From positions 1-35,431 of the IMG/VR virus record IMGVR_UViG_3300018906_000018: a DNA stretch of 35,431 nt. One strand, given 5' to 3'. Shown here piece after piece: positions 1 through 35,431 of this stretch (the stretch's first letter is position 1; each line of letters begins with the position of its first letter). The notes under the pieces are model-generated. The model was not told the DNA's origin. It was given only the letters and a program-made list of their open reading frames with translations, and ran no database searches. The translations under genes were made by a program, and so were the position numbers. This DNA comes from a virus.

Positions 1-223
1 CATTAATGGGGGGGGTAAAGGATTAATAATGGTTTGATTTCGACATTAAACTATTAAATGTTATACCCAGTATACGTTTGGAGTGTTTATGTTTAAGTTT
101 AGGGATCGCTGATTCCTTAAACCAGGACTTGTACCCCCTCCGAGTGGTTTAAACACTCGCGTTCTTTAAACCCAATTTGTGATAAAATTGTCTTACAGGC
201 ATACAACTCGAATGCACCCATTA
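1..223. promoter_or_regulatory. left terminal control-like region (arm L)
   Basis: No gene is visible here. The stretch holds a G-run followed by TAAA (7-18), a 54-bp segment (44-97) that recurs in inverted orientation at 35246-35299 (40 of 54 positions identical, no gaps), a TGTACCCCC-type block (130-139), and a hairpin CGAGTG/CACTCG (141-146 and 154-159). TTAAAC or GTTTAA words recur at about 46, 91, 117, 147 and 175, like iterons. TGATAAAAT at about 180-188 could be an extended -10. Rightward genes start just inside. A replication origin, a regulator-binding region or an early promoter region are all possible; the sequence does not decide between them. Confidence 0.5.
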
Positions 224-260
224 AAAAACTCCTCTTGAATGGACTAGGGGAGTTTTTATT
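224..260. terminator. intrinsic terminator hairpin, probably bidirectional
   Basis: An 11-bp stem (224-234 with 247-257, one U.G wobble, 12-nt loop) has an A-run on its left side and a T-run on its right side, so it could stop transcripts from either side. It ends four bases before the 59-aa gene starting at 264, so it may insulate that gene or attenuate a leader from the left arm. Confidence 0.6.
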
Positions 261-263
261 TAT

Positions 264-443
264 ATGAATATACGAATCGAGTTGCTATTGGCTTCTGAAC
301 AGTTAACTCATTGGGAAAGAAATTTTATTCACAGTATTTTATATGAAGAGAGTTTATCGTCAAAACAGATAAATGTAATCAGACGGATAAAACACTCAAT
401 TGCTTATCGAGAGAAAAACACTAAAATAGCTATTACGGATTAA
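264..443 (+). CDS. small hypothetical protein, 59 aa
   Basis: An ATG-initiated frame of 59 codons ending TAA at 441-443. The product is mostly helical and charged. Its pattern LTHWERNFI followed by LSSKQINVIRRI resembles small phage and plasmid proteins with W-E-x2-F and S-x-K-Q-x3-I-x-R-I signatures, so I think it is real despite its size. The start lies directly downstream of the hairpin at 224-260, with only a weak GGGGAG as possible ribosome site, 13 bases away. Its role is unknown. It is the first rightward gene after the left arm. Confidence 0.5.
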   Translation: MNIRIELLLASEQLTHWERNFIHSILYEESLSSKQINVIRRIKHSIAYREKNTKIAITD

Positions 444-632
444 ATAGTGGTGTAGGGGCAGAAATGAAGTTGCACCATTACTCAGCATCCGGATCCCCCT
501 TGCAGTCCCTAGCGTTGGCTTTTAGTATCCTGCTTTGCCTAGCCGTGGGTGGGTTTAGGTAGCTTAATCAGCTCGATCTGCCATATGATGATATTCTAGC
601 AATTAAACAACGGGACACATCATATAAATCTA
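444..632. other. gene-free stretch before the first large left-end gene
   Basis: About 190 bp without a convincing open frame, RNA gene or terminator. It includes a BamHI site and one copy each of GTCCC and GGGAC; the GGGAC lies about 20 bases before the next start codon. A TATTCT at about 593-598 could be a -10 element, but I see no matching -35. Confidence 0.3.
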
Positions 633-1178
633 ATGGAACGCGATCGCCTTTTAAATATTTGCAAGTGGAGTTATCATTCATTCGATCAAGCCTGTGATCA
701 GTTCGGTTCCGATTATTGTGTTTATCAAAAGTATGAGCCGTTAGATTTTGGCAGTCCGTATAAACTGCCTGAGAAATACGAATTAAAAGTTGGTTTAAAT
801 CAATTTGGTTTTTATAGCTGGCTACCGTTTGATAAAAACGATCTTGCCTTCATCCGGGAACACGTTGTTAAACCGATACCGTTTACAGATATCGAGGATA
901 TATCAGAAGACTCTAAATTTGTTTGTGATTTTGTTGAAAGATATACTAGTCAGGAAGGATTTTTGACAGGGGTTAGCTTGACTGAACAAACCGAAGACAA
1001 TAGTAAATTTACTATCTTTTTTGCTATATACCCCCGTGTTCCTCAAGCATCATATTTTACTTTTAACGTAACCCATTTGGATTTAATGCTTTGTGCGAAT
1101 GATATTGAAAAAGCAATGTACTTGGGTAAAATTGTGGATTACTGTATATGGAATGTTTTGGGCGGAAATAAAATATAA
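633..1178 (+). CDS. hypothetical protein, 181 aa
   Basis: I do not recognise this protein. It is rich in Phe, Tyr and Asp with alternating hydrophobic stretches, which suggests a compact mixed alpha/beta cytoplasmic protein; there is no signal peptide or membrane segment. The second to fourth codons lie in a HIP1 octamer (640-647), typical of cyanobacterial DNA. It is the only sizeable rightward gene at the left end and converges with the leftward structural operon ending at 1373. The two transcription units are separated by a crossed pair of terminators. Its position next to the terminal control region suggests an early or host-takeover role, but that is only an inference. Confidence 0.75.
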   Translation: MERDRLLNICKWSYHSFDQACDQFGSDYCVYQKYEPLDFGSPYKLPEKYELKVGLNQFGFYSWLPFDKNDLAFIREHVVKPIPFTDIEDISEDSKFVCDFVERYTSQEGFLTGVSLTEQTEDNSKFTIFFAIYPRVPQASYFTFNVTHLDLMLCANDIEKAMYLGKIVDYCIWNVLGGNKI

Positions 1179-1209
1179 AAAAACTTGGGAACACGTCGCA
1201 ATTCCCAAG
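1177..1209 (-). terminator. intrinsic terminator of the leftward structural operon
   Basis: An 8-bp perfect stem, CTTGGGAA (1184-1191) with TTCCCAAG (1202-1209). The A-run at 1176-1183 becomes a U-run after the hairpin in leftward transcripts. It directly abuts the stop of the rightward gene, so leftward transcripts run beyond 1373 before ending here. Confidence 0.7.
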
Positions 1210-1334
1210 CCCACCAAGAAAGTATTTAAATTATATCTCAATAACCGGGACAAATGATTGACGTTGTTTAATTAAATTGATATCTTAAATGTATGGTTTG
1301 ATTCATTATTCACAGAAGTAATAATCGATCATAC

Positions 1335-1374
1335 AAACCGACAGAGCATCTGTGTCTCGTGTCGGTTTCGTTTT
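1335..1374 (+). terminator. intrinsic terminator of the left rightward unit
   Basis: Stem AAACCGACA (1335-1343) with TGTCGGTTT (1360-1368), followed by CGTTTT. It is oriented to stop rightward transcripts from the 181-aa gene and overlaps the stop codon of the converging operon. With the hairpin at 1184-1209 it forms a crossed pair, each terminator lying on the far side of the other. Confidence 0.65.
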
Positions 1375-1846
1375 ATGTAAAATTTCGACTAAGAAAAATA
1401 CGATCACTTACGCAAGTATCAGGATTACCTTTGATGCCTTGTACGTAATCTGATCCATATTTAACCCAAAGCATAGCCGCCTGTGCGGGGCGTTGGAGGT
1501 TTGGAACGTTTAACTTGAATGCAAGCCGATCACATTCTTTCAGATAAAATTCATACCACCGATCAATGTCGATTGCCGCAACGGTAGTAGTAGAGCGGTT
1601 GACATCTCCAAGAATTAATTGCCGTTGAGAATAACAGCGTGAGTCCGTAGGGTCAGAAGCAATCAAAGCATTATCGCATCGCTTAAGCCAATACTGTATG
1701 CCGCCTGCGCCTGTGTAGGCATAGCTTGAGCGTATATTCTCCATTGCTTGCACGATCCTTTGCTCAAGACCAACAGGGACACTTCTAGGAGCATCATACC
1801 CCAAGTGTCCCCGTACGCGATCTTGATCTAGTTTCGACAGAATCAC
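1373..1846 (-). CDS. hypothetical virion-cluster protein, 157 aa
   Basis: Last gene of the leftward head operon. It starts with GTG and overlaps the stop of the preceding gene by four bases (GTGA), a classic sign of translational coupling. The protein is soluble and mostly helical, with aromatic residues (RWYEFYLKECDRLAF near the middle) and no membrane segment. Its place downstream of the capsid gene, at the end of the structural operon, would suit a head-completion or neck protein, but I see no family signature and make no functional claim. Confidence 0.7.
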   Translation of the reverse strand: MILSKLDQDRVRGHLGYDAPRSVPVGLEQRIVQAMENIRSSYAYTGAGGIQYWLKRCDNALIASDPTDSRCYSQRQLILGDVNRSTTTVAAIDIDRWYEFYLKECDRLAFKLNVPNLQRPAQAAMLWVKYGSDYVQGIKGNPDTCVSDRIFLSRNFT

Positions 1847-2100
1847 GGGCGATTGAACGCTGTTTTAAGCGTTTTGAAATCTTCGCTTGAACGGTCGATG
1901 ATTAAGCTGTGCGTTGAATCAACTTCCCCGACGAATCGCACAATAGCTACTGCGGGGGATACAACTTTATTGTTATTAGTTAACTCCGTAACACCACTAG
2001 GCATTGCTTCTTTGGGTACATCATCGTGTCCCCATTCGATGCGGCTAACGTTTGCTGTGATAATCGAATCAGTCTCTAGATGAATTATTTCTGGTAGCAT
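1843..2100 (-). CDS. hypothetical small protein, 85 aa
   Basis: A small, Val- and Ile-rich protein with alternating beta-like stretches, ATG start. It lies 17 bases after the preceding gene and overlaps the next by four bases, so it belongs to the structural operon. A rightward frame of similar length on the other strand lacks operon context and is a shadow. The function is unknown; small beta proteins in this position are often decoration or connector proteins, which is only suggestive here. Confidence 0.65.
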   Translation of the reverse strand: MLPEIIHLETDSIITANVSRIEWGHDDVPKEAMPSGVTELTNNNKVVSPAVAIVRFVGEVDSTHSLIIDRSSEDFKTLKTAFNRP

Positions 2101-2117
2101 ATTTTCTCAAGGTAAAT

Positions 2118-2627
2118 TTAAGCGGAATAATCGAACAAATCTCCGATGGCATCCCATGGAAATTGTTCGTTGCGTTGTTTCATTCGGTTAGACAAATCGG
2201 CAGCACCCATAAAGTTACCAGTCGGAGTCTGGCGCTCTTCGATAATTGCTGTTGCGATGCCTTTGTTCCGGCTCTTGACTTGCGCCTCTAATTGTTCCCG
2301 TAGCTTAGGATCTACAGGATAAGAAGCCATGAATTTAAGCAATACATCTTTGATTGCTGCCCACGGCGCTTTATTTATTTTGGGCGTTGAGTCATAAGTC
2401 TCAGCTTCGGACATTTCTTTTAGTTGGGACTCGTTTGCAATATAAACTCGATTGTCTGTGCTGTTGACAATTCGGCATTGATATTGCAATACCGATGCTG
2501 ATTCGGTTATTCCAATTACTCGTACTTCTTGCGAAAGAAAAGTACACCATAAAGTCCCTGGATGAGTTGGCATCCATCGGGGTTGTGGGTTCAAGACTTC
2601 ATTCGGGACAAATCCAGTGATTGCCAT
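2118..2627 (-). CDS. hypothetical virion-cluster protein, 169 aa
   Basis: The N-terminal half looks beta-rich (residues about 1-70). The C-terminal half is helical and charged, with a run centred on KLREQLEAQVKSRNKGIATA. There is no signal peptide or membrane segment. It is part of the leftward operon, 45 bases after the preceding gene, and may have its own promoter at 2645-2650. I do not recognise a family. An Arg-rich C-terminus (SNRMKQRNEQFPWDAIGD) could contact DNA or another virion protein. Confidence 0.7.
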   Translation of the reverse strand: MAITGFVPNEVLNPQPRWMPTHPGTLWCTFLSQEVRVIGITESASVLQYQCRIVNSTDNRVYIANESQLKEMSEAETYDSTPKINKAPWAAIKDVLLKFMASYPVDPKLREQLEAQVKSRNKGIATAIIEERQTPTGNFMGAADLSNRMKQRNEQFPWDAIGDLFDYSA

Positions 2628-2644
2628 ACTGTTACACGCTCTCT

Positions 2645-2650
2645 ATTATA
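2645..2650 (-). promoter_or_regulatory. candidate internal promoter -10 (TATAATAGAGAG type)
   Basis: On the leftward strand TATAAT is followed by AGAGAG, the same extension seen at 27603-27608. It lies 18 bases upstream of the ATG at 2627. The best -35 (TTAATC, 16-bp spacer) is weak, so this may be a weak or activator-dependent promoter. Confidence 0.35.
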
Positions 2651-2672
2651 AGTTGATTGACATACCGATTAA

Positions 2673-3359
2673 TTAGACAGGAGGGATAGGTAACTCAATT
2701 TCGCGAATACGGCGTGGTGTGGCATCGATCTCTAAATCAAACCAACAAATGACAAACGCAACTGTGTTAGCAACTGACAAGCGGATTCCGTTACCTGCTG
2801 CTGTGTTGCCTGCATTTGATACTGTAATTTGAGGTGTTACGGGTGCGGTAGTGGTTGTAATCCAAGATGGTGCAGCTTGATCGGCAACGCCTGATCGACG
2901 CCATACAGTTGAAAAACTGTCAGGAGTATACAGGTTATTTGCTGCTGTCAACAAAGGACTTGTAACCGTGTGAGTTGTTCCGCCTGTTGCTGGAGACACT
3001 TTGATGTTTTCACCTGTTGTCCCGACTAACTGACATCCTTGAGGGAGTAATCCGTAAGGAGATACGCCCTCAAATAAGTTACCGTATTCCGGCATCCGAA
3101 TAGATACCCGATTGATTGTTACGCCTGTGGGAATTATTAGAGGGCGGTCGGGAAATGTTACCTGATCGCGTTTCCAACTAGGAATAAATAGAGGGATTGC
3201 GGTTTGCAAAGTACTTGTTAAACGACCTAATGCATAGACGCTTTTTCGTTCACAGCCGTTGTAGTCGATAATACCGTTACCCACCCACGCATCGAGTACA
3301 CCTACAATATTTCCAAAATGCAAAGGCTTAAACGGTTCACCTATGTTAGCGAATGGCAT
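2673..3359 (-). CDS. putative virion structural protein, 228 aa
   Basis: A Thr-, Pro- and Gly-rich protein that looks almost entirely beta. It starts with a Pro-Phe and Gly segment and ends with IREIELPIPPV. The centre (about residues 110-190) is low complexity in Thr, Ala and Asn, like many virion decoration or fibre-like proteins. It is the first gene after the major capsid protein (66-bp gap), where decoration, head-stabilising or head-completion proteins usually lie. No family signature is visible, so the structural role is inferred from composition and position. Confidence 0.7.
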   Translation of the reverse strand: MPFANIGEPFKPLHFGNIVGVLDAWVGNGIIDYNGCERKSVYALGRLTSTLQTAIPLFIPSWKRDQVTFPDRPLIIPTGVTINRVSIRMPEYGNLFEGVSPYGLLPQGCQLVGTTGENIKVSPATGGTTHTVTSPLLTAANNLYTPDSFSTVWRRSGVADQAAPSWITTTTAPVTPQITVSNAGNTAAGNGIRLSVANTVAFVICWFDLEIDATPRRIREIELPIPPV

Positions 3360-3425
3360 AATTTCACGAATCAGCTATTGCTGAAATTTGATTATTTTTC
3401 TAAATGAAACAACGGACTAATTTAA

Positions 3426-4646
3426 TTAATCGCCATAAGTCCGAGCGGCAACAATAAAGTCAGGATTTAATAGACCAAGACCAAAAAAAGCTTGCCAAAT
3501 AAGAATCAAAAAACGTTGATAGTCATCGTTTAAGTTCTTACGAATCCTAACCGGAATACCATCTTCGGGCGCGCCGCCGAATACTTCCCCAATAGCGTTA
3601 GCACCAAAAAACCATCCCATATATGCCGTTCGTAGCGCGCTTCCGGTCGGATGCAAGGCTTGCTGTTGGTTAGGTACGTTTGTATAAGTCAGTTGGACAC
3701 GACTGGTGAATGCATTATTCGTTGTGAATATTCGGAAGCCGCCGAAAATTAGTCCCGATGGCATCATTGCTTCATCCATACCAGGCATGATTTGACCTAA
3801 ACCCGCGCCTTGGAATGCCAATTGGTTAGGCTGCGCCATATAATTGATCGCGCCTTGAGCCGGTGGCATCCGACCGGGTCCGAATAATCGAGGATCTTCA
3901 ACTAAAGACATGGGGACTGAATAGTAAGCACTTGATTGCACTACCTGTTGAAACCTCGGATCATCTTGCAAGTGCAACAACATCCGATCATCAATCAGCG
4001 CATGATAATAACCGTCTGGAAAGGTCGGAGTTTTCGCCCGTCTCAACCGTTCGAATACCCGTTGTAAATCTCCCACCGTAAATTTTGGCGGTGCATTGTC
4101 GTATGTCCCGCCATCTGGGATATTTGAGGGGTTATATACGTTCGTGCCGGAGTTTAGCAGATTGAGATAAAAGCGATCGGTTGTTCTGCGGTAATCATCT
4201 AACAGAGTGATGCTACCGACTGACTCATGAAAACTGGGCTGTATAAGTGGTTCAGCTTGACTGATATCCCAGATATTCCGACGCGCAAACATCAAAGACT
4301 GATAACTAAGCTTCAAATTACCGGGGCGTGTTGGGTCAGTTGGATCACCACCACCCGGTCCGGTAAATTCCCGAATAGTAATCGGGACTTTAAATTTGGG
4401 AATTTGGCGCGTATTTTCCGTTCCAACAATTTGGTCGGCGGCGCGGCTTCGTGCTTCCATCGTCAGATCGCCTGAGTCCCCCCAGAAACCGAAACGATCC
4501 ATTAGGAAAGTTTCGCCCGGTTGAAGGTCGGAACGATGCAAGAATTGCGGTTGAATTGCCCACCGTGCAATGTACAACGGATGAGGACGCCATAGCTCTT
4601 GCGAGAGAATTGCGGGATAGTCTTCTAAAGAAAGAGAGTTAGCCAT
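3426..4646 (-). CDS. major capsid protein (HK97-like fold, N4 gp56-like)
   Basis: At 406 residues it is the right size for a major capsid protein. It starts with an extended N-terminal segment, is rich in Pro, Arg and aromatics, and has a central YYHALIDDRMLLHLQDDPRF block. That block resembles the conserved stretch in N4 gp56-type capsid proteins, where a hydrophobic strand and a metal- or peptide-handling loop precede a D-P motif. It follows portal, scaffold candidate and small head genes in the standard head-gene order. No protease gene is visible. The capsid role is well supported by order and length; the exact family is a judgement by eye. Confidence 0.75.
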   Translation of the reverse strand: MANSLSLEDYPAILSQELWRPHPLYIARWAIQPQFLHRSDLQPGETFLMDRFGFWGDSGDLTMEARSRAADQIVGTENTRQIPKFKVPITIREFTGPGGGDPTDPTRPGNLKLSYQSLMFARRNIWDISQAEPLIQPSFHESVGSITLLDDYRRTTDRFYLNLLNSGTNVYNPSNIPDGGTYDNAPPKFTVGDLQRVFERLRRAKTPTFPDGYYHALIDDRMLLHLQDDPRFQQVVQSSAYYSVPMSLVEDPRLFGPGRMPPAQGAINYMAQPNQLAFQGAGLGQIMPGMDEAMMPSGLIFGGFRIFTTNNAFTSRVQLTYTNVPNQQQALHPTGSALRTAYMGWFFGANAIGEVFGGAPEDGIPVRIRKNLNDDYQRFLILIWQAFFGLGLLNPDFIVAARTYGD

Positions 4647-4677
4647 TTAATTTAGTGAATGGTTTGTTTAACAGGGA

Positions 4678-5088
4678 CTAACGGAACAATTGAGCTGCTC
4701 CCTGCATTGCTCCTTGTACTAACTGAGCATTAGTAGCTCGTGCTTGTTGTAAATTGCTCAACTGATTAGCGACGTTATTGGCGGCGTTTGCTTGTGCAGC
4801 TACAGCCATTTGACGTTGAGTGTTTAAGTTTCCAGAAGCATTACCCAATTGAGCGCCGAACGCTTGAGATTGGGCGGAATTATTAAAGTTGTCTTGTGCA
4901 GCGGATTGTGCTTGCTTCTGTGCTAAATCCATTTGTTGTTGAGGATTCAGCATCATTTGACCACCATTCTGAGAAGCAATTCCTGTTACAGGATTGGCGT
5001 TTAGTCCCTGCATAGCAGACTGACCCGCACCAACGCCTTGATCTGCAAAGTTACCGCCTGTGTTAAATGGATTGCGAATCATAGTCAT
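4678..5088 (-). CDS. Gln/Asn/Ala-rich head-operon protein, 136 aa
   Basis: Low-complexity helical protein made mostly of Gln, Ala and Asn. It begins with MTMIRNPFNTGG, and repeated QAQSAAQ- and NAANNVANQL-like runs give a long amphipathic helix. It has no membrane segment or enzyme motif. It sits 31 bases upstream of the capsid gene. Its composition matches the other Q/A-rich proteins of the window (11913-12515 and 12559-13221), so the three may be internal virion or ejection proteins. A scaffold role is an alternative. Confidence 0.7.
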   Translation of the reverse strand: MTMIRNPFNTGGNFADQGVGAGQSAMQGLNANPVTGIASQNGGQMMLNPQQQMDLAQKQAQSAAQDNFNNSAQSQAFGAQLGNASGNLNTQRQMAVAAQANAANNVANQLSNLQQARATNAQLVQGAMQGAAQLFR

Positions 5089-5151
5089 GTTCGTTAAGTC
5101 CTTTCGTTTGTAATATGATCAACAGATGAAATTGGAAAATTATTCGCAGAA

Positions 5152-5385
5152 TTAGCGACGTTGCTGCATCATTTGCTGCTGTTGAATAAACGCCTGCTGT
5201 GCTGCATTAGGAGGGACAGATGCATTTCCATCACCGTCTAAAAACTCACCAATTGCGTTGATTCCGTTGCCAACAATTTTGACTGCACCTTGACCAACTC
5301 CTGCGCCTATTGCTTTACCCGCCGCTAAGGTTGCTGCTGCAACCGCTGACGGAAGCGCTGCGCCGATCATTGGAGCTAAAAACAC
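5152..5385 (-). CDS. small Ala/Gly-rich protein with hydrophobic N-terminus, 77 aa
   Basis: GTG start at 5385, preceded by a textbook Shine-Dalgarno AGGAGGT about six bases upstream, the strongest ribosome site I see in the window. Residues about 3-45 are hydrophobic and small (Ala, Gly, Val), with the look of a membrane-active or glycine-zipper helix. The tail is Gln-rich (IQQQQMMQQRR). It lies between the scaffold candidate and the Q-rich protein. A virion protein that acts on the membrane during DNA entry would fit, but a holin-like or minor capsid role is not excluded. Confidence 0.7.
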   Translation of the reverse strand: MFLAPMIGAALPSAVAAATLAAGKAIGAGVGQGAVKIVGNGINAIGEFLDGDGNASVPPNAAQQAFIQQQQMMQQRR

Positions 5386-5398
5386 AGATTACCTCCTG

Positions 5399-6256
5399 TT
5401 AATAAACACCTTGCATTCTTGCCCGTTGCAGCATTCTTGCCGCTTCTGGATTACCCGATCGCATCAATTCAACCGCTTGTAACTTTGCGTTTACCTGCGG
5501 AACATTTTGACCGGGGGAAGGCGGAAAGGGTACGGATTGCTGTTGCTGTTGGGGATTGTACTTACCTTTACTCTGAAGAAAGGACAAATAAGTGTCAGCA
5601 ATCGCATCAAAATCAGACTCAATTAAATTGAGATTTTTGAGCGATTCAAACGTCCAGTACAACAGAAATTCTGGAGAAGTTAACAAACTGCAAACATTCT
5701 CTAAAACAGTCTCATGTTGCAGTGCATCCTGCATCCAAACTTGTGAGGTTTGAATGAATGGTGTTGTTTGCTTAAGCATTGAATCAAGTGCATCAATTTC
5801 TTGATTCAAAAGCTTGTTTACTTCGACAAATTTATACATCTCTGCCATTGCCGAGTAAGCTTGATGTAATTCTTTATCTAATGCCGTCACAGCATTTTGT
5901 AGATTTTGAACCGCTTGTAATTGTTCGGGACTCAGCTTATTAGTAGAACTGTTGCCAGATTGGATCGACGCCATTTCCTGATATTGGCGGTTTAAATCCT
6001 GTTGATTGGCTGACTGAAACTGAGCCGTACTCCCGACCGTTGGCGTCGATTGGGGTTCGTGTTGGATCGGCTGAGACGGATGCACCTGGGGACGGGTAGA
6101 GGGATTCCGCAGATGATCCAAAAGGGATGCTACCTTGGAAATTTGATCTATTGGATCTGATGTAACTGTTGAGTACTGCGGATAAGTTGGGTATCCCGTA
6201 GGTTGACCCTGTTGGAATTGTCCCGGTTGCTGATAGTAGTTCTGAAGATTCTGCAT
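5399..6256 (-). CDS. putative scaffolding protein, 285 aa
   Basis: Residues 1-90 are Gln-, Pro-, Ser- and Thr-rich and disordered. Residues about 105-230 are helical and partly coiled coil (LDKELHQAYSAMAEM, LNQEIDALDSMLKQ). The C-terminal part holds a Q-run and a short basic helix (AARMLQRARMQGVY), like the capsid-binding end of many scaffolds. The start at 6256 is supported by AAGGA seven bases upstream. This places the first 317 bases inside the end of the portal-like gene in another frame. It lies between portal and capsid, the usual scaffold position. The role is inferred from position and composition. Confidence 0.7.
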   Translation of the reverse strand: MQNLQNYYQQPGQFQQGQPTGYPTYPQYSTVTSDPIDQISKVASLLDHLRNPSTRPQVHPSQPIQHEPQSTPTVGSTAQFQSANQQDLNRQYQEMASIQSGNSSTNKLSPEQLQAVQNLQNAVTALDKELHQAYSAMAEMYKFVEVNKLLNQEIDALDSMLKQTTPFIQTSQVWMQDALQHETVLENVCSLLTSPEFLLYWTFESLKNLNLIESDFDAIADTYLSFLQSKGKYNPQQQQQSVPFPPSPGQNVPQVNAKLQAVELMRSGNPEAARMLQRARMQGVY

Positions 6257-8120
6257 TAGATAATCCTTGGTTTAAAAGCGGTTGTAGTTGTGCTGCGATT
6301 GCTTCTAAGTCGAGCGGTAAAGGATCGGCGGGTTCGTATTGTGGTTGACCATAACTGATTTCTTTCTTTAATGTGAGAAGCGCTTGATCTAACAAATCTG
6401 GAAGTCCTAACCTGAGTCCCCACGGTGGGGGTTGTTGATCTTTAGCTAGATTCTCTCGAATTGTCGGATCAGGATCTGGCATATTCATAAATGCGTTGTA
6501 CATTTGCAATAACTGCTGTATTGCGCCGGATGCCGCCCCGACCACACGGGGACTAAAACCTGACATTGCATTTTTGATTTCTTGATCGGACATCCAAGGA
6601 AATTGACGCCTTAAAACAGTCTCTTGACTTACGCCATCTTCTCGATCATTTCGTGCGCTGATACTAAGGTCTAAAACCTCACGAGTTGTAAGTTGGAAAA
6701 CTTCTCTTGTGAATCTCCAATTAAGAGAGCGATCGCCAAATGGTAGAAGTCCTTTAGGTTGAGGGAGATTGATTGATCCTTCTTTAGCTAAATTGGCAAT
6801 TTGTTGGCACTGTTCATCGGTCAATTGTTTCCAACTTGTTAAATTTTGAAATGCATCACCAAAATTATTTTTTAGTATTCCGAATAACCATTGTTTAAAA
6901 ATATTCTCTTGATGCAAGATGCACTCTTCATATACCTCGCAAAGTCCCTCTCGGTACAAACTTTCTGCTTTCAAGTCGGCTGTATTTTGGACTCGACCAA
7001 ACAAAGTACGGGACTCAGCAAACGTGATCGATGACGATATACCGAGCGGGTCTATTCCACCGATAATCCAATGAATTAATTCTCTGATTTGTTTTATCCA
7101 TAAATTTTGATCGCCTGACACTGCATCTGCTTGAATATATCCAAAACGTTCACCGTCTGATACCCCCCCGATGATGTCTGCAATAGAGCCACTCGAAGTC
7201 GAAATAAACCCGCCATGAGTTCGGGACATATCCCACGATGGGGAATCTTCAGGATGAGTTGAGCCACTATGACGATCGCCGTAATTATCAACATAACGGT
7301 TAGCACTTGCCCATGTTTGAGGAATTGACCCACGACCGTTTTCTAAAACTTCGCTTGCGCTTCTAGTTGTTATAAGGGACGGATTCGAGAATCGCTTGAG
7401 ATTGCCATGAGCTTTTTCGATTAAATCTTCATAGTCTTCGATTAAAGATTTGACCCAATTAAAATCATCCGATCCTTGCTGACCGGATCTACGTGCATTG
7501 TTTTTAGAGATTCGAATCGGTAAAGACGGGGCGAAAGGATTGTCATAAACTTGTGCATTCGCTTGACCAAATGCGCCATAAACTTGAGCGTTTAAATTGT
7601 GGTTAAATTGATTAAAAGATGGTTTAGCAATTGACTCTGATTGTTTAATTTTTAATGAGTCTATTTCAATTGTTACCCACCGTTTTTTACTTCCCCCGTG
7701 CATGGGAGTGTCTTGATCGTATGAGTAAATTATGATAACTTTTTCTAAGTCCCTACCACCTGGTTTATAAAAACATTTGTACTCAGGATCGGGGTTGTTC
7801 AATCCACCGACAAAAAAATCAATTATATAATCGCCTGAGTTGTCGGGATTGGGCAGAAAAAACCAGCAAATTTCGCCCCTACAAGTGAAAGCATCCATCA
7901 CATAATTGAGGCGGGAAGACAACCGATTTATCGAATGTTGTCTTGTGATGAATTTCAGACGATTGTTCTTAGGATCATCTTGAATAGGTCGGAATTCTAA
8001 GTTACCACCACGGCAACCCCATTCACGCATTTGTTGACAATGCAAAGCGACAACGGTGGCAGCACTCATTGCGCGCCCGTCCCGTTCTAAAACCGCTTGA
8101 AGCATCGTCTCTAGTGGCAA
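5940..8120 (-). CDS. portal-like protein, 726 aa
   Basis: A large soluble protein placed right before scaffold and capsid genes, as portal proteins are. The middle (about residues 345-440) contains SSITFAESRTLFGRVQNTAD and a helical segment ending HQENIFKQWLFGILKN, a stem-like helix pair reminiscent of portals. The N-terminal 190 residues are alpha/beta. The last about 130 residues are low-complexity Pro/Ser/Gly, and this is where the scaffold gene overlaps. The frame starts with TTG at 8120, with AAAGGA about ten bases upstream; ATG at 8105 is the alternative. At 726 aa it is longer than most portals. The portal assignment rests mainly on gene order. Confidence 0.6.
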   Translation of the reverse strand: MPLETMLQAVLERDGRAMSAATVVALHCQQMREWGCRGGNLEFRPIQDDPKNNRLKFITRQHSINRLSSRLNYVMDAFTCRGEICWFFLPNPDNSGDYIIDFFVGGLNNPDPEYKCFYKPGGRDLEKVIIIYSYDQDTPMHGGSKKRWVTIEIDSLKIKQSESIAKPSFNQFNHNLNAQVYGAFGQANAQVYDNPFAPSLPIRISKNNARRSGQQGSDDFNWVKSLIEDYEDLIEKAHGNLKRFSNPSLITTRSASEVLENGRGSIPQTWASANRYVDNYGDRHSGSTHPEDSPSWDMSRTHGGFISTSSGSIADIIGGVSDGERFGYIQADAVSGDQNLWIKQIRELIHWIIGGIDPLGISSSITFAESRTLFGRVQNTADLKAESLYREGLCEVYEECILHQENIFKQWLFGILKNNFGDAFQNLTSWKQLTDEQCQQIANLAKEGSINLPQPKGLLPFGDRSLNWRFTREVFQLTTREVLDLSISARNDREDGVSQETVLRRQFPWMSDQEIKNAMSGFSPRVVGAASGAIQQLLQMYNAFMNMPDPDPTIRENLAKDQQPPPWGLRLGLPDLLDQALLTLKKEISYGQPQYEPADPLPLDLEAIAAQLQPLLNQGLSNAESSELLSATGTIPTGSTYGIPNLSAVLNSYIRSNRSNFQGSIPFGSSAESLYPSPGASVSADPTRTPIDANGREYGSVSVSQSTGFKPPISGNGVDPIWQQFY

Positions 8121-8173
8121 GTGTCTTCAGTCCTTTGTGTTGCTCGATTGCTATTTCCTAATAATATGGGCGT

Positions 8174-8183
8174 TTGCTATAAT
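8174..8183 (+). promoter_or_regulatory. extended -10 promoter for the XRE gene
   Basis: TTTGCTATAAT is a perfect extended -10 (TG-N-TATAAT) about 28 bases before the ATG at 8211. There is no good -35, as expected for an extended -10 promoter. Confidence 0.55.
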
Positions 8184-8210
8184 TTAAAGTTATCCAGTAT
8201 TGGCTATACC

Positions 8211-8459
8211 ATGACCGTTATTAATATTCCGACTTACAAACATTCAACACATCTATTAAATAAAAAAATCGGTTTAAAAATTCGGCTTGCGAGAATTGCA
8301 AATGATATGACACAAGCAAGATTAGCGCAAATAATTCAAGTCTCACCTCGTACTGTTTCTTTTTATGAAACAGGGACAAATGCAATAGACGCCACTACAC
8401 TTTTTAAATTAGCAACTGCATTAAATCAATCGGTTGATTATTTTACACCTTACGATTAA
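8211..8459 (+). CDS. XRE-family helix-turn-helix regulator, 82 aa
   Basis: Compact DNA-binding protein with a Cro/CI-type HTH at about residues 26-62 (RLARIANDMTQARLAQIIQV, then SPRTVSFYETG). The final VDYFTPYD is typical of single-domain XRE regulators. The open frame extends back to a GTG at 8121, but an extended -10 at 8175-8183 lies inside that extension, so I choose ATG 8211. It is divergent from the portal-like gene and heads a rightward island. It is the only candidate repressor in the window. Whether it controls phage development or only the island cannot be told. Confidence 0.85.
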   Translation: MTVINIPTYKHSTHLLNKKIGLKIRLARIANDMTQARLAQIIQVSPRTVSFYETGTNAIDATTLFKLATALNQSVDYFTPYD

Positions 8460-8510
8460 CCATTTAAGTTCCAATTGTTATCTAGGCGTAAATCAATGTA
8501 ATGAAATTAT

Positions 8511-8518
8511 GGTATAAT
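8511..8518 (+). promoter_or_regulatory. extended -10 promoter of the coiled-coil gene
   Basis: TGGTATAAT fits TG-N-TATAAT, 36 bases before the ATG at 8554. There is no clear -35. It is the second extended -10 promoter in the island, and I saw none like it in the leftward structural operons. Confidence 0.5.
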
Positions 8519-8553
8519 TATTTGTTATTTCGATTAAACTTTCAGCAAATTTT

Positions 8554-8928
8554 ATGACAACATCAGACGCAATTAAGTCCCTCTCAACAATCCTCACTGA
8601 AACTACCGAATTAATCCGGGTAACATTAGAAGCTGATAAAGTTACAGACGCTGAACGTGAAACAAAGCTACAAGAGGCAGAAGGTAAGTTACAGCAATTA
8701 ACAGCCGAACTTACTGCCGCTACTAATCAACTCATTGAAGCGAAGTCGAAAGACGGATTAACTACTCAAAGCTTGACATCATTAGGGGCATCATTCCAAG
8801 AATCAATTCGTGCCTTAATCGTTACTGCTCAAAATACAGCACCACCGGGGACGCCAACAGCAGACGAAGCGGCACAACCCGCCCCAACTAACACAGTGAC
8901 CGAGACGGGTGCGGCAACGTCTTTCTAG
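8554..8928 (+). CDS. coiled-coil protein, 124 aa, unknown
   Basis: Residues about 10-75 form a long coiled coil (LEADKVTDAERETKLQEAEG and LQQLTAELTAATNQLIEAKS show the hydrophobic heptads). The last 30 residues are Pro/Thr/Ala-rich and disordered. It has no signal peptide or membrane segment. It has its own extended -10 promoter and a strong terminator at 8971-8995, so it may be monocistronic. Function unknown. It is the middle gene of a rightward island inserted between leftward terminase and portal genes. Confidence 0.7.
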   Translation: MTTSDAIKSLSTILTETTELIRVTLEADKVTDAERETKLQEAEGKLQQLTAELTAATNQLIEAKSKDGLTTQSLTSLGASFQESIRALIVTAQNTAPPGTPTADEAAQPAPTNTVTETGAATSF

Positions 8929-8970
8929 GCTATAATCTTGCTATCAATGGAGCATTGGTAATCTCTCACA

Positions 8971-8995
8971 TCCCTCAATTTCTTGAGGGATTTTT
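8971..8995 (+). terminator. intrinsic terminator between coiled-coil and permease-like genes
   Basis: Perfect 8-bp stem TCCCTCAA/TTGAGGGA with a 4-base loop and five T. The next gene starts only seven bases later, so that gene needs readthrough or a promoter inside the spacer (GGCTATAATC at about 8929-8938 is a candidate -10). Confidence 0.8.
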
Positions 8996-9001
8996 ATATA
9001 A

Positions 9002-9376
9002 ATGTCAAAATTTAACGATCGCTTTGCACGAATCAGCAGAAAAGTTACCGACTGGTTAGGATCTCCAACGGCATTGATGACTAACCTTGTCATATTGCTT
9101 GTATGGATAATCAGTGGATTTATTCTTGGATTCAGCAACACTCACCAATTACTGATAAACACATTTACTACTATCTATACTTGGTTAGTTTCGGGCGCGT
9201 TGCTATATACCCAAAACAGGGACTCAAAAGCAATTCACTTTAAATTAAACGAATTGATCCTCAACGATAGAAATGCACGTAATAAATTATTAGCGATTGA
9301 GGAAGATACAGAAGACGCGATAAAAGAAATTGGGAAGGAATTTAAAGAAATTAAAAAATCATCCGATGATCTTTAA
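9002..9376 (+). CDS. low-affinity iron permease-like membrane protein, 124 aa
   Basis: Matches by eye the bacterial low-affinity iron permease family (Pfam Iron_permease type). It has a short basic N-terminus (FNDRFARISRKVTDWLGSPT), TM1 at about 25-44 and TM2 at about 50-69. The family-typical TQNRDSKAIHFKLNEL segment follows, then an acidic helical tail ending in a GKEFKEIKKSSDDL stretch. Length is normal for the small bacterial members, whose transport role is little tested. It is the third gene of the rightward island and converges with the 112-aa gene ending at 9402. A phage copy is unusual; a moron that alters host metal uptake is one idea. Its two-TM shape could also mimic a holin, though the conserved QNRD block argues for the permease family. 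Confidence 0.8.
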   Translation: MSKFNDRFARISRKVTDWLGSPTALMTNLVILLVWIISGFILGFSNTHQLLINTFTTIYTWLVSGALLYTQNRDSKAIHFKLNELILNDRNARNKLLAIEEDTEDAIKEIGKEFKEIKKSSDDL

Positions 9377-9381
9377 TTTTA

Positions 9382-9392
9382 TTTGATTGTCA
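9382..9392. repeat. gene-end element TTTGATTGTCA, copy 1
   Basis: An 11-bp word found exactly as TTTGATWGTCA at 9382, 12546 and 28682, and in reverse at 27676 and 10325. This copy lies about ten bases past the stop codon of the leftward gene ending at 9402. Confidence 0.5.
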
Positions 9393-9401
9393 TGTCAAAA
9401 A

Positions 9402-9740
9402 TTATTTTTGTCTGGATGCTAATGCTTTTATAGATTCTTCCCACGCATCTTTGCTATAAATAGTTTGAATACGATACTCACAAGCTGGATCGATTTGTAT
9501 AGGCACACCAGCAAATTCTGCAATTCTATTTATACGTCCTAGGTTATAAACATTTTGTCTGTTTGAAAATGCTAAACAAAATCCTATATATGTCCCGTAT
9601 CCAAGTAGAAGATAACTTGGTTTTTTACCGTATTTATTTTGAAAATCACAAATAACGTTATAGACTTTATTAAGAATATTCGGATCTATTGTGTATCCGA
9701 ATGGTTGAACGTCGATAACGTTAGAATTTTTAGTATCCAT
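9402..9740 (-). CDS. hypothetical protein, 112 aa
   Basis: An alpha/beta protein with the pattern KKPSYLLLGYGTYIGF, then AGVPIQIDPACEYRIQTIY. It recalls small phage-encoded proteins in which a 'G-I/V-P' strand ends the fold; these have no established role. It is the last gene of the leftward terminase operon, 33 bases after TerL. A TTTGATTGTCA element (9382-9392) lies just past its stop. No catalytic motif is visible. Confidence 0.65.
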   Translation of the reverse strand: MDTKNSNVIDVQPFGYTIDPNILNKVYNVICDFQNKYGKKPSYLLLGYGTYIGFCLAFSNRQNVYNLGRINRIAEFAGVPIQIDPACEYRIQTIYSKDAWEESIKALASRQK

Positions 9741-9773
9741 TTAATTTAAAAAAATAAACAATAATAATTATAT

Positions 9774-11291
9774 CTAATAACTAGCAGTTGAGAGTGGTTG
9801 TCTCGCTCTGAGTCCCGACAACATTTTTTCCCATCCGTCTGCTAAGTCGTCGTGAGAAGTTGATCCAAATTCTGTGATCTGAGTAATCAATTCTCCCATG
9901 TTTCGCCCATAGATATTAAATACGTGCTGGCGATTTTCGAGGATACCAGACACACCGCGCAAGCGCATCAATTTATCGGGGATACTTGGGACAGCTTTCA
10001 CACGCCAATTGTATAAATTATTAGCGGCAACATAATCATAATAGTCACCTTTAAAACTGAGCTGATAGGCGTTGCTCTCAAAGCATATTTCCATAAACGG
10101 GCATAGATGTGACCACGTTTCATATAGGTTTTCAATCGCTTCTAGCTTTTTCATATTTCCCATTAGACGACCTTTCCAAACATCAATGGTATAAAAAGTT
10201 GTTCGTCTGTTCGTCGTTACCATCCCCCCTAGTACAAACGTCGTGTAATCGTTTTTTTGTTTGACACCTGCTGATAGGTCACAACCCAAAACGAGTATGT
10301 CCATTTCAGCAGGTATTTGATTTTTGACTATCAAATGCATCCCGATTGCTTGAGTTGAAATAGCGATCACTTTATTTTGATATTGGAATGAAAAAGTTTC
10401 AGGTTCACTTTCTCGAATACCTTTTAAGAATTCCAACGACTGACCGGGGGACTTATCATCTACGGGTTCCCAGTAGCTTATCTCTTCGCCTTGTTCATTG
10501 TGAATAATGGCACTTTCTCTAATGACTTTCCATCCGTTTTCAGGGGTTGTCTCTGTACAATAAAAGTCGTTTGCCGTCATCTGTGTCCCTAAAACAACGG
10601 CGCGTGAACCCTCAAATCGTGTTGGCTTGATAACGTTCCGCCAATTGCTCACCATTTGATCGCGTATGTCAGGATTACTGATCGAAGCCGGGGACTTAAT
10701 TAAATCGTCTAGTATTAACAAATGACTCCGCTTACCTGCGGTGTTTCCGACGAGTCCCGCCGCCGCAATGGTGTATGGTTCGTCAGCACGAGGTAAACCC
10801 GCATGAGCAAAGTCGATCTCCCATAATTCCTTTGCCCAGTTTTCCCCCGGCTTAACCCACGGGAAAACTTGACGATATGCCGGAGACTGAATCAAACGCT
10901 GGATTTGTTGGGATTTCTGTCGAGCGGTTTTAAGTTCGTGGGATATGTAAAGGACTTTGAGCGCAAGTAAGATTTCAGGCGAGGAATGCACCCCAATATT
11001 CCAAGCAACCCATTCAATTAAAAACGTTGATTTACTGCTTCCCCGTGGCGCTAAAAGTAGTGTATCTTGCCCAGCAATCCCGTGCAAACATTTACTGTTT
11101 ATTCCGGTGTTTAGTTTTTCAATCCATCCTTTGTGATGGTTGTAGGTAATGTGATTGTTTACAAATAATCGGAATATCTCAAAATTTGTCCGGGCGGTCA
11201 CTGCAAGCATTGGAGGAGACACAAAATTAAGCGCTGTCGTGTATTCTTGCGCTTTTTTTCGTCGTGCCTTTAATACGCTTGCAGTTTTCAA
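9774..11291 (-). CDS. terL: terminase large subunit
   Basis: Packaging motor of 505 residues. Walker A is PRGSSKS (82-88) and Walker B LLILDD (191-196). The coupling segment follows with GTQM at about 235. The nuclease domain begins with VLGCDLSAG (Asp about 338) and ends with HDDLADGW (about 480-487), giving the RNase H-like acidic residues. So both ATPase and nuclease centres look intact, and length is normal. The frame begins with TTG at 11291 without a strong ribosome site, 24 bases after the small subunit, so coupling is likely. A copy of the 11-bp TTTGATWGTCA word lies inside the coding sequence at 10325-10335. Confidence 0.93.
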   Translation of the reverse strand: MKTASVLKARRKKAQEYTTALNFVSPPMLAVTARTNFEIFRLFVNNHITYNHHKGWIEKLNTGINSKCLHGIAGQDTLLLAPRGSSKSTFLIEWVAWNIGVHSSPEILLALKVLYISHELKTARQKSQQIQRLIQSPAYRQVFPWVKPGENWAKELWEIDFAHAGLPRADEPYTIAAAGLVGNTAGKRSHLLILDDLIKSPASISNPDIRDQMVSNWRNVIKPTRFEGSRAVVLGTQMTANDFYCTETTPENGWKVIRESAIIHNEQGEEISYWEPVDDKSPGQSLEFLKGIRESEPETFSFQYQNKVIAISTQAIGMHLIVKNQIPAEMDILVLGCDLSAGVKQKNDYTTFVLGGMVTTNRRTTFYTIDVWKGRLMGNMKKLEAIENLYETWSHLCPFMEICFESNAYQLSFKGDYYDYVAANNLYNWRVKAVPSIPDKLMRLRGVSGILENRQHVFNIYGRNMGELITQITEFGSTSHDDLADGWEKMLSGLRARQPLSTASY

Positions 11292-11315
11292 ATACTTATT
11301 TGTTTAGCTAATTAT

Positions 11316-11900
11316 CTAATTATCTAATTCTAATTTTTCTCGTACTTGTTCAATTATGTTCTCTACAATCGGGATGCTTTCAGGTGAATTCTTGGAGTAT
11401 GTTGCCTCAGTTTCCAAACGTAATTCTTCGAGTATTGCTTCGACTGTCGAACGATAATCAATTACTGCTTTAATTTTATTCGCTTCAGACGTTGCCGCAA
11501 TAATTCTTGCGCTGAAGTTGCTGATTATCGTTCCTAAGTCTTTTGTTGAAATAGGATTTTCGTCATCTTGACTTAGGCTTCTACGATTGAATTCTAAAAT
11601 CAATTGATTGAGTGACGTATGCATTAATCCGACCAATGCCGTCAACAAGGACTCAGGCAACAAACCCGAATAATCAGCGTTGATGTCGTTAATTCGTTCG
11701 GCTTCTATTCCGACTTTAAATTGAACGCTTTTTGTCCAATTTCTAACGGTGGGAAGGCTAAATGATTCCCCCATCGCTTCTAATTCTTGCATTATTGCAG
11801 TTGTACTTGAACCCGCTCGGACTTGATAGATCAATCGTTTTCGATCTTCTTTTCGTTCGGGTGCAGATAAAAATTGTTCAACTACCATTACTCTGCCCAT
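11316..11900 (-). CDS. terS: terminase small subunit
   Basis: 194 aa. The N-terminal part carries a helix-turn-helix-like segment (VRAGSSTTAIMQELEAM, then FSLPTVRNWTKSVQFK), as expected for pac-site recognition. The middle is a long helical region for oligomerisation (about residues 70-150). The C-terminus is acidic and helical. It lies directly upstream of TerL, the usual order. The assignment depends on position, size and the HTH; I see no family-specific signature. A second Met at residue 5 could be the true start. Confidence 0.75.
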   Translation of the reverse strand: MGRVMVVEQFLSAPERKEDRKRLIYQVRAGSSTTAIMQELEAMGESFSLPTVRNWTKSVQFKVGIEAERINDINADYSGLLPESLLTALVGLMHTSLNQLILEFNRRSLSQDDENPISTKDLGTIISNFSARIIAATSEANKIKAVIDYRSTVEAILEELRLETEATYSKNSPESIPIVENIIEQVREKLELDN

Positions 11901-11912
11901 TTCATAAATCCT

Positions 11913-12515
11913 TTATCGTTTGAATCCTGACATCGCAAGGTTAGCCGCTTGAGATCTTTGATTGGTTTGATTTAAAAACTCAGCCGTCTGCATATCCTTT
12001 TGATTCTGCAATTGTGCAGCTAATCTTCCGGTTTCAGCTCCTTGGCGTGTAGTCTCAAGTGTCTGAGTCCCTTCTATTTGTTGACCTTGTAGACCGTATG
12101 TATTTGTATAGTCAACTTGTTTGTTTTCAAGTCCAAACTGTTGGGTACGAGTAGCTTCACGATCTCTAAATCCAAAATCTTGTTCGCCTTGCTGGGCATT
12201 GATGCCTAACTGAAATTGCGCCATATCTTTTGCAAGGTCTTGTGCGCTTTTAGCGGTTGATAAAAAATCACCTGTAGAAGCGTTAACTGAACCCGCCGAT
12301 CCAGAACTTCCACCGCTACCGTTCGCATTACTTGATCGACCTAACGACGATGATGGTAAATAAACGTTCCCATTAATTGATATAGGCGTATTAGTATCGT
12401 CGGCTTGTTTTTGGGCTAATTGATTTCTTGACGCTTGTGTTGCCGCCTGCTGAAGGGACTTATTAAAATCCTCTTCTGATTGGTATGATGTGTAACCCAT
12501 TCCTGTAGTAGGCAT
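11913..12515 (-). CDS. Gln/Ser/Gly-rich putative internal virion protein, 200 aa
   Basis: Low-complexity protein with a Ser/Gly/Asn linker at about residues 57-80. It is flanked by Gln- and Ala-rich helical parts (LQQAATQASRNQLAQKQ; QDLAKDMAQFQLGINAQQ). The C-terminal half has repeated short Q-T-L-E/Q-x-R-Q-like patterns and ends in AANLAMSGFKR. It is 12 bases upstream of TerS. Composition resembles podovirus ejection proteins or scaffold-like helpers, which is an inference only. It forms a pair with the next gene upstream. Confidence 0.65.
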   Translation of the reverse strand: MPTTGMGYTSYQSEEDFNKSLQQAATQASRNQLAQKQADDTNTPISINGNVYLPSSSLGRSSNANGSGGSSGSAGSVNASTGDFLSTAKSAQDLAKDMAQFQLGINAQQGEQDFGFRDREATRTQQFGLENKQVDYTNTYGLQGQQIEGTQTLETTRQGAETGRLAAQLQNQKDMQTAEFLNQTNQRSQAANLAMSGFKR

Positions 12516-12545
12516 AATTAAAAGGTCTCTAATATATAATAATTA

Positions 12546-12556
12546 TTTGATTGTCA
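12546..12556. repeat. gene-end element TTTGATTGTCA, copy 2
   Basis: Identical to copy 1 (9382-9392). It lies two bases beyond the stop of the leftward gene ending at 12559. Confidence 0.5.
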
Positions 12557-12558
12557 TA

Positions 12559-13221
12559 TTACCAATATTGATGCCTACCCCCACCGCCGCCGCTATTGCT
12601 AAGGATAGACCCCAACGCGCCGTACTGAGCCGCCTGAATTGCCGCTGCCGCTTGTGTTGCTGCCACGTCTTTTTGTGCTTGTGCTTGAGTTGCGGCTAAT
12701 GCTTGTGCTGATACGTTTTGTTGAGCGTTCAATTGTTGAGTATTAGCTGTATCAATTAACGATTGACGCTGTTGCAATCCTGCTTGTGTTGCTCGATCAG
12801 CTTCATCTTTCTGCCGCTGAATAGCTGCATTCATTTGATTTACTTTGTTAGCAGTGCCTGGGTCATTCATTGAAGCTACAGACGATCCACCAGTTAAAGG
12901 CGAATATCCCCGATTGTTTCCACTCAAAGGGGAAAGCATATCAATTTGATTATTCATGCGTCCCTGTTCTGATTGGGACGCTTGCAGTTGAGCCGTTGCC
13001 GCTTGAGTTGCCGCCTTTTGAGCTGTACTCGCTTGACCTGCGAAACTTGTTAGGTCTTTTGAAGCGGCAACGCTTTGCTGAAGGGACGCATCTCCTGCGC
13101 CTAATGCTTGTTGCAATGCGTTTTGTGGATTCTCTGCAACTGCCTCTTTAACAGTTGACTTTAATTCCTTGATCGTCATCACCGGATCGTTAACAGATGG
13201 ACTCGCGTATGAAGCAGGCAT
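12559..13221 (-). CDS. Ala/Gln-rich putative internal virion protein, 220 aa
   Basis: Almost entirely helical Ala/Gln-rich protein with long runs such as AATQAATAQLQASQSEQ and AQAQKDVAATQAAAAIQAAQ. A Gly-rich segment and RHQYW end the protein. The N-terminus (MPASYASPSVNDPVMTIKEL) is more complex. No membrane helix or enzyme signature is seen. It is the second gene of the leftward terminase operon and is preceded by a promoter candidate at 13346-13351. Together with the two other Q/A-rich proteins it may make an internal core. The same family of repeats could also arise as packaging or assembly helpers. Confidence 0.65.
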   Translation of the reverse strand: MPASYASPSVNDPVMTIKELKSTVKEAVAENPQNALQQALGAGDASLQQSVAASKDLTSFAGQASTAQKAATQAATAQLQASQSEQGRMNNQIDMLSPLSGNNRGYSPLTGGSSVASMNDPGTANKVNQMNAAIQRQKDEADRATQAGLQQRQSLIDTANTQQLNAQQNVSAQALAATQAQAQKDVAATQAAAAIQAAQYGALGSILSNSGGGGGRHQYW

Positions 13222-13391
13222 ATGTTTTCAACCAATAGACTTTTAAATGGATTTTGGATTTTTAGTCCAGAAAAATTAGAGAGCCTTCCAAAATTTTCAT
13301 ATTTTTGTCAATAGGGGAAAAAAAGGTTTTTTGATAGGTCTATCTATTATAATAGGAAATACTTATATCAATATATCTTATGCAGACATGA
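13222..13391. promoter_or_regulatory. intergenic leader with leftward promoter candidate
   Basis: A 170-bp AT-rich stretch without a gene. A TATAATAGATAG element on the leftward strand (13346-13351 for the hexamer) overlaps a GATAG/CTATC inverted repeat (13333-13344) that could be an operator. The -35 (TTGATA, 14-bp spacer) is poorly spaced. The leader to the ATG at 13221 would be about 120 nt. Confidence 0.4.
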
Positions 13392-13742
13392 TTAATCATT
13401 GGTTACTTCAATGGTAATCTTTATGTTGATTTCTTTAATAGTTGTGTTTTTCTTTTGAGATGACGCTTCGCCCTTACGTTTTAGTATGTCTGTAATCTCT
13501 TGAAAAGTCCCGTTTTTCATCATGTCTGCAACAGTCGGTATCGATTGAATAACATTAGGATTCTGTTGCATAGATGCGTTGGGAATGTCTGCATTAGGTT
13601 GCATATTTACATTAGATGCTTGATGCATTTCGTTTGCATATTTTGCTTGCATCTGTTGTTCATATGTAGGAATCATTGGAGATTCAGCACCGTTATTGCT
13701 AGTATTCCAATATTGATAATCAGATTGATGTCCGTTCGACAT
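13392..13742 (-). CDS. hypothetical Asn/Gln/Met-rich protein, 116 aa
   Basis: I choose ATG 13742 (MSNGHQSDYQYW) over the longer frame from 13775, which would overlap the divergent gene starting at 13763. The first 80 residues are Asn-, Gln- and Met-rich and disordered. The last 35 are lysine-rich and beta (KEINIKITIEVTND). The function is unknown. It is the first gene of the leftward block and diverges from the tail cluster across only 20 bases, so their promoters must overlap coding sequence. Confidence 0.6.
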   Translation of the reverse strand: MSNGHQSDYQYWNTSNNGAESPMIPTYEQQMQAKYANEMHQASNVNMQPNADIPNASMQQNPNVIQSIPTVADMMKNGTFQEITDILKRKGEASSQKKNTTIKEINIKITIEVTND

Positions 13743-13762
13743 AGTTATTAATAGAAATAACG

Positions 13763-14059
13763 ATGAGTATACCACAATTAAAATGCACTTGTCCCGACTT
13801 TAGTGGGGTGCAGTTAGCTAATCCTTTCGGTGCATCTATTTCTAGGCAAGTCGAACGCACATGGTCGGCAGGTCAAATTACTCGAAATGGTAAATGCAAA
13901 CATATATTCGCAGTGTTGCAAATGATGGAATCAAAGGGACAAATACCTAAACAATTAGTACCAAATGACTATCCAACTCCGCCAACTCCTAAGTATAAAC
14001 CGCAAGATTTTAGACCAATGACTAATAGAAGTGCTAGACTTGGTGATAGTTTCTATTGA
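13763..14059 (+). CDS. small protein with SWIM-like zinc motif, 98 aa
   Basis: Cys and His are arranged as CTCPDF (residues 8-13) and CKHIFAVL (45-52). This gives C-x-C-x(n)-C-x-H, the pattern of SWIM-type zinc fingers, where the C-K-H-I/L-x-A-V/L ending is typical. The C-terminal 35 residues are Pro/Arg-rich. It is the first gene of the rightward tail cluster and is six bases before the next gene. SWIM domains bind DNA or proteins. In a tail operon the role is unclear: it could be a virion component or a regulator of the cluster. Confidence 0.7.
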   Translation: MSIPQLKCTCPDFSGVQLANPFGASISRQVERTWSAGQITRNGKCKHIFAVLQMMESKGQIPKQLVPNDYPTPPTPKYKPQDFRPMTNRSARLGDSFY

Positions 14060-14065
14060 TTTAAT

Positions 14066-14488
14066 ATGCCTTCTCTTGTATTTTCTAGTGCAAAATTAAA
14101 TGTTAAAAATCGAACGCTTGATTTGACATCAGGAAATTTTTATATTCACTTAGTAACAGTAATACCAATTGTTACTAACACTACAGTTGCAGATTTAGTA
14201 TTAGCCGCAGGTGGAAATTACGCCGCTCAAACTGCAACAGGAGTAGGAATTGCAGCAGATGGAACGGGGGTCAAAGTTACGCTGGGGAATCCTGCTTGGA
14301 TGGGACTAACAACAAATAATGCAGCAACAATTAAAGGAATAGTTTTAGTCAAACAAATTGGCGATTCACCTGCAAGTACCGATCCTTTAATTGCTTATGG
14401 AGAATTAACGTCAGTATATACACCGCCTATGACTGCAACCGATTTAACAATCGTGATACCTTCAACTGGAATGTGGAAGGAAGATTAA
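14066..14488 (+). CDS. putative tail or virion protein, 140 aa
   Basis: Beta-rich, Thr/Val/Ala-heavy protein beginning MPSLVFSSAKLNVKNRTLDL. An N-terminal segment of the form 'L-D-L-x-S/T-G-x-F-Y-I-H-L-V-T' resembles phage structural proteins. Stop TAA directly abuts the next ATG (TAAATG), so translation is coupled. There is no catalytic motif or signal peptide. It lies between the SWIM-like protein and a putative receptor-binding protein, which makes a tail role likely. Confidence 0.65.
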   Translation: MPSLVFSSAKLNVKNRTLDLTSGNFYIHLVTVIPIVTNTTVADLVLAAGGNYAAQTATGVGIAADGTGVKVTLGNPAWMGLTTNNAATIKGIVLVKQIGDSPASTDPLIAYGELTSVYTPPMTATDLTIVIPSTGMWKED

Positions 14489-15706
14489 ATGATTCCGAAT
14501 CCAAATGATGAACGATTAATTTTAGCAATTAAAGAGGTAGCTGAAAATAACATTAGAAATTTAGGGGTTAACTATACTGAATGGGAATATAGATTTGGAC
14601 TTGCAATCAATGATGCCAAACAAGGAAAAGAACGAAACGGAGCTTTATATAGTGAGTACGAATATCGCTACGGGCTAGCAGTAGCCGATGTGTCCCTGTT
14701 TGTTAATCCGCGATTTAATTTGTATACTGATGTTGAATATTCGTTTGCTCAAATTGTTAATAATTTAATTCTTAGCCAATTTACAATAAAAACTGCAAAC
14801 ACAGCATCTAGTGGGCAATCGTTCGATTCACAAGTTGGACTTGTTAGCGTCCCTATAACAACGGCGTTAACTATTGATATTGCTTCTACAATAGCAAATA
14901 TAAACAATATTTTAACTGCCAATACTATCAGTAATCTTCCTGTATTTATACCAATTGCAAGTATTCAACAAACAATAACAACTGCGACCACTTCAAACAG
15001 TTTTGAAAATTTCAATGTAGATACTATTCAATTGCCTATTGCTAAATATCGTTATTCACCCCGGTTAGGTGTTAGCACACTTAATGGCAAAGTAACATCA
15101 TTAACAGATTCAATCAACGGGACAAACGGGACAAATTTAATAAATGATATCGCTGGGACTCAACCTAATTTATTAACTAATATTCTTGATAGCCAGTCGG
15201 TCGTTGAATTCGGGAACATTAATGTTGGCGAATATACTTTACTGCAAACACCAAATGTTTTAATTGAGAATACTGGTTTTTATGTGTTCGTTATAAACTT
15301 TAAAAATTTGGGAGCGACAGATGTATTTTTTGACGGTATTAATGTTAATACTTATCTTTTTTATACTGTCGGTAACGATGCAGAAGTTTTCATCGACGGA
15401 GTTGGTTATATTAACGGTACTTCAAAAGCAGTGACTTCAAACAATTGGTTAATTTTGAGTGTTTTAATTGATCCTAATATTACTAAAATCTGGTGTAATG
15501 GTGGAACACCGTCTTCTAGTTTTTCTGGATTTAAACCATTAGTAGGATTAACGATAGGGGCAAGAGCAAACGGTTTTAATCCGATTTTTTGTCATTTAGC
15601 AGAATTAATTGTTTTTCCTAAAAATTTATCAATTAGTGAACACAATGCAATCGGATTGAATTTAAAATCGATATACCCATCGCTTACTTGGAATACTCCT
15701 AATTAA
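14489..15706 (+). CDS. putative tail-fibre or receptor-binding protein with LamG-like domain, 405 aa
   Basis: Residues about 25-95 hold three related segments around YTEWEYRFGLAI, YSEYEYRYGLAV and YTDVEYSFAQIV, a short aromatic repeat. The middle (about 95-190) is Thr/Ile/Asn-rich and beta. The last about 200 residues show the strand pattern of a concanavalin/LamG jelly roll (FYVFVINFKN, IKTIWCNGG-like, GLTIGARAN, HLAELIVFPKNLS), a fold common in phage adhesins. It is inside the rightward tail cluster. Sugar binding is plausible but not shown. Confidence 0.65.
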   Translation: MIPNPNDERLILAIKEVAENNIRNLGVNYTEWEYRFGLAINDAKQGKERNGALYSEYEYRYGLAVADVSLFVNPRFNLYTDVEYSFAQIVNNLILSQFTIKTANTASSGQSFDSQVGLVSVPITTALTIDIASTIANINNILTANTISNLPVFIPIASIQQTITTATTSNSFENFNVDTIQLPIAKYRYSPRLGVSTLNGKVTSLTDSINGTNGTNLINDIAGTQPNLLTNILDSQSVVEFGNINVGEYTLLQTPNVLIENTGFYVFVINFKNLGATDVFFDGINVNTYLFYTVGNDAEVFIDGVGYINGTSKAVTSNNWLILSVLIDPNITKIWCNGGTPSSSFSGFKPLVGLTIGARANGFNPIFCHLAELIVFPKNLSISEHNAIGLNLKSIYPSLTWNTPN

Positions 15707-15708
15707 TT

Positions 15709-16209
15709 ATGTCATCCACACCAATTGCACCAAACACCAATCCTACTTTCCTTTTAAGGCGTGAAATTATTGCATCTATCAAGTTGACTAATCAAACTAA
15801 TCTAAGAGATGGTACAGCCGGGATTCCCGTCACTTGGTTCGATCCGACAGTTCAAGGATACGGCAATGGTGGATTAGTCGAAAATATCCGTATTATGCCT
15901 GCGGGGGTGAACGTTGCAAGTCAATTGTACCTATTCTATCAATTTGCATCTTTTAGTCCCTTGCGTTGGGCATTTTGGGGGGAAGTAAGCCTTCCGGCTG
16001 TGACTGCTGTACCCACCAACGCCCCCCTAACATCAGGAGGGACTTATCCTATCGAAGTTCAATTAGCGACTGCAAACGCTCTTAGTAACCCTATTGCTAA
16101 CCCAGCAAGAGCGCTTTATCTTAACCCTGATGGAGTAATTTGGGGTGCTGCACTCGGAACGGCGATTGCAGGAGGCGTTGAAGTTATATTTCAAGGCGGC
16201 TACTACTAA
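15709..16209 (+). CDS. putative virion protein, 166 aa
   Basis: Beta-rich, with many Pro, Gly, Asn and aromatic residues (YLFYQFASFSPLRWAFWG near the middle) and a Gly-Gly-Tyr-Tyr end. It begins two bases after the previous stop. No signature was recognised. Composition and position suit a small tail or fibre-associated protein. Its stop lies three bases from the converging stop of the 15-residue-repeat gene. Confidence 0.65.
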   Translation: MSSTPIAPNTNPTFLLRREIIASIKLTNQTNLRDGTAGIPVTWFDPTVQGYGNGGLVENIRIMPAGVNVASQLYLFYQFASFSPLRWAFWGEVSLPAVTAVPTNAPLTSGGTYPIEVQLATANALSNPIANPARALYLNPDGVIWGAALGTAIAGGVEVIFQGGYY

Positions 16210-16211
16210 CA

Positions 16212-16424
16212 TTATTTGACAGCACGTTGCCGTGGGTTAGCAAATCGGTCAAGTTGTCTTGATAGTTTTATTGCTGGATCGCGAGTCAATCGAGATAAAC
16301 CTCTGGACAATTTAACGGACGGATCGCGTGTCAAACGGGACATTTGTTTATTAATTCCTTGACTTGGATCGCGTGTCCTGGTTAATTGAGCCACTGCCAT
16401 TTGTATTGCTGTTGATTGACTCAT
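16212..16424 (-). CDS. basic 15-residue-repeat protein, 70 aa
   Basis: The protein is built from near-perfect 15-residue units, LTRDPSVKLSRGLSR and LTRDPAIKLSRQLDR, after a related LTRTRDPSQGINKQMSR and before FANPRQRAVK. The DNA shows the same: GGATCGCG recurs at 16276, 16321 and 16366, exactly 45 bp apart. It is strongly basic, Arg-rich and predicted as amphipathic helix. It is encoded opposite to the surrounding tail genes, 3 bases from the converging stop and 35 bases from the next start. DNA or RNA binding or a virion role are possible. A mutation-prone coding repeat is the firm observation. Confidence 0.6.
   Translation of the reverse strand: MSQSTAIQMAVAQLTRTRDPSQGINKQMSRLTRDPSVKLSRGLSRLTRDPAIKLSRQLDRFANPRQRAVK
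16276..16377 (-). repeat. 45-bp tandem repeat inside the 70-aa gene
   Basis: Three copies of a GGATCGCGNGTC core at 16276, 16321 and 16366, spacing exactly 45 bp, which keeps the reading frame (15 codons). Copies diverge between cores, so the array is not recent. Confidence 0.75.
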
Positions 16425-16459
16425 ATTTTGTATGATCGCCAGATTATTAATATAATATC

Positions 16460-17776
16460 ATGGTCAAAAAGTCGGGGGTTGGAAAATTACCGGGGGATGG
16501 GGCGTTCAAACCTAAAAAAATTCAAAAGTTTGGTGAAGCTCGACAGTCTAACCGTACAAGCTTTAGAGTACCTAAACCCGACAATGACCTCAGAAAATTA
16601 GACGATAAATGCGGGTTTGTCCCTGTCAATGATAGCCAAGATCTACTCGAAAAACGGGGACGTAAGACAGGTGAATTATATCTACCTGATCCGGTGGAAG
16701 TAACCAACTACAATTCTCAAGCGATACGGTACGAACGAAGTCTCGATTTAGAAATTGATAAAATCTATCAAGATAATAACGGTAGAACAATTTATGCATT
16801 TTGTTCTAAGAATAGTCCTTCTGGATTTTGGGAAGTATCAAGCATTAGTGGTACATTCCTTGACATCCCAAACCCTAATTTAACAATTATATGCCCCCGT
16901 CCATTTACCGCATCACAGTTGCTAGGGACAATTACAACAGACGGTACATCTTTCCGTTGGTCACAATTGCAAGGGCGTACAACGATTATATCTCCAAGTG
17001 AAGGAGACATAGCAAGCGGGGTATTAAATCCTACGTTTATGACGATAGGAGTGCCGTCTACGTTTGACCCACCTATTCTTTTACTGCTTGAGTTATTAGA
17101 TAATCCGCTAATCTTTAGGATTGTGCAAATTGTGACCACCCCAACTAGCGATAATTTCGGTAAAGATGTAGGGCAAGTAATGGTGGACATTGCACCCGAA
17201 TTTAAAGTAATTGAAATCATTCCCGCGCCATCCCGATTAACTGGTGCATCCGTTTATCGTGGTGAACAAATTTCATTTACTTGGAATCTACCGATTAACA
17301 ACGAATTTCTAAGAAGTTTTTCTCTGCTCCAAAATACAACCGGGACTTATACCCCATTAACAAATGTTTCTATCAATAATCGCTTATTTGCATTTGATGC
17401 AAACGCTTACTATCAAATCAGGTCAAATTATCAAGATCTTTTTGATAGTTTTCAAGCTGTTAGTGATTCTTTCGTTTTTCAATTTCCTATAGATTTTACA
17501 GGGCGAATATTTGCAGATGATACTATCAACAGCAAATCTCTATCAATTTGCAATGAGCAAAGCTACATCGATTACCTATTGCAAGTAATTGATAGAACGG
17601 GTCAAGATGTCTGCAACAGTAAAGCGGCATCAGTCTGCAATGAGCAAAGCTATATCGATTACCTATTGCAAGTAATTGATCGAACGGGTCAAGATGTCTG
17701 CAACAGTAAAGCGGCATCAGTCTGCAACGATACGAGTTATACTAACTACCAATTAGGTGGAATTGTAATCGGTTAA
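16460..17776 (+). CDS. putative tail protein with Cys-containing C-terminal repeats, 438 aa
   Basis: The first 60 residues are lysine-rich and disordered (MVKKSGVGKLPGDGAFKPKK). The centre (about 80-350) is beta-rich and Pro/Thr-laden, like fibre or baseplate-type modules. The C-terminus has two nearly identical 29-residue repeats, each with CNEQSYIDYLLQVIDRTGQD and CNSKAA segments, then a partial third. Three of the Cys positions recur in each unit, so disulfides or metal binding are conceivable. The next gene starts four bases after the stop. It is probably a tail or fibre component; the exact role is unknown. Confidence 0.65.
   Translation: MVKKSGVGKLPGDGAFKPKKIQKFGEARQSNRTSFRVPKPDNDLRKLDDKCGFVPVNDSQDLLEKRGRKTGELYLPDPVEVTNYNSQAIRYERSLDLEIDKIYQDNNGRTIYAFCSKNSPSGFWEVSSISGTFLDIPNPNLTIICPRPFTASQLLGTITTDGTSFRWSQLQGRTTIISPSEGDIASGVLNPTFMTIGVPSTFDPPILLLLELLDNPLIFRIVQIVTTPTSDNFGKDVGQVMVDIAPEFKVIEIIPAPSRLTGASVYRGEQISFTWNLPINNEFLRSFSLLQNTTGTYTPLTNVSINNRLFAFDANAYYQIRSNYQDLFDSFQAVSDSFVFQFPIDFTGRIFADDTINSKSLSICNEQSYIDYLLQVIDRTGQDVCNSKAASVCNEQSYIDYLLQVIDRTGQDVCNSKAASVCNDTSYTNYQLGGIVIG
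17549..17745 (+). repeat. 87-bp tandem repeat, two copies plus a partial third
   Basis: Starting at 17549, 17636 and 17723, spacing exactly 87 bp (29 codons, frame preserved). The first two copies differ at only a few bases, including TACATC versus TATATC and GATAGA versus GATCGA, so the duplication is recent. The third copy has diverged after its first few codons. Confidence 0.85.
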
Positions 17777-17780
17777 ACAT

Positions 17781-20510
17781 ATGTTAAAAGGATTCATTAC
17801 AATTGAGCGAATTCGTGATAATCAAATCGTTGAAACTATCACTCAAGAAAACGTAATCTGTCAATCTTCATTAGTTGGTTTATTAGGTTATAACGCAATC
17901 AATAATTACTTTGGACAAAGAAACATTAGCATAAGCACTCAAACAAATACACCCGATACAAACAATAATCAAATTACTCAAATTATCGCAACTGGATCAG
18001 TCGCAACAGGCGTTACAAGTCCCGAATGGTTCGAAGGAGTTATACCTCCATTTGGGCAAGTCAAAAATCGTTTTGCCGCGCCTGTTGCACCACGTTCGTT
18101 TAGTACAATCGGACTTACAAATGCAGCATCAAATAACAACCAAAATTCGATTACAGCAACAGCATTTTGTTATGTCAAGTTAGATCTTGATTGTACCCAA
18201 ACAAGTCTTGATACTCTAGACATTACCTATAGAATACAATTTCAAAACGATTCGGACAGCGGATTTCTTAATAAGGATGGAGCTAATAAAGATTACGGCA
18301 AAAGATTGTTTGGTAGAACAACTACAACGCCCGGATTTAATATGTCTGCATTGGCAGCATCGCCCTTTCAAAAGCCTGTTTCTAATAATTGGCTAAATGT
18401 AGGGATTAACGGCGGCGATGTAGTCGCAAGTAACTCGTCTAGTGGTGTGCCTACGGGATGGGATAACATCGCATCTGTGGTAGTTGCGAATCATTTTAAA
18501 TTTAAATTCGTATTCAATCAATTAAGAACAAGCACTATCGGACTAGGACGAATATTCAATTTAATGCTTCAAGGTAGCGGTGAAACGGTGTTAAACGCCA
18601 TCTATTCTTGGAGTGAATATTTTTATGACAAGTCCCCATTTCAATTGGGATTTTGGCACAGTTCCACGAGTACGAATCCTTTCTTTGACGCTAACGCATT
18701 AGGATCATCCAAAGGTATACCACGGCTATCAGGAACATGGACGGGTGGTTTTCCCCAACTTTTCAAAATCAACATTGTCAATATCACGACAAGTAACACC
18801 GCAACAGTCGCGCAAAATGCCACTTCAATTTCTCTTGCAAATGCGATCACGTTTCAACTTGCAATAGGGACTAACATCATATTTGCAAATGGCATAACCG
18901 TTGTAACTTCTCAGATTGCAAACGTGGGAGCAACAACAATTACGATTAGTCCCTCTCCTGGAAATATCCCAAGCGGTACAGTTGCAAATTACACCCCCGG
19001 AAGTGAAACGGGTAGGGCGTTGTATACTTGGAGTGTTAGAAAACATTTGGGATTCAATGGTGCAACCTATACCGATTTAGCGTTTGGGGGCAGCCCGTTC
19101 CGATTTAACGGCGCTCAACCAATAGAGGGTATACACGGATGGACTGAAACCGATAATGATGTGTTAAGATTTTCAGACACACAAATTGTTCAATATGACC
19201 AAAACGGAGTAACTATACTCAATTTGGTTAATGGCGAAGTTAGGAATTTTGACACAACGACTAACCCATCGATCGGATGCAACGACATCCGACAATGTGC
19301 AACTGATGGGACAACGATTTATGTTGCTTGCCGGAATACAGGCATTTGGGTCATAAACACCGCAACCAACACAGTGACCAATCCGATCGCTACAGGTTGT
19401 TACGGTGTAGACATCGGTCGTTTGGGGGTAGCATGGGCTATCTTCAACGGCAGTCTTAGGAATTCAACCAACTGGGCTACAGCTCAATCATTTACCTTTA
19501 CAGGGCTTACAGATAACAACTGGACACGGGCAAGATTTCTAAAATGTGACCCCGGTCAAACTGACGATCAAATTGCAATCGTAGCGGATAACGGGGCAGG
19601 TGTTAATAGAGTAATTTGGTATAGATCCACAGGAGCAGTTGCTACTCTCGGTTTTCAATCAACCGCAATTTTATCTTATCCTGCAAATTTAGATGTGTCC
19701 GATGTGGGAGGATTTTGGGCGATACGGGGGAATCGACTAAACTTTGGTGCGGCTACTGTGGTAACGCTTGCCGCTAATCCAGCATTAACATTGACATCTC
19801 CAATTTACGGGACTGGAGTATTTCATAAAGTTTCATTTTTCAACAACTTATTTATAGGAATCTCAGGACTAATAACAGCCGCTAACACAGTCTCAAAAGC
19901 TTATACGGCATTACCTGATAGTAGTTTTATAACTCATGTGTCCGGTGGAATTGTAATCGGAAGTCGAATCATGCGTCAATTAATTACTGACAATTCAAAC
20001 TATGAAAATTATGGTTGGAACGGATCACAATGGGACACAACCGTAACTACGCCAAAACAAACTCATTCAACAGTTCAATCGTTAGGATTCGGAATCTCGA
20101 TCGCATTTGAAAACGGTGCAACTACTCCATCATTCTTTAGTGGCGATTATTTCACTCAAGGATTAAATTTCGGCTTGTGGAAGTCGAACGCCTCAGATAT
20201 ATTTTTTACATCAGCCTGGTACAGTAAACCCGTTGTTTTTAACTTCCTTGTACAAGCGGGTGCAATCTGTTCATCAGGTTTAATTTTGTCGGCTAAAAAC
20301 GATCCGAATTTCCAACGGATTGAAACTGATTCAAAATCACTGTCAAAATTTACGATCAACGGTTTATCCGTAGCTAACGTATATTTTAACGGTGAATTGC
20401 CGGGGGTAAATGAAGTAACAATAAACGGGATTACAGGGATAGTTACCTTTAATGCCGCCGATCTTAATAAACCATTCGGAGGGACTTACGCCTTTATCAA
20501 GTTTGCCTGA
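17781..20510 (+). CDS. large putative tail-fibre protein, 909 aa
   Basis: The largest rightward gene. The N-terminus (MLKGFITIERIRDNQIVETI, then TQENVICQSSLVGLLGY) resembles a virion-attachment domain. The remainder is mostly beta and rich in Asn, Thr, Ser, Gly and aromatics, as in fibre and tailspike proteins. Residues about 440-720 alternate short strands in a beta-propeller- or beta-solenoid-like rhythm (WVINTATNTV, RVIWYRSTGAVATLG, FWAIRGNRLNFG). The protein ends GTYAFIKFA. The stop overlaps the converging sigma-like gene by 14 bases. A host-recognition function is inferred from position and composition. Confidence 0.7.
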   Translation: MLKGFITIERIRDNQIVETITQENVICQSSLVGLLGYNAINNYFGQRNISISTQTNTPDTNNNQITQIIATGSVATGVTSPEWFEGVIPPFGQVKNRFAAPVAPRSFSTIGLTNAASNNNQNSITATAFCYVKLDLDCTQTSLDTLDITYRIQFQNDSDSGFLNKDGANKDYGKRLFGRTTTTPGFNMSALAASPFQKPVSNNWLNVGINGGDVVASNSSSGVPTGWDNIASVVVANHFKFKFVFNQLRTSTIGLGRIFNLMLQGSGETVLNAIYSWSEYFYDKSPFQLGFWHSSTSTNPFFDANALGSSKGIPRLSGTWTGGFPQLFKINIVNITTSNTATVAQNATSISLANAITFQLAIGTNIIFANGITVVTSQIANVGATTITISPSPGNIPSGTVANYTPGSETGRALYTWSVRKHLGFNGATYTDLAFGGSPFRFNGAQPIEGIHGWTETDNDVLRFSDTQIVQYDQNGVTILNLVNGEVRNFDTTTNPSIGCNDIRQCATDGTTIYVACRNTGIWVINTATNTVTNPIATGCYGVDIGRLGVAWAIFNGSLRNSTNWATAQSFTFTGLTDNNWTRARFLKCDPGQTDDQIAIVADNGAGVNRVIWYRSTGAVATLGFQSTAILSYPANLDVSDVGGFWAIRGNRLNFGAATVVTLAANPALTLTSPIYGTGVFHKVSFFNNLFIGISGLITAANTVSKAYTALPDSSFITHVSGGIVIGSRIMRQLITDNSNYENYGWNGSQWDTTVTTPKQTHSTVQSLGFGISIAFENGATTPSFFSGDYFTQGLNFGLWKSNASDIFFTSAWYSKPVVFNFLVQAGAICSSGLILSAKNDPNFQRIETDSKSLSKFTINGLSVANVYFNGELPGVNEVTINGITGIVTFNAADLNKPFGGTYAFIKFA

Positions 20511-20742
20511 GTCCCGTTTTTGATTTTACAGTCAGATGTTTTTTAAGTTTGGACTTTGCACGAATCAAAATTTGGTTTATTCGTTCTTTTGAACAATCAA
20601 TTATCTGTGCGATTTCAGCTTTTGAGTGTACCTTATCATCCATCATGCCATAACGCAGTAATATTACTTTGGCTTCTGTTGGGAACAAAATATTAAATAA
20701 TTCTTTCGGATCAATTAACGGTAATACTTTAGTCATTTTCAT
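20497..20742 (-). CDS. sigma factor region 4-like protein, 81 aa
   Basis: Residues about 17-68 match sigma70 region 4: PTEAKVILLRYGMMDDKVHS, then an HTH with SKAEIAQIIDCSKERINQIL and basic IRAKSKLKKHL. Regions 1-3 are missing, so it is a domain-only protein. Such proteins may redirect host RNA polymerase or act as anti-sigma or appropriator-like factors. The start codon overlaps the PolB stop by one base (TAATG), so it is translationally coupled to the polymerase. It converges with the tail-fibre gene. A middle-to-late switch role is inferred. Confidence 0.75.
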   Translation of the reverse strand: MKMTKVLPLIDPKELFNILFPTEAKVILLRYGMMDDKVHSKAEIAQIIDCSKERINQILIRAKSKLKKHLTVKSKTGLRQT

Positions 20743-23700
20743 TAGTTTAATTCCTTGATGTGTACAATTATTTGATCGTGCATATCAGTCAATTCCTTGA
20801 TGTAGTAGTCAACATCATAATCACCCGATTGCACCATTTCGCCGCCCTTGCCGTAATAGTAAATCACCGGATCACCTTTCCGGACATTCAGTGCGATGCA
20901 AATAGTTTTTTCGTTAATGCGAACCTTCCGATTTATTCTCAAGTCTTCAATCGGATAAACACCGGACATAATCTTAAGCTCGACCTCCTTATGATATGCT
21001 TCGGCTTCACTTAACCCTTGGTTATTTAGTCGAATTAAGTATTCTTGCTGATATTTCTTTTGAAAAACTGATTTGTCCCGTTTGACATATTTACCCTTTG
21101 CTTTAAGTTGATATGTATTAGCTTCCCAAGTCAATTTATAATATTTTTGTTTGACTGATTCTTTAAGATTTGACAAGTCAATACCATGTTTTTTTGCTAT
21201 CACGATCAACAATTCTAATTCGACTTTTGTATTAGGATAATTGATCGCAAGATCATCCAAACATTCTTGGTTTAAATGTTTCAGTATGAATTGATGATAG
21301 TCGCTAACTTTCCAAATCAGTTTAAGGTAATTCTTTTTGATGGACTCGGTAGCGTCTGGAAATACAAACCCATGATTTTTGGCAGTGTCGCTTAGTAGAT
21401 CGAATGTAATTTTTGCGTCTGGTTGATTAGTTAACAAATCATCCAAACATTCTTGATTGAGGTGTTTTAAAACGAACTTCCGACCGTTCACACAATCAAC
21501 CTTATATGATTTGTTGTAATCGCTTTTAGTCAACTTACCAGGGACAAATAAGCATTTCATCGCCCCATCAAAATCGACTTTCATCATATCAGGCGAAGTT
21601 TGAATAACCCGTTGTGCGATCGCCGCTGCTGTTAACATTTCGGGACTAGCATCAGGAGGTAACTTCGACTTGTACTTGTCAGATAAACCAATCGTTTGCC
21701 AATCCGTTCGAGTTGTTTTGATGAAAACACTATCTGTATCACTCAAGACAACCGTGCCACCTAAATTCTCAACTTGCTCTCTCATCCACAGCAAACGCGC
21801 CCTTGAATAGCAAGTAACAAGTGCCGCCGCTATTGAGTCCCCGTAAGGGATCATACTAGCGTATGTACCGTAACAATTACGGGTTAAAATCCCGTTACCT
21901 AAAGTAAATGTGTGTGTTTCAGGTTCGACGCAACAATAAACTTCCTCAGTTAAGTTAGTTTCTTCAACTGATAATACTCTCCAAGGTGCTGACGTTTTTT
22001 TAATTCCATCAATTCTTGCTTCAAAATTATTACGATGAACACTCCTTAAAAAATCCTCAGACGTGAATTGTTCAATTTGAAATGCTACACGATAGTAATC
22101 AAAATTAACTCTTGATGTCCTTCCGTCTTTCCAAGTATGAATATTCCCTTCAGTATTAACAAGAAATGGTTTGAATCCTTTAAACCCTATTCTTGGAACT
22201 ATTTTATTAAGATAATCACAAACAAATTCTTGCATAGTAAAGCAAGGGTTAGCTGATTTTTCATCACTAATTGTCCCGTCGGTTGTCAATAGACCTCTAA
22301 AAAAACCTAATAAATAACTATTACTTGATTCTAAAGGAGGTAAATCCTTTAATTCAATGTGTGAATATACCCGAATAGCTCGTACATTTGGATCTTTATA
22401 ATTGTTATCTTCGGTATCGCGCCTTGCTGTAACTATCACATTATTTGCTTTATCAAAATAATGTTCAATTTCTTTTTTATTAGCGATTAAATCGATTACA
22501 AATGCTTGTCCCTTTTCAGGATTGTAATTAATTGCCTTTCCACTACAAAGCTTTTTTGATCCATCACCATAAATAATCCCGTGAATTACACCGTTAAAAT
22601 AATCCTGGTTAGTATCATCAGGTTTAATAGATACAACATTGGGGACTAAATCGCCGTACCTACCTTGATTCAATTTCGATGTGGTAACAACTTTTGAACA
22701 TTCTTTTTGATGTTGTTTGTAATATTTGTCATAGGTTTGAATCTCCCATTCGTGATCGGCTGTACAATATATTTCCTCAATTTCTCGCTTCCGTTTCATT
22801 CTCACTTTATATAGCTTTTGGACTCCATAAGATTTGAATTCAACCTCTACCCAATTACGATTTTTATTGAGTACGTTTACTTTCCGTCCTACTAAGTCAA
22901 TAACTGGATATGTCCCTTTGTCGGTCAGCACTAAAGTAGAATCTTTGAGGCAACTATTTACAACGGGTTTGACAATCGTTGCAAATTGTTCTTCCTCCTC
23001 TGTCATATCCCCTTCATCTTTATATTTAATCGAGTTTCGGAAGTCTACAGCCCATTGCAACAGACTGAGCAAATGTTTATCAGGATCGTTACTCGAAGTA
23101 ATTCCATATTGAAGCATTGATGAAGGGTATTGACCGGACACATCGATCCCGATTACATCTAAATGCAACCCAGCAAGTGAAAATGTAAATGCGCCTTGAA
23201 ACTGTAGTTTGTCATTCTGTTCGGTTTTCTTTTTTGCGCCATACAAATTATCTAAAAGCTTAAGGTTTTTAGTCGCGTTGCCTGCGGTAACTAGCTCTTG
23301 AAGATTGAATTCTGGATACATCAACTGTTGGTAATAAATACCAGGCAACAGCTTTTTCGCGATTAACTCGGTATCATCCAAGTCATCGACTAAATAATCC
23401 GTTAGTAACTGCCAATTCTCTGCCTCATAGCAGGCTTCTAACTCTTCGGGTGTTAGTTCTACCCTATCCCCCGCCTTCCTCAGTCCCAGTTCAACCGGAA
23501 CTGACTTCAGCTTGTAGTTCGATAGCTTCCTCATGATCGAATCAAACCCGATCGCCAATTGCATCGTGTCAATCAATTGGATTTTCTTCTTAACTCCATT
23601 TGTCCAGACATTGCCATAAACAGGGGTAAACCATTCATTTTGTTTTGATCCTGCGATTGCTGCCGCCCCAAATCGTTTTTGTCTATCAGATACCCAAAAA

Positions 23701-24248
23701 GGACAGCGCACGTCTTCCGAAACGTTATGACCTGATAGCCCGTATTGAACTCCTTTGTAATAAAGATAAGGCAAGTCAAACCCTGTCCCGTAGTGCGTAA
23801 AAATAATATCAGGCTTTTTTTGGTTGATTAATCTGAAAGTATCACATAAAATCTTGTATTCATTATCGTTCCCATAAAAGACGCGTCTTGCACCCGTATC
23901 CGACTTGAGACCAACCATTTTGATTGACCCGTTCTTGACTATATCTTCTATCCCCTTCCCTTTGTTCAGTGTGGTCTCAATGTCCAGTACGATATAAGAC
24001 AAATCTTCGAACTTCCGCGCCGATCCGTTAACTGTGAAGGGTTTTAATTGGTAGTCGGCTTTAGCAAAAATATCAATTTTTCGTTCAGGCGGTGTAATCA
24101 CTCGACCATTAATTACGGTACATAAGTCCCGGATTTGATGCGGTTGAATAGAGTAGTCTGGTATATCCGACCAATCACCCAATGCAGTTAGTGTGTTGTG
24201 TTTGATTGCTGATTGTAAATCTTGATCGAGAATATTTAAAGTCGTCAT
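20742..24248 (-). CDS. polB: family B DNA polymerase containing an intein, 1168 aa precursor
   Basis: Exonuclease motifs are LDIETT (88-93; Asp89, Glu91), HYGTGFDLPYL (Asp158) and Y285-x3-D289. Polymerase motif A is GIDVSGQYPSS (367-377) and motif B is KPVVNS (427-432) then CYG, interrupted by an intein at 433-791. Motif C is LSDTDS (835-840). All catalytic acids are present, so an active proofreading polymerase of about 809 aa should result after splicing. The C-terminal region (about 924-1047) has a tandem duplication of about 62 residues. It starts 19 bases after the DndC-like gene and is coupled to the sigma-like gene. Confidence 0.95.
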   Translation of the reverse strand: MTTLNILDQDLQSAIKHNTLTALGDWSDIPDYSIQPHQIRDLCTVINGRVITPPERKIDIFAKADYQLKPFTVNGSARKFEDLSYIVLDIETTLNKGKGIEDIVKNGSIKMVGLKSDTGARRVFYGNDNEYKILCDTFRLINQKKPDIIFTHYGTGFDLPYLYYKGVQYGLSGHNVSEDVRCPFWVSDRQKRFGAAAIAGSKQNEWFTPVYGNVWTNGVKKKIQLIDTMQLAIGFDSIMRKLSNYKLKSVPVELGLRKAGDRVELTPEELEACYEAENWQLLTDYLVDDLDDTELIAKKLLPGIYYQQLMYPEFNLQELVTAGNATKNLKLLDNLYGAKKKTEQNDKLQFQGAFTFSLAGLHLDVIGIDVSGQYPSSMLQYGITSSNDPDKHLLSLLQWAVDFRNSIKYKDEGDMTEEEEQFATIVKPVVNSCLKDSTLVLTDKGTYPVIDLVGRKVNVLNKNRNWVEVEFKSYGVQKLYKVRMKRKREIEEIYCTADHEWEIQTYDKYYKQHQKECSKVVTTSKLNQGRYGDLVPNVVSIKPDDTNQDYFNGVIHGIIYGDGSKKLCSGKAINYNPEKGQAFVIDLIANKKEIEHYFDKANNVIVTARRDTEDNNYKDPNVRAIRVYSHIELKDLPPLESSNSYLLGFFRGLLTTDGTISDEKSANPCFTMQEFVCDYLNKIVPRIGFKGFKPFLVNTEGNIHTWKDGRTSRVNFDYYRVAFQIEQFTSEDFLRSVHRNNFEARIDGIKKTSAPWRVLSVEETNLTEEVYCCVEPETHTFTLGNGILTRNCYGTYASMIPYGDSIAAALVTCYSRARLLWMREQVENLGGTVVLSDTDSVFIKTTRTDWQTIGLSDKYKSKLPPDASPEMLTAAAIAQRVIQTSPDMMKVDFDGAMKCLFVPGKLTKSDYNKSYKVDCVNGRKFVLKHLNQECLDDLLTNQPDAKITFDLLSDTAKNHGFVFPDATESIKKNYLKLIWKVSDYHQFILKHLNQECLDDLAINYPNTKVELELLIVIAKKHGIDLSNLKESVKQKYYKLTWEANTYQLKAKGKYVKRDKSVFQKKYQQEYLIRLNNQGLSEAEAYHKEVELKIMSGVYPIEDLRINRKVRINEKTICIALNVRKGDPVIYYYGKGGEMVQSGDYDVDYYIKELTDMHDQIIVHIKELN
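21107..21478 (-). repeat. coding tandem duplication in the PolB C-terminus
   Basis: Two units of about 62 residues (about 924-986 and 987-1047). Both carry the identical block LKHLNQECLDDL and similar later parts (SIKKNYLKLIW versus SVKQKYYKLTW). The DNA has diverged, so the duplication is not recent. Confidence 0.75.
21876..22952 (-). mobile_element. intein with LAGLIDADG-type endonuclease in polB motif B
   Basis: Residues 433-791 (359 aa) of the PolB precursor. Block A starts CLKDSTLVLTDKGTYPVIDL and block B is CTADHEWE. Two LAGLIDADG-like motifs, YFNGVIHGIIYGDGS (550-564) and YLLGFFRGLLTTDGT (645-659), both keep their Asp. Block F is EEVYCCVEPETHTFTLGNG and the end is ILTRN before Cys792. 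The penultimate residue is Arg, not the usual His, but Cys1, the block B His, the terminal Asn and Cys+1 are present, so splicing is still plausible. The insertion lies between Ser432 and Cys792 of the conserved N-S-x-Y-G, a known intein hot spot in family B polymerases. Confidence 0.92.
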
Positions 24249-24267
24249 TTTTTTATTCTTGTATTGT

Positions 24268-25257
24268 TTACTTACTCTGCCATTTGATAGCGTTTAATTC
24301 GTTATCAAAAATCCAAGATTGCTTATAAGTCGGAGGATATGCACGTCTCGCTAATAAAGAATCAACCAATGTGATGACATCTTCATCAATCCATTTATTC
24401 TCAAGCATTGCAGGAAAATATTTTTTTAATTTCCCCCAAAAGTCAATCCTACTATCTACTAAAATTGCCCCCGCTTTTTTGGTTTTAGGCGACAAAATAC
24501 GAGGAGCATTTCTTAGTTGTTCGATTAATTCTCTTATTTTGATGGAAAATTCTGGAATAGTGCCATCCGTTACTTGTTTATCAATCCGAGCTTTAGCAAC
24601 AACGGGACACATAAAACAACCCATCCGAAGGCTACCACTTTGCGATTCTTGTATATCATAAAGTTTGAGAAGATTATCAGATACTCCTTGATATAGATAT
24701 GTGTCCCCTCTTTCGATTATCCAATCCCAAACATCGCAATTATTCCAAACTGCAATGGGTTCAATTTTGTTTGTAATTTTGTCGATTCCGCACTCGATAC
24801 TTCCGCAACCATTTAATCTGTTGTCTCTAGTGTGCGATTCCCCTTTATGAGATCCCGCAATGACTACACCCTTGTTGGCTTTCATCGGTTCTACTTTTAA
24901 ATACTTAGTACACCAACGATTTTTATAATCGGGTACTGGGTATCCTAAACCAACCAATAAGACCCAAAAGTTTTTTTCAAGAGAAGGTTTAACTTTGAGA
25001 AAATTATGATGATTGATTTCTATCGAATTATTTATATTTTCTATCAACTTTAATAGTTGAGTAGATTCTAATAGTGTGTCCGAAAAAACAACATTAGCAT
25101 TTAATTTATTTTCTGTGATTTGGCACCAATGAAAATATAATCCGAGTAACACATGAGAATCTTTACCTCCACTGAAGGCAATACTATATTTTAATGACTT
25201 ATCTAATGAATTAAATACTTCAAAAGTCCAATCGGTTAAGTCGTCGAGTCTAGTCAT
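24268..25257 (-). CDS. DndC-like PAPS reductase family protein, 329 aa
   Basis: ATP pyrophosphatase-type P-loop SGGKDS (29-34), then VFSDTLLES, FWVLLVGLGYPVPDYKNRWC, TKYLKVEPM, GSHKGESHTRD and RMGCFMCPVV. This series, especially the F-W-V...G-Y-P-x-P...RWCT block and the late C-x2-C, is closer to DndC of DNA phosphorothioation than to CysH. DndC binds an iron-sulfur cluster and activates the DNA backbone for sulfur insertion. No DndB, D or E is in the window. The start ATG 25257 is preferred over TTG 25335 because the extension would cross an inverted repeat. AGGA lies eight bases upstream. It is followed by polB. Confidence 0.85.
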   Translation of the reverse strand: MTRLDDLTDWTFEVFNSLDKSLKYSIAFSGGKDSHVLLGLYFHWCQITENKLNANVVFSDTLLESTQLLKLIENINNSIEINHHNFLKVKPSLEKNFWVLLVGLGYPVPDYKNRWCTKYLKVEPMKANKGVVIAGSHKGESHTRDNRLNGCGSIECGIDKITNKIEPIAVWNNCDVWDWIIERGDTYLYQGVSDNLLKLYDIQESQSGSLRMGCFMCPVVAKARIDKQVTDGTIPEFSIKIRELIEQLRNAPRILSPKTKKAGAILVDSRIDFWGKLKKYFPAMLENKWIDEDVITLVDSLLARRAYPPTYKQSWIFDNELNAIKWQSK

Positions 25258-25296
25258 TGTATTTATCCTATTATTAATATTTATTTTTGAAAAGTC

Positions 25297-25330
25297 CCAG
25301 TATACTTCTAGTGAATCATTAGTATACTGG
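25297..25330. repeat. inverted repeat between the putative DNA-binding and DndC-like genes
   Basis: CCAGTATAC (25297-25305) and GTATACTGG (25322-25330) flank a 16-base spacer. It lies between the stop at 25344 and the ATG at 25257. It could be an operator or an mRNA hairpin. There is no long U-run, so it is a poor terminator. Confidence 0.6.
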
Positions 25331-25343
25331 CACAATTGATAGA

Positions 25344-26504
25344 TTAGAAATTGGTATCGTCAGATACTACGGATGCGGTTGATCGTTCTTTAGCGATACT
25401 TTCGTAAATAGCTAAAAAGGACGCATCATTAAGGGAATCCGGTTCGATCCATTCGTTCAATTGCAAGTTCTCAATGTCACTTTCAGACATCCCAAAAACC
25501 TTTAACAATCGATCCTCTAACAAATCAGCAAACACCCGATTAACTTCATAGATTGTTAATTCGCTTGGCTTGCGTCCGTTCCATCCTTTTTTTAAATAAT
25601 CGATAATTTGAATCGTCGAAACATCCAATTTCAATCGAAAGTTTTTAACCAATTCATTATGGTTATTGTTGGAACTTTCAAACGGATCGCCGCCGCTATT
25701 TTGTTGGAGATTGGTTGTAGGTTTATTTTCTAATGTTTTCACCTTCCAAAAATCAACTTGCTCATCAAATATCGCTGTAATCTCATGTGCTAATTCCGAC
25801 CGACCGAGACAGAATTGCTCCCACGTTTCCTTAGTTGAAACTTTATACCCATAAGTCACACAAGCAGGGGACTTAGTAGCATCATCTTTGCCGCGCATTT
25901 CGGACTTGAACGTTGGGCAAAATATCCAGACAGAATGCCATTTGTCATTTTTGGCTTCAGGACGTTTCCCAGCTAATTCCGAGTAAAGCTGTTCGCAATG
26001 TTTCCTGTAAGAAATTTTTTGGACGGTTAAATTTTTACCACCTAAAATCAACACTTGCTCAAAACTAATCGAAAAATGCCCACGCGCCTTAAGTTGAATA
26101 GGCGTTAAATGATACGGCTGATTATTGGCGTCAAGAAAAATAAGCTGATACATCCGGACTGCTTTATTTCCAGCGGATTTATCTCGTTCGTTATTCCATA
26201 ACCCGATAATTTTCTTCAGTTTATCTTTTGTCTCAGCCAGCAACGGTGAGCGCCCAACAATGAGCAACTTTGGTTCACGAATCAAGACACCGGGAATCAT
26301 TTTAAAGTCACCTGCATCATTAATGACCTCGCGTGTTTCCACATTATGCAATGACCCCGGTTCTAACCACCGGGACTCATCCCAACCAACCAACTCTTGA
26401 TTGTCATGCGCGATCCATAATCCAGCGGGTTTATTTATTGCCTTAGCTGATGCTGTGCGTTGAACGTCTGATCCGTTATCGTCACCGTCAAAATTAAAAG
26501 CCAT
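25344..26504 (-). CDS. putative DNA-metabolism protein, DUF5895-like, 386 aa
   Basis: The first about 240 residues are globular (AGLWIAHDNQELVGWDESRW, then GVLIREPKLLIVGRSPLLAE) and recall a cyanobacterial family of unknown function that I believe is DUF5895. A linker rich in Asn/Gln/Ser (about 255-285) leads to a C-terminal helical domain (TIQIIDYLKKGWNGRKPSEL). The layout of fold, disordered linker and acidic end (SDDTNF) resembles a single-strand DNA-binding protein, and it lies in the replication operon. That role is an inference. A 40-bp repeat precedes it (26529-26568). Confidence 0.6.
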   Translation of the reverse strand: MAFNFDGDDNGSDVQRTASAKAINKPAGLWIAHDNQELVGWDESRWLEPGSLHNVETREVINDAGDFKMIPGVLIREPKLLIVGRSPLLAETKDKLKKIIGLWNNERDKSAGNKAVRMYQLIFLDANNQPYHLTPIQLKARGHFSISFEQVLILGGKNLTVQKISYRKHCEQLYSELAGKRPEAKNDKWHSVWIFCPTFKSEMRGKDDATKSPACVTYGYKVSTKETWEQFCLGRSELAHEITAIFDEQVDFWKVKTLENKPTTNLQQNSGGDPFESSNNNHNELVKNFRLKLDVSTIQIIDYLKKGWNGRKPSELTIYEVNRVFADLLEDRLLKVFGMSESDIENLQLNEWIEPDSLNDASFLAIYESIAKERSTASVVSDDTNF

Positions 26505-26528
26505 TTGATTTACTTTTGCTTTGAGCGT

Positions 26529-26568
26529 TTGGTTTACTCTGAAGGTTTAACCACCGACCTACAAGGAC
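26529..26568 (-). repeat. 40-bp direct repeat, copy A (leader of the 386-aa gene)
   Basis: Identical over 40 bases to 26815-26854 and followed by related sequence. In transcription sense it contains GGTTAAACC and precedes the ATG at 26504. It could be a shared 5' leader, a regulator site or an RNA element. Confidence 0.8.
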
Positions 26569-26584
26569 GAATCGAGAGCGTAAG

Positions 26585-26800
26585 TTAGAAACCTGAACTA
26601 ATATCAATTGGTGAATTTACGTTTAATTCAATTGATTCAATTTCAAAATTCTCATAATGACCTAATGGTGTTTGATTTAATCTTTTTATTTCTTTTTTAG
26701 CGTCCGATTCGGAATCGTAAACACCTTGTATACTTTCGTATAAACCTATAGCATTAGATTTACCAAGAATGATGTAAAGCGTTTTTAAATTATTTCCCAT
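26585..26800 (-). CDS. hypothetical small protein, 71 aa
   Basis: A small acidic alpha/beta protein (MGNNLKTLYIILGKSNAIGL, then YDSESDAKKEIKRLNQ). The helix-strand order suggests a compact domain. Both ends of the gene are bounded by the 40-bp repeat copies, as if the gene had been inserted between two identical leaders or the leader had duplicated with it. Function unknown. Confidence 0.6.
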   Translation of the reverse strand: MGNNLKTLYIILGKSNAIGLYESIQGVYDSESDAKKEIKRLNQTPLGHYENFEIESIELNVNSPIDISSGF

Positions 26801-26814
26801 TGTTTTTTTTACAC

Positions 26815-26854
26815 TTGGTTTACTCTGAAGGTTTAACCACCGACCTACAAGGAC
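26815..26854 (-). repeat. 40-bp direct repeat, copy B (leader of the 71-aa gene)
   Basis: Perfect match to copy A, 286 bp away. It lies between the stop at 26870 and the ATG at 26800. Confidence 0.8.
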
Positions 26855-26869
26855 AAACCGAGACAGATG

Positions 26870-27571
26870 TTAGAATCCGATTGCAAACTTCATTTCTTGT
26901 TCATGTGTTTTCTTAATTGCAACTACCGCTGTTTGAAGACTTGCGGTGTACTTCTCTGGTGTTAACCGACCACCAATAGACATCTGGTAATAAAAGCTTA
27001 ATGTCTCTGTCTTGTAAGTAATTTTACCGACCACCGCATCTGTAAGCCTTTCTGAAATTGTGATTGTGTTTTCGTTTAAGTTCGTTGTGTAGTGTGAACC
27101 GAGAAGTAACCTGACATCGTTATGTGTCCCTGTCATTGTTGAAGTTTCGATTACTGGTTTAACCGTGCGTTGTTGTGATTCGATGTAACCGTCTATCGCA
27201 TACTCTACCGCTTCTTCGAGTGAAGTAAACGAACGGTTTAAACCGTAATTTGACCGGACTTCGATTGAACCGTTAGCGCTGATTTTAGCAATTGTTTTAC
27301 CGTTAAGCGATACACCGAGTTGTTTAGTGAATTGGTCAGTGATTGAAAACTGAAAGCGAAAGTACTTGTTTTGTAACGTTTGCACTTCCTGAAAGAATCT
27401 AATGTTTTCCGCTTTAGCCGCCGCCCGGACTTCGCTTTCGATTATCGCGTCCACTACCCATGATTTAGCCGTCACCACGTCTACCGTTTTTCTGAGGTCT
27501 AATCCTGAGAGGGACACATTGTATTGTTTGGCTAGTTTGCGGAGGTAGTAAGCGGGGCGGGTAAGTTTCAT
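26870..27571 (-). CDS. hypothetical protein, 233 aa
   Basis: N-terminal basic helical part (MKLTRPAYYLRKLAKQYNVS), then a central beta-rich domain (FRFQFSITDQFTKQLGVSLN) with an apparent internal similarity between residues about 65-110 and 140-190. No catalytic motif. It has the best-spaced promoter of the early region (TTGCAC, 17 bp, TATAAT at 27603-27608). It starts its own unit after a terminator. Function unknown; DNA binding is possible given the basic N-terminus. Confidence 0.7.
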   Translation of the reverse strand: MKLTRPAYYLRKLAKQYNVSLSGLDLRKTVDVVTAKSWVVDAIIESEVRAAAKAENIRFFQEVQTLQNKYFRFQFSITDQFTKQLGVSLNGKTIAKISANGSIEVRSNYGLNRSFTSLEEAVEYAIDGYIESQQRTVKPVIETSTMTGTHNDVRLLLGSHYTTNLNENTITISERLTDAVVGKITYKTETLSFYYQMSIGGRLTPEKYTASLQTAVVAIKKTHEQEMKFAIGF

Positions 27572-27602
27572 TTGGTGGGTGTCCTTTGCTGGTGATATCT
27601 CT

Positions 27603-27631
27603 ATTATAATAGAGAATTTTCAATTGTGCAA
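27603..27631 (-). promoter_or_regulatory. sigma70-type promoter for the 233-aa gene
   Basis: On the leftward strand TTGCAC (27626-27631), 17-bp spacer, TATAAT (27603-27608). The -10 lies in the palindrome CTCTATTATAATAGAG, so the same hexamer also reads rightward. The leader is about 25 nt. Confidence 0.8.
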
Positions 27632-27647
27632 TAGAAAAACAAAAATA

Positions 27648-27670
27648 AAACCGATTTGCTAGATCGGCTT
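27648..27670 (-). terminator. intrinsic terminator after the DUF932 gene
   Basis: 8-bp stem around CCGAT (27651-27655)/ATCGG (27662-27666) with one wobble pair, followed in leftward sense by UUUUAUUUUU. It separates the DUF932 gene from the next promoter. Confidence 0.75.
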
Positions 27671-27675
27671 TAATC

Positions 27676-27686
27676 TGACTATCAAA
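27676..27686. repeat. gene-end element, reverse copy
   Basis: TGACTATCAAA, the exact reverse complement of TTTGATAGTCA, seven bases past the stop at 27694. Confidence 0.5.
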
Positions 27687-27693
27687 TTTTTCT

Positions 27694-28581
27694 TTAGAAA
27701 CCTGCAACCATAACCCGTTGAATATTGTCTATACGAGTCCTTGCTGAACCATGCAAGATTGACAGGAAGCGCTGGTTTTGCGCCTCTTGCAGGTCATTAG
27801 ATGCCTTAGCCGCAACGTCATGATTATAATATTCGGTTACAGCGTTAAGCAACCCGAATCCCGTCCCTTGCGCCGTCTGTAGGTTAGCCCCTATCCCTTC
27901 ACCTTTGAACTTAGCCATCACCAAATCGGTCACTTTAGATTTAGTGCCGAATTCCTTGATTAGAATCCTACGCGCTTCAATTTCTGAGACTTGCACCTCT
28001 GCCATTTTTTCGAAAATACGCGCTTGAGTATTAATCAACTTAGTAACTGATAACATCACTTTTTCAAGATTCCCTAAATTGACCGAGTTTGACTGGTGAT
28101 TAACTACCCCTACACGATTTTGAACATCTTGCACCATCCCGTTAAGACATACCAACCTGGTAAACTCGACAGACACGCCTAAACCTTCATTGGGGTTGTG
28201 TGAGTCCCTGATTATCATTCGCGCGCTTACGCTGTCATGTTGATCGGCAAGTTTTTTAGACACGGACACATCTTGACCGACGCCAATAATCGAATGTTTT
28301 CCACCGCTTCTCACACCCGTTAGCTCTTGACCGGATGCTTCAAAAATATCCTGAATCAAATGCAACATATCGATATTTTGGCGCGGATTGCGATCGGCGT
28401 AAGTTCCAATTAATTCGGCTTGACCGTTAGGTAAATCGCGGTATACGTCTGTTTTATTGCTCTTGAATTGTCCAAAGTCCCCGAAGCGATGAACTGATGA
28501 TTTGATAGGATAATCTAATTTGAGCGCTTCAAGAATTTCGTTATCGGATTTATCATTGCCGTTAATTGTATAGCTAGCCAT
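27694..28581 (-). CDS. DUF932 family protein, 295 aa
   Basis: Family features are EFTRLVCLNGMV near the middle and TGFGLLNAVTEYYNHD near the C-terminus, as in phage/plasmid-like DUF932 proteins. The start is at ATG 28581 (MASYTINGNDKSD), not at the upstream codon in the same frame. The promoter TTGCCG, 17 bp, TATAAT (28612-28640) lies inside that upstream extension. The molecular role of DUF932 is not established. These genes recur on plasmids and phages with replication or partition genes, as here next to the ParB-like gene. Confidence 0.85.
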   Translation of the reverse strand: MASYTINGNDKSDNEILEALKLDYPIKSSVHRFGDFGQFKSNKTDVYRDLPNGQAELIGTYADRNPRQNIDMLHLIQDIFEASGQELTGVRSGGKHSIIGVGQDVSVSKKLADQHDSVSARMIIRDSHNPNEGLGVSVEFTRLVCLNGMVQDVQNRVGVVNHQSNSVNLGNLEKVMLSVTKLINTQARIFEKMAEVQVSEIEARRILIKEFGTKSKVTDLVMAKFKGEGIGANLQTAQGTGFGLLNAVTEYYNHDVAAKASNDLQEAQNQRFLSILHGSARTRIDNIQRVMVAGF

Positions 28582-28611
28582 TGTGTGTCCCGTGTGTAAT
28601 GTTCTTTTTCG

Positions 28612-28640
28612 ATTATAATACAATATATTTAAGACGGCAA
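28612..28640 (-). promoter_or_regulatory. sigma70-type promoter for the DUF932 gene
   Basis: TTGCCG (28635-28640), 17-bp spacer, TATAAT (28612-28617) on the leftward strand. The leader contains GGGAC seven bases before the ATG. Confidence 0.8.
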
Positions 28641-28649
28641 TAGGCAAGC

Positions 28650-28673
28650 AAAAAAAGACTCTTGATAGAGTCT
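28650..28673 (-). terminator. intrinsic terminator after the ParB-like gene
   Basis: AGACTC (28656-28661) with GAGTCT (28668-28673), loop TTGATA. The A-run at 28650-28656 becomes a U-run in leftward RNA. Confidence 0.8.
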
Positions 28674-28681
28674 CAATTTTA

Positions 28682-28692
28682 TTTGATAGTCA
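28682..28692. repeat. gene-end element TTTGATAGTCA
   Basis: 11-bp word, seven bases past the stop of the ParB-like gene (28700). Confidence 0.5.
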
Positions 28693-28699
28693 GATGTTT

Positions 28700-30001
28700 T
28701 TACATCATCAGCGACATAATAGAATCTAACTCTTCTTGATCGACCATCCCGATTAATTCAATTAACTTTTGTTTAATCGCTGGCTTGTGTTCGTCGTTAT
28801 CGCTCATGATATTCACAAACCGTAAGAGATAGTTGATCGGTAGTGTCGTTTCAGCGTTGGCACGGAACTGTTCAACCGTCATTTTTGGCGCTTCTTGTGT
28901 TTCTTCCGAAGTTTCTTTTAATTCTATATCAAGAGCATCAAACGTTGAACCAGTAGAAGTATTAGAAGCTTTAGCCGATCGGGACACTCCAACTTTAGAA
29001 GGATCAAACGATCCTTCAGTCCCGGTTGTTTCCGCTAATTCTTCAAGTTGTTCGGTTTGAGTCGTTGGCAGTTTAACTATTGGTTCCGTTGGTTCCCACT
29101 TCATAAAGTTAGGACTCGCTAATGTCTGATTCTTAGAAATCAAATCATCAAGAATCGCATCGGTAGAAACATTTAGGACGGTTGCTCTATTGGCTAATCG
29201 GAAGATTGCACTAGCACTGATTTGACCCTCTGCATATAATTGCTCAATCCGTGGTGATAGCGCCTCAACGATAGTGACAGCCATTGCAACGTCATTTCGG
29301 TTGAGTCCGAGTTGAATGTTAATGTTTTCGATCGCTTGGGTACGAGCGAAATTTGACTTAGACCTATCATCATTAACAAGCGGTGGGAAGTAGGGATAAT
29401 CACCTGATGCAAGAATCGTGGTGTATTCTTCTTGTAACGCTTCGACAATCCGTTTCTGTTTGATTAAAGCGTCATGCTTCTGTGTCGTGTCGTTGTCGTT
29501 ATACTGCAAGCGCTCTGCTTCTCGCTTGGTTAAATCTCCAATGATTCGTTCGTAAGGGACACGCTCAAGTATAACACCTTGTTCATGCAATCGTTTCGCT
29601 GTCCAGAAGCGGTTGTTTCCTTTAATAATTATCCACTTACCGTCAACCTCCCAAAATAAGAGAGGATGTTGGATCATGTAGATATTTTTGCCGTCTGTAC
29701 CTGGGAAGCACAACATTGTCTCATATTCTTCGATTTTATCTTCAGGGATTCCATTAGTCCCTCGAACATACCAGTCAGGACGATATTCAACCAAGGGAAC
29801 AGCTTTTTCCAGAATAACATCGAACTCTGCATAACTAAATTCGCCTGCTTTAGCTCTCCATCCGATTAACGGTTGTTCGGACTCATCTGACTTGACAACA
29901 GGCTTTTTCTTAGCCGCTGGTTTCTTGGTTGTCGTTTTTTTGGTCGTAGACGCTATTGGTTTTTCTGTGACGGTTGAAGCTGGCTTTTTAGCTGTGGTCA
30001 T
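28700..30001 (-). CDS. ParB-like nuclease-domain protein, 433 aa
   Basis: The N-terminal 45 residues are Lys/Thr/Pro-rich, like a histone-type tail (AKKPAST, KKTTTKKPAAKKK). The ParB/Srx-like domain follows, with WIIIKGNNRFWTAKRLHEQG (about 122-141) in place of the usual G-x-R-R box. Then come a helical part with YNDNDTTQKHDALIKQKRI and an HTH-like region (FARTQAIENINIQL, GLNRNDVAMAVTIV). The C-terminal 130 residues are linker and helix. No ParA is in the window, so it may be a centromere-free DNA-binding protein, a regulator or a nuclease. Its own promoter is TTGACA, 16 bp, TATGAT. Confidence 0.8.
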   Translation of the reverse strand: MTTAKKPASTVTEKPIASTTKKTTTKKPAAKKKPVVKSDESEQPLIGWRAKAGEFSYAEFDVILEKAVPLVEYRPDWYVRGTNGIPEDKIEEYETMLCFPGTDGKNIYMIQHPLLFWEVDGKWIIIKGNNRFWTAKRLHEQGVILERVPYERIIGDLTKREAERLQYNDNDTTQKHDALIKQKRIVEALQEEYTTILASGDYPYFPPLVNDDRSKSNFARTQAIENINIQLGLNRNDVAMAVTIVEALSPRIEQLYAEGQISASAIFRLANRATVLNVSTDAILDDLISKNQTLASPNFMKWEPTEPIVKLPTTQTEQLEELAETTGTEGSFDPSKVGVSRSAKASNTSTGSTFDALDIELKETSEETQEAPKMTVEQFRANAETTLPINYLLRFVNIMSDNDEHKPAIKQKLIELIGMVDQEELDSIMSLMM

Positions 30002-30039
30002 TGGAGAATCTCTTAAATGTGTTTTGTCTGTCTGTAACT

Positions 30040-30067
30040 ATCATATTATATTCGAGAGCGTTGTCAA
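30040..30067 (-). promoter_or_regulatory. sigma70-type promoter for the ParB-like gene
   Basis: TTGACA (30062-30067, consensus), 16-bp spacer, TATGAT (30040-30045). A TATAAT overlaps at 30045-30050 but would have only an 11-bp spacer. The leader is about 35 nt. Confidence 0.75.
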
Positions 30068-30096
30068 CTGTTTTTCAAAAATAATTTGATAATCAA

Positions 30097-30122
30097 ACAA
30101 AAAAAAACCGGGGATACCCGGT
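30097..30122 (-). terminator. intrinsic terminator after the 131-aa gene
   Basis: ACCGGG (30107-30112) with CCCGGT (30117-30122), GATA loop, A-run just left, so a U-run follows in leftward RNA. It separates the upstream unit from the ParB promoter. Confidence 0.85.
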
Positions 30123-30135
30123 AAAGCCATCGCAT

Positions 30136-30531
30136 CTAATTGTTTTCCTGATGTCGCCTGATGGCTGCATGATAAAACATATACGTCTGTGTCCCTAGTT
30201 GTAATCGGAATGCTTTAAGTTTGATATCTACGGACTTATCCAACGACACGACGAAAGTTTGCACCTGATGTTTAAGAGTTGATCGATCAATAGATACAAT
30301 ATCATCGGAGGTAATATCGTCTGCTTTCAAGTTGTCTACCGTTAGTCTAAAACCAGCAGATAAATTTCCTTTGCCGATATCTAATAAATATTTTCGTTGT
30401 TCGAGTGTTATTTGAATTGGTAAGGTGCAATACTCTTTAAATATTTTGTTGTTACCCCAAGATCGAGGCGATCCGCCTCTGCCCACACCGCGCATTATTT
30501 TATTAGAAGTCGATACCGTTGCCGTTGCCAT
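30136..30531 (-). CDS. hypothetical protein, 131 aa
   Basis: Basic N-terminus (IMRGVGRGGSPRSWGNNK), then two segments of similar layout: LPIQITLEQRKYLLDIGK with GNLSAGFRLTV, and FVVSLDKSVDIKLKAFRLQ with the following helices. The strand-helix-helix order recalls ribbon-helix-helix regulators, but I cannot identify it firmly. The start overlaps the end of the preceding gene by 29 bases. A small DNA-binding regulator would fit the early position. Confidence 0.65.
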   Translation of the reverse strand: MATATVSTSNKIMRGVGRGGSPRSWGNNKIFKEYCTLPIQITLEQRKYLLDIGKGNLSAGFRLTVDNLKADDITSDDIVSIDRSTLKHQVQTFVVSLDKSVDIKLKAFRLQLGTQTYMFYHAAIRRHQENN

Positions 30532-30802
30532 TTGACACCTTGCCTTTATATACGTTTAATATTTGTGGACTAACGGTAGAATTATGCTCTAATTCTTCCG
30601 ATATAGCTACTTGTACAATGTAACGCGCTTTATCTAAAAGAGAAGATCCAATAGATTGCAATCTATCAAGTTGATCGTGATTACCATCTATTTCCACTTC
30701 ACCGGACACATTTACACCGACTTGTACAGAAGAATAATTACCGAGGTTTTTAGTTTCGGAAAAACTAACATTCACCTTAACTATTCTTAGTTGATCAGAC
30801 AT
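30503..30802 (-). CDS. hypothetical small beta-rich protein, 99 aa
   Basis: Residues about 8-40 give two strands (RIVKVNVSFSETKNLG, SSVQVGVNVSGEVEI) followed by helices with LDRLQSIGSSLLDKARYIV. This 'N-L-G-N-Y-x-S-V-x-V' layout is known from many small phage and plasmid proteins without assigned function. It overlaps the next gene by 29 bases. A promoter candidate (AAGACA, 17 bp, TATAAT at 30827-30832) lies just upstream within the spacer and primase 3' end. Confidence 0.7.
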   Translation of the reverse strand: MSDQLRIVKVNVSFSETKNLGNYSSVQVGVNVSGEVEIDGNHDQLDRLQSIGSSLLDKARYIVQVAISEELEHNSTVSPQILNVYKGKVSNGNGNGIDF

Positions 30803-30826
30803 TTTCTATTGTATCAGAATAATTCT

Positions 30827-30855
30827 ATTATACTATTGAAATTAAAAAATGTCTT
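30827..30855 (-). promoter_or_regulatory. promoter candidate for the 99-aa/131-aa unit
   Basis: AAGACA (30850-30855), 17-bp spacer, TATAAT (30827-30832), followed by AGA as in the shared TATAATAGA type. The -35 overlaps the last codons of the primase gene. Confidence 0.6.
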
Positions 30856-33403
30856 TTGTGTCCGTGGGTTTAGCTTTAAATTTAATACCCCATACAACCG
30901 TTTCTAATTTCTCGCCTATCCGGACTTGTCTAGCAGCTCCTTGGGTATTTCGATGATTCGATTGCACTTGAGCCATCAACGCCCCATCTGGATGCGCGGT
31001 TTTTACATCAGCTTGAAACTTCTTAACCAGTTGAAAAGTGTTTAATTTTCCAAGATAGCTGTCATTTGTCAAACGTGCGTAATCTTGTAATTCTCTGATT
31101 AAGTCCGAACGCAATACATAGTCATCGTCTGATTGTCCTACCTCAAGCTTTTCATGAGCAAACTCGATCATTGGCGCTTCTGATGCAATTTCTGCCGCAA
31201 GTTTATCCGTTCGTGATTTGTCCTCTGTATATCCTTGGAAACGCTCAAGCAGTTCGTCTTCATTAACGTTTTGCAATGTCCACATAAACCATTGGCGCAT
31301 CGCAGTAGCATTATCAAAAATCGACATCATTTCTTGTTTAATCTCAGGAAACTTTTTAGTTCCCCATCGTAGCTCAACTCCAACAGCACGACGTTGCATC
31401 CCTGACTGATCATTCCGCAAATGTACCGGGAATTTCTCGGACGTAAACGCAAAAGTCGAATATCGCTTGATAGTCGTGCTATTCATATACTTTGCCGAAT
31501 GCTCAACGTATGAATCTTCTGTAAGAAGTTCATACAGCTTATTCATTCCTGCATTGTTAACGTCCCTAACATCATCGATGTATAGACTGTGGACACCCTC
31601 ATGGTACTTACTGAACGGATAACGGTCATTCATCATATCCGTTGCCTGAATCGATATGACAGCAGAAGGGTCAATCAATCGCAAAGCTTTACAAACCATA
31701 CTTTTTCCACTGCCAGGATCTCCATAAAAAAACATTCCAGCCGACCACCTATCGCCACGTCGTAAGAATGTCGCATATGCCCAATCTCTGATAAGTTGCC
31801 AGTCAGTAGGATGCAAGTACGCCCATTTCTTTAGCAACGCCTCAACCCGATCATTAATCGTCAAATCAACCAAGCTAAAATTGTAATCCATCCGATAGAA
31901 ACAAAACTGCTCAGGACTTGGTTCTAACAACTTTTTCGCTTTAATATCATAAGTCCCGTTTTTAAAACCAATCAGATTGCGATCAACTTCTAAAGGTTTT
32001 TTAATAGAATATTGGGGTTTGGTTGGGATAACCTTTTTTGCTAGGTTGTCCATCAGTCGCAACAGGGACTCATGAGATTCATCAGCCAATTCCGTCATAA
32101 GAGGGCTAAGGCATCGGGCGATTAAAGTATTCGTTGAAAGCGTCCTGTCCCATACTTTATCGATTAAATCCCAATAATAAAAAACGTTCTTTTCGGTCTT
32201 GTCGCCTAAGCACTTAACGTAATTTGGCAAAATTTCATGCCAATTCGTCTCATCAGCATCGAATTTAAATGGTTCTAATTCCAGCGCTTGACAAATATCA
32301 CTTGTAGCTTTAAAAAATGCGTGTCCCTTCAGGTCAACTTTGTCCGGTTGTTCACCCCCGGACGCAAAAATAATCTGACGGACATATAACTCTACAAGAT
32401 TCATTGTGCGCTCACCGCCCTTGTGAGTCGCCAATATCTTACCGGACTTACCCGAATGATAAACCGCAAGTCCTGTATCAGACTGGGCATCCGGGTCAAA
32501 CATTTCAGCACGACACTCCCATTGATCTTCTACCCCATGTGATCCACCCTTCTTTGACCATTCAAAATTGGGAAAGAGTCCGATTACAATCTCTTCAAGC
32601 GTTTTGTTCTGTAGCAAATATTGGTCAAATCTATATGAAAGGCTAGTTTTGTCCTTCTTTTCTGCTTTGCAGCTAGCCTTAGTTTCTTCCACCCGTTCCT
32701 TAATAATTTGTTGCAGAATCTCCTTATGAAGATCAACGTCAATTACCTGTCTATCATCCCGTTTAATGTACCGTTCATCGGTAAACAAAGGATTCTTACC
32801 GTAGAATTCCCACCGAGGGGACACAACCGCATGATCATAATCGAACGAACCACACATCCGGTCAAGGAATATTTGACGATATCGCTTAATAAAGTGATTG
32901 GCAATCGGTACAGGCATCCGAAAAAGATAATGCATCTTTGCTACGTCCCCGTTAACCTCACCTTCTTGAGAGGCTGACGGGTAAAAGATCCAAGCATTAT
33001 CTTTTATATGCTGTGGCGTTTGATTGAACGATACTTTATCTACATCCAACAACACGACATCGGTCATTTCGATCATCGCATCATCTACCGTACGCCGTCC
33101 TTTTGAATCAGTAGGCTTACCTTTGCGGTTAAGATGTTGTCCTGAGGCTTGCTCTTGTATCGATTTTTCGAGTGCTTCCTTTGATGCTATGCCCCAAATT
33201 ACATCCTTACCGTCAAGATGCGCTCTGATGGCATCCTCTAAGATGCATACGTCCCATTCACTAAAGAGAGTCCAATAGTACGGTTTGCGCGTCTTGAGCT
33301 TTCCCACGACCTCTCTATTTACCAAGTATCCGCTGATACCCGAAGAATCTTTAGAAGTATTTTTATCTGAGTTGCCGTTATCGTTAGAATTTTGTGATAG
33401 CAT
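30842..33403 (-). CDS. primase-helicase (AEP-type primase plus D5-type SF3 helicase), 853 aa
   Basis: The N-terminal part has LLDVD (118-122, D-x-D) and HAVVSPRWEFYG (191-202), as in archaeo-eukaryotic primases of phage and plasmid replicases. The D5-type middle begins IGFKNGTYDIKAKKLLEPSP (478-497). SF3 helicase motifs are GDPGSGKS (561-568), SLYIDD (606-611) and TFAFTSEKFP (650-659), with QRRA (670-673) as possible arginine finger. It should prime and unwind DNA for PolB. It has its own promoter and a leader with two competing hairpins. It starts with ATG without a strong ribosome site. Confidence 0.92.
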   Translation of the reverse strand: MLSQNSNDNGNSDKNTSKDSSGISGYLVNREVVGKLKTRKPYYWTLFSEWDVCILEDAIRAHLDGKDVIWGIASKEALEKSIQEQASGQHLNRKGKPTDSKGRRTVDDAMIEMTDVVLLDVDKVSFNQTPQHIKDNAWIFYPSASQEGEVNGDVAKMHYLFRMPVPIANHFIKRYRQIFLDRMCGSFDYDHAVVSPRWEFYGKNPLFTDERYIKRDDRQVIDVDLHKEILQQIIKERVEETKASCKAEKKDKTSLSYRFDQYLLQNKTLEEIVIGLFPNFEWSKKGGSHGVEDQWECRAEMFDPDAQSDTGLAVYHSGKSGKILATHKGGERTMNLVELYVRQIIFASGGEQPDKVDLKGHAFFKATSDICQALELEPFKFDADETNWHEILPNYVKCLGDKTEKNVFYYWDLIDKVWDRTLSTNTLIARCLSPLMTELADESHESLLRLMDNLAKKVIPTKPQYSIKKPLEVDRNLIGFKNGTYDIKAKKLLEPSPEQFCFYRMDYNFSLVDLTINDRVEALLKKWAYLHPTDWQLIRDWAYATFLRRGDRWSAGMFFYGDPGSGKSMVCKALRLIDPSAVISIQATDMMNDRYPFSKYHEGVHSLYIDDVRDVNNAGMNKLYELLTEDSYVEHSAKYMNSTTIKRYSTFAFTSEKFPVHLRNDQSGMQRRAVGVELRWGTKKFPEIKQEMMSIFDNATAMRQWFMWTLQNVNEDELLERFQGYTEDKSRTDKLAAEIASEAPMIEFAHEKLEVGQSDDDYVLRSDLIRELQDYARLTNDSYLGKLNTFQLVKKFQADVKTAHPDGALMAQVQSNHRNTQGAARQVRIGEKLETVVWGIKFKAKPTDTKDIF

Positions 33404-33470
33404 ATATTTACTTAGTTTTTATATAGCGCCGACTTGGCGGTGGGGTTCAGCTCTCACCGCTTCTTTTTAT
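33404..33470 (-). promoter_or_regulatory. primase leader with two mutually exclusive hairpins
   Basis: In transcript order, hairpin 1 pairs GCGGTG with CACCGC (33455-33460 and 33437-33442). Hairpin 2 pairs CGCC with GGCG (33436-33439 and 33427-33430). They share bases 33437-33439, so both cannot form at once. The ATG follows about 24 nt later. This resembles an attenuator-like switch, but no U-run follows, so translation control is likelier. Confidence 0.45.
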
Positions 33471-33498
33471 ATTATAGAGGATATTTGTATTTTGTAAA
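33471..33498 (-). promoter_or_regulatory. sigma70-type promoter of the primase gene
   Basis: TTTACA (33493-33498), 16-bp spacer, TATAAT (33471-33476) on the leftward strand. The leader is about 65 nt and carries the competing hairpins. Confidence 0.8.
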
Positions 33499-33774
33499 CA
33501 CTGGCATATTTCAAATAACAAGTTAAATTATATACAGGTTTCAAAGTGTGGATATCAAAAAGCGGCAAGGGTTAAAATTCCTACCGCTTTTTATTTTTGA
33601 TATAATTAAATTGAGTGAAAAGCTTGCTTGAGTGTAATTCATAAGGGTTACGCCTTTTTCTTGTTTAATAGAATACTGAACTAATTATATATCGATTAAT
33701 TTGTAAGTAGAGTGTTACAGCTATACTACTTATTTATTAAATATTTCCACTTAAAACTATGTTCTTTGGATAAA
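33499..33774. other. gene-free AT-rich stretch upstream of the primase promoter
   Basis: About 275 bp (within a 414-bp gene-free interval, 33404-33817) with no credible gene. It holds the hairpin at 33557-33592 and a TATAAT at about 33600 in rightward sense without a good -35. The rest is very AT-rich. I found no RNA gene. Confidence 0.4.
33557..33592. terminator. bidirectional intrinsic terminator
   Basis: AAAAAGCGG (33557-33565) with CCGCTTTTT (33584-33592) gives a 9-bp stem with A-run on one side and T-run on the other, followed by ATTTTT. A wider TATCAAAAA/TTTTTGATA symmetry surrounds it. Confidence 0.75.
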
Positions 33775-33812
33775 AAAAACAGACTACAACCCGAAGATTG
33801 TAACCTGTTTTT
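33775..33812. terminator. intrinsic terminator after the 92-aa gene
   Basis: AAAAACAG (33775-33782) with CTGTTTTT (33805-33812) and an inner stem TACAA/TTGTA (33785-33789, 33798-33802). The A-run left and T-run right make it work in both directions. It lies five bases past the stop at 33818. Confidence 0.8.
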
Positions 33813-33817
33813 TTATT

Positions 33818-34096
33818 CTATGGTTTCTTTAAAATCTCAAAACTTCCGTTAGTTGGGTCATACCCAATATCAAACTTATCGGGTAAGTCTGGGAATTCTT
33901 TTTTTAGGCGCCGTCTCATCGCTTGCCATGCTTCATTTTTTTTATTTTCTAATTCATATGTGGCGTCAATTAACACCATCATTAAATCTTTAACCAGATT
34001 CGGACTATCTACCAGTTTATCGAAACTTTGTTTAATTCCTTTTTCATCTTGATCAAACACGTAATAATCAACGCCGTCTATAGTTTCTTTTTTCAT
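33818..34096 (-). CDS. hypothetical protein, 92 aa
   Basis: A highly charged helical protein (KGIKQSFDKLVDSPNLVKDL, then NKKNEAWQAMRRRLKKEFPD) with an N-terminal strand (TIDGVDYYVFDQDEKG). No family recognised. It is followed by a strong terminator and preceded by a 220-bp spacer holding inverted repeats, so it forms its own unit in the early region. Small charged early proteins often target host enzymes; nothing here shows that. Confidence 0.65.
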   Translation of the reverse strand: MKKETIDGVDYYVFDQDEKGIKQSFDKLVDSPNLVKDLMMVLIDATYELENKKNEAWQAMRRRLKKEFPDLPDKFDIGYDPTNGSFEILKKP

Positions 34097-34316
34097 TGGA
34101 ATAATTTAACAACTATACTTTATAATATCACATCAGTTTAGTCCGGTTGTAACCTCCAATTAAGCGAAGTCTGAAGGGTAACATCATTAACCCTTCCTAT
34201 GCTCTGTCTAATTGCGTTAGTGCTGCTGGGTTCCACAATTGGGATAGTCTGTGTCCCGTTTATTAAAATTATGCGAGTGTGGGATGTTGAACGGGACACA
34301 GTAGATTATCGGACTA
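34097..34316. promoter_or_regulatory. spacer with inverted repeats
   Basis: No gene of normal size. It holds a 12-bp perfect inverted repeat (34249-34260 and 34290-34301) and a GAAGGGT/ACCCTTC hairpin (34173-34179, 34190-34196) without U-run. A 19-codon leftward frame starting near 34188 overlaps that hairpin and has a GGAAGG ribosome-site-like word in front. AT-rich sequence before the ATG at 34096 could include its promoter. Confidence 0.4.
34249..34301. repeat. 12-bp inverted repeat carrying GTCCC/GGGAC
   Basis: CTGTGTCCCGTT (34249-34260) and AACGGGACACAG (34290-34301) are perfectly complementary around a 29-bp spacer. Each arm contains the pentamer enriched across the window. It lies just past the broken AlkB gene. 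Confidence 0.75.
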
Positions 34317-34834
34317 TCAAACGATAACTTGTCTGAAAGTTACGGACACACGGCGCGATTTGACGGGTTTAAGCTCATGTGACCATTTATAGCGCGCTTC
34401 GCCCGACATAACCAATAAATCCCGTGATTTAACAGGTACTTCGACTACCTCACCCGCATTACGAAAAACTAACACCCCATCCCCAAGCAATGACAAGCTG
34501 ATTATCTTGTCGCCAAAATACCGCATATGGTCTATATGTCTACCGATCTTCTGTCCCGGTGGTAGTCATTGACAATTATTTGATCGATTAAACACTGTTG
34601 AAACGGTCTTAAGCGAAATGATAGCCGCTCTAACCATTCGGGTAGTATTCCTAAATAATCCTGTTCGCGGGTCATTTCAGAGCGATCGTAGCGGTATCGC
34701 CATCCATACTGCTGAACCCGTCGCTTGAGGCTACCACTCCAAGGTTGAGAGTCGATCTTTTTCACTAGCCAATCATGCTGGTACTCATTGATAAATTGGG
34801 GGTATAAGGTAGCGCCGGGGATGCCCGTGTCCAT
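34317..34834 (-). pseudogene. alkB: AlkB-like 2OG-Fe(II) dioxygenase, split by a -1 frameshift
   Basis: The first frame (from 34834, 100 codons) gives the AlkB N-terminal part up to QIIVNDY. A second frame (ending 34317) continues PPGQKIGRHIDHMRYFG, then SLSLLGDGVLVFR, DLLVMSGEARYKWSHEL and RRVSVTFR. Joined, they hold the HxD, distal His and R-x5-R residues of AlkB demethylases, about 172 aa. The frame change must occur near 34562-34559, where ...GAC TAC C is followed by CCG GGA CAG in the other frame. No slippery heptamer or long homopolymer is present. A one-base deletion, sequencing error or real inactivation is possible. It starts five bases after the 60-aa gene. Confidence 0.8.
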
Positions 34835-34839
34835 ATTGT

Positions 34840-35022
34840 TTACCCTTCAATATATTCAACGTTGTCGGGAAGATCGCTAATAGCTACCACTACTACAGCA
34901 TCATCAGAAATCCCCAAATCAGAAAGCGCATCAGTTATTAAAAGAGCGTCTATCTCATCTTCTGACGGATTAGAGGTATAGTGTCTTTCTCCATCAGTTG
35001 TCAAAATTTCAATGTATGGCAT
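34840..35022 (-). CDS. small acidic protein, 60 aa
   Basis: Acidic protein with many Asp and Glu (SNPSEDEIDALLITDALSDL, then VVVVAISDLPDNVEYIEG) and an alpha/beta layout. An ACAGGA ribosome site lies eight bases before the ATG. It is the first leftward gene of the early region and directly precedes the AlkB gene. Its acidity would suit a DNA-mimic or host-inhibitor protein, but I have no specific evidence. Confidence 0.65.
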   Translation of the reverse strand: MPYIEILTTDGERHYTSNPSEDEIDALLITDALSDLGISDDAVVVVAISDLPDNVEYIEG

Positions 35023-35068
35023 GGTTGTGTCCTGTTGGTGAATTTCACGTTTGATTGATACTCTCTTT

Positions 35069-35097
35069 ATTATAATAGAGACTTTTTAATCTAAATC
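35069..35097 (-). promoter_or_regulatory. leftward early promoter candidate
   Basis: TATAAT (35069-35074) followed by AAAGAGAG on the leftward strand, close to the shared TATAATAGA type. The best -35 (GATTTA, 17-bp spacer) is weak. Because TATTATAATA is palindromic, the same element also reads rightward. Confidence 0.45.
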
Positions 35098-35176
35098 TAA
35101 AAAGAAAAACTTAGTTAATCATTGTCATCGGGTCTTGATTGTGGTATGCATTGAACATCTCTATCAGTTATCGATT

Positions 35177-35206
35177 CCCCCGGTTTACCAGTCGGGGGTT
35201 TTTTAT
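35177..35206 (+). terminator. intrinsic terminator, rightward
   Basis: CCCCCG (35177-35182) with CGGGGG (35193-35198) and six T after the stem. It would end rightward transcripts, yet no rightward gene lies just before it. A short non-coding RNA from about 35080 to 35205 or insulation of the right arm are possible. Confidence 0.75.
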
Positions 35207-35431
35207 TTAAAAGAGGGGGGTACAGGCAAAACCCCTTTCGTAAACCTTAAACATAAACGCCTTAAACCTATATAGTGTATAGGTTTTAATTGTTTAACCC
35301 AGATTACTAACTATTCTCCTATATTTACCCCCTCCTATTTTGTACCCCTCCCCCTAATAGATGTGTCCCGTTGTTCTGACTTGGATAGCTCACAAGATCT
35401 TGCTTATTGAATAACCTAACCGAGATGCGCC
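35207..35431. promoter_or_regulatory. right terminal control-like region (arm R)
   Basis: No gene. In inverted orientation it repeats the layout of the left arm: a CCCCC block with TTTA (35325-35334), the 54-bp segment (35246-35299), and a GGGGGGTACA block (35215-35224). The distances from block to 54-bp segment are nearly the same as on the left (about 27 bp on the outer side). Words of the TTAAACC/GTTTAA type recur at about 35241, 35247, 35262, 35281 and 35292. A second TGTACCCC run lies at 35341. Confidence 0.5.

Follow-up and report, generated by a model that had tools for sequence, protein, structure and literature searches.

Phages commonly carry stand-alone "PAPS reductase/DndC" genes, whose usual labels place them in sulfur metabolism, as auxiliary metabolic genes (AMGs), or in DNA phosphorothioation. 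Lone phage genes of this kind have been reported with their function left open (PMC11437467, PMC12429752, PMC13299392), and many are annotated as APS/PAPS reductases (PMC2920897, PMC11309003). The literature found holds no biochemistry for the family of lone DndC-like phage proteins. For DndC itself, a "distinct dyad of cysteines" has been proposed as the sulfur carriers (PMC10853773).

The gene compared here with these systems lies on a viral contig of 35,431 nucleotides (IMG/VR record IMGVR_UViG_3300018906_000018), the whole of which is called the window. Beyond earlier reports, the analysis separates the enzyme from DndC and CysH residue by residue, places it in a close clade seen in virus contigs only, and describes a methyltransferase fusion and a quantified proximity to methyltransferase genes.

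The gene and its surroundings

The window terminase matches that of Synechococcus phage S-EIVl at 41% identity, and the polymerase is about 30% identical to polymerases of Anabaena and Nostoc phages. Since both have their relatives among cyanobacterial phages, the virus is probably a cyanophage. The enzyme gene, on the minus strand, starts with an ATG at 25257, preceded a short way upstream by the ribosome-binding-like sequence AGGA, and its stop codon ends at 24268. It lies upstream of polB on the same strand. The polB ATG at 24248 bears out the 19-base gap given in the initial annotation, and the motifs listed there are all present, namely SGGKDS (S29–S34), FWV (97–99), GYPVP (105–109), RWCT (114–117) and C214/C217. 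The features discussed below are:

20742..24248, minus strand: gene of a family B DNA polymerase that carries an intein-like insert, starting 19 bp downstream of the enzyme gene
24268..25257, minus strand: gene of the stand-alone DndC-sister PP-loop/[4Fe-4S]-type enzyme, 329 aa, assigned from families, alignments, cysteine test, tree and model
24607..24618, minus strand: C214-x2-C217 codons, the other two proposed Fe-S ligands, in 90/90 homologues
24733..24807, minus strand: codons 151–175 with the viral-lineage cysteines C151, C156 (ECG) and C174 (NCDVW)
24907..24918, minus strand: RWCT codons, R114–T117, with C116 as first proposed Fe-S ligand and T, not C, at 117
25156..25173, minus strand: SGGKDS ATP-pyrophosphatase (PP-) loop codons, S29–S34, invariant in the 90/90 homologues compared
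25344..26504, minus strand: DUF5895 protein gene, upstream of the enzyme gene, not a conserved partner

The intein-like insert of polB covers approximately residues 432–793, and its tblastn match is a Thermobifida phage ribonucleotide reductase gene. Elsewhere in the window, an 87-bp tandem repeat of about 2.5 copies (17542..17755) lies close to the end of an ORF at 16460..17776 on the plus strand, and RmrA and other regulator-type PADLOC models match one or a few of the 29 ORFs outside 20742..33403 (best E 9e-13).

Relatives of the enzyme and its separation from DndC and CysH

Pfam assigns the enzyme to PF01507 (PAPS_reduct; 50.5 bits, E 3e-13) and to no further domain, and PHROGs groups it with phage families named "phosphoadenosine phosphosulfate reductase". 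The PADLOC DndC profile matches its N-terminal two thirds (86 bits, E 6e-25), the match ending at profile position 263 of 481, while the BrxP and SspD models reach 53 and 33 bits on the PP-loop domain only. Among NCBIfam models, the DndC model TIGR03183 reaches 77.7 bits, its cutoff being 290.4; cysH-type models reach 19–24 bits, with cutoffs of at least 154, and the TtcA model gives an E of 0.065. A PDB sequence search found no relative beyond the PP-loop. Judged from the Pfam and PADLOC DndC matches and from the full-length viral relatives at 55–59% identity described below, the homology is far beyond chance.

Relatives in annotated phages of Thermus, Pseudomonas, Rhizobium and Microcystis are 24–28% identical. 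Much closer proteins were recovered from IMG/VR by alignment-based viral scans; single-sequence viral scans with P0001 and with the DUF5895 protein returned no matches. This close clade comprises L009/L170 (59% identity), L171/L173 (57%), L172 (56%), L012 (47%), L011/L178 (44%), L010 with its copies L175/L176 (43%) and L180 (35%). Its members at 55–59% identity are full-length, keep the motifs and lie on other viral contigs. At 35–59% identity, the clade was found in viral contigs only. In the genome collection, none of the best 80 loci among the matches listed is closer than about 33%, and 386 genomes of Leptolyngbya's phylum yielded no close relative at E 1e-20 in a search that had no positive control of its own. 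A cellular origin was rejected on these two results.

Residues were compared in one alignment of 90 homologues, made up of 13 DndC, 38 viral and 39 other rows. The DndC set consists of 13 dereplicated genome loci with an adjacent dndD, and Salmonella DndBCDE served as annotated reference. The PP-loop SGGKDS and the cysteines C116, C214 and C217 occur in all 90, including 13/13 DndC and 38/38 viral rows; the three cysteines, present as residues, would be suited to a predicted [4Fe-4S] cluster. A further pair of cysteines (ECP and PSCG) is found in every DndC and in 0/38 viral rows, the window enzyme having a gap and Ser207 in these columns. It matches the published dyad (PMC10853773), an identification made here by alignment. 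Conversely, C156 (ECG) and C174 (C-x-VW) are present in 37/38 viral rows and 0/13 DndCs. Viral proteins also have a cysteine at or near C151 that no DndC has, and in alignment A4 C151, C156 and C174 are all invariant. Position 117 is Thr in all DndCs and in 37/38 viral rows, and Cys in 25/39 of the other homologues.

Scores and phylogeny agree with the residues. With the two main PADLOC DndC models, true DndCs score 489–653 bits and the window clade at most 86. In a quick-method tree, whose branch support is provisional, the enzyme belongs to a viral clade of nine rows (96*) apart from the DndC group; the DndCs and a large phage clade form separate groups, and E. coli CysH falls outside on a branch of 4.15. 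The initial annotation had called the protein DndC-like. A partnerless PP-loop enzyme related to DndC it is, and the name stands to that extent; true DndC was rejected for it, given the missing dyad, the score below the cutoff (about 78 bits vs 290), the different lineage cysteines and the clade of its own. On residues, score and tree, the enzyme is a sister of DndC and distinct from it.

The two types can also occur together. Contig L172, of viral origin and 188.9 kb in length, carries a window-clade enzyme and a dyad-bearing true DndC of 521 aa (598 bits; L172:13837-15402, minus strand). This DndC adjoins a helicase-like protein, with a DUF5131 protein nearby, and no DndE is detectable in the contig. 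The cyanobacterial genome G051, reached via the Symplocastrum locus L090, encodes a DndC-DndD fusion of 1296 aa (L184:553-4443, minus strand) and a separate phage-type stand-alone enzyme (L185). As a viral contig and a cyanobacterial genome each hold both types, these are distinct families able to coexist.

An assimilatory APS/PAPS reductase acting as an auxiliary metabolic gene is barely credible here. The PF01507 domain at 50 bits and the APS reductases among the fold matches described below speak for it. Against it, the loop reads SGGKDS, where E. coli CysH has SSFGIQ(A), and the last cysteine is C217 of 329 residues, so the enzyme has no counterpart of the C-terminal ECGLH of E. coli CysH. 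The cysH-type scores (against cutoffs of at least 154) and the tree point the same way, and assimilatory PAPS reductase was rejected on these grounds. Clustering with such reductases, which the initial annotation had named as one result that would count against its proposal, was not seen.

Partners, methyltransferases and restriction sites

The initial annotation saw no DndD/DndE or SspB/SspC partner, and this observation holds. DndB, DndD and DndE are absent from the window by tblastn, PADLOC found no DndD, DndE or Ssp partner among the window proteins scanned, and neither Ssp nor BREX partners were found in the window. DndE (PF08870) occurs in 0/45 virus records (the window and 44 related ones, some of which may be fragments), in a search whose positive control was detected in 5/7 cases. 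The aminotransferase-V (cysteine desulfurase) family is likewise missing from the 45 records. The DUF5895-like and ParB-like proteins had been put forward as alternative working partners. DUF5895 was found in only 5/45 records and PF02195 (ParB_N) has no match in the window, so neither is a conserved partner and both were rejected; ParB proximity in other records is weak (3/7 within 5 kb, p 0.07). No neighbouring gene recurs generally across the close clade.

The idea of a minimal phage DNA-sulfuration (phosphorothioation) system is unsupported in the form first proposed: it does not follow from an enzyme that lacks the dyad, scores below the DndC cutoff and sits in its own clade. That the protein is a true one-gene phosphorothioation enzyme, relying on host DndDE and IscS to sulfurate phage DNA, is very unlikely as well. 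DndC is indeed the nearest characterised relative, IscS can replace DndA (PMC10853773), and some cyanobacteria carry DndC-DndD. Yet the dyad common to all 13 DndCs compared is missing, together with much of the C-terminal region of DndC, and L172 holds a true DndC in addition to the window-clade enzyme.

An association missed in the initial annotation is with DNA methyltransferases. L011 encodes a fusion in which the enzyme runs on into a D12 N6-adenine DNA methyltransferase (PF02086, 163 bits), and so does its near copy L178. The two contigs are related and come from one metagenome, so this fusion is probably a single event. Of the phage records that encode at least one of three DNA methyltransferase families, 9/27 have a methyltransferase no more than 500 bp from the homologue (0.85 expected); after dereplication, and with random placements allowed to overlap the methyltransferase, the count is 7/22 (1.7 expected, p = 6e-4). 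DUF5131, the other frequent neighbour, is within 500 bp in 1/13 records (0.63 expected) and within 5 kb in 8/13 (2.35 expected). DUF5131 is close only regionally, so the methyltransferases lie closer than sharing a variable region would by itself lead one to expect. Isolated phages have the same arrangement: a DNA methylase gene comes after the enzyme gene in Mae-JY29 and phiC725A, and before it in RR1-A. The proximity may nevertheless reflect shared moron hotspots, at one of which Burkholderia phages carry a PAPS reductase and a DNA methylase (PMC2920897). Most close-clade contigs have no methyltransferase near the enzyme gene, and the window has no match to the three families searched. Fusion and proximity together suggest, more concretely than the other evidence, that the substrate is DNA.

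One apparent fusion signal was discarded. The PADLOC model PDLC03333, labelled type II methyltransferase ("MTase_II"), has matches in P0001, L172 and L184; it matches full-length true DndCs at 321–357 bits, and its label looks wrong.

Redox, small-molecule or regulatory chemistry without any nucleic acid modification has a minor but real chance of being the enzyme's function. Chemistry of this sort has been proposed for the PAPS-reductase-like protein IbrA. PP-loop ATPases are chemically diverse, the neighbours in the close clade are not conserved, and the role of phage PAPS-reductase homologues was left open in PMC11437467. The full conservation of the enzyme core in 90 homologues and the non-random methyltransferase link argue against it.

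Restriction sites set limits to any protective role. Since the window has no GGCC at all (0 vs 82 expected, both strands) and almost no GGWCC (2 vs 34 expected), the enzyme does not broadly protect such sites from restriction. GGCC is also avoided in the clade members L170, L171, L012 and L180. A broadly protected phage would not need such avoidance, and any modification would therefore be local, sequence-specific or for another purpose. The palindromes CTGCAG, ACCGGT, CCCGGG, CAGCTG, TGCGCA and GGTACC have no site in the window either. The window does have more GGGAC than expected (109 vs 61.6 under a Markov model, z about 6), an excess that the initial annotation had tentatively linked to the enzyme. 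Among the enzyme-bearing clade members it is essentially missing: the observed/expected ratio is about 0.85–1.0 in L170, L171, L172, L012, L010 and L011, and L180 has a weak excess (33 vs 23.7). The link is unsupported, and GGGAC was rejected as the enzyme's site.

Proposed chemistry and comparison with known systems

An AlphaFold2 model of the enzyme has a mean pLDDT of 88, with low confidence in the C151/C156/C174 region. Its best fold matches are LarE-[4Fe-4S], APS/PAPS reductases, TtuA, NcsA and other PP-loop enzymes, at TM-scores of about 0.33–0.41 on the query. LarE-[4Fe-4S], TtuA and NcsA have a sulfur-transfer site with a three-cysteine [4Fe-4S] cluster; their cluster-cysteine spacing differs from that of the window enzyme, and they are known to act on a cofactor precursor or on tRNA. 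In TtuA-type thiolases the three-cysteine cluster leaves one iron open, and APS reductases have a four-cysteine cluster. The Thr after C116 is consistent with the former type instead of the latter.

RNA modification during infection, thiolation or other, of host or phage tRNA, in the manner of TtcA, TtuA and NcsA and for instance against tRNA-cleaving defences, is unlikely, yet a serious candidate. The tRNA thiolases TtuA and NcsA are among the best fold matches, and no partner protein would be needed. Nonetheless, the sequence is nearest to DndC and not to TtcA, fusion and proximity involve DNA methyltransferases, and the window contains no tRNA gene.

The function, predicted from sequence, is best explained, tentatively and with a chance a little short of even, by a phage-borne stand-alone PP-loop/[4Fe-4S]-type sulfurtransferase, a sister of DndC, that would thiolate nucleic acid, most likely phage DNA, with host sulfur. 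It builds on what was observed: the family membership and its residues, no detectable partners, and the methyltransferase fusion and proximity. For the cluster, the sulfur source, the role of the trio, the chemistry and the DNA target, the following scheme is proposed. The SGGKDS loop would bind ATP and adenylate the target oxygen. C116, C214 and C217 would hold a [4Fe-4S] cluster whose fourth iron stays open, Thr117 occupying the position of a fourth ligand, and a sulfide on this open iron, supplied by a host cysteine desulfurase, would displace AMP. The viral trio C151/C156/C174 may fill the relay or structural role of the DndC dyad, and the target would be nucleic acid, most likely phage DNA, within methylation-based anti-restriction equipment. 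It is distinctly unlikely, though conceivable, that this amounts to an undescribed DNA modification, namely a single-gene viral thiolation with sulfur on base or backbone, independent of DndDE/SspBC and sometimes guided by a fused methyltransferase.

Compared with known systems, the enzyme shares with DndC, the sulfurtransferase described by TIGR03183 and PADLOC PDLC02661/PDLC02662, the SGGKDS PP-loop, the series FW(V)...GY..P...RWCT, G...ES..R and R-x-GC-x2-C, and the same three Fe-S-type cysteines; it differs in the missing ECP/PSCG dyad, the shorter C-terminus, the additional C151/C156/C174, the absence of DndD/DndE partners and its own viral clade. With BrxP of type 4 BREX and with SspD it has the PP-loop/PAPS-reductase domain in common and, by Pfam, no added domain such as the DUF4007 fusion or the cysteine-rich region; its 329 aa leave no room for the DUF4007 fusion and added domains of BrxP (PMC12839542). 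To LarE-[4Fe-4S], TtuA and NcsA the modelled likeness is one of PP-loop fold, at a moderate TM-score only. By its core, its viral cysteines and the absence of Dnd partners, the enzyme belongs to the family of phage "PAPS reductase/DndC" morons (phrog_12882, phrog_424). These morons, found in Burkholderia phiE125, Thermus Tsatsa, Rhizobium RR1-A, Pseudomonas phiC725A and Sinorhizobium AP-20-A, are likewise stand-alone with the same core; those aligned have the viral C-ECG-C-x-VW cysteines and often lie near DNA methyltransferases. From the large phage clade, the window clade is set apart as a separate branch (21–29% identity) in probable cyanophages. As the catalytic features of CysH and the dyad of DndC are missing and a separate viral trio is conserved, neither usual label fits, and the residue comparison provides a simple sequence test for re-annotating lone "PAPS reductase/DndC" genes of phages.
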